Below the pieces are notes generated by a model. That model searched no databases and was not told where the DNA came from. It worked only from the letters and a program-made list of their open reading frames with translations. A DNA stretch of 52,326 nt, taken from positions 1 through 52,326 of the forward strand of contig NZ_NRHC01000025.1 in NCBI RefSeq assembly GCF_003585885.1. The letters run 5' to 3'. This document shows positions 1 to 52,326 of this stretch, in pieces. This stretch comes from Psittacicella hinzii (GTDB taxonomy: Bacteria > Pseudomonadota > Gammaproteobacteria > Enterobacterales > Psittacicellaceae). The first letter of the stretch is position 1. Every line of letters begins with the position of its first letter. The translations under genes were made by a program, and so were the position numbers.

Positions 1-20
1 GAGTAGGTCATCGCCAAATT
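1..20 (+). rRNA. rrf: 3' end of a 5S rRNA gene (partial)
   Basis: The first bases read GAGTAGGTCATCGCCAAATT, which matches the conserved 3' end of proteobacterial 5S rRNA (the ...GAGAGTAGG...CGCCA... arm). They are followed within about 12 nt by a perfect hairpin terminator, as expected at the end of an rRNA operon. The rest of the gene lies outside the window, so the call rests on this short match plus context. Confidence 0.65.
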
Positions 21-31
21 GATTTTCTTTT

Positions 32-62
32 AGTCCTCTAGTTAATTCTAGAGGACTTTCTT
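32..62 (+). terminator. rRNA operon terminator
   Basis: A perfect 10-bp inverted repeat (AGTCCTCTAG / CTAGAGGACT, loop TTAATT, 32-57) is followed by TTCTT. It lies directly behind the 5S 3' end and before the tatD-like gene, so it most likely ends the upstream rrn operon. Confidence 0.75.
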
Positions 63-78
63 GTATGTAAAAATAATT

Positions 79-1236
79 ATGCTATCTAACTTAAAAAATA
101 TAGACTTTCATTGCCATTATTCAATAATGATTAATGAAATAGTTAACAAAATAGATTTAGATAAATGCGAAAAGGAAGTAGCTCTACTCATTGTTAATAC
201 TATATTGTTGAAGTACTTTGAGCACTTTAAAATTAGAGCAATACATAACGTTAGTACACATATAAACCATTTAGGCTTAATAAAACTATTAGAATATTCT
301 CAAGTCCTAAATCAAAAGTCTAATTTACTTACATATGCTGGTGTTCACCCTATGGTTACCTCTAGGGGATATGTTTTCTCAGACTATTATGGAACTGCTA
401 ATGAGGTAGAAAAGCCATATATAGATGTATCAACCTATATTCAAATAAATAAAATATATACAAATTTGTATAGTTACTTTTCTGAAGGTAGATTAACTAG
501 GGATAGTGAGCTAAGGGATATATATTTAGGTGAAGTAGGTCTTGATGTTAACTATGTTAATACTAATTTGGAAAAGCAGGGAATTCTTCTTTCAAATCAA
601 TTAATTTCAGTTTTTAGTTATTTGCAAGAAAATGAAGTTGCTGATGATTTAATGGTAAATTTACATTTAGTTGGTCAGCAAGCTTATGATGATTTTTTTA
701 AGTTATTTAAGCAACACCTGACTCTGCAGAGCAATTTAAATTTTAAAAGACTAATTCTTAACTTTCATTCCTTCAATTACCCAGAACACCTATTAAAGAA
801 ATTATCTACCTTAATCAGTGAACTTGATACTTTAATAACAGAAAAGAATTGTACTCTACAGATTCTTTTGGGTATTGGAGAAAGATCTATAACTAGTGCT
901 AAAAAGCTTAATTTACTAAAAAAAGCAAAGCTTTTACCTAAAGTTGTTTTAGTTGCGGAAACGGATTTACCTTTTTCTTTTAAGGGGTTCTTGGATAAAT
1001 TTTCCTCAGAGATTGTTGAAATTGTGAATAGTTTTGTTTTAATGATCTCTAAAAAGGATATAGCAGATTTATCAGATATAATAAATAAGTTATCCAGTTG
1101 TAGCGAGGTAAATTTTGATGATAGTTATTTGATCTTACTTAAGAAGATATATAATACCATTGAGATTTCAACTTTAACAAGTAATGAATTAATCTATCCA
1201 ATTTTTAAAGTGGAAGAGTTTATAGATGGTTTATAA
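79..1236 (+). CDS. TatD-family metal-dependent hydrolase, enlarged
   Basis: A 385-residue protein with the full set of TatD/YjjV-type amidohydrolase signatures in order: HxH near the N-terminus (DFHCH, residues 9-13), GVHP, LGEVGLD, a histidine in NLHLVG, a histidine in NFHSF, and ETDLP near residue 300. In known family members these bind two metal ions for DNase or other phosphoesterase activity. Family members are usually about 260 residues. This one has extra sequence between the GVHP and GEVGLD motifs and a long C-terminal tail. A TTG lies upstream in frame at 61, but it overlaps the rrn terminator, so the ATG at 79 is preferred. No clear Shine-Dalgarno sequence is seen. The exact substrate is unknown. 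Confidence 0.75.
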   Translation: MLSNLKNIDFHCHYSIMINEIVNKIDLDKCEKEVALLIVNTILLKYFEHFKIRAIHNVSTHINHLGLIKLLEYSQVLNQKSNLLTYAGVHPMVTSRGYVFSDYYGTANEVEKPYIDVSTYIQINKIYTNLYSYFSEGRLTRDSELRDIYLGEVGLDVNYVNTNLEKQGILLSNQLISVFSYLQENEVADDLMVNLHLVGQQAYDDFFKLFKQHLTLQSNLNFKRLILNFHSFNYPEHLLKKLSTLISELDTLITEKNCTLQILLGIGERSITSAKKLNLLKKAKLLPKVVLVAETDLPFSFKGFLDKFSSEIVEIVNSFVLMISKKDIADLSDIINKLSSCSEVNFDDSYLILLKKIYNTIEISTLTSNELIYPIFKVEEFIDGL

Positions 1237-1273
1237 TAAAAAATTACTAGAAAAATAGTAGTAAAAAGTGTAT

Positions 1274-1279
1274 TATAAT
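1274..1279 (+). promoter_or_regulatory. candidate -10 box of sodA
   Basis: A perfect TATAAT lies 33 nt before the sodA ATG, with the ribosome binding site AAGGAG (1295-1300) just downstream. No good -35 hexamer is seen 17 nt upstream (AAAAAT). Confidence 0.45.
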
Positions 1280-1306
1280 AATTCACATATCTTAAAGGAG
1301 ATCCTC

Positions 1307-1960
1307 ATGTCGAATAAATATACTCTGCCTGAATTAGGCTATAGTTTTGATGCTTTAGAGCCATATGTTGATGCTACAACTATGGAAATCCACCATGATA
1401 AACATCACGCTGCATATGTTAACAATGCGAATGCAGTATTTGAAAAACACCCTGAATTATTTAAAGAATGTCCAGCTTGTTTTTGTAGAGGTATCAAAAA
1501 CCTACCAGAAGAAGTTAAAGGTGCATTAAGAAATAATGTTGGTGGTCACTACAACCATACTCTTTTCTGGTCAAGCCTTAAAAAAGACGTAGCATTACCT
1601 TCTGAGTTAGAAGCAAAACTTGTTGAAAATTTTGGTTCAGTTGATGCTTTCAAAGCAGAATTTGAAAAAGCTGCAACTACACGTTTTGGTTCAGGTTGGG
1701 CTTGGTTAGTTCTAACTTCTGATGATAAATTACAGGTTGTGAGTACAGCAAACCAAGATAACCCATTAATGGGTAAGGAAGTTGCTGGAGTTGAAGGTAC
1801 ACCTTTACTAGCTTTAGATGTATGGGAGCACGCGTACTACTTAAAATATCAAAACCGTCGTCCTGATTACATCAAAGCATTCTGGAATGTAGTGAACTGG
1901 AGTGTTGTTTTAGAAAGATTAAATAACAAATCAGCTGACTGTAAAGAGAATTTAAGATAG
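1307..1960 (+). CDS. sodA: superoxide dismutase, manganese type
   Basis: A 217-residue cytoplasmic superoxide dismutase that converts superoxide to oxygen and hydrogen peroxide. The N-terminal helix carries EIHHDKHH (first metal ligand His29). The second ligand lies in the NNVGGHYNH segment, and the last two in [18 protein letters not shown]. The GGH and ANQD residues are those typical of Mn rather than Fe enzymes. The start is fixed by a strong AAGGAG 6 nt before the ATG at 1307; a longer reading from 1268 would have no ribosome site. Unusual: the loop after the first helices holds three cysteines, CPACFC (residues 55-60), where E. coli SodA has none. A hairpin terminator follows. Confidence 0.95.
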
Positions 1961-1990
1961 TATCATCTTACACTATAAAAATTTCTATTT

Positions 1991-2030
1991 AAAAAATGAA
2001 GAAGGAGTAATTATCCTTCTTCATTTTTTA
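1991..2030 (+). terminator. sodA terminator
   Basis: A perfect 11-bp stem (ATGAAGAAGGA, 1996-2006 / TCCTTCTTCAT, 2014-2024) with a 7-nt loop is followed by TTTTT. Confidence 0.9.
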
Positions 2031-2149
2031 TATGTGAGTAGATTAAAGCATATCCGTTTTTCAAGATTATTCTATTTAGGTACATTAACTTGGAAAACTA
2101 TAGTTTAACTAGTAAGAGTTGTATTTATATATGGAGTAAGTTCTAGAAT

Positions 2150-3913
2150 TTACTGGGATATACTACAAATCTTTTTAATTCTATCCGCGAATTGATCGTT
2201 TGTAATACCAAGAGCCTTTAATATTTCTTCTTGTTTTTCGTTAATAAAATCAACTGTAAAAGAGCCATTTAGTGATTTATAGATATTGATATTATTCAGT
2301 TCGTCAATTACATCGTTTACGGTCATCTTTAAAGGGTATTTGTGCTTCTTAATTCTCTTAGAGAGTTCATTGCGTATAACTAATGAGACAAAGATGCTTA
2401 GACTGCGTCCTACATATATAGATTTATAGCTTTTATCGCAAACTTTATTACCAAAGATAAATTGATCAACTTGGCACATTGCTTCAAATAATTTATGTCT
2501 ATGATAATCTTGTAAACCTTCTTCAATCTCTTTGTTGTTATTGTCTAGGACAACAAAATAACCACAATATTTGGTATTTTCTCTAAATTTTGGATTGCTA
2601 AAGCTAGCCTTGTAGTCAAGAGGTTTATTTTCGCCATTTAAACAATTGATATCAACAAAATTATCATATTGCTTAATTTCTTCTAGAGATTTTATAGAAC
2701 CGTCGTTTACTTTTTCTATGATTGTTTTAACTCTCTTACTTTCTAAACTAAATTCTTCGCTATATAGATCAGGGCTGAAGCATAGGTAAGCGTTGTAAGT
2801 ACTCTCATCATAGGTCACTGGCAATTTTATGGTGTAGGTAGAGTCCTCTAAGATAAACTTGCCTTGCTCTTTGATTACACCTTGAGTTTGTTCTACACAA
2901 TCTTTTAGCGTTTCAGTTTTCTCTCTAATTAGTATTGTCAAATCAGGAATATTAAGTTTTTCAATTGCATCTAATGGAGCATATTTCGCATCATAAACAA
3001 CGCTAACTTTCTCAGTAGAGGCATGTGCTAGCATTTGATTTATTTCCGATTGGAGTAGAGATGTATTTTCATTCTCATAGCTAAGGTCAAAGTTAAGTGG
3101 TAAACCCGTTTCTTTGTCGGTAACTAAACAAAAACTTATGTGTGAGCCATTATCTTCTTGGCTGTTATAAGGTAGTAGAATCGAATAATTGTCCGGTGTG
3201 GAAGATCTATAGTTGTATGATGTAACATCATAAATTAGAGGATGTTCTTTATTATATTTGAAGTTAGCCCAGTCTTTTTTAAAATCAATTACATGTTTAG
3301 AAAGTCTTTTAAAGAATTTGACTGCATCTTGTGATTTAACAAAACAATCTAAGGGTAAATTATTGACCTCAGACCAATCTGTAAATGTATCAATTGCTTT
3401 AGTTTCATGATGAAAAAGAGATCCTAAAGCTATTAGCGCATTGGTATCTTTAACGCTAAAATATTTAGATAATTTATCTACTAAACCTATTTCTTCAGCT
3501 ATTAATTGTGATATAGCAAAATGTTGAGCTGTAGGTATTTTAATGATATCCGAGATTAAAGTAATAATTTTCTCGCTCTCAACTGGACATTCTTGTGTTT
3601 GTTCTTCTTTACGAGGTCGACCTGGTTTTTTAAGAGCTACAGTTGTTGCACCCTCTCCTAGAATTTCTTCTAGAGGAATTAGTTCTAAATCAGGTAAAAA
3701 TTCTTTTGTTCTTTTATTAGGAAGAAAGTATTCTGTATTCTCTGGAAGCATTTTACCAATTCTAACTCTGTCAGATGTGCCATATCTTGTACCATCTGAT
3801 CGCTTCTCTGAGCGGTATTTGGTAACGTAATATAAACTGTAATCAGTGTATTTTCTTTTAATTCTGCTTTCAGGAACTTTAGCTATATATACCACTTCTT
3901 TTCTTTTAGTCAT
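2150..3913 (-). mobile_element. IS1634/IS4-type DDE transposase (single-gene insertion)
   Basis: A 587-residue transposase. The first catalytic aspartate is D229 in LIYDVTSY, the second D308 in VVYDAKYAP. The glutamate is probably E477 in YHRHKLFEAM, the helix region of the DDE fold. The N-terminal third is basic and contains KKPGRPRK (residues 95-102), an AT-hook-like core. The reading frame is intact. It sits alone between the sodA terminator and the cyd operon terminator, interrupting no gene. I compared 2031-2149 with 3914-4048 and found no convincing terminal inverted repeats or target duplication, so the element ends are unresolved. A TATAAT on the minus strand (4046-4041) just after the cyd terminator could be its -10 box. 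Confidence 0.85.
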
Positions 3914-4048
3914 AGTTACTTGTACAGACTTATTAATTTTTCGGAGATAGTTATTTTTAGGGAGGTAAGAGGAGCGTAATTTCCTTTAGATGTTTAAATA
4001 ACACCTAGAGTAGTAAAATCTTTTACTTCTTTATTTTCGTATTATATT

Positions 4049-4078
4049 AAAAGGTGCTAGCCGAAGCTAGCACCTTTT
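4049..4078 (-). terminator. cydABX terminator
   Basis: A perfect 13-bp stem (AAAAGGTGCTAGC / GCTAGCACCTTTT) has the loop CGAA on the plus strand. This is the very stable TTCG tetraloop when read on the minus strand, where the stem runs into TTTT. It lies just after the cydX stop. Confidence 0.9.
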
Positions 4079-4083
4079 GCTTA

Positions 4084-4203
4084 TTATTTTTTCTTTTGAT
4101 CTTCGTATTTATCAAAAAAGCCACTTTTTTCAAGTTTTGTTACAGCTAAAACTGTTAACCAAATAGCTACAAATACTCCGATAACCCAGATTGCATAAAA
4201 CAT
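4084..4203 (-). CDS. cydX: cytochrome bd small subunit CydX
   Basis: A 39-residue single-span membrane peptide directly after cydB. It starts MFYAIWVIGVFVAIW, close in pattern to the E. coli CydX/YbgT opening (MWYFAWILG...), and continues as one hydrophobic helix to about residue 22, followed by a charged tail ending in three lysines. CydX is needed for stability and activity of cytochrome bd oxidase and packs against CydA. The ribosome site AGGAAGG precedes the ATG. Only 14 nt separate it from the cydB stop, and the operon terminator follows at once. The tail is rich in both acidic and basic residues, unlike the short E. coli tail. Confidence 0.9.
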   Translation of the reverse strand: MFYAIWVIGVFVAIWLTVLAVTKLEKSGFFDKYEDQKKK

Positions 4204-4217
4204 ATTTACCTTCCTGA

Positions 4218-5366
4218 TTAGTACAGATTGTGACTATTTTCTTGAACGTCTTTAGTTGATAAACGTGACCACATTTTGTAGTATGCCCAAGCAGTGTATA
4301 GAAGAACAATTGGAACGAAAACAATAGCCACGTAGAACATTACATGTAGAGTGTTATGGCTAGAAGTTGAATTCCAAATTGTTAAACTTTGCCATGGAGC
4401 TGTTGAGCTTGGAAGAACAAATGGGAATAAAGAAATTGCGTAAGTAGTGAATAAAGCAAATACACCTACAGAAGAACTGAAGAATGCAAAGCCATTGCGA
4501 CCATTTTTAGAAGCTCTAGCAGCAAATAAGTAAAGTAGAGCAGCTAATACTGGAACTACAAATAATACAGGAGCTTTTAAGTAATTTGCATACCAAGAAC
4601 CTGTAACTACTACGTCACCTTCTTTAGCTTGTAAGATTAGTGATTCGTTTACAATTTGGTAACCATTGATGAATGCTAACCAAACAGCAACTAAAACACC
4701 TACAACAACTACTAATAAGCTTAATACTGAAGCTAATTTTTGAGCACGTACTTGAATATCAGAACCTACTTGTGTACGTAAAGCTAACCATGTAGCACCT
4801 TGAGTTAAGAATACTAATAAAGATAGCACACCACATAATAGGCTGAATGGATTTAATAATTTTAATAAATTAACAATCCATAAAGTGTCACCACCGTAGT
4901 AGGAACGACCAATAGTGTCAAATTCAAATGGTAAACCTAATAATACGTTACCTAAGCCTACACCGATAACTAAAGCAGGAACAACACCAGAGAAGAATAG
5001 ACCCCAGTCAACACCACGACGGTGTTTTTCTAAGTCAAATTTATGGCGATATTCCATACCTACTGGACGGAAGTATAAAGCAAATAGGATTAAAATCATT
5101 GCTAGGTATAAGCCTGAGAATGATGTTGCATAAACTTCAGGCCATGCCGCAAAGATTGCACCACCACCTAGTAATAACCAAACTTGGTTACCATCCCAGT
5201 GTGGAGCGATTGTGTTAATAACAACACGTCTTTCTTCATCTGATTTAGCGATGAATGGATTTAAAGTTAAAGCACCGATATCAAAACCATCGAAAATTAC
5301 GAAACCGGCTAATAAAACGATAACTAAGATCCACCAAATTGTTTGTAGGACTGCAAAATCTAGCAT
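4218..5366 (-). CDS. cydB: cytochrome bd ubiquinol oxidase subunit II
   Basis: A 382-residue polytopic inner membrane protein, the non-heme partner of CydA in the high-affinity bd oxidase, which reduces oxygen to water with quinol electrons. The N-terminal GFVIFDGFDIGALTLNPF and the segment APHWDGNQVWLLLGGG are hallmark CydB motifs. About eight or nine hydrophobic helices are visible and the length matches E. coli CydB (379). The start codon overlaps the cydA stop by one base (TAATG), so translation is probably coupled. It is followed by cydX in the same operon. Confidence 0.97.
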   Translation of the reverse strand: MLDFAVLQTIWWILVIVLLAGFVIFDGFDIGALTLNPFIAKSDEERRVVINTIAPHWDGNQVWLLLGGGAIFAAWPEVYATSFSGLYLAMILILFALYFRPVGMEYRHKFDLEKHRRGVDWGLFFSGVVPALVIGVGLGNVLLGLPFEFDTIGRSYYGGDTLWIVNLLKLLNPFSLLCGVLSLLVFLTQGATWLALRTQVGSDIQVRAQKLASVLSLLVVVVGVLVAVWLAFINGYQIVNESLILQAKEGDVVVTGSWYANYLKAPVLFVVPVLAALLYLFAARASKNGRNGFAFFSSSVGVFALFTTYAISLFPFVLPSSTAPWQSLTIWNSTSSHNTLHVMFYVAIVFVPIVLLYTAWAYYKMWSRLSTKDVQENSHNLY

Positions 5367-6958
5367 TATTTATCTCCTACGTTTTCTAGTTTCTCAAAGT
5401 GGTATTTACCAGTGTGTAATGCACTTGGACCAAGTTGAGCGTATTTAACCATGAAATAAGCTTCGAAGTAAATGAAGATAGTATAGATACCACAAATTGC
5501 GAAGATACTAAATAGTAAATCACCTACAGATAGAGTAGAGTGAGAAATGTATGTTGGTAACACTTCGTAAACTGTCCAAGGTTGACGACCATATTCAGCT
5601 ACGAACCAACCACATTCAACACCAACCCAAGGTAGTGGTAAAGCTAACATTGAAGCTTTAAGTAATTTAGATTTGCCTGGTTGTACTTTTTGACGTAATA
5701 CTTTCCAAGTACATACAGCAAATAATAGGATCATTAAGAAACCAGAAGCCATCATTAGACGGAACGCATAGAATAAAGCACCTACGCGAGGAGTAGTCTC
5801 TTCGATAGCAGCTTTTAATTGCTCTTCAGTTGCACCTAATAATAGAGCAGGATTTTTATCTGAACCTGGAACAAATTGTGTGAATAATAAACCGTAACCT
5901 AAGTATTTAGCTTCATTTTCAGCAAATGCTTCTTTTTCAGCACGGCTTGCGTTAGGATTATCACGTAATTCAGCTAAACGAATTAACGCATCACGACCTT
6001 TTAAGAATTTCTCTCTATTTTCGTCGCGGATTTGGTTAAGACCTTTAATTTCTGTATCTAATGAACGAGTAACAATTAAACCACCAACGTAAGGGATAGT
6101 GATTTCAAATTTGTTTTTCATTTCTTTAGAATCAGGAATTGCAATCATAGCCCAAGGAGCAGGAGCTTTTTCAGTATCATAGATACCTTCCATTGCAGCG
6201 ATCTTTGTAGGTTGTGCTTTACCAACATGGTAACCAGATTCGTCACCCATGTATACAACACCTAAAGAAGCACAAAGACCAAATACAGAAGCAACAGCGA
6301 AAGAACGTAATGCGAAAGCTACATCACGGTTTTTCATTAAGTAGATAGCAGAAATTGCTAATACGAAAATAGAACCTGTAGTGTAACCAGCTGTTACAAC
6401 GTGTAAGAATTTAGCTTGAGCAAATTCAGATAGAACTAGGTCAGAGAAGCTTGCTAGTTCCATTCTCATTTTGTCAACGTTAAATACAGCACCTTGTGGG
6501 TCTTGCATGAAACCGTTTGCGATTAGGATCCACATTGCTGATAAGTTAGAACCAAATGCTACGCAGTAGGTAGAGATTAAGTGTTGGATTTTAGAAAGTC
6601 TATCCCAACCAAAAGCAAAAAGACCTACGAAAGTTGATTCTAAGAAGAAAGCCGCAGCACCTTCAATAGCTAGTGGAGCACCAAAAATGTCACCTACATA
6701 GTGAGAATAGTATGACCAGTTAGTACCGAACTGGAATTCCATTGTAATACCAGTCGTAACACCGATAGCAAAGTTAATTAAGAATAACTTGCCCCAGAAT
6801 TTAGTCATATCTTTGTAAACTTCTTTACCTGTAACTACGTAAATAGTTTCCATTGTTGCTAAAACAAAAGTAATACCTAGTGTTAAAGGAACAAAATAGA
6901 AGTGATATAACGCAGTTAATGCAAATTGAAGTCTTGAGAGCTCAATAATGTCTAGCAC
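5366..6958 (-). CDS. cydA: cytochrome bd ubiquinol oxidase subunit I
   Basis: A 530-residue heme-bearing subunit of cytochrome bd. His19 (ALYHF) and His186 ([11 protein letters not shown]) fall on exactly the E. coli numbering of the heme b595 and b558 ligands. E99 and E107 ([11 protein letters not shown]) of the proton pathway are present. The methionine ligand lies in FRLMMASG. The long periplasmic Q-loop ([17 protein letters not shown] onward) is of the E. coli long type. The start is GTG at 6958, preceded by AAAGGAG; an ATG overlapping it is out of frame and stops after two codons. The upstream region is over 550 nt and probably holds oxygen-responsive control, but I could not identify FNR or ArcA sites with confidence. 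Confidence 0.98.
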
Positions 6959-6960
6959 AT

Positions 6961-7530
6961 TAACTCCTTTATAAACAAATAATAAAACAAAATAATGAGC
7001 TTAATTAGCTAATGTTTAAACGTAAATAAAACTTTGGTATTAAATTAATCTTTTTTGTTGCAAGAAAGACTGAAACATAATAGATTAAGAAAAATACCTA
7101 TCGTAGAAATATACTATATATTATATCAATTTTATAGATTAATAGCCCTAGATTGGCGTAAATTTCTCTAGTTTTACGGAATAGTTAAAACTCTAATTAG
7201 AGCTATTTTCACAAATACAATGCTTAATTTTTTATTACTAATAAAATATTTTTTTGATTTTTAATTAATTTTCTTAATTGAGAGAATACTTATGAGTAAA
7301 TTTATAACTAATTTTTTAATGAGAACAATTATATTTTGTCAAGGCAATAACTTATTAACTTAGTCAATTACTAAGATATTTCCGGAGATTTAATTACGAA
7401 TTAAATATTTCCTTGAAAAGTTTTAGACAAGCTAGTATATTATAATAAATTAGTCAAGCTAGGATAATTATCATCGGCTTGCATATACAGATTTCCTTTA
7501 ATGAAATTTTATATATAAATTTTGAATTTA
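6961..7530. other. intergenic region between cydA and the secreted orphan
   Basis: This AT-rich divergent spacer of about 570 nt must hold the cydA promoter (minus) and that of the small gene at 7531 (plus). Visible structures are a 12-nt palindrome CTCTAATTAGAG (7191-7202) and a 10-nt palindrome GATAATTATC (7463-7472). Several TATAAT-like boxes occur (for example 7441-7446 on plus and 7125-7120 on minus), but none has a convincing -35 partner. I see no gene in it. Confidence 0.4.
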
Positions 7531-7947
7531 ATGAAAATGAACTTTTTATCCAAATCTTTGCTAATTCTTTTGGTAGTAACAGCGCCATTAGCAAAGTCAA
7601 CAGAAACTAAATTGACCGCATATAATAATAGCTTGATCTTTACCACCAATGATGTTACTGCTGAACAAGTAAAAAATTTAGGTGATAAATATAAACAACA
7701 TCCAAATTGTCAGTTATTTGTAAAAAAATCAAAAGTCATTTTTGATAGTAGCCTTAAAGGGGCAACAGAGAATACTTCTTCAACGACTAGAAGAGAGTTC
7801 AACAATATTTTTAATCAGTTAGCAAATAGATTAGAAAATTCTAATATAACTGATCAAGAATTTGCTTGTTATCTTTTTAGTAGAAAACTAGATGCTTTAC
7901 AAATTGAAGCTAGTATGGGAGAAGTGTCGCCTAATAGTACTAATTAA
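7531..7947 (+). CDS. small secreted protein of unknown function
   Basis: A 138-residue protein that I do not recognise. It has a classical signal peptide: basic start (MKMNFLSK), hydrophobic core (SLLILLVVTAP) and a likely cleavage near LAKS-TE, so the mature protein is probably periplasmic or secreted. Two cysteines remain in the mature part (HPNCQLF and EFACYLF), suited to one disulfide. The middle and C-terminal parts look alpha-helical and mixed-charge. The start could be ATG 7531 or 7537; neither has a clear ribosome site. It is a single-gene unit, convergent with ompA across a shared terminator. It could be an envelope stress or adhesion factor, but nothing in the sequence decides this. 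Confidence 0.6.
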   Translation: MKMNFLSKSLLILLVVTAPLAKSTETKLTAYNNSLIFTTNDVTAEQVKNLGDKYKQHPNCQLFVKKSKVIFDSSLKGATENTSSTTRREFNNIFNQLANRLENSNITDQEFACYLFSRKLDALQIEASMGEVSPNSTN

Positions 7948-8021
7948 TTTTAGATATTTGGTCTATTGTTAATTCGCTTCATTTGCCTTTCTTACCTATT
8001 GACACTTCCTTACCTAAAAAA

Positions 8022-8067
8022 TTATTTCTACCCTATAAATTTTATTTCTACCCTATAAATTTTATTT
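8022..8067. repeat. 20-bp tandem repeat, about 2.3 copies
   Basis: The unit TTATTTCTACCCTATAAATT occurs at 8022-8041 and again at 8042-8061 without change, followed by a partial third copy (TTATTT). It lies between the secreted orphan and the shared terminator with ompA, and is non-coding. Confidence 0.9.
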
Positions 8068-8076
8068 TGTATAAAT

Positions 8077-8119
8077 AAAAAGCTCCTCCATGTTCTAATG
8101 AACACGGAGGAGCTTTTTT
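8077..8119. terminator. bidirectional terminator (secreted orphan / ompA)
   Basis: The stem AAAAAGCTCCTCC-TGTTC pairs with GAACA-GGAGGAGCTTTTT with a single mismatch and a TAAT loop. A-rich and T-rich flanks on the two sides let it work in both directions between the two convergent genes. Confidence 0.9.
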
Positions 8120-8164
8120 AGTCTTTATAGATATTTTATAAACTTGTTACACTATCTATTAGAA

Positions 8165-9226
8165 TTATTTAGTTACTGTACCAGTTACGTAAACGTCAAC
8201 ACGACGATCTGGTGCTAAACATGTAACTAAAGCTTTACGGTTTTTAACATCGTAACAGCCGTTTGTTACAGGTTCTGCAGAACCAACACCTTTAACTGTT
8301 AATAATTCTTGGTTAACACCTTGAGATACTAAGTAGTTAGCAACGCTTTGTGCACGACGCTCAGATAGTTTTAAGTTGTAAGCAGCAGAACCTGTACGGT
8401 CAGCGTGACCAACAACTTCAACACCTGATACTGTGCTGTTAGGGTTGTTATAACGAGCTAATACGTTAGTGAATGATTCAGCTGCGTTAGCTGTTAATTT
8501 ATCTGAGTTTAGAGCAAATAATGCGTCAGATTTTAATTCAAATTTTTCAGTTGTAACAACTGGAGCTACTACTACAGGAGCGCGTTGACCGAATACATAA
8601 GTAGCTGTAGCTTGTACTAAGTGAACGTCTGGTCTGTATTTGTTGCTGTTGTTATTTACATCTGTACCTAATTGAACAGCATAGCTACCTTCTTCAACGT
8701 TTAGACGTGAATCTTTGAAAGTTCTGAAGTATGCTTTATACTCAACACCTACAGCGAATGAGTTAACGAAGTAGTATTCAGCACCTACTGTAGCGTAAGG
8801 AGATACTCTTGTTTTTTCTGATACTAATGTTGGAGTAGTAACTTTGTTAAAGAATACACCAGCACCTAAACCAGCAAATACGTTTACTTTTTCACCGATA
8901 AATTGGTTGAATTTAACACCTAAATCTAAAACGTTAGATTTGTGAGTTAAAGTTGTACCATTGTAATCGTATTTGTTGTCAGCAGGTTTTTGCCAACCTA
9001 ATTCAAACGCCACGTGGTTATTTAAACGGTAACCTAAGAATAAACCGTAAGTAACACCGTCATCAGTGTGGTAAGAGTCGTTGTTAAAATCTGTGTTTAA
9101 TTTTACAGTGTTGTGGTATTGAGCATAACCAACTTTACCTGTAACGTAGAAACTATTTGCTGAAGGAGCAGCAAAAGCTACTGAAGTAGCACTAAGAGCT
9201 AATAAAGCTACTGCTGTTTTTTTCAT
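8165..9226 (-). CDS. ompA: outer membrane protein A
   Basis: A 353-residue OmpA. The signal peptide is MKKTAVALLALSATSVAFA, then comes an eight-strand beta-barrel domain (to about residue 210), a short hinge with valine and proline (APVVVAPVV), and a C-terminal peptidoglycan-binding domain. That domain shows FALNSDKLT, VVGHADRTGSAAYNLKLSERRAQSV and a disulfide-type cysteine pair around NGCYDVKNRKALVTCLAPDRRVDV. It anchors the outer membrane to the cell wall. Its 5' leader is about 107 nt if the extended -10 box at 9341-9349 is used, and contains a stable hairpin (9259-9281), reminiscent of the stabilising leader of E. coli ompA. The ribosome site is the TAGAGGT reading just upstream of the ATG. 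Confidence 0.95.
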   Translation of the reverse strand: MKKTAVALLALSATSVAFAAPSANSFYVTGKVGYAQYHNTVKLNTDFNNDSYHTDDGVTYGLFLGYRLNNHVAFELGWQKPADNKYDYNGTTLTHKSNVLDLGVKFNQFIGEKVNVFAGLGAGVFFNKVTTPTLVSEKTRVSPYATVGAEYYFVNSFAVGVEYKAYFRTFKDSRLNVEEGSYAVQLGTDVNNNSNKYRPDVHLVQATATYVFGQRAPVVVAPVVTTEKFELKSDALFALNSDKLTANAAESFTNVLARYNNPNSTVSGVEVVGHADRTGSAAYNLKLSERRAQSVANYLVSQGVNQELLTVKGVGSAEPVTNGCYDVKNRKALVTCLAPDRRVDVYVTGTVTK

Positions 9227-9258
9227 GTAAGACCTCTAAATCTTTTTGTGTTGTAAAA

Positions 9259-9281
9259 TTCTATTGGAATTCCAAATAGAA
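9259..9281 (-). promoter_or_regulatory. hairpin in the ompA 5' leader
   Basis: A near-perfect palindrome centred on GGAATTCC (TTCTATT...AAATAGAA with one bulged base) lies about 30 nt upstream of the ompA start codon, inside the predicted leader. It could protect the mRNA 5' end, as the E. coli ompA leader stem does; that role is inference. Confidence 0.5.
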
Positions 9282-9340
9282 CTTAAAGATTTCAAAAATT
9301 GAACCCATTGAAATCCACTAACAGAATACAATCGATTAAT

Positions 9341-9349
9341 ATTATACCA
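9341..9349 (-). promoter_or_regulatory. extended -10 promoter box of ompA
   Basis: Read on the minus strand this is TGGTATAAT, a perfect -10 hexamer with the TGn extension. The region 17-18 nt upstream (GGTTAT/TGGTTA) is a poor -35, so the extension probably carries the promoter. Confidence 0.55.
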
Positions 9350-9469
9350 TATCTGTAATTTAGATAACCACTTTTAGCCAGCGATAAATTTAATTAAAAA
9401 ACAAGACGTTAGTGGAATTTGAATAAATTTATACGAGAAAAATACCCTTATTTAACTTGCTTAACGGTG

Positions 9470-11149
9470 CTACTCGCCTTTTAAGAACTCATTATATAAA
9501 TTAAGAAGCTCTTTTAGATTAAACTGTTTGGTTTCTAAAGACTTGTAAATTTTGTACTCTAGCTCATGTCCATATAAGTGAGCAATAGTCATTTTTTGCG
9601 TTTGACCAGCTCGGTTAATACGGTTACAAGCCTGTATATACGTTTCACAGCTATGTATTGGAGCAAACCAAATTATTAAGCTGGCACTTGTAGCAGTAAT
9701 ACCATGAGACATAGTGGTAGGTATTGCTAATAGTACGTCTAAATCATCTGTGTTTTGTAATTTATGAAATATCTCTGCTCTTTCTTTTTCACGAACATCA
9801 GAATTGATTTTAGCAACTTTAAATTTTGTAGAGAGTTCATCATATAGTAAATCTAAAGTACTTTTGTACGGAACAAAAACTAAAGTTTTACCCTTATTCT
9901 TTTCAGTTCTCTCTGAACGAGCTATTTCAATTAATCTAATAGTTTCCTGTACTCTTGACTTATTATCTAGAGTAATTATTTCTTTACTATTATCATAAAC
10001 AGCACCACAGCAAGCTTGAATGATCTTACCAACAATAGCGGCTCCATTCGCAGGAGTTATACTTGAACCGTTTTGCATGCGAACATATTCAAATTCTTTA
10101 AGTTGCTTAATTAAAGCGCACTGCTCATTAGAAAGTTCACATTGTGAGTAAGAATTTACAAGATCAGGCAGATCTAGACAGTCTTCTTTCTTAATACGGA
10201 TAGCTGGATTAAAGTAGTTATAAACTAAATCCAATGACATTTCTACGCTTTTGAAGTCTTCAATGTTATCAGAAGCTGAATTTAGAAATCTCAGATTTAG
10301 ATTTAAATTCATTATGCCTTTAAAGTGTGAATAGGTTATGCCAGTAAGATTTTCTGGGCATACCATTAGCACTTGACCATAAGCTTCGAGCGGAGAATTT
10401 GGAACTGGAGTACCAGTAATTCCCCAAACATATTTAGCTTGTTTTGTTATTTTGTTTAGGTTCTTCCAACGAGCTGTTGTATGAGTTTTATAAGTAGTTA
10501 GTTCGTCAATTACAACAAGATCGTATTCTTGAGCTAAAAGTTCTTTTTGAACAACTTCAACGCCATCTGGGTTAATAATATGTATTTGAGCTTGAGACTC
10601 TTGCAGTAATTCAATGCGTCGTTTTTTGGTATTTGCATATATTATTTGTGAGGTTAACTCGCAGTTCATACTTTGCAAAGTTGTTTGCCAAGCATCGCGC
10701 ATCACTGACAGAGGACATACTATTAATACTTTTTTAATTTCTTTAATGCGAAATAAATAATTAATAGCGTGAAGTGTTGATAGAGTTTTACCTGTACCCA
10801 TATCAGCAAGACAAAAACAATGTCTGTGTACGGATAAAAAAGCGGAGATTTTAAATTGGTGTTCAAAAGGAGTCATTTCTCCAGGCCAATCATAATCTGC
10901 CTTTCTTACTATAGGGCTTAAAGTAGTTGCATTTAGGTCTGCTAACTTTCTAGCATTATCAAAAGTCCAGGGTACTTCTACAATAGTGTGTTTAGAAGTA
11001 GTATCTGTATTTTGATGAACAATTGCTTCGGGAATAGCTTCTGAGATTTCCTTGCTAAGACGTGTCCAAACGTATAGACTTTTTTCGTCAGGGCTTGGAA
11101 TAATATTATTTTGGCCTATTGCTTCTTTGATTTTCTGAAACGAAATCAT
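9470..11149 (-). CDS. phage-type SNF2/DEAD-like helicase
   Basis: A superfamily 2 helicase of about 559 residues. It has a Q-like motif (MTPFEHQ), Walker A ADMGTGKT (residues 118-125 counting from the GTG at 11158), a DEL Walker B (VVIDELTTYK), motif III WGITGTPVPNS, and a C-terminal motif VI with QACNRINRAGQTQK. This pattern and size resemble the SNF2-like helicases of bacteriophages more than the housekeeping RapA. No other phage gene is nearby: ompA lies downstream and porins upstream, all with their own signals. It looks like a stranded phage or mobile-element gene, but the frame is intact and all motifs are present. The start could be ATG 11149 or GTG 11158; neither has a ribosome site. 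Its role is unknown. Confidence 0.75.
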   Translation of the reverse strand: MISFQKIKEAIGQNNIIPSPDEKSLYVWTRLSKEISEAIPEAIVHQNTDTTSKHTIVEVPWTFDNARKLADLNATTLSPIVRKADYDWPGEMTPFEHQFKISAFLSVHRHCFCLADMGTGKTLSTLHAINYLFRIKEIKKVLIVCPLSVMRDAWQTTLQSMNCELTSQIIYANTKKRRIELLQESQAQIHIINPDGVEVVQKELLAQEYDLVVIDELTTYKTHTTARWKNLNKITKQAKYVWGITGTPVPNSPLEAYGQVLMVCPENLTGITYSHFKGIMNLNLNLRFLNSASDNIEDFKSVEMSLDLVYNYFNPAIRIKKEDCLDLPDLVNSYSQCELSNEQCALIKQLKEFEYVRMQNGSSITPANGAAIVGKIIQACCGAVYDNSKEIITLDNKSRVQETIRLIEIARSERTEKNKGKTLVFVPYKSTLDLLYDELSTKFKVAKINSDVREKERAEIFHKLQNTDDLDVLLAIPTTMSHGITATSASLIIWFAPIHSCETYIQACNRINRAGQTQKMTIAHLYGHELEYKIYKSLETKQFNLKELLNLYNEFLKGE

Positions 11150-11239
11150 AGCGAACACATATATAACTTGAAAATGACTAGATATATCTATTTTACCAGT
11201 GAATTAAATAATTTTTTTATAATTTTTTTATTTATACAT

Positions 11240-11270
11240 AAAAACCTCTATGTTTAAAAAACATAGAGGT
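11240..11270 (-). terminator. terminator of porin 1
   Basis: A 12-bp stem (ACCTCTATGTTT / AAACATAGAGGT) with loop AAA runs into TTTTT on the minus strand, downstream of the first porin. Confidence 0.85.
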
Positions 11271-11299
11271 AAAAATTTTAGAGGGATATTTACAATAAA

Positions 11300-12463
11300 T
11301 TAGAATCTAAAGCGTAAGCCTGTAGCGTATGCTGTTGAATTGTAATCATTTTCAACTTTAACGCCAGATGTTGTTACATCTTTTCTTGCTTTAGCATAAC
11401 CGCCTTCAAGGAAGAATAACGCTTCTAAATTATCTTTTTTATATAAAACAGAACTAAAGCCTAGTAAAGTTTGTAATACATTAGCTTGTTCTTTATCAGC
11501 ATTTCCAGTGTATTTAGTTTCAGCATGAACATATGATAAAGCAACATATGGACGGAAGTATTGGTTCATGTCATAGTTTAATGTACCTGCTAAAGACCAA
11601 GCATTATTTTTCTGGTACTGATTTGAAGCGCTTAAATGGAATTTAGATTTTTCGTAAGTTGCACCAACAGAATAGTATAGTACTGGAGTAATTTTTTGAC
11701 TCCATGTTAAGTCATAAGTGTGATACTGTCTTGTTTTTCTAATAGCTGCGTTTTTATTAGTAGTCTGTGTATCAGAGTAAACAAATTGTAAATTACCTAA
11801 ATCTTGGAATGTATAGTCAACTAAGAAACTTAACTGTTTACGTTGCTGAGTTGATGAATCGTTAGTTTTACCCCAAGATACACCATAGAAGTAATTTTCG
11901 TATTTATTAGTATATTGGAAAGAACTATCATATGAAGTTGCAACTGTAGCAGCTGTAAAACCTAGGTGATTATAAAAATTATCGCGGTTAGTAAAGAACC
12001 AGCTGTTGTCACCCATACGGTAATCTGATAAAGTTGCAAATTTACCATAGCGTAATGTACCGTATTTATCGTATCCTAGACTTACACTTGCATTATTTAA
12101 AGTAAAGCCTTCGCGCTTATGATTACCTGTTTTACTTTTACCTGTGTAAACGCCATTAGTGTAGCTTGAAACTTCGCGGCTAGAGTAAAAGAATACGTGC
12201 TGCATTCTTGCGTAGAAACTAAATCTTAGTTTACCATCAGTGATGTTACCACCTAACCATAGACGTGTTCTTGCTTGGTTAAATGAAGCATTTAGTTTAC
12301 TTTGTAAAACGCCATCAGCCTTGTGCTCAGGTTTCCATGTTGTGGTTGCACCACGTAGTTCACCACCAAAACTTAATGAAGCATTATCAGATTTATACAG
12401 TGTGTAAGAGAATGCGCTCGTAGCAACAGATGCTAATAATAATGATAGCAAAGTTTTTTTCAT
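11300..12463 (-). CDS. outer membrane porin, paralogue 1
   Basis: A 387-residue general porin of the Gram-negative trimeric type. It has a signal peptide (MKKTLLSLLLASVATSAFS), then alternating amphipathic beta-strands rich in tyrosine, serine and asparagine, the porin-typical YGTLRYGKFATLSDY segment, and a C-terminal strand ending in phenylalanine (GLRFRF), the BAM recognition signature. It lets small solutes cross the outer membrane; specificity cannot be read from sequence. It is the most 5'-distal of three tandem porins with the same signal-peptide pattern. Its upstream region has a 6-bp hairpin (12513-12530) and a good CRP-type half site (GATCACA near 12613-12619), with no matching second half. 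Confidence 0.9.
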   Translation of the reverse strand: MKKTLLSLLLASVATSAFSYTLYKSDNASLSFGGELRGATTTWKPEHKADGVLQSKLNASFNQARTRLWLGGNITDGKLRFSFYARMQHVFFYSSREVSSYTNGVYTGKSKTGNHKREGFTLNNASVSLGYDKYGTLRYGKFATLSDYRMGDNSWFFTNRDNFYNHLGFTAATVATSYDSSFQYTNKYENYFYGVSWGKTNDSSTQQRKQLSFLVDYTFQDLGNLQFVYSDTQTTNKNAAIRKTRQYHTYDLTWSQKITPVLYYSVGATYEKSKFHLSASNQYQKNNAWSLAGTLNYDMNQYFRPYVALSYVHAETKYTGNADKEQANVLQTLLGFSSVLYKKDNLEALFFLEGGYAKARKDVTTSGVKVENDYNSTAYATGLRFRF

Positions 12464-12512
12464 AGCTTTAATCGTAATTTTGGAACGTATATAATTTTCT
12501 TGGAGATATTAT

Positions 12513-12530
12513 GTAAGGGGCATACCTTAC
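12513..12530. promoter_or_regulatory. inverted repeat upstream of porin 1
   Basis: GTAAGG (12513-12518) and CCTTAC (12525-12530) form a 6-bp inverted repeat with a 6-nt loop, about 50 nt upstream of the porin 1 start. It could be an operator or a leader hairpin; function unknown. Confidence 0.35.
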
Positions 12531-12697
12531 GATTTGATTATAGCAATAACCCCATTATTTTAAGAGGTTTTTTAATATAGAAGATACTATTTTTTATTAA
12601 AAAGTTGTCACAGATCACACTTTTGAAAAGTAAAATGTAAAAAACATAACAAAGATCAAAAAAAATAACTCTATCTCATTTGAAATTCTAGGCAAAG

Positions 12698-12727
12698 AAA
12701 AAAGCAGACCGAAGTCTGCTTTTTTTC
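12698..12727 (-). terminator. terminator of porin 2
   Basis: The stem AAAAAAGCAGAC / GTCTGCTTTTTT has a CGAA loop (TTCG on the minus strand) and T-runs on both sides. It lies 12 nt past the stop of the second porin. Confidence 0.9.
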
Positions 12728-12738
12728 TATAGGTAAAA

Positions 12739-13860
12739 TTAGAAAGTTAATTTAGCACCTACGTTGAAACCTTTGTTCTTAGTTTTTGTGCTACCTTGAA
12801 CATCACGAACAGTTTCTTTAGCTCTTGAGTAGAAGTATTCAGCAAATACTGTTACTTTAGCTGTTTCATATGTGTAAACATCAGAAGCAGCACCTACAGC
12901 TAAGTTGTAGTATCTAGTTTTAGTAGTTGATGATTTATCGTAAGCGTCAACTTTTTCTTTAACATAAGCTAAGTTTAAGAATGGTTGAGCGTATTGGAAG
13001 CCAGTGTAACGAGCTTTAGCAGCTAATGACCAAGCTTTATCTTTAGCTTCAGTATTTGTTGATGTGTGTTCATAAGTGAACGCAGCACCTAATACGAAAT
13101 CTTGTACTAAACCATCATTGTAGAATGCTAAATCGTAAGAGTTTTGAGTTTCAGTTGTTTGTAAATCAGCACGATTACGAGTGTTAGCATAGTTAAATAC
13201 TACGTGGTTACCTGCTAAGTTGTAAGAAGCTTGTAACGCGTATTGTTTAGTGTATTGATATTGAGAAGCTTTAGTTTCACCGTAGCTTAAACCACCTTTA
13301 ACACCGTAGAATTCAGGCGCTAAATATGTAACTACTGTATCAAATGATGTAGGAGCTGTCCAAGCTGTGAAACCACGCTCATCGTTAGCTTCGAAAGCAT
13401 AGTGATCTGCTTCCATATCGTTACCGAATTTGTCATCAGCAACTGTTACATATTTACCAAATAAGAATGAACCGTATGTAGGGTGACTTAATTGTACGTA
13501 ACCACGGTTAAACTCAACACCATCACGTGTGTGTTCACCTGATTTGATACCAGCTACTTTTTGTGAGTGGTAATCAAATCTTGTGTTGAAACGTGTGTAG
13601 AATGAGTAAGTTAGGTTGTTAGAGTCAGTCATACTACCGTATAAACCGAAACGTAAACGACCTTGGTTGTATTTGTTATCTTCTTTGTTAGCGCTGTCGC
13701 CGTTTACTTTAACAGAACGATCTTGCAAGAAGTAACGAGCTTCAGCAAAAACGCCTAAATTTGCGCTTGTGTTACCGTTGCTGTAAGTATATAAATTAGT
13801 GTTAGCAAATGCAGATGAAGCTACTGATACTACAGCTAAAGCTAATAATGTCTTTTTCAT
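12739..13860 (-). CDS. outer membrane porin, paralogue 2
   Basis: A 373-residue porin. The signal peptide MKKTLLALAVVSVASSAFA is followed by a mature start NTNLYTYSNG. The motif YGSFLFGKYVTVADD matches the porin constriction-loop region, and the last strand ends GAKLTF with terminal phenylalanine. The family and likely role are those of paralogue 1, but the loops differ strongly between the copies, as expected for surface-exposed segments. The 115-nt gap to the upstream porin 3 holds only a weak hairpin without a T-run, so porins 3 and 2 may be partly co-transcribed. No clear ribosome site is seen in front of the ATG. Confidence 0.92.
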   Translation of the reverse strand: MKKTLLALAVVSVASSAFANTNLYTYSNGNTSANLGVFAEARYFLQDRSVKVNGDSANKEDNKYNQGRLRFGLYGSMTDSNNLTYSFYTRFNTRFDYHSQKVAGIKSGEHTRDGVEFNRGYVQLSHPTYGSFLFGKYVTVADDKFGNDMEADHYAFEANDERGFTAWTAPTSFDTVVTYLAPEFYGVKGGLSYGETKASQYQYTKQYALQASYNLAGNHVVFNYANTRNRADLQTTETQNSYDLAFYNDGLVQDFVLGAAFTYEHTSTNTEAKDKAWSLAAKARYTGFQYAQPFLNLAYVKEKVDAYDKSSTTKTRYYNLAVGAASDVYTYETAKVTVFAEYFYSRAKETVRDVQGSTKTKNKGFNVGAKLTF

Positions 13861-13917
13861 GAGAAAATCTGTCTACTTTACGTAGGCTATGCCTATTTTG
13901 TTTATTATGATGATTGG

Positions 13918-13945
13918 GGGAAGAGGTAAAATTAATTACCTCCCC
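13918..13945 (-). other. weak hairpin between porin 3 and porin 2
   Basis: GAGGTAA and TTACCTC form a 7-bp stem with a 6-nt loop, extended by G/C pairs (GGG with CCC) across a 2-nt bulge. There is no T-run on either strand, so it is more likely a processing or attenuating stem than a full terminator. Confidence 0.45.
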
Positions 13946-13975
13946 TTCAATTAAATATTATTCTATAAAACTGAA

Positions 13976-15118
13976 TTAGAATGATACTTTAACACCAGCT
14001 GCGAAAGCTGTATCTTTGATTGTACGTTTCTTATCAGTGCTTTCGTTTTTCACACGATCACGTAAGAATAAAGTTTCACCGAATACGCGAACTTTAAATG
14101 TATCTAATTGATAAACATCAGATTGTGCACCTAAGTAGAAACCTGCAACTTTGTGTTCAGCGTTAGCTGATTCTAAGTCTAGTTTTTGGTAAGTTGCACC
14201 AGCGTATGGTTGGAAGTATTGGTTTAATCTGTAAGAAGCTTTAACAACTACAGAGTGGTGTTTGTCAGTTGAGTTAGTAACTTGTGAAACAACACCATCT
14301 TTGTTTTGTGTGCGAACATAATCATATGCTGCAGCAACTGTTAGATCATCATTTAATAATTTTTGAACTACAGCAACTTCAAAACCTTTTTTCTTAGTAA
14401 CATTTGCTTCAGTATTACGTAAGTTTTCGAATACTGCAGTAGCTTTAACCGCTGTACCAGTTGAGAACGCGTAAGTACCTGCGAAAGCGTTTTGTACTAC
14501 ACGGTTACCGTCAGCGATGCTTGAGTATAATTTACGGTTGTGTTTAGTTTGGCTGTATGAGTACTCAAATACGAAGTTGTTGAATACTGGAGAAGTATAG
14601 TAAACTGTTTGGTTACCAGTTGTACGTGTATTAGCACGTAAAGCTGTTAAGAAATCTAAATATTCTAAATCGCTATCAGCTGCACCATCAACTACAGTTG
14701 TTTGACGACCTAATTGTAGTCTACCGAATTGATCGTTTGCTAAGTATACATATGCACGGTCAAATGCAAAGTATTGTGTACCTTCGCTTAAGTGAGATTT
14801 AGCTGTTGCGTCAGTTGCGTAAGTGTATACTTTAGAAGTACCGTCTTGTAAGAAGTTGTTTTGTAGACGTACACGGAAACCGTATGCTGTTGAATCAGCA
14901 ACGCGGAAATCACCACCAAATGCTAAACGGTAACGAGCTTTAACGTATTGGTTTGTTGTTTTAGATGTTAAACCATCTTTATTTTTTTCGTAAGCGTATA
15001 CGAAACGAGTGTAACCGTCAACATAAAGACGAGCTACATCTGATTGATAAACTGTTGTGTTAGCAAAAGCTGAACCTACTAGAGAAGCTAAAGCTAAAGT
15101 TAATAAAGTCTTTTTCAT
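13976..15118 (-). CDS. outer membrane porin, paralogue 3
   Basis: A 380-residue porin. The signal peptide MKKTLLTLALASLVGSAFA is followed by a mature start NTTVYQSDVARLYVDGYTRF. The motif FGRLQLGRQTTVVDGAAD lies in the porin constriction-loop region, and the C-terminal strand ends GVKVSF. It is the first gene of the porin array. The 5' region contains a TAGAAA -35-like box and a perfect TATAAT separated by 17 nt (15335 to 15307, minus strand), which would give a leader of about 180 nt. Whether the three copies are expressed together or in alternation cannot be told from the sequence. Confidence 0.93.
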   Translation of the reverse strand: MKKTLLTLALASLVGSAFANTTVYQSDVARLYVDGYTRFVYAYEKNKDGLTSKTTNQYVKARYRLAFGGDFRVADSTAYGFRVRLQNNFLQDGTSKVYTYATDATAKSHLSEGTQYFAFDRAYVYLANDQFGRLQLGRQTTVVDGAADSDLEYLDFLTALRANTRTTGNQTVYYTSPVFNNFVFEYSYSQTKHNRKLYSSIADGNRVVQNAFAGTYAFSTGTAVKATAVFENLRNTEANVTKKKGFEVAVVQKLLNDDLTVAAAYDYVRTQNKDGVVSQVTNSTDKHHSVVVKASYRLNQYFQPYAGATYQKLDLESANAEHKVAGFYLGAQSDVYQLDTFKVRVFGETLFLRDRVKNESTDKKRTIKDTAFAAGVKVSF

Positions 15119-15704
15119 ATGAACCCTATATATTATTTTTCAGCCCAAGAAACTTGAACTTTAAAAACCCAAAACTTGTAGTTTTGGAAATTAAACTAAT
15201 TAAGACAAAAGATTGTCATCCAAACAATTTTTAATTTAATTTTATTATGTGTTTCTGCATTAAAATATACGTCGCAGTTCACATAAAGTAGCTAAGTAAC
15301 TCCTTTATTATATAATATTTATTTTGTTTTTTCTATCATTCTTTAAGGATTTTTACAGAGAATAAGGGAACTTTTTAACTTTAATGATAAAGAACGGTTA
15401 AATGTAAATTTTAAAATCTACTCAAGTTTTCAACTCTTTGATTTTTATAACTTTAGATTATTGTTAGATAAAAGTTATTATCATTTAGACTAGTTGTATT
15501 TTTAATTTTTTGATACAAAACTGACGTGATTTAGCAAATTATCTAAAAAATATTTTTTTCAACTTTACTTTTTTCTTTCCAATTGAAAATAACAGATAAT
15601 AAATAAAATAATTAATTTTCGTGGAAAATAAATTTGCCTTTTTTACTTATTCAGAGACCTTAGGGATCTAATCAAACTTAGTATAAAATTATTCGCTAAT
15701 AATG
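15119..15704. other. intergenic region upstream of porin 3
   Basis: This strongly AT-rich stretch of about 585 nt has no open frame I would call. It contains the candidate porin 3 promoter. Otherwise I see only A/T tracts that could be intrinsically bent regulatory DNA (for example 15540-15600). Confidence 0.4.
15307..15335 (-). promoter_or_regulatory. candidate promoter of porin 3
   Basis: On the minus strand, TAGAAA (15335-15330; 4 of 6 matches to the -35 consensus) and TATAAT (15312-15307) are separated by exactly 17 nt. The predicted transcript would begin near 15300. Confidence 0.45.
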
Positions 15705-15745
15705 AAAAAGTCCTTCATGTTAATTATGAACATGAAGGACTTTTT
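15705..15745 (-). terminator. terminator of the RND efflux operon
   Basis: A perfect 17-bp stem (AAAAAGTCCTTCATGTT / AACATGAAGGACTTTTT) with a 7-nt loop lies 33 nt past the stop of the RND gene. Confidence 0.93.
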
Positions 15746-15778
15746 TAATTAAAAGACTAATCTATATTCAGATCTAAA

Positions 15779-18700
15779 TTAATCTTTGTGTTTATCTAAA
15801 GATAGAGTGTCATCTTTACTTTCTTCTTCATCAGCAATTTCGTCAACACCCTCTTCTTCCATTGTAGAAGCAATAGAAGGGATAGTTTCATCGAACTCTG
15901 GAACAGGTTCGTGACGTTTACCGATAAAGATGTATACCATAGGTAGAACGAATAAAGTAAAGATAGTACCAATTGATAACCCTGAAACGATTGTAATAGC
16001 AATCGCAAAACGAGCATTAGCACCAGTACCAGAAGAGATTAACAGTGGAATTAGACCTGCAACCATCGCTAAGGTTGTCATTAGGATAGGTCTGAAACGT
16101 AAACGAGCAGCTTTAATAATAGCTTCACGTTTTTCTAAACCATGATTAATCTGTTCTTCTTTAGCAACCTCACACATTAGAATACCGTGTTTAGTTATTA
16201 GACCTACTAGTGTCATCATACCGATAGTTGTGTATAAGTTGATAGTAGCACCTAATTTACTACTTAATCCTAGTAAGAATAATGTTGCAACGGTACCAGT
16301 AATAGCTAGTGGTACTGTTACCATAATTACTAAACCATCTCTCCAAGAGTTAAATTGGATTGCTAGCACTAAGAAGATAAGAATAATAGCTAGAGCAAAA
16401 ATAATTGTTGTCTGATTTCCTTCTTGTACATATGTACGTAAGTCACCTGATAGGTCATATGTATAGTTAGAAGGGAAATAGTTATAGAAATTATTTTGGA
16501 TCCAACTTACTAAATCTGACTGTGATTGTGTAGAAACACCTTGTACAGTTACAGAGTTTAATTGGTTAAATCTTGGGTAAGAAGCAGGTTGTGATTCAAT
16601 ATTATAAGTAATTAATTCTGATAATGGGATATTAGTTCCACTTGAATTAGTTACGTAGTAATTATAAAGAGAATCAGTACCTGATTTATTATCATTAGCT
16701 AGTTGTGTAACTACTTTATACACAGTACCATCAATTGATACACGTGCTGCAGTACTTCCAGATAAGTAAGAAGATAAAGCTGAAGCAATATTAGAAATTT
16801 GTACACCTAAACGTGAAGCTTTTTCACGATCAATTGTAATATTTAATTTTGAGTTGTTGAAAGCTACGTTTGTACCAGACATAATTAAAATGCCTTCATC
16901 TTTTGCAGCCTGAGCAAATCTTTCTGCATAAGGTACAATTTTTTCTAAAGCATCAACTGATTGTACTGCTACGGCAAAGTTATAGAAACCAGATCCTGGA
17001 ACTTGGATTTCAGGGAAACTGAAAGTATTTACTTGTAAACCTGGAACTCCACCAAACACACCACCATACTGTGCTAGCATTTCAGCTTGAGTTAGAGGTC
17101 GTTCTTCTTGTAAAGGAGCGATATTGATAATCATAGAAGATTGAACAATTGATAATCTTCCAGTTACATAAGGAACTTGTTCAAATCTTTTAGCAATAAC
17201 TTCTTGTACTAATTGACCGTAAGCAACCGTAGAGTTAGCTGGTAATCCTGCAAATGCTAAGAAAATACCACGATCCTCAACCGGTGTTAACTCAGAGTTA
17301 ATATTTTTTGGTAGTGATACTAATGATAAAACAGCTGCAGCTAAGAATAATAAAACGAATTTAGGATGGTTTAAGAAACCTTTTAAAGCTGTATCATACT
17401 TAGCATTGATTTTATCTAGAGTACTTTCTACAAAGTGCTCAAATTTAGAAACTTTCGCATGATCGTAATTTCTATATAAATAATTACATAACATTGGCGA
17501 AAGAGTCAGTGATACGATACCAGAGAAAATAACAGAACCTGCTAGGGTAACTGCGAACTCACGATAGATTGGACCTGTGGAACCTGTAGTTAAAGTAAAT
17601 GGTAAGAATACAATAGCTAGAGTACAGGTCATTACAATAACTGGAGCAGCAATTTCACGTGTACCTATAATAGCGGCACGGAAAGGAGTTTCTCCATATT
17701 TAATGTGACGTTGAATGTTTTCTAGAACAACGATCGCATCATCCACCACTAAACCGATTGCTAAAATTAAAGCTAGTAAGGTTACTAAGTTTACTGAGTA
17801 GCCTAAAAGAGCTAATAAAGCAAAGTTAGCTAAGATAGAAATTGGAATAGCAATAATTGGAACAATTAGTGACTTAACGCTACCTAAGAACATTAACATC
17901 ACAATCATTACGATAACAACAGCTTCAAAAACTGTTTGTACCACCTGGTGAATAGCGGAATTAACAGCTACAGTACCATCGTAAACAACAGTAGAACTGA
18001 TATAGTTTGGTAAAGTAGGTTTAACTGTGTTTTCGTATTTATCAATTAACTTAGCAACAACAGTTAGAGGGTTTGCTTCCGGAGTTAATTCAAATCCTAT
18101 AACAACAGCCGGTTTATCATTATAAGTAGCAGTTGTTTGGTTAGGTAAATCTTCCATTGTAACATTAGAAACATCACCTATACGGATTGGTAAATCGTCA
18201 ATAGTTGTAATGATTAGATTTTTTAACTCATCAACATTCTTTACTGAACCATCAACGTTATTAGTTAATACACGATAATCTGATCTTAAAGAACCGGCAG
18301 CAATTTGAACGTTATTAGCACTTAGCGTAGATGTTACTGAAGACGGACTTAAACCATATTTATCAAGTTTTTCAGGGTCAAGTGTGATTAACATGTATAA
18401 ACCAGGGTTCATAAATGATACACTTGCAACACCATTAACAGTATAAAATTGAGGTTTAACGTTACGATCTAACCAGTCAACTAACTGTGCGTTTGTTAAC
18501 TGCTCAGTTGAGAAAGCAACATATAACGGGTTTACCGAACGTCCCTCATCCTTGCTGATAACAGGTTCATCAGCATCACTTGGGAGGTCTGATTTAGCTT
18601 CATTTACTTTTGCGATTACGTCACTAAATGCTTTATCTAAGTCAGCACCAGCTACAAGATATAAAGTAACAGTACTTGTACCTAAAGCAGATGTTGAATA

Positions 18701-18940
18701 CATATAGTCAACGTTTTCAACTGAAGCTAATTCTGTTTCTAACGGGCTTGTAATAAAGTTTTGAATAGATTGAGCTGATACACCAGAGTAAGTTGTTTCT
18801 ACTACTACGGTAGCGGTAACAAGTTTAGGGTACTCACGTACGCTCATCTTGCTTAAACTATATAAACCAAGTACGATTAAGAGAATACTTAGAGCAACAC
18901 CCATTACTGGTCGTTTTATAAACGCATCAGTAAATTTCAT
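15779..18940 (-). CDS. RND multidrug efflux pump, inner membrane transporter
   Basis: A 1053-residue proton-driven exporter of the HAE1 (AcrB/MexI-like) family. The N-terminus FIKRPVMGVALSILLIVLG is the typical first transmembrane helix. The aspartate pair of the proton relay is in GLVVDDAIVVLEN (D400, D401), and the matching lysine lies in GLITKHGILMCEVAKEE in the second half. Two large periplasmic loops and 12 helices are evident, and the length equals that of AcrB. It has an acidic C-terminal tail (MEEEGVDEIADEEESKDD). Its start is 15 nt behind the adaptor gene's stop, so the two are one operon. No TolC-type channel and no regulator gene is in the window; the channel must come from elsewhere. 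Confidence 0.95.
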   Translation of the reverse strand: MKFTDAFIKRPVMGVALSILLIVLGLYSLSKMSVREYPKLVTATVVVETTYSGVSAQSIQNFITSPLETELASVENVDYMYSTSALGTSTVTLYLVAGADLDKAFSDVIAKVNEAKSDLPSDADEPVISKDEGRSVNPLYVAFSTEQLTNAQLVDWLDRNVKPQFYTVNGVASVSFMNPGLYMLITLDPEKLDKYGLSPSSVTSTLSANNVQIAAGSLRSDYRVLTNNVDGSVKNVDELKNLIITTIDDLPIRIGDVSNVTMEDLPNQTTATYNDKPAVVIGFELTPEANPLTVVAKLIDKYENTVKPTLPNYISSTVVYDGTVAVNSAIHQVVQTVFEAVVIVMIVMLMFLGSVKSLIVPIIAIPISILANFALLALLGYSVNLVTLLALILAIGLVVDDAIVVLENIQRHIKYGETPFRAAIIGTREIAAPVIVMTCTLAIVFLPFTLTTGSTGPIYREFAVTLAGSVIFSGIVSLTLSPMLCNYLYRNYDHAKVSKFEHFVESTLDKINAKYDTALKGFLNHPKFVLLFLAAAVLSLVSLPKNINSELTPVEDRGIFLAFAGLPANSTVAYGQLVQEVIAKRFEQVPYVTGRLSIVQSSMIINIAPLQEERPLTQAEMLAQYGGVFGGVPGLQVNTFSFPEIQVPGSGFYNFAVAVQSVDALEKIVPYAERFAQAAKDEGILIMSGTNVAFNNSKLNITIDREKASRLGVQISNIASALSSYLSGSTAARVSIDGTVYKVVTQLANDNKSGTDSLYNYYVTNSSGTNIPLSELITYNIESQPASYPRFNQLNSVTVQGVSTQSQSDLVSWIQNNFYNYFPSNYTYDLSGDLRTYVQEGNQTTIIFALAIILIFLVLAIQFNSWRDGLVIMVTVPLAITGTVATLFLLGLSSKLGATINLYTTIGMMTLVGLITKHGILMCEVAKEEQINHGLEKREAIIKAARLRFRPILMTTLAMVAGLIPLLISSGTGANARFAIAITIVSGLSIGTIFTLFVLPMVYIFIGKRHEPVPEFDETIPSIASTMEEEGVDEIADEEESKDDTLSLDKHKD

Positions 18941-18955
18941 TATTATCCCCTTTAA

Positions 18956-20146
18956 TTACTTTGTATCTTCTTGTGCTGTTGCAGGTAGTTTAAATGAAGT
19001 AGGAACTCCTAATCCATATCCTTTTGCAATTCTAACTAAAGAACCGTCAAGAATGTTGTTGTAGTTAGTAACAATAATATTACCAACTTCTAATCCTTTA
19101 GTTACTAAAGCTACACCATTAACACGTTCGTTAGCTGTAATATAAACTTCTGTAGCGCGATAAACACCATCAGCAGATTGACCATTGCTTGTTAAGCTTT
19201 CTTTTTCTTCATCTGTTAATGGATCTAAACGATACACAATTTGACCATATAGAGAGTAGTTAACAGCAACGTCAGGGATAGTAATTTGATTACTTACTGG
19301 GTTTGTACTGATGTTTACTTTTACAAATTCACCGTCAGCTAAGTTAGTATTGTTTGCAAAAGAAACACGAACTTGTGATAGACCTGTAGAGGTAGAAATA
19401 GTGCTATCAACACCTGAAACTACACCAGTTGCTAATTCTTTGCCATCTTGGCTAAAAGCAGTAACTTCGTTACCAATTTTTACATTTTCTGTAAATTGAG
19501 GAGAAACTCCTAAATTGATATAGAAGCTATTACCCTCATCAGAAGATGAGTTTGGAACAACTGTCACTAGAGTAGTGCCCGAGCTAACAACATCACCTAC
19601 TGAAGGAGAAATTGTACCTACCACACCATCAAAAGGAGCGATGATTTGTGATAGTTGAATAGTTTCTTCAGTTGCACGTACTGTAGATAATTGTGCGTTA
19701 TAGCTACTTAAAGCGCTTTCCACTTCATATTTAGAAGCACCGCCTTCTGCGTAAGCTGCTTTAAGACCGTCATAGTTTAATTTTAAAGAACGTAAAGAAG
19801 CTCTTTGTGAAGCAAGAGTTGCTTGAGATGAAGCAACATCAAGACTTAAGATAACTTGACCTTTTTTAACAGCTTGGCCTGGTTTAAAGTTAATAACTGC
19901 AACTTTACCAGAGTTTACTAAAGCAAGGCTACCTGTGTTTTGTGTTTTTACAAACCCAGAAGAGCTAATTGCACCTAAATATGTTCCACTTGAAACTTCG
20001 ATAACTGAAACAGATGTTACTGCTGTAGGAGCCTTGTACTTACTTTTTTGATAAGAGATAAAGTAAGAGAATAAGCTTAAACCTACTAAAACAACGATAA
20101 CAGCTGTCATCAATATATAGAAGACAAAAGATCTGCGTTTTGCCAT
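18956..20146 (-). CDS. RND efflux periplasmic adaptor (membrane fusion protein)
   Basis: A 396-residue HlyD/AcrA-type adaptor that bridges the RND pump and an outer membrane channel. An uncleaved N-terminal anchor (VFYILMTAVIVVLVGLSLFSYFI) replaces the lipoprotein signal found in AcrA. Next come the lipoyl-like half-motif (NSGKVAVINFKPGQAVKKGQVIL), a short helical hairpin, and the second half (IIAPFDGVVGTISPSVGDVVSSGT), followed by beta-barrel and membrane-proximal domains. It is the first gene of the operon. Upstream, AATTGAGG and CCTCAATT form widely spaced inverted arms (20187-20194 and 20284-20291) that could bind a regulator. Confidence 0.93.
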   Translation of the reverse strand: MAKRRSFVFYILMTAVIVVLVGLSLFSYFISYQKSKYKAPTAVTSVSVIEVSSGTYLGAISSSGFVKTQNTGSLALVNSGKVAVINFKPGQAVKKGQVILSLDVASSQATLASQRASLRSLKLNYDGLKAAYAEGGASKYEVESALSSYNAQLSTVRATEETIQLSQIIAPFDGVVGTISPSVGDVVSSGTTLVTVVPNSSSDEGNSFYINLGVSPQFTENVKIGNEVTAFSQDGKELATGVVSGVDSTISTSTGLSQVRVSFANNTNLADGEFVKVNISTNPVSNQITIPDVAVNYSLYGQIVYRLDPLTDEEKESLTSNGQSADGVYRATEVYITANERVNGVALVTKGLEVGNIIVTNYNNILDGSLVRIAKGYGLGVPTSFKLPATAQEDTK

Positions 20147-20853
20147 GTGTTGTCCTTAATATGTAATTATTAGCTATCTAAACTATAATTGAGGCTATGT
20201 GTATAAGATACTAATAGCTAGATTTTATAGGAAAGGTTGAGTTTTCAATAAGTTTAAATTCTAAAATTATATCTTTAGAATAACCTCAATTGTTATATAT
20301 TGATATACTCGTTAAAGTATGTTTTTCAAAAGAAAATTTTGGAGAAAAATACTACTAGATTATAGCAAAATTAACTCTAAAATAAGAGAGCTTAGTTCAT
20401 TTTTATTTTAAAGCCCAGTTTAACTTATTGATTTTTAAAACGTTAATGTTTTCGTTTAATTGAGTAAATAATCAATTATTTAAGAAAAAGCAGAGTAATA
20501 GTTCTTAACAATACAAAATTTTTTAAAGCAGCTAGATAAAATTATTTTAAAAAATTATGAGGGTGATACTTAGATTTTTATTTAGAAATAGGCAGGTAAT
20601 AGAGTTTTACATGTAAGTATGTTTTTACAAATTCTTAATAATCAAGAATCTAAACAAATTTAGATTTTAAAAAATTTCTCAAGAGTATATTTGTATCTTG
20701 TAATTTTGTAAGAGAAAGTTTGGGTACGATATAGCTAAGAGTTGTAATTTTATTACATGCACATGATACGCTTGTAAGAAGCTAAAAAACTAGATAAAAA
20801 CTATGGTTTTAAGCATGAAAGAGTTAAAAAAGTAGAAAAATATTGCAAAAAAG

Positions 20854-20869
20854 TGTGATCTACTGCACA
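20854..20869 (+). promoter_or_regulatory. CRP (cAMP receptor protein) binding site
   Basis: TGTGATCTACTGCACA matches 9 of the 10 core positions of TGTGA-N6-TCACA. The flanks are also right (AA on the left, TTTT on the right). It is 150 nt upstream of the lactate permease start and about 56 nt upstream of the probable transcription start, a spacing close to class I CRP activation. Confidence 0.75.
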
Positions 20870-20902
20870 TTTTTGAAAATATTTTATCTAAAAGCTTGCT
20901 TT

Positions 20903-20911
20903 TGCTATATC
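20903..20911 (+). promoter_or_regulatory. candidate extended -10 of the lactate permease gene
   Basis: TGCTATATC contains the TGn extension and a TATATC hexamer (4 of 6 to consensus), placed suitably downstream of the CRP site. The -35 position (TTTATC) is poor, as expected for a CRP-dependent promoter. Confidence 0.4.
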
Positions 20912-21018
20912 GGTCTGTAGATAATAGGAGCTGAAAAGTTAGATCTATTTTTATAAGAAGACCTAGCTATAAAAAACTAGTTCCTTTTTATGTGTATGTT
21001 CTTCATGGTGGAATATAA

Positions 21019-22659
21019 ATGTCAGGCGTAGCTATTCAATTTATTTTAAGCGTATTCCCGATTTTGCTATTAATTTACTTAATGGCTAAAAAGAACGGAT
21101 TACCGTCTTATATCGCACTTCCTATTACGGGAGCGCTGATCCTATTAATTCAATTATTTTATTGGGGTAACTCAGGCAGTAAAATCTCAGCTTCTGTGAT
21201 TGCTTCATTTATTGCAACGTTAGTACCTGTTACTATTATTTTTGCGGCAATTCTTTTTAACCGCTTTATGGAAGTATCAGGAAGCATTAGAGTAATTAAA
21301 AGCTGGTTAGCAACAGTTTCTCCTAATCCAGTAGCTCAATTAATGATTATCGGTTGGGCTTTTGCATTTATGATTGAGGGGGCTTCTGGTTTTGGTACTC
21401 CGGCAGCAATTGCGGCGCCATTATTAGTTAGCTTAGGGTTCCCAGCAATTCGTGTTTGTATCTTAACTCTAATTATGAACTCAGTACCAGTATCATTTGG
21501 TGCTGTAGGTACTCCAACTTGGTATGGTTTCAGCCAATTATCAGCGGTAAACTTCTCTGAGTTAGCTTCAAAAACTGCAATTATTCACTCATTTGCTTCT
21601 TTAGTAATTCCAGTTATTGCTTTACTATTTGTGGTTAAATGGTCTGAAGTTAAGAAAAACTTAGTATTTGTTTACTTATCAATTCTTTTCTGTGTGGTGC
21701 CATATTTATTAATTGCTCAAGTTAATGATGAATTCCCATCATTAGTAGGTGGTGCAATTGGTATGTTATTATCAGTTTGGGCTGCACAAAAAGGTTTAGG
21801 TTTATCTAAAGATAAAAGTTCTTCAGAAACTAGCGGTACTGATTATGAAGCTGTTACAGGTAAACAAGTTGCAAAAGCTTTAATGCCATTTGCAATCCTT
21901 ATTGGTTTATTAATTGTAACTCGTGTTCAACAGCTTCCATTCAAGGCAATGATGAACAGTACTGCTGAGTTATTTACTGTTAGCCTAGGTTTTGCTGACT
22001 TTAAATTAACTCAATCTCTAACATTTGGTTTACATAACATTCTAGGCACAGGTATTAGTGATTCTTATAAACTTCTTTATGTTCCTAGTTTAATTCCATT
22101 TGTAGTGACAGTATTATTCTGTCAGTTCTTCTACCAAGAATCAAAAGGTCATATTGCTAATATTTTCAAAACATCATTAAGTTCTGTGAAATTAACTTAC
22201 ATCGCTCTATTTGGTGCTTTCGTAATGGTTAAATTAATGATGTTAACTCCAGATCCTTCAAATGATATTACTTTATCAATGGTAAATGTTATCGGTCAGG
22301 TGTTCTCTAGCTCTATGGGAGAAAGTTGGTTATATGTAGCTTCATACCTAGGAGCTGTAGGTGCTTTCTTCTCTGGTTCAAATACAGTATCTAACCTAAC
22401 TTTTGGTAGTATTCAACAATCAATTGCTCAACAAATTGGTTCTAGTCAAACTACAGTTTTAGCTCTTCAATCAGTTGGTGGTGCTATGGGCAACATGGTA
22501 TGTTTAAATAACATCATTGCGGTAGCTTCAGTAACTAACTGTTTAAGTCAAGAGGGATATATTTTAAAACGTACATTTATCCCTATGGTGATTTACGGTG
22601 TGATTGCGGCAGTAGTTTATCAAGTATTCGTAATTATCTCTCCAGGTGTTTGGGCTTAA
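21019..22659 (+). CDS. lldP: L-lactate permease
   Basis: A 546-residue polytopic inner membrane transporter of the LctP/LldP family, which imports lactate with protons (relatives also take glycolate). The signature segment FMIEGASGFGTPAAIAAPLL lies near residue 120, followed by SFGAVGTPTWYGF and, near the C-terminus, SGSNTVSNLTFG and SVGGAMGNMVCLNNIIA, all typical of the family. About 12 to 14 hydrophobic helices are visible, and the length matches E. coli LldP (551). A GGTGGA ribosome site precedes the ATG. It is a single-gene unit with its own promoter and a terminator. Neither a lactate dehydrogenase nor an LldR regulator lies beside it. Confidence 0.93.
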   Translation: MSGVAIQFILSVFPILLLIYLMAKKNGLPSYIALPITGALILLIQLFYWGNSGSKISASVIASFIATLVPVTIIFAAILFNRFMEVSGSIRVIKSWLATVSPNPVAQLMIIGWAFAFMIEGASGFGTPAAIAAPLLVSLGFPAIRVCILTLIMNSVPVSFGAVGTPTWYGFSQLSAVNFSELASKTAIIHSFASLVIPVIALLFVVKWSEVKKNLVFVYLSILFCVVPYLLIAQVNDEFPSLVGGAIGMLLSVWAAQKGLGLSKDKSSSETSGTDYEAVTGKQVAKALMPFAILIGLLIVTRVQQLPFKAMMNSTAELFTVSLGFADFKLTQSLTFGLHNILGTGISDSYKLLYVPSLIPFVVTVLFCQFFYQESKGHIANIFKTSLSSVKLTYIALFGAFVMVKLMMLTPDPSNDITLSMVNVIGQVFSSSMGESWLYVASYLGAVGAFFSGSNTVSNLTFGSIQQSIAQQIGSSQTTVLALQSVGGAMGNMVCLNNIIAVASVTNCLSQEGYILKRTFIPMVIYGVIAAVVYQVFVIISPGVWA

Positions 22660-22674
22660 GATTATTGTTCCTTA

Positions 22675-22701
22675 AAAGGGTGAGGCTTGTCCTCACCCTT
22701 T
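22675..22701 (+). terminator. terminator of the lactate permease gene
   Basis: An 11-bp perfect stem (AAAGGGTGAGG / CCTCACCCTTT) with a 5-nt loop lies 15 nt past the stop. The T-run is short. Confidence 0.8.
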
Positions 22702-22722
22702 AACATTTAGATATTTTCTTTG

Positions 22723-22731
22723 TGGTATAAT
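22723..22731 (+). promoter_or_regulatory. extended -10 promoter of the corB-hldE-lpxL operon
   Basis: TGGTATAAT is a perfect -10 hexamer with the TGn extension, located between the preceding terminator and the first gene of the operon, about 60 nt before its ATG. No good -35 is seen. Confidence 0.6.
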
Positions 22732-22790
22732 ATCTTTCTTAAGTCTCGACAAGAGAAATTTTGAATGTTTTTAACTAAATCGGATTATTT

Positions 22791-24095
22791 ATGGACTCTT
22801 CCTCTGTTTCGTTTTTGATTATTATCATATTTTGCTGTATTTTATCTTCTGCTTTTTTCTCTGCAAGTGAAACTGCTTTGCTTACTTTAAATAGATATAA
22901 ATTACAAACAGCATTACTACAAAATAGATACGGAGCTAAGTTTGCTGATAAACTACTTCAGAATTCTGATAAATTAATTAGCACTATTTTAATTTGTAAT
23001 AACTCGGTTAATATTGGAGCCTCTTCTTTAGCAACTATTGTTGGGCAGGCTATTGCTGGAGACATGGGTATTGCGATAGCAACTGGTGTTTTAACATTTA
23101 TTCTTCTAATGTTTGCGGAAATTATCCCTAAAACATTAGCAGTAAAAAAGCCTGAAGCAATTTCATATGCTTTTGCCCCAGCTCTATATGTTGTTTATAA
23201 GATAGTAACACCGATCGTTTATATATTTAACTTCTTTACAATTATCTTCTTTAAGATATTCAAGATTCAACAACGAACAACAGAAACTCAATTATCTAAT
23301 GAAGAATTAAGAGTTATTGTAAAAGAATCACAGACTCTCGTTGGTAAAGATCATTCTGATATGATGAATTCAGTATTAGATCTTGAAAAAATGACAGTTG
23401 AGGATATTATGATTCCTAGACATGAGATTGTGGCTATAGATATAGATGACGATATTAAGTCAATTATTAGACAATTAAATCAATCTCCTCACAGCCAAGT
23501 AGTGGTATATCGTGAGTCTTTTGAAAAACAAATAATTGGTATGTTACGAATTCGTGAATCATACCGCTTAATGATGGAGTCAAACGAGTTTTCAAAAGAA
23601 AATCTGGTGAGAGCCGTTGACGAGCCAATTTATATTCAAGAGGGTACTACTCTAACTAAACAATTATTCAATTTTAAAAAGGCTAAGCGTAAAATTGGCA
23701 TAGTTGTTGATGAATATGGCTTTGTAATAGGTTTAATTTCTATTGAAGATATTCTTGAAGAAATAGTTGGTAACTATACAACTAACTCTATTAGTGATGA
23801 GCAAGAAGATATTAATTATATTGCTCAAGGTAAGTATTTAATTGATGGACAAGCTAACCTACGTGATTTAAATAGAAAATTTAGTTGGGATTTAGCTGCT
23901 GAAGACGTACGTACTTTAAATGGATACCTTTTAGATAAGTTCCAAGATATTCCTGAAGTAGGTTCTAAGTATAAGTACAATAACCTAGTTCTTACAGTGA
24001 AAGAAGTTGATCGTAAGGGTATAAAACAAATTGAGATCATTGATTTAAAGAGATTTAAGTCATCTTCAGAGAAAAAACCATCAACTACTAAATAA
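22791..24095 (+). CDS. CNNM/CBS-domain membrane protein, CorB/YfjD type
   Basis: A 434-residue UPF0053 protein. It has an N-terminal CNNM transmembrane domain (three or four helices; the ASETALLTLNRYKL motif near residue 27 is diagnostic). A paired CBS domain (MTVEDIMIPRHEIVAIDIDD to GLISIEDILEEIVGNY, about 205-330) and a C-terminal CorC/HlyC-type transporter-associated domain (about 345-425) follow. Relatives have roles in magnesium or cobalt homeostasis. It is the first gene of an operon: the next gene starts 9 nt after its stop. The usual E. coli neighbours of yfjD are absent, so linkage to LPS genes here may be incidental. Confidence 0.88.
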   Translation: MDSSSVSFLIIIIFCCILSSAFFSASETALLTLNRYKLQTALLQNRYGAKFADKLLQNSDKLISTILICNNSVNIGASSLATIVGQAIAGDMGIAIATGVLTFILLMFAEIIPKTLAVKKPEAISYAFAPALYVVYKIVTPIVYIFNFFTIIFFKIFKIQQRTTETQLSNEELRVIVKESQTLVGKDHSDMMNSVLDLEKMTVEDIMIPRHEIVAIDIDDDIKSIIRQLNQSPHSQVVVYRESFEKQIIGMLRIRESYRLMMESNEFSKENLVRAVDEPIYIQEGTTLTKQLFNFKKAKRKIGIVVDEYGFVIGLISIEDILEEIVGNYTTNSISDEQEDINYIAQGKYLIDGQANLRDLNRKFSWDLAAEDVRTLNGYLLDKFQDIPEVGSKYKYNNLVLTVKEVDRKGIKQIEIIDLKRFKSSSEKKPSTTK

Positions 24096-24104
24096 CAATT
24101 TTTT

Positions 24105-25559
24105 ATGTTAATTGATAAATTAGATTTTAGTATTGCCAAAATCTTTGTTTTTGGTGATGTGATGATTGATCATTATTGGTATGGAAGTACTTCAAGGATT
24201 TCTCCAGAAGCACCTGTACCTGTAGTGCTTTATAATGACCAAAACTCTACTTTAGGAGGAGCTGCTAACGTAGCACGTAATTTAGTTGCTTACGGAAGTC
24301 ATGCGACTCTATCAGGACTTACTGGTGAAGATGAGGATGCAAAACTATTAAAAAAATTATGTGAAGAGATCTCTCTTCCGTACTTTTTCTTAGCTTTTCC
24401 AAATATCAAAACAACTAAAAAACTAAGAATTTTAAGTAGACATCAGCAACTATTACGAGTGGATTTTGAAGACTCTTTAGTTTCTAAGTTTTCTATTGAA
24501 AAAGCAATTGAAGACATTGGTGGTCAACTAGAACAAGCAATAATTGATTCAGACGTAGTAATTCTTTCTGATTACTTGAAAGGTGCGAGAGAGTTATTTC
24601 CGACAATTATTGCACTTGCAAACAAATATAAAAAAGTAGTAATTATTGATCCTAAAGGAAGTGACTATTCTTTATATAAAAATGCAAATTTACTTACTCC
24701 GAACCTAAGTGAGTTTAGATTAATTGCTGAACAATATAACTTTAGTAAAGAAGAAATTTTAGATGAAAGTAATGAGAAAAAGATAGCGCAAACTATTATC
24801 AAAGATCTTAACCTTACTGATCTCTTAATTACTAAGTCTGAAAATGGTATGACTTTACATCAAAAAAATGGTGAGGTGTATCATCAATTTACCTATGCTG
24901 AAGATGTTTATGATGTAACAGGTGCGGGAGATACTGTTATAGCTACTTTAGCTTCTGCTATAGCAACAGGTGTGGAGATAAAAGACGCTTGTTACTTAGC
25001 TAATAAAGCGGCAGGGGTTTCTGTAGCTAAGTTAGGAGCAGCAACGGTAAGTATGGATGAGCTAAGAAAGTCTTGCAATATAGAAACTTCTCAAAGATCT
25101 TTAAGTTTTGAGCAAGTAGTTGCTCAAATTAGAGAAAAACAAAAAGCAGGTGAGAAAGTTGTATTTACCAATGGTTGCTTTGACTTGCTTCATAGAGGGC
25201 ATCTTAGTTATTTACAAAGAGCAAAAGAACTTGGCGACATTTTAGTTGTTGCAATAAACTCAGACAGTTCTGTTAAACGTTTAAAAGGTGACTCTAGACC
25301 TATAAACTCTTTAGATGATCGTATGTTTATGCTTTCATCATTAAAGTATGTAGATTACGTTGTTTCCTTTGATGAGGATACACCTTTAGATGTTATTAAG
25401 TTAATCAGACCAGATGTTCTTGTTAAAGGTGCTGATTATCAAGTTGAAGATATTGTAGGCTATAAAGAAGTTACATCTTACGGTGGCAAAGTTCAAACAA
25501 TAACTTTCATTGATTCTTATAGCTCAACTAATTTAATAAATAAAATTAAAAATAATTAA
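24105..25559 (+). CDS. hldE: bifunctional heptose-7-phosphate kinase / heptose-1-phosphate adenylyltransferase
   Basis: A 484-residue two-domain enzyme that makes ADP-heptose for the LPS inner core. The first ~320 residues are a PfkB-type sugar kinase (FGDVMIDHYWYGSTSRISPEAPVP near the start, TLGGAANVARNL, and the catalytic VTGAGDTV near residue 271). The last ~145 residues are a nucleotidyltransferase with NGCFDLLHRGHLSYL (near 355) and the ending SSTNLINKI. Both domains are complete and the length matches E. coli HldE (477). It follows the CBS protein by 9 nt and precedes the acyltransferase by 7 nt. No Shine-Dalgarno sequence is obvious, which fits translational coupling. Confidence 0.97.
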   Translation: MLIDKLDFSIAKIFVFGDVMIDHYWYGSTSRISPEAPVPVVLYNDQNSTLGGAANVARNLVAYGSHATLSGLTGEDEDAKLLKKLCEEISLPYFFLAFPNIKTTKKLRILSRHQQLLRVDFEDSLVSKFSIEKAIEDIGGQLEQAIIDSDVVILSDYLKGARELFPTIIALANKYKKVVIIDPKGSDYSLYKNANLLTPNLSEFRLIAEQYNFSKEEILDESNEKKIAQTIIKDLNLTDLLITKSENGMTLHQKNGEVYHQFTYAEDVYDVTGAGDTVIATLASAIATGVEIKDACYLANKAAGVSVAKLGAATVSMDELRKSCNIETSQRSLSFEQVVAQIREKQKAGEKVVFTNGCFDLLHRGHLSYLQRAKELGDILVVAINSDSSVKRLKGDSRPINSLDDRMFMLSSLKYVDYVVSFDEDTPLDVIKLIRPDVLVKGADYQVEDIVGYKEVTSYGGKVQTITFIDSYSSTNLINKIKNN

Positions 25560-25566
25560 TTTCTTT

Positions 25567-26562
25567 ATGAAGAAAAATGATCAGATCTTCGAATCCAATA
25601 GACCACATTTTAAGAAGGAGTTTTTACTTCCCAAGTACTGGAAAATTTGGTTGCTAATCGCTCTATGTTGGATTCTATCACTTCTTCCTTATAGTGCAAT
25701 TCGTTGGGGAGGTGTGCAATTAGGTAAGATCTTTCGCAACTCGAAGCTAAAAGTTATACGTAAAAGAAGAGAGATAGCACGTATCAATATAGATATAGCA
25801 TTAGCTTCAAAATCGAAAGAAGAAAGGGATAAAATTTTTGATCAGTTTTGTGCTAATGTTGGTATAGCTCTATTTGATATAGTTATAGCATGGTTTTGGA
25901 GTAAAAGAAGATTTAAGAAATTAATAAAACTCCCAGAAAAGGATTTTTCTCAGTGGTATGAGAAAAAAGCATTTTTATTCTTGTGTCCTCATTTCTTAAA
26001 TCTTGAAGTTAATGCTAGAGCAATTGGTTTAATCCTTCCATCTTATGGAGTATATTTAAAAAATGCTAATCCACTTTGGGATTGGTTACAATATTATTTC
26101 CGATTAAGAAATAACAAAGCTCTAGTTCCTAAAGACAATCCACGTGCGATGCTTAAAACTTTAGCTTTAAAACGTGGTCTTTGGTATGCTCCAGATCAAG
26201 ATCTAGGTGTAAAATCTTCAATTTTTGTACCTTTCTTTGATGAACCTCAAGCTTGTACAACTACTGGAACTTACCAATTGTATAGAAGCTTTAACGATTT
26301 AACTTTAGTACCTTGCATGCTATTACCTAGCGAAGATAGTAGATACCAATTTGATTTTGTCATTTTAGATTCTATAGATTTCGAAGATCTCACTGAAGAA
26401 TTTAAAAATGAAAAGATCTCTAGAGAAGAGCTAACTTATCAAATTGTATTAAGAACTAATCAGGCTATTGAAAAAATGGTTAAATTAGATATTTCTAATT
26501 ATATGTGGCTACACAGACGTTTTAAAAATAGACCTGAAGGTCAAAAAAGTTATTATGAATAA
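25567..26562 (+). CDS. lipid A late acyltransferase (LpxL/HtrB family)
   Basis: A 331-residue inner membrane enzyme that transfers a secondary acyl chain from acyl-ACP to Kdo2-lipid A. One N-terminal transmembrane helix (IWLLIALCWILSLLPYSAIRWGG) is followed by the catalytic H-x4-E motif HFLNLE (near residue 142), then NARAMLK-type basic sequence, WYAPDQDLG and FVPFF. The C-terminal WLHRRFKNRPEG is also conserved in the family. Sequence alone does not tell LpxL from LpxM or LpxP. It is the last gene of the operon after hldE, giving a small LPS module, and overlaps the following terminator. Confidence 0.9.
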   Translation: MKKNDQIFESNRPHFKKEFLLPKYWKIWLLIALCWILSLLPYSAIRWGGVQLGKIFRNSKLKVIRKRREIARINIDIALASKSKEERDKIFDQFCANVGIALFDIVIAWFWSKRRFKKLIKLPEKDFSQWYEKKAFLFLCPHFLNLEVNARAIGLILPSYGVYLKNANPLWDWLQYYFRLRNNKALVPKDNPRAMLKTLALKRGLWYAPDQDLGVKSSIFVPFFDEPQACTTTGTYQLYRSFNDLTLVPCMLLPSEDSRYQFDFVILDSIDFEDLTEEFKNEKISREELTYQIVLRTNQAIEKMVKLDISNYMWLHRRFKNRPEGQKSYYE

Positions 26563-26597
26563 AAAAAAGATCCTCCATTATGGAGGATCCTTTTTTT
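26562..26597. terminator. bidirectional terminator (lpxL-type gene / typA)
   Basis: A 9-bp stem (GATCCTCCA, 26569-26577 / TGGAGGATC, 26581-26589) is flanked by A8 on the left and T7 on the right, between convergent genes. Confidence 0.93.
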
Positions 26598-26598
26598 A

Positions 26599-28437
26599 TT
26601 ATTTGTTTGCTTGACGGTAAGCACGACGACGATCGTTTTCAGTTAAGAATTTCTTACGAATACGAATTGATTCTGGTGTAACTTCTAATAATTCATCATC
26701 ATCGATGAACTCAATAGCTTGTTCTAATGAGAATCTTACAGGTGGTACTAACACAACAGCGTCATCTTTACCTGAAGCACGCATATTTGTTAATTTTTTA
26801 CCTTGTAAACAGTTTACTGTTAAGTCATTATCACGACTGTGGATACCGATGATTTGACCCTCATAAACTTCTGTATTTGCATCAATTAATAGCTTACCAC
26901 GTTCTTGTAGAGAGAATAGAGCGTAAGCTAGTGCTTTACCTGTACCATTAGAAATTAGTACACCGTTAACACGTTGACCAATTTCACCTGGTTTAACTAC
27001 ATCATAGTGGCTGAAAGTAGAGTAAAGTAAGCCAGTACCAGATGTCATAGTCATGAATTCACCACGGAAACCGATTAGACCGCGCGCTGGAATAATGTAA
27101 TCAAGTCTTACTCGACCTTTACCATCAACTTCCATATTTCTTAGTTCACCTTTACGGAGACCAAGAGCTTCCATGATTGAACCTTGATGTTGTTCTTCAA
27201 TATCAATAGTTACTTGCTCAAATGGTTCTTGCTGTACACCATCAACTTCTTTATAGATTACACGAGGACGTGATACAGCTAGCTCGTAACCTTCACGACG
27301 CATATTTTCGATCAGTACAGATAAGTGTAATTCACCACGTCCTGAAACTCTGAAAGCGTCAGGGTCTTCAGTTTCTTCTACACGTAGAGCAACGTTGTGA
27401 ACTAATTCTTTACGTAAACGTTCTAAAATTTGACGCGAAGTAACGAATTTACCTTCTTGACCACAGAATGGAGAGGTATTTACACAGAAGAACATAGTAA
27501 CAGTTGGTTCATCAACTGAAAGAGCAGGTAAAGCTTCTACATTATTAACATCACAGATAGTGTCTGAGATGTTTAACTCACCTAAACCTGTAATAGCAAT
27601 AATATCACCAGCTGTAGCAACATCTTGCTCTACTCTTTGTAAGCCAAAGTGACCAAGAACTTGACCTACTTTACCATTACGTTTGTTGCCTTCTGCATCA
27701 ATAATAGTAACTTGTTGGTTAACTTTAACATTACCACGTTTAATACGTCCAATACCAATAACACCAACATAGCTATTATAGTCAAGTTGTGAAATTTGCA
27801 TTTGGAATGGAGCTTCTAGATCAACATCAGGAGGAGATACTTTTTCTAGAATAGCTTCAAATAGTGGAGTCATGTCTTCAGCCATGTCATTATAATCAAG
27901 ACCAGCAATACCATTTAAAGCTGAAGCATAAATAATTGGGAAGTCTAATTGCTCGTCAGTCGCACCTAAGTTTACGAATAGATCAAAAACTTGGTCAACA
28001 ACCCAATCAGGACGAGAACCTGGACGGTCTACTTTATTTACTACTACAATTGGTTTTAAACCATGCTCAAATGCTTTTTGTGTAACAAAGCGAGTTTGTG
28101 GCATAGGACCATCTGTTGCGTCAACAATTAGAAGAACAGAGTCAACCATTGAAAGAACACGTTCGACTTCACCGCCGAAGTCAGCGTGCCCTGGAGTATC
28201 TACGATATTAATGTGGTAGTCACGGTAGTTGATTGCTGTATTTTTAGCTAAGATAGTAATACCACGCTCTTTTTCGATAGCGTTACTATCCATGATTCTC
28301 TCTTCAACTTCACCACGTGAGTTTAAAGTACCTGATTGTTGTAATAATTTGTCAACCAGAGTAGTTTTACCATGGTCAACGTGAGCAATAATAGCAATGT
28401 TTCTTAATTTGCTAATGTCTTTATTAATAGATGTCAT
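26599..28437 (-). CDS. typA: ribosome-associated GTPase BipA/TypA
   Basis: A 612-residue translational GTPase. The N-terminal G domain carries [15 protein letters not shown] (P-loop), the switch II sequence [14 protein letters not shown] and [10 protein letters not shown]. It is followed by the EF-Tu-like beta-barrel, EF-G-like domains and the C-terminal domain unique to BipA ([19 protein letters not shown]). It assists 50S assembly, especially in the cold or under stress. The length is close to the E. coli protein (607). It is a single-gene unit, divergent from gmk. Confidence 0.98.
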
Positions 28438-28513
28438 GACTTAATAATTCTGTTTACTATAGTAAGAGTTAAGTAAAGTTTTTGTAAAAATAAACTCTAA
28501 AATCTGTCAATGT

Positions 28514-28523
28514 ATTATATAAT
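28514..28523. promoter_or_regulatory. back-to-back -10 boxes between typA and gmk
   Basis: The palindrome ATTATATAAT gives a TATAAT hexamer on each strand (28518-28523 on plus, 28519-28514 on minus), centrally between the two divergent genes. -35 matches on both sides are weak, so this is only a candidate. Confidence 0.35.
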
Positions 28524-28589
28524 AAATAAAATTTATTTAAATAAATATTTACCTTGAGTTTAGAGGAATATGCTTCCACAGTTGTGATT

Positions 28590-29168
28590 ATGACAGAACA
28601 AACAAAAAAAGGTCGCCTTTTTATTATTTCAGCTCCTTCAGGTGCTGGGAAAAGTACTTTAATTAACAAATTATTAAACTCTAGCTTTAAATCAAAGTAC
28701 TACCTTTCTATTTCTCATACAACTCGTCCAGTTAGACCCGGAGAAGTTCACGGGGTACATTACTATTTTACAAACATAGAAAACTTTGAGCATTTAATAC
28801 AACAAGATGAGTTTTTAGAATATGCTGAAGTATTTGGTAATTACTACGGAACTTCAAAAAGAATTATTCGAGAAAAGCTTGATCAAGGAATCAACATCTT
28901 GCTAGATATTGATTGGCAAGGGGCGAGAAATGTGCGTAAACAATTTCCAGAAGCAATTTCAATTTTTATTTTACCACCTAGCTTAGAAGAGCTTCAGAAG
29001 AGACTTTTAAATCGTCAAACAGATTCATTAGATGTTATTGCTCGTCGTATGGAAAAAGCTGAGAATGAAATGGCTCATAAAGACGAATATAACTATGAAA
29101 TTTTAAATGATGATTTAGATCATGCTTTCAAACAATTTGTTGATATATTAGAATCATCTTCAAAATAA
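28590..29168 (+). CDS. gmk: guanylate kinase
   Basis: A 192-residue enzyme that converts GMP to GDP. It shows the P-loop ISAPSGAGKSTL, the GMP-binding motifs SHTTRPVRPGEVHGVHYYF and EYAEVFGNYYGTS, and LDIDWQGARNVRKQFP. The ATG at 28590 is chosen because it gives the normal family N-terminus; a TTG at 28554 would add 12 unmatched residues. In E. coli and Haemophilus gmk is followed by rpoZ, and the same holds here. The two are separated by 126 nt holding a probable rpoZ promoter and a structured leader. Confidence 0.97.
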   Translation: MTEQTKKGRLFIISAPSGAGKSTLINKLLNSSFKSKYYLSISHTTRPVRPGEVHGVHYYFTNIENFEHLIQQDEFLEYAEVFGNYYGTSKRIIREKLDQGINILLDIDWQGARNVRKQFPEAISIFILPPSLEELQKRLLNRQTDSLDVIARRMEKAENEMAHKDEYNYEILNDDLDHAFKQFVDILESSSK

Positions 29169-29192
29169 ATTAAAGAAAATCACAAAGTAATG

Positions 29193-29201
29193 TGATATAC
29201 T
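29193..29201 (+). promoter_or_regulatory. candidate extended -10 promoter of rpoZ
   Basis: TGATATACT shows the TGn extension and a TATACT hexamer (5 of 6), about 95 nt before the rpoZ ATG. It would give a leader of about 85 nt that holds the paired segments at 29226-29279. Confidence 0.4.
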
Positions 29202-29225
29202 TAATTATTCTTTATGACATGTTGC

Positions 29226-29279
29226 TGAAAACGCTCTAAACATAAGCTGTATAGAGTGTATTTTAGATAAAGGTTTTCA
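29226..29279 (+). other. structured leader of rpoZ
   Basis: TGAAAAC (29226-29232) pairs with GTTTTCA (29273-29279). Inside, the segment from 29231 (ACGCTCTA) can pair with TAGAGTGT (29252-29259) with one G-U pair. The whole lies between the candidate promoter and the start codon and may affect rpoZ expression; function unknown. Confidence 0.4.
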
Positions 29280-29294
29280 TCTTAGAGTAGTCCA

Positions 29295-29867
29295 ATGCAA
29301 GATAACAAAATAGTTAACATTACACAAGCTTTAAAAAAAATTCCTAACCGTTTTGAGTTAATTGCTGTAGCAGCTCGTCGTGCTAGACAAATTCAAGAGT
29401 ACGAAGCTGCAGTTGCAAAAGCAGAATCAAATTACAGAAATACTTCAACTTTAGTACTAGCTCAAGCTCGTGTAAAAAATGGCAAGGGTGGAACAAGAGA
29501 AAGTAAAATTGAGACGCAATTAAAAGAGTTAAGAAATAATCCTATTAATCTTTTTGTTGACAACTCAATTACTAAAGATAAGCCAACAGTTGTTGCTCTT
29601 CGTGAGATTCAAGAAGGCTTTGTAAATAAAGAATACTTAGATCGTAAAGATATTTTCGATCAAATTCAAGAACATACAAGTTCATTTGAAGAAGTTGATA
29701 GCTTACTTCAGTCTACAGATGACACTTTTGATGAAGATACTTTTAGAAGTCTAAAAGATGATTTCAGAAGCTTTGCAAATGATGAAGATGAAGTAGACAC
29801 AAGTGAATTTTTTAACGTTGTAAATCCTTTCGATGAAAGTGATGAAGATTACAACGATGAAGAATAA
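29295..29867 (+). CDS. rpoZ: RNA polymerase omega subunit, enlarged with insertion and acidic tail
   Basis: A 190-residue protein, about twice the usual size of omega (about 90). The two conserved halves are clear: KKIPNRFELIAVAARRARQIQ (residues 14-34, E. coli NRFDLVLVAARRARQMQ) and KPTVVALREIQEGFVNKEYLD (96-116, E. coli [20 protein letters not shown]). Between them, where E. coli has about 14 residues, lie about 61, mostly polar and helical-looking with a basic stretch (KNGKGGTRESK). The last ~74 residues are strongly acidic. The extreme N-terminus (MQDNKIVNIT) does not match MARVT, whose residues contact ppGpp in E. coli. The gene order gmk-rpoZ supports the identity. No frameshift is seen, so the unusual form looks genuine. 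Confidence 0.85.
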   Translation: MQDNKIVNITQALKKIPNRFELIAVAARRARQIQEYEAAVAKAESNYRNTSTLVLAQARVKNGKGGTRESKIETQLKELRNNPINLFVDNSITKDKPTVVALREIQEGFVNKEYLDRKDIFDQIQEHTSSFEEVDSLLQSTDDTFDEDTFRSLKDDFRSFANDEDEVDTSEFFNVVNPFDESDEDYNDEE

Positions 29868-29900
29868 TAAAGTTAGTTAACTTTTTTTGTAATTTTAGGA

Positions 29901-29928
29901 TAGGGACCATTTTAATGGTCCTTTTTTT
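29901..29928 (+). terminator. terminator between rpoZ and recG
   Basis: GGACCATT / AATGGTCC forms a tight stem followed by TTTTTTT. It ends only 12 nt before the recG start codon. Confidence 0.88.
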
Positions 29929-29940
29929 GAATATGTAGAT

Positions 29941-32079
29941 ATGACGCAGTCGGTTTACTCAATACCTATTGAAAAAATTAAAGGGGTAACTAAGGCAAAT
30001 CTCCCTAAATTTAAAGAAAATTTAGGGATTAATAATTTAGGTGATTTGCTGATGTTTTTGCCCAGAAATTACGAAGATAGGTCTCAAATAGTTTCTTTAC
30101 CAGAGGTCATACCTGGTAATAAAGTTTGTATACGTGTCGTTGTCACAGGCAAGTATAAATCAGTAGTTGATAGATATAATTACAGACTAATAGTCAATGG
30201 TGTAGATCCAACTTCAGGTAATACAATTTTGATTGTTTTTTACCGAGCAGCAAATTATTATGATGAAAAGATTGAGGTAAACTCTGTCCACACCTTTTTT
30301 GGAATTGTGGAGTTAAATACCTATGGACAAACAGATTATAAAATTAATCACCCTGAAATAGTTACAGATGATAATTTTGTTGGTAAAAATCTCCTAACAC
30401 CAATATATCCAAGTACTGATAAATTAAAACAAGATACTATTAGGAAAGTTGTACAAAATGGTATAGCTATAGTGGAAAAAATGAGTTTACCAAATTTATT
30501 GCCTCAAAGTGGTTACCCATTAATTCCATTTCGCAAAAGTGCAGGGTCTGCAATTGAGTATCTAGATATAAATAAACTAGACTTCTTGCAAAGTCTAAAG
30601 TTTATTCACACTCCACCGAAAAATGTAAATATTCAGGATATTATTGAGAGACGTAATCCATATCTTATAAGGTTAATAGCTGAAGAAATATTGGCTAAGC
30701 AATTAACTCTAATTTCCTCGAAAAATATTTTACAAAGGGAAAAAAGCGTTGTAATCCCTCCACAATTAAATTTAGCACAAAAAGTCATTCAGGATCTACC
30801 ATATAAGCTTACTAATGCTCAAATGAAAGCCTTTCTCGATGTGGTGAATGATTTGGCAGCAAATAAACCAATGTTACGTTTAATTCAAGGTGATGTTGGA
30901 TGTGGGAAAACAATGGTTGCAGTTTTAGCCATAGCTCATATAGTTCAGTATGGGTATCAGGTTGCATTAGTTGCGCCAACGGAGATTCTCGCTTCTCAGC
31001 TTTTTGAAAATGTCAATAACGCTTTACAGGCTTACGGAGTTAAATCTGTTTTTGTTAGCGGTAAATTAGGAGCTAAGGGAAAAAGAGAGGTTGGAAATTT
31101 AATTAAAACGGGTCAAGCTAATGTTATAGTTGGCACACATGCTGTTTTCTCTGAATGGGTTGAGTATAAAAATTTAGCTATGGTTATAATCGACGAACAG
31201 CACCGTTTTGGTGTTGAACAGAGATTAGAGATTTCTACTAAGCAAAAGAATTTCAAAATTCACACTCTTATGATGAGCGCTACACCTGCACCTCGAAGTT
31301 TAGCTATGACCATTTACGCTAACCTTGATTTATCAATCATAGATGAGCTACCGCCAGGAAGGAGTAAAGTTGAAACTTTTTTAATAAGTAAGAATGAAAA
31401 AGTAAAACTATTTGGACGTATTAGAAAAGTAATTCACGAGGAAAGAAGACAAGTTTACTGGGTGTGTGTTCTAATAGAAGAGAATGAAAATTATCAAGCT
31501 ACGAGTGCATTAGAAACTTTATCTGAACTAAGGTCATTTATGCCAGAGGTTAGAATTGGTTTAATCCACGGTAAATTGAAAGAGCAAGAAAAAGCTGAAA
31601 TTATGCAAGCCTTTAAAGAGCAAAAACTTGATCTTTTAGTCGCAACAACGGTTATCGAGGTTGGAGTAAATGTGCCAAATGCTTCGATAATGATAATAGA
31701 AAATCCTGAAAGACTTGGATTATCACAGATCCATCAGTTAAGAGGGCGTGTAGGTCGTGGCAGTGTAAAATCTTTTTGTGGTCTTTTATATGAACCAAAA
31801 ATATCTCGTTCGACTAAAGAGAGGTTAGAGATTTTTCAGCGCACCAATGATGGCTTTGTTATTGCTGAAGAAGATATGAAGCTAAGAGGTAATGGTGACA
31901 TTGTTGGCACAAGGCAGTCTGGAGAGATGCAGTTTCAAATTTCAGATTTAGCTAAAGATAATTTAATTGCCGAAGTGCTAATTCCTTTTGCGCAAACTCT
32001 TTATGATCAAGATCCAGAGTTATCTAGACAGATAATGCGACGTTGGAATGCTAATCAAAAAGATTATGTCTTAATTTAA
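29941..32079 (+). CDS. recG: ATP-dependent DNA helicase RecG
   Basis: A 712-residue helicase that remodels stalled replication forks and Holliday junctions. An N-terminal wedge/OB domain (to about residue 260) is followed by the helicase core. Walker A is GDVGCGKT (the usual serine before GK is cysteine, which the motif allows), Walker B VIIDEQHRFGVEQR, and motif III MMSATPAPRSLAMTIYANLDLSIIDELPPGR. TVIEVGVNVPNA and HQLRGRVGRG (motif VI) complete it. Length is near the usual 690. In Haemophilus and E. coli, spoT (and trmH in E. coli) lie between rpoZ and recG; here they are absent. A strong terminator stands 12 nt before the start, so recG must be read through from upstream or use a promoter inside rpoZ. 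Confidence 0.97.
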   Translation: MTQSVYSIPIEKIKGVTKANLPKFKENLGINNLGDLLMFLPRNYEDRSQIVSLPEVIPGNKVCIRVVVTGKYKSVVDRYNYRLIVNGVDPTSGNTILIVFYRAANYYDEKIEVNSVHTFFGIVELNTYGQTDYKINHPEIVTDDNFVGKNLLTPIYPSTDKLKQDTIRKVVQNGIAIVEKMSLPNLLPQSGYPLIPFRKSAGSAIEYLDINKLDFLQSLKFIHTPPKNVNIQDIIERRNPYLIRLIAEEILAKQLTLISSKNILQREKSVVIPPQLNLAQKVIQDLPYKLTNAQMKAFLDVVNDLAANKPMLRLIQGDVGCGKTMVAVLAIAHIVQYGYQVALVAPTEILASQLFENVNNALQAYGVKSVFVSGKLGAKGKREVGNLIKTGQANVIVGTHAVFSEWVEYKNLAMVIIDEQHRFGVEQRLEISTKQKNFKIHTLMMSATPAPRSLAMTIYANLDLSIIDELPPGRSKVETFLISKNEKVKLFGRIRKVIHEERRQVYWVCVLIEENENYQATSALETLSELRSFMPEVRIGLIHGKLKEQEKAEIMQAFKEQKLDLLVATTVIEVGVNVPNASIMIIENPERLGLSQIHQLRGRVGRGSVKSFCGLLYEPKISRSTKERLEIFQRTNDGFVIAEEDMKLRGNGDIVGTRQSGEMQFQISDLAKDNLIAEVLIPFAQTLYDQDPELSRQIMRRWNANQKDYVLI

Positions 32080-32082
32080 AGT

Positions 32083-32646
32083 ATGGAACAGTTTAGTCGC
32101 TTACTAGAAAATATTATAAAAAGTAAATGCGTTGATAGTTTTACCAATGACTTAAATCAAATTCAAAAAACTTTGGAAGAGAAAGAAAATTATCTTCTAG
32201 AAGCCAAAGCAGTTGGAGTTGATTACCCTGACAGTATTACAGCCTTAATTGAAGCTAAAGATGGGGAGTTACCTAGAGTCATTGTAAACTGCCAAAAATC
32301 TATAGATGACTACTTAATAAGATTTATTAACTTAATTAATAAAGATAATAATGTAGTCTTAACTGGCTATACTTTTTTAGATCTGTCACATGATTTGAAT
32401 GTAAAAAAAGTTATTCTTTCGGAATTAACTAGAAACCAGACTATACCTTTAGGTTTATGGTTATTTAAACAACAATTTACAGCTTCAGAATTTATATTTC
32501 GTAAAAGCGGAGCTAATCAATTTATGAGGATAAGGTACTTTGATATTGATTGCTCTAAATATGTTAACTACTTCGCCACTGTAAGGTTATATCTTGTTGA
32601 AGTTTTTAATATAGATACGTTTATAAAGTACATTGAAAAAAAATAA
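32083..32646 (+). CDS. divergent chorismate lyase-like protein (UbiC family, tentative)
   Basis: A 187-residue protein starting 3 nt after the recG stop. Its second half follows the pattern of E. coli UbiC, which makes 4-hydroxybenzoate for ubiquinone. DSITALIEAKDGE parallels UbiC SVTMIREG. DDYLIRFINL parallels YWLREILL (active-site Arg76 kept). TGYTFLDLS parallels AGRTVVPVS, with the arginine changed to tyrosine. IPLGLWLFKQQFTASEFIF parallels TPLGRYLFTSSTLTRDFIE, and YLVEVFN parallels LTELFLP (catalytic Glu155 kept). The match is from reading, not a search, and overall identity is low, so UbiC function is likely but unproven. It is co-transcribed with recG and ends in the shared terminator. 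Confidence 0.55.
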   Translation: MEQFSRLLENIIKSKCVDSFTNDLNQIQKTLEEKENYLLEAKAVGVDYPDSITALIEAKDGELPRVIVNCQKSIDDYLIRFINLINKDNNVVLTGYTFLDLSHDLNVKKVILSELTRNQTIPLGLWLFKQQFTASEFIFRKSGANQFMRIRYFDIDCSKYVNYFATVRLYLVEVFNIDTFIKYIEKK

Positions 32647-32678
32647 GGACATGTCATTAGACAAGTCCTTATTTTTTT
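32641..32678. terminator. bidirectional terminator (UbiC-like / TpsB)
   Basis: AAATAAGGAC-TGTC pairs with GACA-GTCCTTATTT with one A-A mismatch, loop ATTA, followed by T7. It overlaps the stop codon of the UbiC-like gene and lies between convergent genes. Confidence 0.88.
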
Positions 32679-32693
32679 AGCTATAAAATTTGA

Positions 32694-34373
32694 TTACCAA
32701 CGGTAAGAAGTTGTGAACCAAACAGAGTATTTACCACGGTTGTTATCTTCACCTTTAAGACGGTAAGCACCATAAACGTCTGCTGACCAATCTTTATAAG
32801 ATACACGTAAACCTAAACCTGTTGATGCGATAAATTTGCTGCTATCACCATCAAAGTTTTTGCTTTGATTGTAAAACTTATCAGTTGCATCTTGGTTATA
32901 GTGAACCCAACCACCATCTAGTAAAGCATAAGCTTTAAGATCAAAGTTAGGTAATCTTACTAGAGTAGGAGTGATTAACTCGTTTTGTAAATAGAAACCT
33001 GAATCGCCTGAACCGTTTTCATCACGGAAGCCACGAACATCATTAGAGAATAGCTCAGAGCTTACTAAGTGTTTGCTTGAGTATTGACCTTTAAATTTAG
33101 ATACCCATGTCCAGTTTTGTGGAAGAGCAACTTTAAAGTTTGCAGTTGCAGTCCACCAATCAGAGTATTTCTCAGCAGTTACTAAACGACCACCAGCTAC
33201 ACGTAGTTTGTTGATGTTATCAGTACCTAAGAAACCAGCGTAGTAGAAGTTATATTTAGTTGAGAATTCAATTTCTAAACCACGGAATGGTACGATTTTA
33301 CCAGCAAAACCAACGTTGATTGGTGATACGTAGTAAATTTGGTTAGTATCACTTAAGCTAAGTGAGTTATAACGGATTGATGACTCACTTTTCAGACGTT
33401 TAAATGTATAACCAGCTTGGAATTTGATTTGGTTAGAGTAACCGAAATCAAAGTGAGGTAAGTAGTAAGACCAGTTTAGGATTGCTACATCACCGACACC
33501 GTTCACATCATAGAAAATAGTGTTACTATTGTCGTATGGAACGTTATTTTGGTTAGTTGATGAGTGGAATAAAGATACATCTAAACGTTGGTGTGCTGAG
33601 TAGAATGGTAATGAGTAGCTACCACCAAATGCATAGTAACGGTCGAAGTTCTTTAAGTTTGTTAATAAAACTAAGTTAAGAACGTCGTCTCTACCAGTTA
33701 AGTTTGCATTTAAATAACCAGCCATGAAACGTAAGTACTCTACGCCTTTATCAGTAGATGAGTTATCTAATTGTACATAACGTAAAGTTTTACCACGTGG
33801 TGCAACAACGTTTACGTTAGCTACAATTGGCTTACCTGGTTGTAATTCATATTCAACCTGAGTAAGTTTTAATGGGTTTTCGATAGCCATTGTTAATTCA
33901 CGCTCATCAACCCAAGGGCGACCAGCAACGAATTGTACGCCTTCTTTTAATGAAGGAAGTGAATTACGTACGTTTTCTTGAGAATAACCTGGAGCAGAAC
34001 CGTAATTAACTTGACCAGCTACGAAGTTAACATTATAAACTACTGTACCGTCAGCAATTCTTTGGTTAGGTAAAGTAACAGTGAAAACACCTTTCGCGTT
34101 AGCGTTTAATGTATCTTGTAATTTTGCACGTAACTCGTTTAATTTAGATACAGTTACACCGTTACCTGTGTATTGTTGTAAAAGAACAACTAACTGCGCT
34201 CTTACTTCAGGGCTAATGTAAGAATCATCAGTATAACCCGTTAAGTTATAACGCGTAACCGAGAAAGTTGCTTCAGTTGCTTCACTATTAGCGTAAGTAG
34301 TTGTAGCGATAGAACCTACGCCAACTAGAGATAAAGCTAATAAAGCTGAAGTTAATTTATTTTTAAATTTCAT
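32694..34373 (-). CDS. TpsB-type two-partner secretion outer membrane transporter (ShlB/FhaC family)
   Basis: A 559-residue outer membrane protein. A signal peptide (cleaved near TYA-NSEA) is followed by POTRA-like sequence (VTLPNQRIADGTVVYNVNFVAGQVNYG, the typical PxQ...G..V pattern, residues 100-125), then a 16-strand beta-barrel. Near the end comes the family hallmark VRGF...SGDSGFYLQNEL, and the last residue is tryptophan (TTSYRW), a BAM signature. Such proteins export one large TpsA partner (adhesin or hemolysin). No TpsA gene is next to it: downstream is the UbiC-like gene in the opposite direction, upstream 747 nt of non-coding DNA and aceE. It is therefore an orphan here, or serves a partner elsewhere. 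Confidence 0.88.
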   Translation of the reverse strand: MKFKNKLTSALLALSLVGVGSIATTTYANSEATEATFSVTRYNLTGYTDDSYISPEVRAQLVVLLQQYTGNGVTVSKLNELRAKLQDTLNANAKGVFTVTLPNQRIADGTVVYNVNFVAGQVNYGSAPGYSQENVRNSLPSLKEGVQFVAGRPWVDERELTMAIENPLKLTQVEYELQPGKPIVANVNVVAPRGKTLRYVQLDNSSTDKGVEYLRFMAGYLNANLTGRDDVLNLVLLTNLKNFDRYYAFGGSYSLPFYSAHQRLDVSLFHSSTNQNNVPYDNSNTIFYDVNGVGDVAILNWSYYLPHFDFGYSNQIKFQAGYTFKRLKSESSIRYNSLSLSDTNQIYYVSPINVGFAGKIVPFRGLEIEFSTKYNFYYAGFLGTDNINKLRVAGGRLVTAEKYSDWWTATANFKVALPQNWTWVSKFKGQYSSKHLVSSELFSNDVRGFRDENGSGDSGFYLQNELITPTLVRLPNFDLKAYALLDGGWVHYNQDATDKFYNQSKNFDGDSSKFIASTGLGLRVSYKDWSADVYGAYRLKGEDNNRGKYSVWFTTSYRW

Positions 34374-35120
34374 ACACTTGTTATTTTTTAATAAACAATT
34401 AAAAAGAAAACAACAACTTTTTCTTTTAATTTATCAAGTACTATACCCTTTTAGAGTAGGATATACCCAATAACAACTAACCTATTCAATTTTTTAAGTT
34501 ATTTCAAAAACTCAAGAATATTTATCTTGAGGTTAAAAAAAGCATTCAATAAATAATTATATACTAAACTTAGTCTGAAATTCTAAAAAAGATAGCATTT
34601 TTTAGTGGAAAAATAGCTTGATTTCTAAAAATTGATATGATTTAGTTGAAAATTTACTTTTACAATCAGTTTTATAGTAAAAAAGTAAAAATCTATGCAT
34701 GCTTCCGTACCTTTTTCAGTAATTCAATAGCATTTATTAATGTGTTTTAAAATGTAAAAAAGATAAAAATATTGAGAAAAGTACATTTAACTTTTTTTAA
34801 TTTAGCTCTTTAGATAATGTAAGATCTCAAGAAAAAACTATAGGTATGTTATATAATATTAGTAGGTTTTTCTATTGGGAAATATTGGGAATTTAATTTA
34901 TTTGTAAAGTTTAGTATTCAAAAACTTTGTTTATTAGTAAAAAAATGTTAACGAATACTACTTATAAAAAATTAATTTCTTTATTAGACTCTTTATAACG
35001 ATTATCAATTATTGAATTATGTAGAGCAAATTGCTACCAATAAGTAAATGATGGGTAGCAAAGTACTTTATGTTAATTTAATTAGAATATTAAGCTAACA
35101 AAATTGTAAAAGGACATAAA
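34374..35120. other. divergent intergenic region between the tpsB-like gene and aceE
   Basis: A 747-nt AT-rich spacer that must hold the promoters of both genes. An 8-bp inverted repeat, TTGCTACC / GGTAGCAA (35031-35038 and 35054-35061), lies 60 nt before aceE. No pdhR gene or clear PdhR box is visible. I see no open frame worth calling. Confidence 0.4.
35031..35061 (+). promoter_or_regulatory. inverted repeat upstream of aceE
   Basis: TTGCTACC (35031-35038) and GGTAGCAA (35054-35061) are perfect inverted arms with a 15-nt loop, placed in the likely aceE leader or promoter. It may be an operator or an RNA hairpin; neither can be decided from sequence. Confidence 0.45.
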
Positions 35121-37793
35121 ATGTCAAACATCAATACTAATGATATCGATCCTATTGAAACACAAGAATGGCTTGATTCTTTAAATTCTGTATTAACTAA
35201 CGAAGGTAAAGAAAGAGCTAAATTTATTATCGATAGTTTACTTGCTCATGCTGGTTCAAAAAATATTGAACTTCCTTCAGCTTTAAATACCCCTTACGTA
35301 AATACAATCTCTGAAGATCAAGAAGTTGAATATCCTGGTGACATCGCACTTGAGAAAAAAATCCAAGCTGCAATCCGTTGGAACGCTATTATGATGGTTC
35401 AACATGCGCAGAAGAAAGATCTTGACTTAGGTGGTCACTTAGCTTCTTACCAATCAGTTTCAGATATGTGGGAAGTTGGTTTTAACCACTTCTTCCGTGC
35501 TGCTACAGATGTAGATGGTGGTGATTTAGTATACTTCCAAGGTCACTCTTCACCAGGTGTTTATGCTCGTGCGTATGTAGAAGGTCGTTTAACAGAAGAA
35601 CAAGCAGGTAATTTACGTCAAGAAGCTTTTGTTGATGGTTTATCTTCTTATCCACACCCACACTTAATGCCTACATTCTGGCAGTTCCCTACAGTATCAA
35701 TGGGGTTAGGTAGCTTAACAGCTATTTACCAAGCTCGTTACTTAAAATACTTACACAGCCGTGGTTTAAAAGATACTTCTAACCAAACTGTTTGGGCATT
35801 CTTAGGTGATGGTGAGTGTGATGAAGTAGAATCAAAAGGTGGTATTTCAATCGCTGGTCGTGAAGGTTTAGATAACTTAGTATTTGTTGTTAACTGTAAC
35901 TTACAACGACTAGATGGTCCAGTTTTTGGTAACGGTAAAATCGTTAATGAGTTAGAAGGTATCTTTGCTGGTGCTAAATGGAAAGTTATTAAACTTCTAT
36001 GGGGCTCTTCATGGCAAAAACTTTTAGATAGAGATACATCTGGTAAACTATTAACTTTATTAAGTGAAACAGTTGATGGTGATTTCCAAAACTTTAACTC
36101 AAAAGATGGTGCTTACTACCGTGAACACTTATTCTCTAAATACCCTGAAACTTTAGAGTTAGTTAAAGATTTATCTGATGAAGAGTTAAGTCACTTAGTT
36201 ACAGGTGGTCATGACTTTAAGAAAATTTACAACGCATTTAAAGTTGCAAAAGAAACTAAAGGTCAACCAGTTGTTATCTTAGCTCAAACAATTAAAGGTA
36301 TTGGTTTAGGTAAAGCTGCTCAAGGTCTAAACATTGCTCACCAAGTTAAGAAATTAAATGTTGATTCATTAAAAGGTATCCGTGATGAGTACCAATTAAA
36401 CTTAACTGATGAACAAGTTGAAAAATTAGACTTTGTTAAATTCGCTGAAGGTACAGCAGAGTACAATTACTTACACGGTCAGCGTAAGGCTTTAGGTGGT
36501 TACTTACCACAACGTCGTGAAAGATTTGATGTTGAGTTTGAAGTACCATCAATTGAAGATCTAAAATTACAACACCTATTAGAAAAACAAGAACGTCCAA
36601 TCTCTACAACTTTAGGTTACGTTCGTTACTTAACTGCTCTATTAGAAAACGAGAAAGTTGGTAAACATATCGTTCCAATCGTAGCAGATGAATCTCGTAC
36701 TTTCGGTATGGAAGGTCTATTCCGTAAAGTAGGTATTTACTCTCCATTTGGTCAAAAATATACTCCACAAGATAAAGCTTCTGTAGCTTTCTATAAAGAA
36801 GACACAAATGGTCAGTTACTACAAGAAGGTATTAATGAGTTAGGTGCAACAGCTTCATGGTTAGCTGCAGCAACTTCTTACTCAACAAACAACGTACCAA
36901 CAATCCCATTCTTTATCTACTACTCAATGTTTGGTTTCCAACGTGTAGCAGATTTATTATGGTTAGCTTGTGACCAAAAAGCTCGTGGTTTCTTAATCGG
37001 TGCTACTTCTGGTCGTACAACATTAAACGGTGAGGGCTTACAACACGAAGATGGTCACTCACACATTATTTCAAGCGTAATGCCAAGCGTAAAATCTTAC
37101 GATCCAGCATACGTATATGAATTAGCAGTAATCCTTGAAGATGGTATCAACCGTATGTATGGTCCAGCTCAAGAAAACGTTTACTACTACATTACAACTT
37201 TAAACGAAACTTATGAGCAACCTGCAATGCCTGTAGATGCTAAAGAGGGTATCGTTAAAGGTATTTACAAACTTCAAGAAGTTGAAGCGCAAGGTGAACA
37301 AGTAGCTGAAGTTCAATTATTAGGCTCTGGTTCAATTTTACGTCATGTAATTCTTGCTGCTGAAATCTTAGCTAAATATGGTATTAAATCTCACATCCAC
37401 TCAGTAACATCATTCACTGAGTTAGCTCGTGACGGTCAACGTTGTGAACACAAACACAGATTAAATCCATTTGCAGCTCAAGATATCCCATACGTAACTA
37501 GTCACTTACAAAACTTACCAACAGTTGCTGCAACTGACTATGTTCGTGCATTTGCTGAACAAATCCGTGCATTCTTACCAACAGCTAACTATAACACTTT
37601 AGGTACAGATGGTTACGGTCGTTCAGATAGCCGTGAAAACTTACGTAGATTCTTTGAAGTAGATGCTCCACACATTGCATTAGCATCTGTTTACGCATTA
37701 TTACGTCAAAGAACATTAAAACCAGAAACAGCTAAACAAATCATTACTGATTTAGGTATTGATCCAAACAAACCTTACAGTTTAGATTTATAG
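35121..37793 (+). CDS. aceE: pyruvate dehydrogenase E1 component
   Basis: An 890-residue homodimeric E1 that decarboxylates pyruvate with thiamine diphosphate and passes the acetyl group to AceF. The N-terminus (IETQEWLDSLNSVL...) and the segment GGHLASYQSVSDMWEVGFNHFF, with substrate-site histidine and SPGVYARAYVEGRL, match E. coli AceE. The thiamine-binding motif is GDGECDE (near residue 229) to VNCNLQRLDGPV. The length equals the E. coli protein (887). A ribosome site AAAGGAC precedes the ATG. It is the first gene of the aceE-aceF-lpdA operon; the usual regulator gene pdhR is absent. Confidence 0.98.
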   Translation: MSNINTNDIDPIETQEWLDSLNSVLTNEGKERAKFIIDSLLAHAGSKNIELPSALNTPYVNTISEDQEVEYPGDIALEKKIQAAIRWNAIMMVQHAQKKDLDLGGHLASYQSVSDMWEVGFNHFFRAATDVDGGDLVYFQGHSSPGVYARAYVEGRLTEEQAGNLRQEAFVDGLSSYPHPHLMPTFWQFPTVSMGLGSLTAIYQARYLKYLHSRGLKDTSNQTVWAFLGDGECDEVESKGGISIAGREGLDNLVFVVNCNLQRLDGPVFGNGKIVNELEGIFAGAKWKVIKLLWGSSWQKLLDRDTSGKLLTLLSETVDGDFQNFNSKDGAYYREHLFSKYPETLELVKDLSDEELSHLVTGGHDFKKIYNAFKVAKETKGQPVVILAQTIKGIGLGKAAQGLNIAHQVKKLNVDSLKGIRDEYQLNLTDEQVEKLDFVKFAEGTAEYNYLHGQRKALGGYLPQRRERFDVEFEVPSIEDLKLQHLLEKQERPISTTLGYVRYLTALLENEKVGKHIVPIVADESRTFGMEGLFRKVGIYSPFGQKYTPQDKASVAFYKEDTNGQLLQEGINELGATASWLAAATSYSTNNVPTIPFFIYYSMFGFQRVADLLWLACDQKARGFLIGATSGRTTLNGEGLQHEDGHSHIISSVMPSVKSYDPAYVYELAVILEDGINRMYGPAQENVYYYITTLNETYEQPAMPVDAKEGIVKGIYKLQEVEAQGEQVAEVQLLGSGSILRHVILAAEILAKYGIKSHIHSVTSFTELARDGQRCEHKHRLNPFAAQDIPYVTSHLQNLPTVAATDYVRAFAEQIRAFLPTANYNTLGTDGYGRSDSRENLRRFFEVDAPHIALASVYALLRQRTLKPETAKQIITDLGIDPNKPYSLDL

Positions 37794-37821
37794 TATTAGC
37801 AATTTTTTAGTTTAACTTCTT

Positions 37822-37848
37822 CAATGGGAGTTAATTTAACTCCCATTG
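37822..37848 (+). other. intercistronic hairpin between aceE and aceF
   Basis: A perfect 12-bp stem (CAATGGGAGTTA / TAACTCCCATTG) has a 3-nt loop but no T-run. It could stabilise the aceE mRNA 3' side or partly reduce downstream transcription, allowing unequal E1 and E2 amounts. Confidence 0.8.
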
Positions 37849-37880
37849 AGATAAATTTCAATAAATAAGGGTTTTTTTAA

Positions 37881-39491
37881 ATGGCTAAACAAGTTCAAAT
37901 GCCTGATATTGGTACTGATGAGGTGAATTTAGTTTCATTATCAATTAAGGTTGGTGATGTAATTAAAGCTGATCAAGAAATCGCAACAGTTGAAGGTGAT
38001 AAAGCTTCTATGGATATCCCTGCTCCAGAAGCTGGTAAAGTTACTGAAGTTTTTGTAAAAGTAGGTGATAAAGTTTCTACAGGTGTTCCTTTCTATGCTG
38101 TAGAATCTGCTGAAGCTTCTACAGAAGCTCCAAAAGAAGAACCAGCAGCTCAAGAAGCTGCTCCAGTAGCACCAGCTGCTTCTGCTTCAGCTGTAGAAGT
38201 AATCAACTTACCAGATATTGGTAATGATGAAGTTAACGTAGTTGCTATTAAAGTTAAAGTTGGTGACGAAGTTAAAGAAGATCAAGAATTATTAACTGTT
38301 GAAGGTGATAAGGCTTCTATGGATGTTCCTTCTCCTAAAGCAGGTAAAGTTGTTGAAATTTTAGTTAAAGAAGGTGATAAAGTTAAGACTGGTGTTCCTG
38401 CATTTAAATTTGAAGTTGCAGGCTCTGCTCCAGTTGCAGCTCCAGCACCTAAAGCAGAAGCTTCTGTTGCTCCAGCGGCTCCTGCAACACCAGCTCCAGC
38501 TGCAGCTCTAGCTTCAGGCAATGCTGTTAAAGGTTTACCACAAGAGAAAGTAGAAGCTTCAGCAAAATTTGCTCATGCTTCTCCTTTAGTGCGTCGCCAC
38601 GCTCGTGAGTACGGTGTTAACTTAGATCAAGTTAAAGCAACTGGTCCTAAAGGTAGAGTTTTACCTGAAGACGTAATTGCATACATTAAATCAGCAGTTG
38701 AAGCTGTACAAACTGGTAAAGTATCAAGCTCTACATCTGTAGGTGGCTTAAACTTATTACCATGGCCTAAAGTAGACTTCTCTAAATTTGGTGAAGTTGA
38801 AGTTAAAGAGATGGGTCGTATTCCTAAGATCTCAGGTCAAAACTTACACCGTAACTGGGTAATGATTCCACACGTAACAGCATTTGATTGGGCTGATATT
38901 ACGGATTTAGAAGATTTCCGTAAACAACAAAATGCAATTGCTGCTAAACGTAAATTAGATGTGAAAATTACTCCGTTAGTTTTCATTATGAAAGCTGTTG
39001 CAAGAGCATTAGCTAAATATCCTAAATTTAACTCAAGCTTATCAGCTGATGCAGCTGAAATGACTTTCAAAAAATACATCAATATCGGTATTGCTGTAGA
39101 CACTCCAAATGGTTTAGTTGTACCAGTAATTCGTGATGTAGACCAAAAAGGCATTATTGAGTTAAGTCAAGAATTAGCTGAAATCAGTCAAAAAGCACGT
39201 GGTGGTAAATTAACTGGTGCAGATATGTCTGGTGGTTGCTTCACAATTTCATCTTTAGGTGGTATCGGTACTTCTGGTTTCACTCCAATCGTAAATGCTC
39301 CTGAAGTTGCAATTTTAGGTGTTTCTCGTTCAGAAACTCGTGCTGTATGGAATGGTTCTTCATTTGTTCCTCGCTTAATGTTACCTCTATGCCTATCATT
39401 TGACCACCGTGCAATTGATGGTGCTGATGGTGCTCGTTTCATCACTGCTGTAAACGAAGCTTTAAGTGACTTACGCACATTAATTATGTAA
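37881..39491 (+). CDS. aceF: pyruvate dehydrogenase E2, dihydrolipoyl acetyltransferase
   Basis: A 536-residue core subunit of the pyruvate dehydrogenase complex. Two lipoyl domains are clear, each with the lipoylated lysine in EGDKASMD (K41 and K144), where E. coli has three. Alanine/proline-rich flexible linkers join them ([14 protein letters not shown] and [11 protein letters not shown] regions). The peripheral subunit-binding domain ([18 protein letters not shown], about 230-250, ending GRVLPEDV) and the catalytic domain with [15 protein letters not shown] (HxxxDG) follow. It begins after the intercistronic hairpin and is followed directly by lpdA. Confidence 0.98.
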
Positions 39492-39506
39492 TTGATAGAG
39501 GAAACA

Positions 39507-40928
39507 ATGTCAAACGAAATTTCAACACAAGTAGTAGTTATTGGTGCAGGTCCTGCAGGTTATTCAGCTGCATTCCGTGCTGCTGATTTAGGCAAAAAAG
39601 TAGTTTTAGTAGAAAAACATAGCACTTTAGGTGGTGTTTGTCTAAATGTAGGTTGTATTCCTTCTAAAGCTTTACTACACGTATCTAAAGTTATGAATGA
39701 AGCTAAAACTTTAGCTTCTCATGGTGTTACGTTTGTTGATCCAAAAATCGACATCAATGGTATTCGTAAATATAAAGAAGGTGTAATCTCTAAATTAACA
39801 ACAGGTTTAGCTGGTATGGCTAAAGCTCGTAAAGTTGAAGTTGTTAGAGGTTGGGCTCAATTTAAAGATAAGAATACTTTAACTGTAGCGTTACCTGAAG
39901 GTGATGAAGCTGTTGTTAAGTTTGAACACGCTATTATTGCAAGTGGTTCAACTCCAGTTACATTACCATTCATTCCACATGAAGATCCACGTGTTTGGGA
40001 TTCAACAGATGCACTAAAACTAGAAACTGTACCTACCAGATTACTAGTTGTTGGTGGTGGTATTATCGGTATGGAAATGGCAACAGTTTACTCAACTTTA
40101 GGTTCTAAAGTTACTGTTGTAGAGCCAGCTCCACACGTAATTCCTCCAGCAGACGCTGAATTAGTAAAAGTACTAACTAACGCATTAAAAGATAAAATTG
40201 AATTCCGTGTAAATACAGGTGTTAAAGCTGTTGAAGCTAAAGATGACGCTGTGTATGTAACTATGGAAGGTGAAGTTAATGCTACTGAAGGTTACGATGC
40301 TATTTTAGTATCAGTAGGTCGTCGTCCTAATGGTAAAACATTAAACGCTGAAGCTGCTGGTGTTAAGGTTTCTGATCGTGGCTTTATTGAAGTTGACAAA
40401 CAAATGCGTACAAACGTAGAAAATATTTTTGCGATTGGTGACGTTGTTGGTCAACCTATGTTAGCTCACAAAGGTGTACATGAAGGTCACGTAGCTGCAG
40501 AAGTTATCTGTGGTCAAAAACACTATTTCGACCCTCGTGTAATCCCATCTATTGCTTATACTGAACCTGAAATTGCTTGGGTAGGTAAAACAGAGAAAGA
40601 GCTTAAAGAAGCTGGCGTTAACTATGAAGCAGCTGTATTCCCATGGGCAGCTTCAGGTCGTGCAATTGCTTCAGATGCAGCTAATGGTTTAACTAAACTA
40701 TTATTTGACAAAGATACTAACCTAATTTTAGGTGCTGGTATTGTTGGTACAAATGCTGGTGAACTATTAGGTGAAGTTTGCTTAGCTATTGAAATGGGTG
40801 CTGATGCTGAAGATGTGGCTTTAACTATCCACGCTCACCCAACACTACATGAATCAATTGGTTTAGCAGCTGAAATCTATACTGGTGCAATCACTGATTT
40901 ACCAAATAAAAAAGCAGTTAAAAAATAA
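39507..40928 (+). CDS. lpdA: dihydrolipoamide dehydrogenase (E3)
   Basis: A 473-residue FAD flavoprotein that reoxidises the E2 lipoyl groups. It shows the FAD-binding GAGPAGYSAAFRAAD, the redox disulfide GGVCLNVGCIPSK (C45 and C50), the NAD-binding VVGGGIIGMEMA and the catalytic histidine region HAHPTLHES. The start at ATG 39507 is chosen over the in-frame TTG 39492 because AGAGGAAA stands 3-9 nt before it and the length then matches E. coli Lpd (474). It is the last gene of the operon. The same enzyme usually also serves 2-oxoglutarate dehydrogenase. Confidence 0.98.
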   Translation: MSNEISTQVVVIGAGPAGYSAAFRAADLGKKVVLVEKHSTLGGVCLNVGCIPSKALLHVSKVMNEAKTLASHGVTFVDPKIDINGIRKYKEGVISKLTTGLAGMAKARKVEVVRGWAQFKDKNTLTVALPEGDEAVVKFEHAIIASGSTPVTLPFIPHEDPRVWDSTDALKLETVPTRLLVVGGGIIGMEMATVYSTLGSKVTVVEPAPHVIPPADAELVKVLTNALKDKIEFRVNTGVKAVEAKDDAVYVTMEGEVNATEGYDAILVSVGRRPNGKTLNAEAAGVKVSDRGFIEVDKQMRTNVENIFAIGDVVGQPMLAHKGVHEGHVAAEVICGQKHYFDPRVIPSIAYTEPEIAWVGKTEKELKEAGVNYEAAVFPWAASGRAIASDAANGLTKLLFDKDTNLILGAGIVGTNAGELLGEVCLAIEMGADAEDVALTIHAHPTLHESIGLAAEIYTGAITDLPNKKAVKK

Positions 40929-40964
40929 TAAGTTATAAGTGCTTTAAATAAATAATAAATTTTT

Positions 40965-40975
40965 GTATTCGAACG
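40965..40975 (+). other. motif GTATTCGAACG before the lpdA terminator
   Basis: This 11-nt sequence lies 2 nt before the terminator stem. The same 11 nt occur immediately before the terminator of fbaA (52230-52240) and, by eye, nowhere else in the window. Confidence 0.6.
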
Positions 40976-40977
40976 TT

Positions 40978-41009
40978 AAAAGCCTACCTGCGCATGCAGG
41001 TAGGCTTTT
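40978..41009. terminator. bidirectional terminator (lpdA / membrane protein gene)
   Basis: A perfect 14-bp stem (AAAAGCCTACCTGC / GCAGGTAGGCTTTT) with loop GCAT lies between convergent genes. Confidence 0.93.
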
Positions 41010-41023
41010 AAAATATTATAAAT

Positions 41024-41941
41024 TTAATTTCTAGATTTTTGGTAGTTGTAAATCATTATAAATACAACAATTAAGTATAGTTTTGCTAAGAAACCACTAA
41101 TATAGCTAAAGACTAGAGTGTTAATGAATGACATTACACTTGGAATATTTAGTAAGCTTCCAATGGTATCGCTTAGTGCAATAACAGCAATCATTAAAGT
41201 TGGCGTTAAAACCAGCATGAAGATCACAAATACAAAGGTATTGAATAAATCTCCACCTCTTTTCATGAAAAGATTTTTTAAATCAATTAGGTAATCAGTG
41301 AAAGTATATTGATTGTAAACTACTAGAATAGTGATGCTTAAAGTTAAAACAATACTTACTACTCTGAAAAAGATAAATAGAATTGCTACTACACCCTCTC
41401 CTAAATTGAATAGTAATATATTTAATAATGCTTCAAGTAAAAGGAGAATTATACTGAACTGAAAGCATCGCCAAATAGCTAACAAGGTTAACTTAAGCAT
41501 TGGTTTAGAAAAAATTACAGGTAAAAATCCCTGAATAAGATCTTTAAGTTTAATGTTAGATCTTAAATCTTTCAATTCTAAGATGCTATTTATCTCTGGA
41601 TTATTTCTTTCAACTACTTCAACAATAGATTTTACTATTAAAGCTATTACTGCAATCAAAAATAGTTCGACAAATGTGCTTACTATTAACCATGAAGCAT
41701 TTAGGATATTTAAGCGATCGATAATAGCTAAGGCAGAAAGATCATCTGTGCTTGAAGTACTTAAACTAAGCTGTAACGATGGAAATATAGTTTGAATAAA
41801 GTTTTCAAAAAAGTAAGTTACAGTAATTCCTAGTAAAAAGATACAAGTTAGAATTCTAAAATTATGGCCAAAGAATCTTAAACCAAAGAAAATAATATTA
41901 GGTTTTGGTGACTCTAATTGTGGAATAAACTTATCACTCAT
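41024..41941 (-). CDS. polytopic membrane protein of unknown function, second of pair
   Basis: A 305-residue protein that I do not recognise. After a short cytoplasmic start it has about six or seven hydrophobic segments (for example ILTCIFLLGITVTYFF, ELFLIAVIALIVKSIV, FSIILLLLEALLNILLF, VVSIVLTLSITILVV, VFVIFMLVLTPTLMIAVIAL, LVFSYISGFLAKLYLIVVFIMI). No enzyme motif, CBS domain or transporter signature is visible. The start ATG overlaps the end of the upstream gene by 8 nt, so the two are translationally coupled and probably act together. The pair follows rsmI in one operon. A transporter component or envelope protein is possible, but nothing decides it. Confidence 0.65.
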   Translation of the reverse strand: MSDKFIPQLESPKPNIIFFGLRFFGHNFRILTCIFLLGITVTYFFENFIQTIFPSLQLSLSTSSTDDLSALAIIDRLNILNASWLIVSTFVELFLIAVIALIVKSIVEVVERNNPEINSILELKDLRSNIKLKDLIQGFLPVIFSKPMLKLTLLAIWRCFQFSIILLLLEALLNILLFNLGEGVVAILFIFFRVVSIVLTLSITILVVYNQYTFTDYLIDLKNLFMKRGGDLFNTFVFVIFMLVLTPTLMIAVIALSDTIGSLLNIPSVMSFINTLVFSYISGFLAKLYLIVVFIMIYNYQKSRN

Positions 41942-42713
41942 AATCTTTTGTATTTATTAAAGAGTTGTATTTATCTTGAAATAGAACTTGCAGGTTAAGC
42001 ATATAGATACCAGTCATAACAGGCAAGCTTAAGGTGAGAGTTATGAATGCGTAATCATAATCTTTAATAAGAGCAAAAACTCCTAAGCTGTAAATAAATA
42101 AAATTAGTGCGCTAATGATGTAGCTAAAAATAATACAAAAGCAATTATAGCCAATAAAAATTAAAAAATTGCGATATGTCTTATTTAAAGACCCATAAAC
42201 TAATTTATTTATCATAAAACCAGCAATTGGGTAACAAACTACTGCAAATAAGAAAATAAAAATGTTTCTAGTATAAAAAAATAAGTTATAGTTATCACCA
42301 AATAAACCAAAAGCATATGGAATATCATCTAACATAACTATACATATACCAATCCATAGTATGAGTAGTGGTTTCCCTAAAAAATAGATTTTTTTTAATG
42401 CTTCCCAGATAGCTATATTAAATAGTCTTCCTTTTGATTTTACTTGCATAGGGTCATTGCATAATTGCTCGTATCTGCAAGTCACAAAAATTCCTAAGGT
42501 AACAGAAAGTGCAATAATAAAACTAACAGCTATCGATTTGAGGATAAAGTCATTTAAGTACTCAGATATGAAACGTTCGTAGTTCAAAATCGAGCCAATA
42601 ATTAAAAACAAAGCAGAGAAAGCTGTTATCTGCCAATTCTTAACCATTCTCATTAGACTAGATAGTCCTGAAAAAAGTAATATCTGAGCTGTATTATTTT
42701 CAACGTTTTTCAT
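41934..42713 (-). CDS. polytopic membrane protein of unknown function, first of pair
   Basis: A 259-residue protein that I do not recognise, with about six or seven hydrophobic helices (ITAFSALFLIIGSILNY, AVSFIIALSVTLGIFVTC, LLILWIGICIVML, FIFLFAVVCYPIAGFM, CFCIIFSYIISALILFIY, AFITLTLSLPVMTGIYML). A small basic cytoplasmic segment (DPMQVKSKGRLF) lies between the second and third. The ATG at 42713 is chosen: it lies one base past the rsmI stop (TAATATG), giving tight coupling, whereas the TTG at 42728 would overlap rsmI. Its stop overlaps the start of the next gene by 8 nt. Confidence 0.65.
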   Translation of the reverse strand: MKNVENNTAQILLFSGLSSLMRMVKNWQITAFSALFLIIGSILNYERFISEYLNDFILKSIAVSFIIALSVTLGIFVTCRYEQLCNDPMQVKSKGRLFNIAIWEALKKIYFLGKPLLILWIGICIVMLDDIPYAFGLFGDNYNLFFYTRNIFIFLFAVVCYPIAGFMINKLVYGSLNKTYRNFLIFIGYNCFCIIFSYIISALILFIYSLGVFALIKDYDYAFITLTLSLPVMTGIYMLNLQVLFQDKYNSLINTKDYE

Positions 42714-42714
42714 A

Positions 42715-43554
42715 TTACTTATTCTCAACTATATAATTATAAACTTCATCTTTATCTAGTGAGAAGCTTGAAGAGACTATTTTTGTTACTTTCTTAGGAG
42801 GAAGTTCTTGCATTAGTTCTTTAATTAAACTCTTAACTTCTTCGGTTAAGTTAATACTTTTTGTTGAACGATTACCCTCAATAATTAGCACAAATTCACC
42901 TTTTTGGTGATTATTATTTGCACGTAAGTACTCTAAAATCTTAGCGGAATCATCAGTAACAATAGTTTCAAATTGTTTAGTCAATTCACGAGCCAAACAT
43001 AATCGTCTTTGCTCTCCAAGTATCTCAATTAAGTCACAAACACTTTCCTCGATACGATGAGTAGACTCGTAAAATATTGCTGTTGAAGTTAAAGATTTTA
43101 TCTCTGCAAATTTGTCTTTTCTCTGTTTACTTTTAGCTGGTAGAAACCCATAAAAGGTGAAAGAATCGGAAGGTAATCCTGAAGCAGAAAGAGCTGAAAT
43201 AAATGCACAACATCCAGGTACAGGGCTAACTCGAATATTATTTTCGTGACAAGCTTTAGTTAGAACATAGCCAGGATCTGAAATTAAAGGAGTTCCTGCA
43301 TCAGAAACGAGAGCAATATTTTTACCTGAAAGTAATTGATTAATAATTTGCTCAGTAACTTCTTTTTCATTATGATCGTGGTAAGCTGACAAAGGTTTGT
43401 TAATACCTAAGAGGTTAAATAATGTAGAACTATGTCTTGTGTCTTCACATAGAATAGAATCTACAGTTTTTAATGTTTCAACAGCTCGAGGTGAAAGATC
43501 TTGCACATTGCCAATAGGTGTAGCAACTATATAAAGAGTACCATGGTTTTCCAT
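42715..43554 (-). CDS. rsmI: 16S rRNA C1402 2'-O-methyltransferase
   Basis: A 279-residue SAM-dependent tetrapyrrole-methylase-fold enzyme that methylates the ribose of C1402 in the 16S rRNA decoding centre. It has the N-terminal LYIVATPIGNVQDLSPRAVETL, the CEDTRHSSTLF motif, LVSDAGTPLISDPGYVL (SAM site) and PSDSFTFYGFLPAK, with EFVLIIEG near the end. The length matches E. coli RsmI (286). It is followed directly by the two unknown membrane proteins. Upstream lies nadV, which has its own terminator between the genes. Confidence 0.97.
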   Translation of the reverse strand: MENHGTLYIVATPIGNVQDLSPRAVETLKTVDSILCEDTRHSSTLFNLLGINKPLSAYHDHNEKEVTEQIINQLLSGKNIALVSDAGTPLISDPGYVLTKACHENNIRVSPVPGCCAFISALSASGLPSDSFTFYGFLPAKSKQRKDKFAEIKSLTSTAIFYESTHRIEESVCDLIEILGEQRRLCLARELTKQFETIVTDDSAKILEYLRANNNHQKGEFVLIIEGNRSTKSINLTEEVKSLIKELMQELPPKKVTKIVSSSFSLDKDEVYNYIVENK

Positions 43555-43571
43555 AATTTTCCTATGATAAA

Positions 43572-43604
43572 AAGAGAAGACAAATGTAGAAACATTTGCC
43601 TTCT
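43572..43604 (-). terminator. terminator of nadV
   Basis: Read on the minus strand, AGAAGGCAAATGT pairs with ACATTTGTCTTCT (one G-T pair) around a 4-nt loop, and is followed by CTTTTT. Confidence 0.8.
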
Positions 43605-43612
43605 TTATGCAA

Positions 43613-45043
43613 TTACTTATTGAAATACTCTACATTGTGATGTAAATAGCTATTAGCTTTTTCACGTACAGTGTCAAAAGAAACTTCTTTAACAAGTTTT
43701 CCGTTGTAGAAGATTACCTCTAGCATATCTTTATTATCTTGATAAGCTGGATCGTCTTTACGTACTGTTTTAATTTCACCATCAACTTCAACTAGTTTTA
43801 ATCTACCTTTTTTAGAGGTTTTAGTAATATCAGTCACAGGTTGTTTAAAGGCATCAAACCATGTGCCATCAATTTTAACCGCTGAAGCTTTCATTGCAAA
43901 ACGGCAAGTATCTCTATTTACTTTTTGTTGTAACTCTGCACCCATACCAAAAGCTAAATTCTCAATTGAGAATTTATTTTCTTCTAATACTTTACAAATT
44001 TTTAGGATAGAGTCAGTATTTACTCCATCACCTTGAATCAAGCGAATGTATGGAGGTAATACTTTATAACCTTTACTATTCACTGTGCAACCAAAAATTT
44101 GCGTAAGTTGATCGATGGTTTTTAAAACGATAGTTGCAGGATCTCCTGAATCAGGACGAACAACTAAAGTCCCATTAGAGTTTTTAATTTTCTCAACAAT
44201 ATCTGGGCGAGCAATAAATTGAGTTATAGCATGGTCTAGGTCATAAGAGTCTAAGACCATAGAAACGATACCACCATTTAGTAAATTTCTATCGATAATA
44301 CTTTCATATGCTTCAAACTCACGTTCTCTTCCCCATGAAGTAATGGTAGAGTGCTCAGCTGCTGGAATTGAAAATCCAATCATACCAGCGTCATAATATT
44401 TTTGCCCTTCAAGAATTGAAAGAATACTATCGGTGCCTTTAAAGTTTACAAGATGAGCTAGACCACCAATTTCACAAGTTTCTGTTGAAGAAGCACCGCG
44501 AGCCCCAAAGTCATGTAATTTGAATTCTAATTGCGCTAGTAATTCTTCTTCAGGAAGATCAGAGGTTTTTCTAAGATAGTGATATAAATTTTGTTTATTT
44601 TTAAAACTTAAGGTTGCAACCGTGGTTGGATACCAAACTGCACGTAACAAAGAAGTCTCAATATAACTAGTTAACCAGTAACAATTTGGATCTGTGTTGG
44701 TTACTTGTACTAAAGGATTACTAGCAGGAACTAAGGTTCCCTCTGGTACAGCTTCTATTTGTATAGGAAGATATCCATCATAATTTTCTAAGATATATAC
44801 CCATCCTTCACGATTAAAAGGCAAACCATGAGAAGTTAAAAAATTCTCTGCTTCATTAATTTGTTCTAGAGTAATAGGTTTTGATAGATATTTTTTTAAA
44901 TATCTTTGTAGACCGAAAAATATTGTATGTGAATATTTTCCACCTCTTGATTCAATATAACTAGATATATTCTCAGTTTTTGGTGGGTACTGTTTAAAGT
45001 GCGAAGCCTTATAAGAATCTATATCAAGAATTAAATTGTACAT
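43613..45043 (-). CDS. nadV: nicotinamide phosphoribosyltransferase
   Basis: A 476-residue enzyme that joins nicotinamide to PRPP to give nicotinamide mononucleotide, a direct salvage route to NAD. It matches the NAMPT/NadV pattern: LDIDSYKASHFKQYPP at the start, ESRGG, FGLQRYL, the LHDFGARGASS segment, the catalytic histidine in SIPAAEHSTITSWG, VVRPDSGDPATIVL, LIQGDGVN and FGMGAELQQKVNRDTCRFAMKA. E. coli lacks this enzyme; in Pasteurellaceae it confers growth without V-factor (NAD). A ribosome site AAGGAT precedes the ATG. It has its own terminator and lies between fabB and rsmI. Confidence 0.95.
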   Translation of the reverse strand: MYNLILDIDSYKASHFKQYPPKTENISSYIESRGGKYSHTIFFGLQRYLKKYLSKPITLEQINEAENFLTSHGLPFNREGWVYILENYDGYLPIQIEAVPEGTLVPASNPLVQVTNTDPNCYWLTSYIETSLLRAVWYPTTVATLSFKNKQNLYHYLRKTSDLPEEELLAQLEFKLHDFGARGASSTETCEIGGLAHLVNFKGTDSILSILEGQKYYDAGMIGFSIPAAEHSTITSWGREREFEAYESIIDRNLLNGGIVSMVLDSYDLDHAITQFIARPDIVEKIKNSNGTLVVRPDSGDPATIVLKTIDQLTQIFGCTVNSKGYKVLPPYIRLIQGDGVNTDSILKICKVLEENKFSIENLAFGMGAELQQKVNRDTCRFAMKASAVKIDGTWFDAFKQPVTDITKTSKKGRLKLVEVDGEIKTVRKDDPAYQDNKDMLEVIFYNGKLVKEVSFDTVREKANSYLHHNVEYFNK

Positions 45044-45077
45044 ATAGAGATCCTTTTACTCTTTTTTAATTAATAAA

Positions 45078-45108
45078 ATTAACGCAGGCAGTGGAAGAGC
45101 TGCCTGCT
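45078..45108 (-). terminator. terminator of fabB
   Basis: The minus strand reads GCAGGCAG...CTGCCTGC (8 bp, 8-nt loop) followed by GTTAATTTTATT. The T-run is broken but the stem is GC-rich and lies 13 nt past the fabB stop. Confidence 0.7.
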
Positions 45109-45120
45109 AATTGTAATAGA

Positions 45121-46344
45121 TTAACGCGCAAAACGTTTAAATACTAAGCTAGCGTTTGTACCACCAAAGCCAAAGCTGTTAGACATAACAACATTAACTG
45201 GTTTATTAAGGTTTGAAGTTAAAACTTTAACACCTGCAGGTACATTTTCATCAAGTTGCTCAATATTTGCTGAAGCAACTAAGAAATCATTGTTCATCAT
45301 TAGTAATGTATAGATAGCTTCATGAGCACCAGCTGCCCCTAAACTGTGTCCAGTTAGAGACTTAGTTGAAGAAACGTATGGACTGTTATCACCAAATACT
45401 TCTTTAACAGCTTGTAACTCTTTAATATCACCTGCTGGAGTTGAAGTACCGTGTGCATTAATATATTCAACTGCTTCATCAACATTTAGTAATGCTTGTC
45501 TCATGCAACGAGCAGCACCTTCACCAGATGGAGCTACCATGTCATAACCATCAGAAGTTGCACCGTAACCAACAATTTCCGCGTAGATTGGAGCACCACG
45601 CTTTAATGCGTGTTCTAGTTCTTCGATAACTAGAATAGCACCACCACCAGAAATAACAAAACCATCACGGTTTTGGTCATAAGCACGTGAAGCTTTTTCA
45701 GGAGTATCGTTATATTTGCTTGATAATGCTCCCATGGCGTCAAACATTGATGAAAGTTCCCAAGATAGTTCTTCACCACCACCTGCAAAAACTACATCCT
45801 GTTTTCCTAATTGAATTAATTCGTATGCATTACCAATACAGTGAGCTGAAGTAGAGCATGCTGAAGAAATAGAATAGTTTACACCTTTAATTTTAAAGAA
45901 AGTAGATAAACAAGCTGAAACCCCAGAGCTCATTGTTTTAGTCACAGCGTAAGGACCAATTGATTTAACACCTCTAGCAGATTGTGAAGCATTAAATGCC
46001 TGTACCTGTGCAAGTGGAGATCCACCACCTGAACCAACGATTAAACCCGTTCTTTCGCTTGAAATAACATCTTCGGTTAATTTAGAATCAGCAATAGCTT
46101 GTTGCATCGCAACATATGCGTATTGACTTGATTCAGACATAAATCTAAGAGCTTTTCTTTCTATTAAATCACTTGCATTGAAGTTTTTGATATTACCTGC
46201 AACACGGCTTCTCATTCCAACTTCAGCAAACTCAGGCATGTATACAAAACCTGATTTACCTTCTTTTAAGCTATTTAAAACTTCATCTTTATTATTTCCA
46301 ATACTTGAAATAATACCGATACCAGTTACAACCGCTCTTCTCAT
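45121..46344 (-). CDS. fabB: 3-oxoacyl-ACP synthase I
   Basis: A 407-residue condensing enzyme of fatty acid elongation. The catalytic Cys163 lies in [14 protein letters not shown], the histidines in [11 protein letters not shown] and [10 protein letters not shown], and the end is [14 protein letters not shown]. It is closer to FabB than to Fab[30 protein letters not shown] and [16 protein letters not shown] are FabB-specific and nearly identical to the E. coli protein (406 residues). FabB is needed for unsaturated fatty acid synthesis. It is divergent from mnmC, exactly as in E. coli. A minus-strand extended -10 box (TGTTATAAT) lies about 50 nt upstream. Confidence 0.97.
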
Positions 46345-46393
46345 TATAAAATTTCCCTATAACTTTTTAATAAGTAAATCATCTAACAGGTAA

Positions 46394-46402
46394 ATTATAA
46401 CA
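46394..46402 (-). promoter_or_regulatory. extended -10 promoter of fabB
   Basis: On the minus strand the sequence is TGTTATAAT, a perfect -10 with TGn extension. A -35-like ATGAGA (4 of 6) lies exactly 17 nt upstream (46422-46417), making this one of the best promoters in the window. Confidence 0.65.
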
Positions 46403-46516
46403 TGTTTACCTTAATTTCTCATTGAAGTCCTATAAGTTGCAATCATGCTGATAATAAATTATTATGTTAGGCAGCAGTATTTAGATAATTCTACTCTCAC
46501 TTCCATAAGTTTATAG

Positions 46517-49500
46517 ATGATAAACCATATATTTAGTAGCTTTTCTATCGAGAAATTGGATAAAGCAAATATCTCAATAGAAGACGATAAACTTTTTAGT
46601 ACAGAATACCAAGATATCTATTATCAAAATGACTTTCCAATTGAAGAAAGTACTTATACATATCTTTGGAAAAGTAACTTAATACAAACGATTTCTCAAA
46701 AAATATTTTCAAATGTTCAAGAAAGTGCTCCAAGTTTTAATGGAGTTTTAAAAAGTCTTGAGATAGGTTTTGGCTCTGGTTTAAATATGCAAGTTACTTT
46801 AGCTGGAATTACAGCTTTCCGTAAGTTGCAAGAGCATCTTACAAAGTTAGATAGTGAACATATTTATGCACAAGCCCTTGATATAACCTTAACATCTGAA
46901 AGGGTAAAATCCCAAGTAGAGAGAATATTTAGATCACCTAAATTTGAAGTTTTCTACCAACATAATACTAGATTTAGTCAGTTTTTGAAAACAAATTTTA
47001 ATTATACCAATTCTCTCAAGAGATTAAATAATTACTTTAAGCTAGATATTAAAAGTCTATCTAAATCATTATTTACTGATAAATATATAAATTCTTTTGT
47101 AGAAGAGCTAGCCCCTTGGTATGGTGATTTTTTCATAAATAGAATAATAGAAGATATAAATGTTCTAGTAAAAAGTGAGGTTTTTAAAAGCAATTTAGCA
47201 GATTTAATTAGTGCGGTAAAACAGAAATTTATTTACCAATATGTGTCCATTGAAAAATACCCAATAGATGTTAATTCTCTTGAGATTCTTCATAAGAAGT
47301 TTTTCATTCGCGATTTAAGTGAAGATTGCTTAACTTTTTACTTTTTGAGTTTGTACTCATTATTAAAAGAAGCTCTAACTAGAAATGTCTCTTTTCCAAC
47401 TATAGAAAAAGATGATCCAGCTCTCAATAGTTATTTAAATTCTCAAGAGTTTAATGATAAATTTCACACAACTCAAACAATTAAAGATATTAAGCAACTG
47501 CGACAAAAGATTTTAAGTAACATACAGTCATTAGATTCCTTTTACCTTAACCTATGTCAGTCAGCTTTTGTTATAGAGTTGACCTGCAGTATCTTAGAGG
47601 AACTAATTCAAGACTTAGAAGAAGTTAAAGCTGAAATTCTCTGTAAGCTTAATAAAGTAGCTGATAGGTTAATTGATAAATCAGATATATCTGAAAGTTC
47701 AAGTTTTGTCATTACCTCGGGACAAGACTTGGTAAATATTTATTATGACAGCGTTGAAAAGGTATTTGCAGAATACGCTCTATCTTTAGGGCAAAGTAGT
47801 TTTGATTTAATACTCTTAGACGGCTTTGATCCTGCTAAAAATAGAGATCTATGGAATAGCAATTTATATGCTGGTTTGGGGTTTTTTGCAAAAGATCAAG
47901 CTCATTTAACTACTTTTACGGCATCAAATTTAGTTAAACGTGGTTTAACTGCTGTTGGCTTTCAGACCTACAAGGCAAGTGGCTTTAATAAAGGTACTAT
48001 TATTCAAGCTAAGTTTTCAAGAAAAGAAATGTTGTTAGATTTTTTAAATGATTTCTACACAGCTTGGGATTTTCCAAAAAGGAAAGCTTTAGATAGCCTC
48101 GCTTATGATTTTAGCCTAGAGCAAGCTAACAGCTTTTTAGCGGAAAAATTTCCTTATTACAATGGGAAGTTTAAAAATAGTTTTATTGGTCGAGTTAATC
48201 AATCATTGGTTAACAAACTATATCAAATTAAAACCAATACTTACTTGCCTGCTAAAGTTTTCCCTTATAGAAAAGTTTCAGATGAAAAAATTAACAGTTT
48301 GGTTAATGGTAGGGGTAAATGTGAAGTATTAGGTTCAGGAATATCGGGGATCAGTACTATAAACTATTTAAAAGACTTACAAATTGATTTCATTCTTACT
48401 GATAGTTTTAGTAAGAATAAAGGATCAATTAATCCGATTGGCTTAGTTTACCCTCAGTTAGTCGATGACTCTTCTGAATTAAATAATTTGCACATTAGAG
48501 CTTTTCTCTACAATAAAGCTGTCTTTGCTGAATTAGGTGATGTTGCTAAACCTAGTGAAATTCTCCTGAAGAAAAAATCAAAGGTCATTCCAAATTACGA
48601 TTGGCAATTTGTTGATAATTTAAGTAATAAATTTTATAAAATTCAAGGATATAAATTCTACGTAAATCGATTTATTCATCAGTATCAGCAGCTGAATAAA
48701 CTTATTTTACAATATGATTTACATATGCAAGACAAAGCAAATTATCAAGCTGTGAAAGAAAATATATTAGTGAGGTATTTTTGCACAGGTGCTGGTATTA
48801 AAGAAGAGTTACAGTTAGATCAAATAGGTTTTAGTTCTGGGAAAGTAAGTTACATCATTTTGGAGGATTTGCGTAAAGTACTAGAGAAATTCTTTACTGA
48901 AGTGGATCTTAAGCAAAGTGTAATTGCTAATTTAACTAAAATAGAATCTTATTGCGGAAAAGGTTACTACACTTTTGGGGAAGTTATCTTGGAAAATGAA
49001 ATAAGTCCTAGAATGCCAAATAATGATATTAGAAGTAAAAAAGAGGTAGTTTTATTCGGCGCAACTCATCATAATGGAAAATTAGCAACAGAGATTGGCG
49101 ACAAGATAAGTGACAATTTAGTAAATATACAAAATTTTGTTTCAGATTTAACAGAGGTATTTAATTTAAACTTAGAAGATAGCGCAAAGAAACAATTGGA
49201 ATCTGAACTCTTAAATAAAATTAATAGTTACCAAGAGGATACTATATTTGGGACAAGAGTTAATATTCGTGATAGATATCCTATTCTTGGGCAAAAATAT
49301 GATCTTGTTCAGTATAATCAGGTACTAAGCTCATTTAAACACCATAAGTACACAAGTGAATTTAAGCACGAGGAAGTTAAATTTGACATAATTCCTGACA
49401 ACTTTTACTTAGGTGGTTTAGGTTCTAGAGGTTTAAACTTAGCCCCTTTACTAGCAATAAATTTAATAAATGCTTCTTTAGGTTTAAGTTTATCTCTTCC

Positions 49501-49570
49501 GGATCATATTGTCGAAAAGAGTAATGCTTATAGAATCCACCTGCCTAATTTATTGAAAGGAAATAAATAA
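46517..49570 (+). CDS. mnmC: bifunctional tRNA 5-methylaminomethyl-2-thiouridine biosynthesis protein, enlarged
   Basis: A 1017-residue MnmC, versus about 670 in E. coli. It finishes the mnm5s2U34 wobble modification in tRNA: the C-terminal FAD domain removes the carboxymethyl group and the N-terminal domain methylates. Motifs in order: YQDIYYQNDFPIEESTY; the SAM site LEIGFGSGLN (81-90); SIEKYPI (about 244); LLDGFDPAKNRDLW (D435); TTFTASNLVKRGL; the FAD site LGSGISGIS (near 605); GTRVNIRDRYPILG; and GGLGSRGLNLAPLLA at the end. The spacing between the SAM site and DGF is about 345 residues versus about 110 in E. coli, so some 230 extra residues lie within the methyltransferase domain. The fabB-mnmC arrangement supports the call. 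Confidence 0.95.
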   Translation: MINHIFSSFSIEKLDKANISIEDDKLFSTEYQDIYYQNDFPIEESTYTYLWKSNLIQTISQKIFSNVQESAPSFNGVLKSLEIGFGSGLNMQVTLAGITAFRKLQEHLTKLDSEHIYAQALDITLTSERVKSQVERIFRSPKFEVFYQHNTRFSQFLKTNFNYTNSLKRLNNYFKLDIKSLSKSLFTDKYINSFVEELAPWYGDFFINRIIEDINVLVKSEVFKSNLADLISAVKQKFIYQYVSIEKYPIDVNSLEILHKKFFIRDLSEDCLTFYFLSLYSLLKEALTRNVSFPTIEKDDPALNSYLNSQEFNDKFHTTQTIKDIKQLRQKILSNIQSLDSFYLNLCQSAFVIELTCSILEELIQDLEEVKAEILCKLNKVADRLIDKSDISESSSFVITSGQDLVNIYYDSVEKVFAEYALSLGQSSFDLILLDGFDPAKNRDLWNSNLYAGLGFFAKDQAHLTTFTASNLVKRGLTAVGFQTYKASGFNKGTIIQAKFSRKEMLLDFLNDFYTAWDFPKRKALDSLAYDFSLEQANSFLAEKFPYYNGKFKNSFIGRVNQSLVNKLYQIKTNTYLPAKVFPYRKVSDEKINSLVNGRGKCEVLGSGISGISTINYLKDLQIDFILTDSFSKNKGSINPIGLVYPQLVDDSSELNNLHIRAFLYNKAVFAELGDVAKPSEILLKKKSKVIPNYDWQFVDNLSNKFYKIQGYKFYVNRFIHQYQQLNKLILQYDLHMQDKANYQAVKENILVRYFCTGAGIKEELQLDQIGFSSGKVSYIILEDLRKVLEKFFTEVDLKQSVIANLTKIESYCGKGYYTFGEVILENEISPRMPNNDIRSKKEVVLFGATHHNGKLATEIGDKISDNLVNIQNFVSDLTEVFNLNLEDSAKKQLESELLNKINSYQEDTIFGTRVNIRDRYPILGQKYDLVQYNQVLSSFKHHKYTSEFKHEEVKFDIIPDNFYLGGLGSRGLNLAPLLAINLINASLGLSLSLPDHIVEKSNAYRIHLPNLLKGNK

Positions 49571-49923
49571 CTGTAGTATCCACAACTATATTTAACTGTG
49601 AAAAAGTTAAAAGGTTAACATTTTTTAACATAATCTTTTATTTATTAGGTGGATGATTGTTGAGGATTATATTATTGTTTTTTAATGGCTTTCTTTACTA
49701 AACTTAATTGTGTAGTTAAGCCGTATAAACTCACGCCGTTATATTTGCTTGTGAATAAAAACCTATTTAAATACTAGGTTATTAATAAATCTACCTTTAC
49801 TTAATTTATTAATTTTCAAGCAAAAAGCTAAAAGAGTTTTATAAATAAAATAACTGTATAGTTAAAATACCTAATAGCGTGTTATAATACAGTCGGTTTG
49901 AATATATTACAGGAGAGAACCAC
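49571..49923. other. intergenic region between mnmC and pgk
   Basis: These 353 nt hold the pgk promoter near the right end. A weak 6-bp hairpin, AACCTA / TAGGTT (about 49760-49780), and short AT-rich repeats are visible. No strong mnmC terminator and no gene is seen. Confidence 0.4.
49880..49888 (+). promoter_or_regulatory. extended -10 promoter of pgk-fbaA
   Basis: TGTTATAAT: a perfect TATAAT with the TGn extension, 36 nt before the pgk ATG, giving a short leader of about 29 nt with the ribosome site AGGAGAGA (49911-49918). The -35 region is weak. Confidence 0.65.
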
Positions 49924-51093
49924 ATGTCTGTAAAACAATTAAAAGATTTAGACATTAATAATAAAGTTTTATTTATTCGTGCTGACTTAAATGTACCGGT
50001 TAAAGACGGTGTAGTTACTTCAGATGCACGTATTGTTGCTACTCTTCCAACAATCAAATATGCTTTAGACAATAAAGCTAAAGTTTTAATTACTTCACAC
50101 TTAGGTCGTCCTACTGAAGGCGAATATGATGAAAAATATAGTTTACAACCTGTTGTTGACTATTTAGCAAAAGCTTTACCAGGCGTTAAAGTTCGTTTAG
50201 AAAAAGATTATGTTGGTAAAGATAAAGTTGAAGTAGCTGAAAACGAAGTTGTTGTTCTTGAAAACGTACGTTTCAACGTAGGTGAGAAAAAAGACAATGA
50301 TGAGCTAGGTCAAGCATACGCGAAATTATGTGATGTATTCGTAATGGATGCATTTGGTACAGCTCACCGTGCTCAAGCTTCAACTCACGCAGTTGCAAAA
50401 TATGCTAAAGAAGCTGTTGCTGGTCCATTACTAAGCGCAGAATTAGAAGCTTTAGGTAAAGCTCTTAAAGATCCTAAACGTCCACTAGTAGCAATCGTTG
50501 GTGGTTCTAAAGTATCTACGAAATTAACTGTTTTAGATAACTTATCTAAAGTAGCTGATCAAATTATCGTAGGTGGTGGTATCGCGAATACTTTCTTAAA
50601 AGCTGCTGGAAATGAAGTAGGTACTTCATTATGTGAAGATGATTTACTTCCTGAAGCTAAACGTTTAGCAACTCAAGTAAGCATTCCTTTACCAGTAGAT
50701 GTACGTGTTGGTAAAAAGTTTGATGAAAATGAACCAGCAGTAGAAAAAGATGTTAAAGACATCGCGAGCGATGAAATGATTTTTGATATCGGTGATCGCT
50801 CATCTGCTGAATTAGCAGAAATTATTAAAAACGCTGGTACAATCTTATGGAATGGTCCTGTAGGTGTTTTCGAATTTGAAGCATTCCGTAAAGGTACTAA
50901 AGATTTAGCTGAAGCAATTGCAGAATCTAACGCATTCTCTGTTGCAGGTGGTGGTGATACTTTAGCTGCTATCGATTTATTTGGCTTAAAAGATAAAATC
51001 TCTTACATTTCTACAGGTGGCGGTGCATTCTTAGAATTCGTTGAAGGTAAAGTATTACCTGCAGTTGCTATCTTAGAAGAACGTAATAAATAA
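49924..51093 (+). CDS. pgk: phosphoglycerate kinase
   Basis: A 389-residue glycolytic kinase that converts 1,3-bisphosphoglycerate and ADP to 3-phosphoglycerate and ATP. It shows the N-terminal [13 protein letters not shown], the substrate site [33 protein letters not shown], the hinge region GGSKVSTKL, and the nucleotide-binding [12 protein letters not shown] and [10 protein letters not shown]. The length is the same as E. coli Pgk (387). A strong ribosome site (AGGAGAGA) and an extended -10 promoter precede it. It is followed by fbaA in one operon, the order seen in E. coli; the usual upstream epd is absent. Confidence 0.98.
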
Positions 51094-51117
51094 TCTCATA
51101 CATTGGAGAAAATTAAA

Positions 51118-52197
51118 ATGACTAAAGTTTTAGACGTTATTAAACCAGGTGTTGTAACTGGTGATGATTTACAAAAATTATTCCAAATCTGTCACGAGCA
51201 CAACTTTGCATTACCAGCTGTTAACTGTGTTGGTTCTGACTCAGTAAACGCAGTAATGGAAGCAGCGGCAAAATTCCGCTCTCCTGTAATTGTTCAATTC
51301 TCTAATGGTGGTGCACAATTTATTGCTGGTAAAGGTTTAGATGCAGACGCATTATACAAATCAGCTTTAGGTTCAATTGTTGGTGCTCAACAAGTTCACT
51401 TATTAGCTGAAAAATACGGTGTTCCAGTAGTATTACATACTGACCACTGTGCGAAAAAATTATTACCATGGATTGATCACTTACTAGATGCAGGTGAAGA
51501 GTTCTACAAACAACACGGTAAACCACTATTCTCTTCTCACATGATTGACCTTTCTGAAGAAACTTTAGAAGAAAACATTGAGATTTGTAAACAATACCTA
51601 GCTCGTATGGATAAACTAGGTATGACTTTAGAAATGGAATTAGGTATCACTGGTGGTGAAGAAGATGGTGTAGATAACTCTGATCGTGATCCTTCAGAAT
51701 TATATTCTAAACCTGAAGAAATCGACTACGTATACACTGAGTTATCTAAAGTATCTCACCGTTTCACTATTGCTGCTGCATTTGGTAACGTTCACGGTGT
51801 TTATAAACCAGGTAACGTTAAATTAACTCCAAAAATCTTATTAAACGGTCAAAAATACGTTCAAGAGAAACACAACACTGTAACAGATAAACCTGTATTC
51901 TTCGTATTCCACGGTGGTTCAGGTTCAACTAATGAAGAAATTAAAGAAGCAGTTTCTTACGGTGTTGTTAAAATGAACATCGATACTGATACACAATGGG
52001 CTACATGGGCTGGTGTATTAGAGTTCTACAAACAAAACGAAGCTTACTTACAAGGTCAATTAGGTAACCCTACTGGTCCTGATGCACCTAACAAAAAATA
52101 CTACGATCCACGTAACTGGTTACGTCACGCACAAGCTTCAATGGTAGAGCGTATCGGTGAAGCTATGGATAGCTTAAACTCTAAAAATACATTATAA
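51118..52197 (+). CDS. fbaA: fructose-bisphosphate aldolase, class II
   Basis: A 359-residue zinc-dependent aldolase that cleaves fructose 1,6-bisphosphate to two triose phosphates. The catalytic Asp109 and zinc ligand His110 lie in LHTDHCAKK. Further motifs are SSHMIDLSEE, MELGITGGEEDGVD, AAAFGNVHGVYKPGN and FHGGSGSTNEEIKEA, all of the class IIA (E. coli FbaA) type. The ATG at 51118, preceded by TTGGAGAA, gives exactly the E. coli length; the in-frame TTG at 51103 lies within that ribosome site. It follows pgk by 24 nt and ends in a strong terminator preceded by the shared GTATTCGAACG motif. Confidence 0.98.
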   Translation: MTKVLDVIKPGVVTGDDLQKLFQICHEHNFALPAVNCVGSDSVNAVMEAAAKFRSPVIVQFSNGGAQFIAGKGLDADALYKSALGSIVGAQQVHLLAEKYGVPVVLHTDHCAKKLLPWIDHLLDAGEEFYKQHGKPLFSSHMIDLSEETLEENIEICKQYLARMDKLGMTLEMELGITGGEEDGVDNSDRDPSELYSKPEEIDYVYTELSKVSHRFTIAAAFGNVHGVYKPGNVKLTPKILLNGQKYVQEKHNTVTDKPVFFVFHGGSGSTNEEIKEAVSYGVVKMNIDTDTQWATWAGVLEFYKQNEAYLQGQLGNPTGPDAPNKKYYDPRNWLRHAQASMVERIGEAMDSLNSKNTL

Positions 52198-52229
52198 TAA
52201 TCAAAAAATTGATTATCTTTCTATAAATA

Positions 52230-52240
52230 GTATTCGAACG
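52230..52240 (+). other. motif GTATTCGAACG before the fbaA terminator
   Basis: The second copy of the 11-nt sequence also found before the lpdA terminator (40965-40975). Here it abuts the terminator stem directly. Confidence 0.6.
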
Positions 52241-52278
52241 AAAAATAGGAGAGCTTTAAACAAAGCTCTCCTATTTTT
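52241..52278 (+). terminator. terminator of pgk-fbaA
   Basis: A perfect 17-bp stem (AAAAATAGGAGAGCTTT / AAAGCTCTCCTATTTTT) with loop AAAC. The last 48 nt of the window hold no recognisable feature. Confidence 0.95.
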
Positions 52279-52326
52279 ATTAAGGAAGTAAATGTATAGT
52301 AATATCAAACCTATTTTCCCGTTTTC

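What the first reader, a model, noticed from the sequence alone, without database searches (positions are those of the whole stretch)
29868..29940. spoT (and trmH) missing between rpoZ and recG, with ppGpp-contact residues of omega changed
Established: E. coli has gmk-rpoZ-spoT-trmH-recG and Haemophilus gmk-rpoZ-spoT-recG. SpoT makes and degrades ppGpp, and ppGpp site 1 includes the omega N-terminus (MARVT). Seen: only 73 nt lie between rpoZ and recG, filled by a terminator, and the omega N-terminus reads MQDNKIVNIT, where the usual Arg3 aligns with Ile6. Inference: this lineage may have lost or rewired ppGpp control of RNA polymerase. Both changes occurring at one locus make chance less likely.
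Basis: partly seen in the sequence, partly recalled or inferred. Interest (0 to 1): 0.68.

Follow-up and report, generated by a model that had tools for sequence, protein, structure and literature searches.

The report
RNA polymerase missing one ppGpp site
In a small family of bird-associated bacteria (Psittacicella), RNA polymerase appears to have lost one of its two docking sites for the starvation signal ppGpp while keeping the enzymes that make and destroy the signal and the parts of the second site, so nature may have made an enzyme otherwise known as a laboratory mutant.

Summary
In detail: gmk-rpoZ-recG, 73 nt between rpoZ and recG holding an intrinsic terminator, no spoT or trmH there, and an omega that starts MQDNKIVNIT instead of MARVT. 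The first inference is wrong: spoT is not lost. The genome (Psittacicella sp., Pasteurellales) has relA, a spoT beside recA (hydrolase intact, synthetase decayed) and dksA. The second inference holds and goes further. In all four Psittacicella genomes the beta-prime half of ppGpp site 1 is changed too: R362Q, R417K, K615D, I619A. K615 is Lys in 54 of 54 other gammaproteobacterial genomes read. Site-2 residues (beta-prime N680, K681, D684; DksA R91, L95, K98, R129, K139) are all kept. Best reading: a natural "site 1-minus, site 2-plus" polymerase, the mirror of Francisella (site 1 kept, no DksA). Omega also carries a net 48-residue insert, seen in no other genome examined, and DksA a long N-terminal extension with AT-hook-like motifs. 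spoT displacement is unrelated: three other genomes moved spoT and kept MAR. Caveats: a very long beta-prime stem branch, chance about 0.01 for beta-prime alone, no biochemistry. New variant of a known kind.

The parts
28590..29168 (+). gmk (guanylate kinase), upstream gene of the usual gmk-rpoZ block
   Evidence: ORF (TTG start 28554; the likely ATG at 28590 is inferred from protein similarity); same order in three other Psittacicella species
29295..29867 (+). rpoZ, RNA polymerase omega subunit, 190 aa
   Evidence: TIGR00690 rpoZ 55.6 bits, cut-off 23.6; PF01192; conserved in 4 species
29295..29318 (+). omega N-terminus MQDNKIVN, where nearly all other gammaproteobacteria have MARVT (ppGpp site 1, omega half)
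   Evidence: MAR[VI]T in 26/26 other genomes of the order and MAR in 40/43 class omegas read, counting one GTG start; lost in 4/4 Psittacicella
29397..29576 (+). omega residues 35-94, containing a net 48-residue insert between core helices 2 and 3, predicted helical
   Evidence: Alignments A1, A2; HMM span 294-297 nt in Psittacicella against 147-162 nt in all other genomes listed; AF2 helix 19-61 then 71-80, pLDDT about 52-74 in the insert
29742..29864 (+). acidic C-terminal part of omega
   Evidence: Sequence; rich in D/E in all four species though not alignable residue by residue
29902..29930 (+). intrinsic terminator (9-bp stem and T run) between rpoZ and recG
29941..32079 (+). recG (ATP-dependent DNA helicase), 712 aa
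   Evidence: Best NCBIfam matches are RecG models: NF008163 743.8 bits (cut-off 796), TIGR00643 639.4 (cut-off 659.4); both fall just short of the cut-off

Best explanation
Psittacicella RNA polymerase is a natural site 1-minus, site 2-plus enzyme. RelA makes ppGpp and a hydrolase-only SpoT removes it. ppGpp no longer acts in the pocket between omega and beta-prime, because the basic contacts there were replaced on both subunits (omega A2/R3; beta-prime R362Q, R417K, K615D). ppGpp should still act with DksA in the secondary channel, whose contact residues are unchanged. Shown here: the gene content and the residues. Inferred: that the substituted site 1 does not work and that site 2 does. Relocation of spoT next to recA is a separate, neutral-looking rearrangement.
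For: Two RelA/SpoT-family proteins and one DksA in the genome; RelA keeps all ten synthetase residues checked, SpoT keeps the HD, ADRTHN and RSSGE motifs but has lost R264, H307, Q321, H338, R236, K238. beta-prime R362Q, R417K, K615D, I619A in 4/4 species. K615 is Lys in 54/54 outgroup genomes, R417 is Arg in 52/54, residue 362 is always basic. omega MAR[VI]T 26/26 in the order. Both halves of one pocket changed although the genes lie on different contigs (C81, C95), while site 2 is unchanged. Literature: site-1 contacts are omega 2-5 and beta-prime R417, K615, I619, D622, R362; K615A/R417A enzymes respond very poorly to ppGpp and an enzyme with omega delta2-5 shows only background binding (PMC7676912); the MAR motif predicts ppGpp binding at this site (PMC6912228).
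Against: beta-prime evolves fast on the Psittacicella stem (branch 1.69); 13 of 188 columns conserved at 95% or more are changed, so two of three conserved site-1 contacts by chance has P about 0.013. D622 and Y626 are kept. R417K is conservative. Nearby lysines in the omega N-terminus (K5, or K4 in P. hinzii) might partly stand in for R3. The M7 mutant with a crippled site 1 still bound ppGpp, in what the authors suggest is a non-functional mode (PMC7676912). No structure or binding assay exists.
Confidence: 0.74

Rival explanations
1. Site 1 was remodelled, not lost: the new omega N-terminus, the insert and the altered beta-prime helix form a pocket that binds ppGpp differently or binds another ligand.
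For: Part of the insert (YEAAVAKAESNYRNTSTLVLAQARVK) is invariant in four species, and D622 and Y626 of the base pocket are kept.
Against: The phosphate contacts R417 and K615 are weakened or charge-reversed, and no basic residue conserved in all four species appears in the omega N-terminus in their place. The AF2 model of the insert has low confidence and says nothing about its position on RNAP.
Confidence: 0.12
2. Direct ppGpp control of RNAP is lost altogether and ppGpp acts only on other targets (GTP-synthesis enzymes, ribosome-associated GTPases).
For: Site 1 is degraded and DksA has a long unusual N-terminal extension that could alter its use.
Against: All ppGpp-contact residues of site 2 checked in DksA and beta-prime are identical to E. 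coli in all four species, which would be hard to explain without selection.
Confidence: 0.08
3. The changes are neutral noise on a fast-evolving lineage and site 1 still works.
For: Stem branch length 1.69 in beta-prime; two other divergent genomes (G154, G166) also have R417K and no MAR.
Against: K615D occurs in none of 54 outgroups; three of the four changed conserved omega columns are residues 2, 3 and 5 (P about 0.006).
Confidence: 0.05
4. spoT and ppGpp metabolism were lost.
For: spoT is absent from its usual place.
Against: spoT and relA found elsewhere in all four genomes.
Confidence: 0.01

Closest known systems
E. coli RNAP ppGpp site 1 (omega/beta-prime) and its laboratory site-1 mutants (omega delta2-5, beta-prime K615A/R417A)
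   Same: The same residues are affected; enzymes with these changes respond little to ppGpp without DksA (PMC7676912).
   Different: Here the changes are natural, fixed in a genus, include a charge reversal K615D, and come with an omega insert.
Francisella tularensis RNAP (site 1 kept, no DksA, hence no site 2)
   Same: A gammaproteobacterium that keeps only one of the two ppGpp sites (PMC5630020, PMC9304144).
   Different: Psittacicella is the reverse: site 2 kept, site 1 degraded.
Acinetobacter/Moraxellaceae hydrolase-only SpoT
   Same: HD domain intact, synthetase motifs lost, RelA the only apparent synthetase (PMC9974481, PMC3153485).
   Different: A different lineage; two other genomes of the order (G011, G051) show partial decay too.
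Myxococcus CarD (RNAP-binding domain plus acidic stretch plus RGRP AT-hooks)
   Same: An RNAP-binding factor joined to an acidic segment and several AT-hook motifs (PMC4374960); Psittacicella DksA has that layout.
   Different: An unrelated RNAP-binding domain and the opposite order (hooks at the N-terminus); DNA binding untested.

Membership tests
RNA polymerase omega (RpoZ) | Rpb6/omega core and family profile above cut-off | tested here: met
   TIGR00690 55.6 bits, cut-off 23.6; PF01192 52 bits, cut-off 26; omega chains are the top Foldseek hits, best E 1.3e-3
ppGpp site 1 of proteobacterial RNAP | omega N-terminus MAR | tested here: not met
   MQDNK/MQDKN in 4/4 Psittacicella; MAR[VI]T in 26/26 other genomes of the order
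ppGpp site 1 of proteobacterial RNAP | beta-prime contacts R417 and K615 (phosphates) and R362 (base) | tested here: not met
   K, D and Q in 4/4 Psittacicella
ppGpp site 1 of proteobacterial RNAP | beta-prime D622 and Y626 | tested here: met
   kept
ppGpp site 1 of proteobacterial RNAP | binding of ppGpp without DksA | not testable with these tools
   needs purified enzyme
ppGpp site 2 (DksA/beta-prime) | DksA R91, L95, K98, R129, K139 and coiled-coil tip D71, D74; beta-prime N680, K681, D684 | tested here: met
   all kept in 4/4 species
SpoT hydrolase | HD motif and surrounding catalytic motifs | tested here: met
   HDTIEDT, LADRTHNMRTL, RSSGE[PK]YITHP in 4/4
SpoT synthetase | conserved synthetase residues | tested here: not met
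   R264, H307, Q321, H338, R236, K238 substituted in 4/4
RelA synthetase | conserved synthetase residues | tested here: met
   ten of ten checked residues kept in 4/4

The most novel reading that the evidence does not exclude
ppGpp control was rebuilt around site 2: site 1 was sealed on both subunits, omega gained a conserved helical module with a new partner or ligand, and DksA became a DNA-tethered, CarD-like factor through AT-hooks, so that stringent control depends on AT-rich promoter DNA.
Probability: 0.12. Interest if true: 0.8.

Novelty: new variant of a known kind. Interest (0 to 1): 0.55.

Why it matters
What site 1 is for is unsettled: it has a modest effect in E. coli yet is kept in nearly all proteobacteria. 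A genus that keeps RelA, SpoT, DksA and the site-2 residues but has lost site 1 is a natural experiment on what site 1 contributes and what replaces it. With Francisella it gives one natural example of each single-site state. The omega insert and the AT-hook-bearing DksA are testable, possibly linked novelties in the two accessory proteins that form the ppGpp sites.

Tried and rejected
Misplaced start codon hiding a MAR: rejected by the in-frame stop just upstream. Assembly error or contamination: rejected, the same states occur in three other species. spoT loss: rejected. Linkage of spoT displacement with the omega change: rejected, G014, G028 and G051 have spoT elsewhere and keep MAR. A search of genome contigs with the omega alignment returned only the three named Psittacicella species, so no further carrier of the insert was found. 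The AF2 model of omega (mean pLDDT 72, pTM 0.49) is too weak in the insert to place it on RNAP; Foldseek returned omega chains and nothing credible for the insert. A Pfam SNAD2 match (0.0066, below cut-off) in omega was judged spurious. Literature searches found no report on omega or DksA of Psittacicella or on an AT-hook DksA, but the library lacks most subscription journals.

Full report
Identity and context. The window lies in a 2.3-Mb, 162-contig genome whose three relatives in its family are Psittacicella gerlachiana, P. hinzii and P. melopsittaci; NCBI places the genus in Psittacicellaceae, Pasteurellales. Within the window gmk, rpoZ (29295-29867) and recG (29941-32079) lie in that order. 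The 73 nt between rpoZ and recG hold an intrinsic terminator. The other three species have the same order.

spoT and trmH. E. coli K-12 has gmk-rpoZ-spoT-trmH-recG. Here spoT is not lost. The genome has two long RelA/SpoT homologues: a 765-aa RelA on contig C87 and a 730-aa SpoT on C51 directly beside recA. RelA keeps all ten synthetase residues checked; SpoT keeps the hydrolase motifs but has lost most of the synthetase residues, in all four species. This is the hydrolase-only state described for Moraxellaceae (PMC9974481, PMC3153485). Two other genomes of the order, G011 and G051, also show synthetase decay. Among the 30 genomes compared, spoT lies about 1 kb from rpoZ in most, but not in the four Psittacicella nor in G014, G028 and G051; those three keep MAR, so displacement of spoT and loss of MAR are separate events. 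trmH seems truly absent: the three SpoU methylases found look like RlmB, TrmL and TrmJ (assignment by sequence features and my own knowledge).

Site 1, omega half. The N-terminus reads MQDNK(I/T)VNIT (MQDKNTANIT in P. hinzii) in all four species. In 26 other genomes spanning the families of the order it is MAR[VI]T in every case. In the class, 40 of 43 omegas read have MAR (30 of the best-scoring and 13 of the worst-scoring, one with a probable GTG start); the exceptions are G154, G166 (a 0.4-Mb genome) and G256, which has MSR. In an alignment of 19 outgroup omegas, 17 columns are conserved at 95% or more and four are changed in Psittacicella; three of these are residues 2, 3 and 5 (P about 0.006).

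Site 1, beta-prime half. Site-1 contacts are omega 2-5 and beta-prime R417, K615, I619, D622 and R362 (PMC7676912). Psittacicella beta-prime has R362Q, R417K, K615D and I619A, and keeps D622 and Y626. K615 is Lys in all 54 other genomes read (25 of the order, 29 of the class); R417 is Arg in 52 and Lys in two; residue 362 is Arg, Lys or His in all. The two with R417K are G154 and G166, the same genomes that lack MAR, which suggests that the two halves decay together. Of 188 columns conserved at 95% or more, 13 are changed, and two of the three site-1 columns among them are hit (P about 0.013). This is suggestive rather than overwhelming, because the beta-prime stem branch of the genus is very long (1.69 changes per column). 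The combined case rests on both subunits, encoded on different contigs, losing contacts of the same pocket.

Site 2. DksA is present. R91, L95, K98, R129, K139, D71, D74 and the four zinc cysteines are kept in all four species, as are beta-prime N680, K681 and D684 and, in the window's genome, K598/K599, the DksA-proximal end of the helix that runs to K615 (role of that helix from PMC7676912). Site 2 gives the main effects of ppGpp, and only site 2 activates promoters in E. coli (PMC9304144, PMC5630020).

Mechanism. The most likely state is that ppGpp acts on Psittacicella RNAP only together with DksA. In E. coli, an enzyme with omega delta2-5 shows background binding, and K615A/R417A enzymes respond very poorly (PMC7676912). 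K615D reverses charge and should be at least as damaging as K615A; this is inference.

Additional features. omega is 190 aa because of a net 48-residue insert between core helices 2 and 3 and an acidic tail. The insert holds a stretch more conserved than most of the protein (YEAAVAKAESNYRNTSTLVLAQARVK invariant). The HMM match spans 294-297 nt in Psittacicella and 147-162 nt in every other genome listed (135 in the order, 105 in the class), so the insert is not seen elsewhere in this sample. AF2 predicts that helix 2 runs on through the insert, with low confidence. DksA is 322-376 aa: its N-terminal extension has two KRGRGRPR(K/R) and one KKRGRKPK motif in each species, then an acidic stretch (Pfam AT_hook 17.4 bits, equal to its cut-off). 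The other DksA read are about 135-162 aa from the first Met. beta and beta-prime are of normal length, so extension is not general to this RNAP.

Verdict. Observation confirmed. The loss-of-spoT reading is wrong; the altered-ppGpp-site reading is right and reaches further than stated. The polymerase is a new variant of a known kind: a natural single-site enzyme, the mirror of Francisella. Function is inferred from residues only.

Noticed in passing
L041:6106-7098 (-), genome contig C134; also L131, L133, L134: DksA with a 170-225 residue N-terminal extension carrying three AT-hook-like motifs and an acidic stretch in all four Psittacicella species; layout recalls Myxococcus CarD.
   Followed up: partly
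L042:3354-5546 (-); L166 (G011); L165 (G051): SpoT with intact hydrolase and decayed synthetase residues in Psittacicella and, to differing degrees, in two other genomes of the order.
   Followed up: partly
G154 (L196, L233) and G166 (L198, L234): Two other gammaproteobacterial genomes lack the omega MAR and have beta-prime R417K and Y626A/E, but keep K615; whether they keep DksA and RelA was not tested.
   Followed up: no
window 29397-29576: omega insert with 26 consecutive residues invariant in four species, more conserved than much of the protein; function unknown.
   Followed up: partly
L040:7548-11777 (-): beta-prime has a 15-residue insertion near E. coli residue 555 and a shortened C-terminus relative to E. 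coli; the genus stem branch is very long.
   Followed up: no
window 32083-32646: 187-aa ORF directly after recG with no Pfam match.
   Followed up: no
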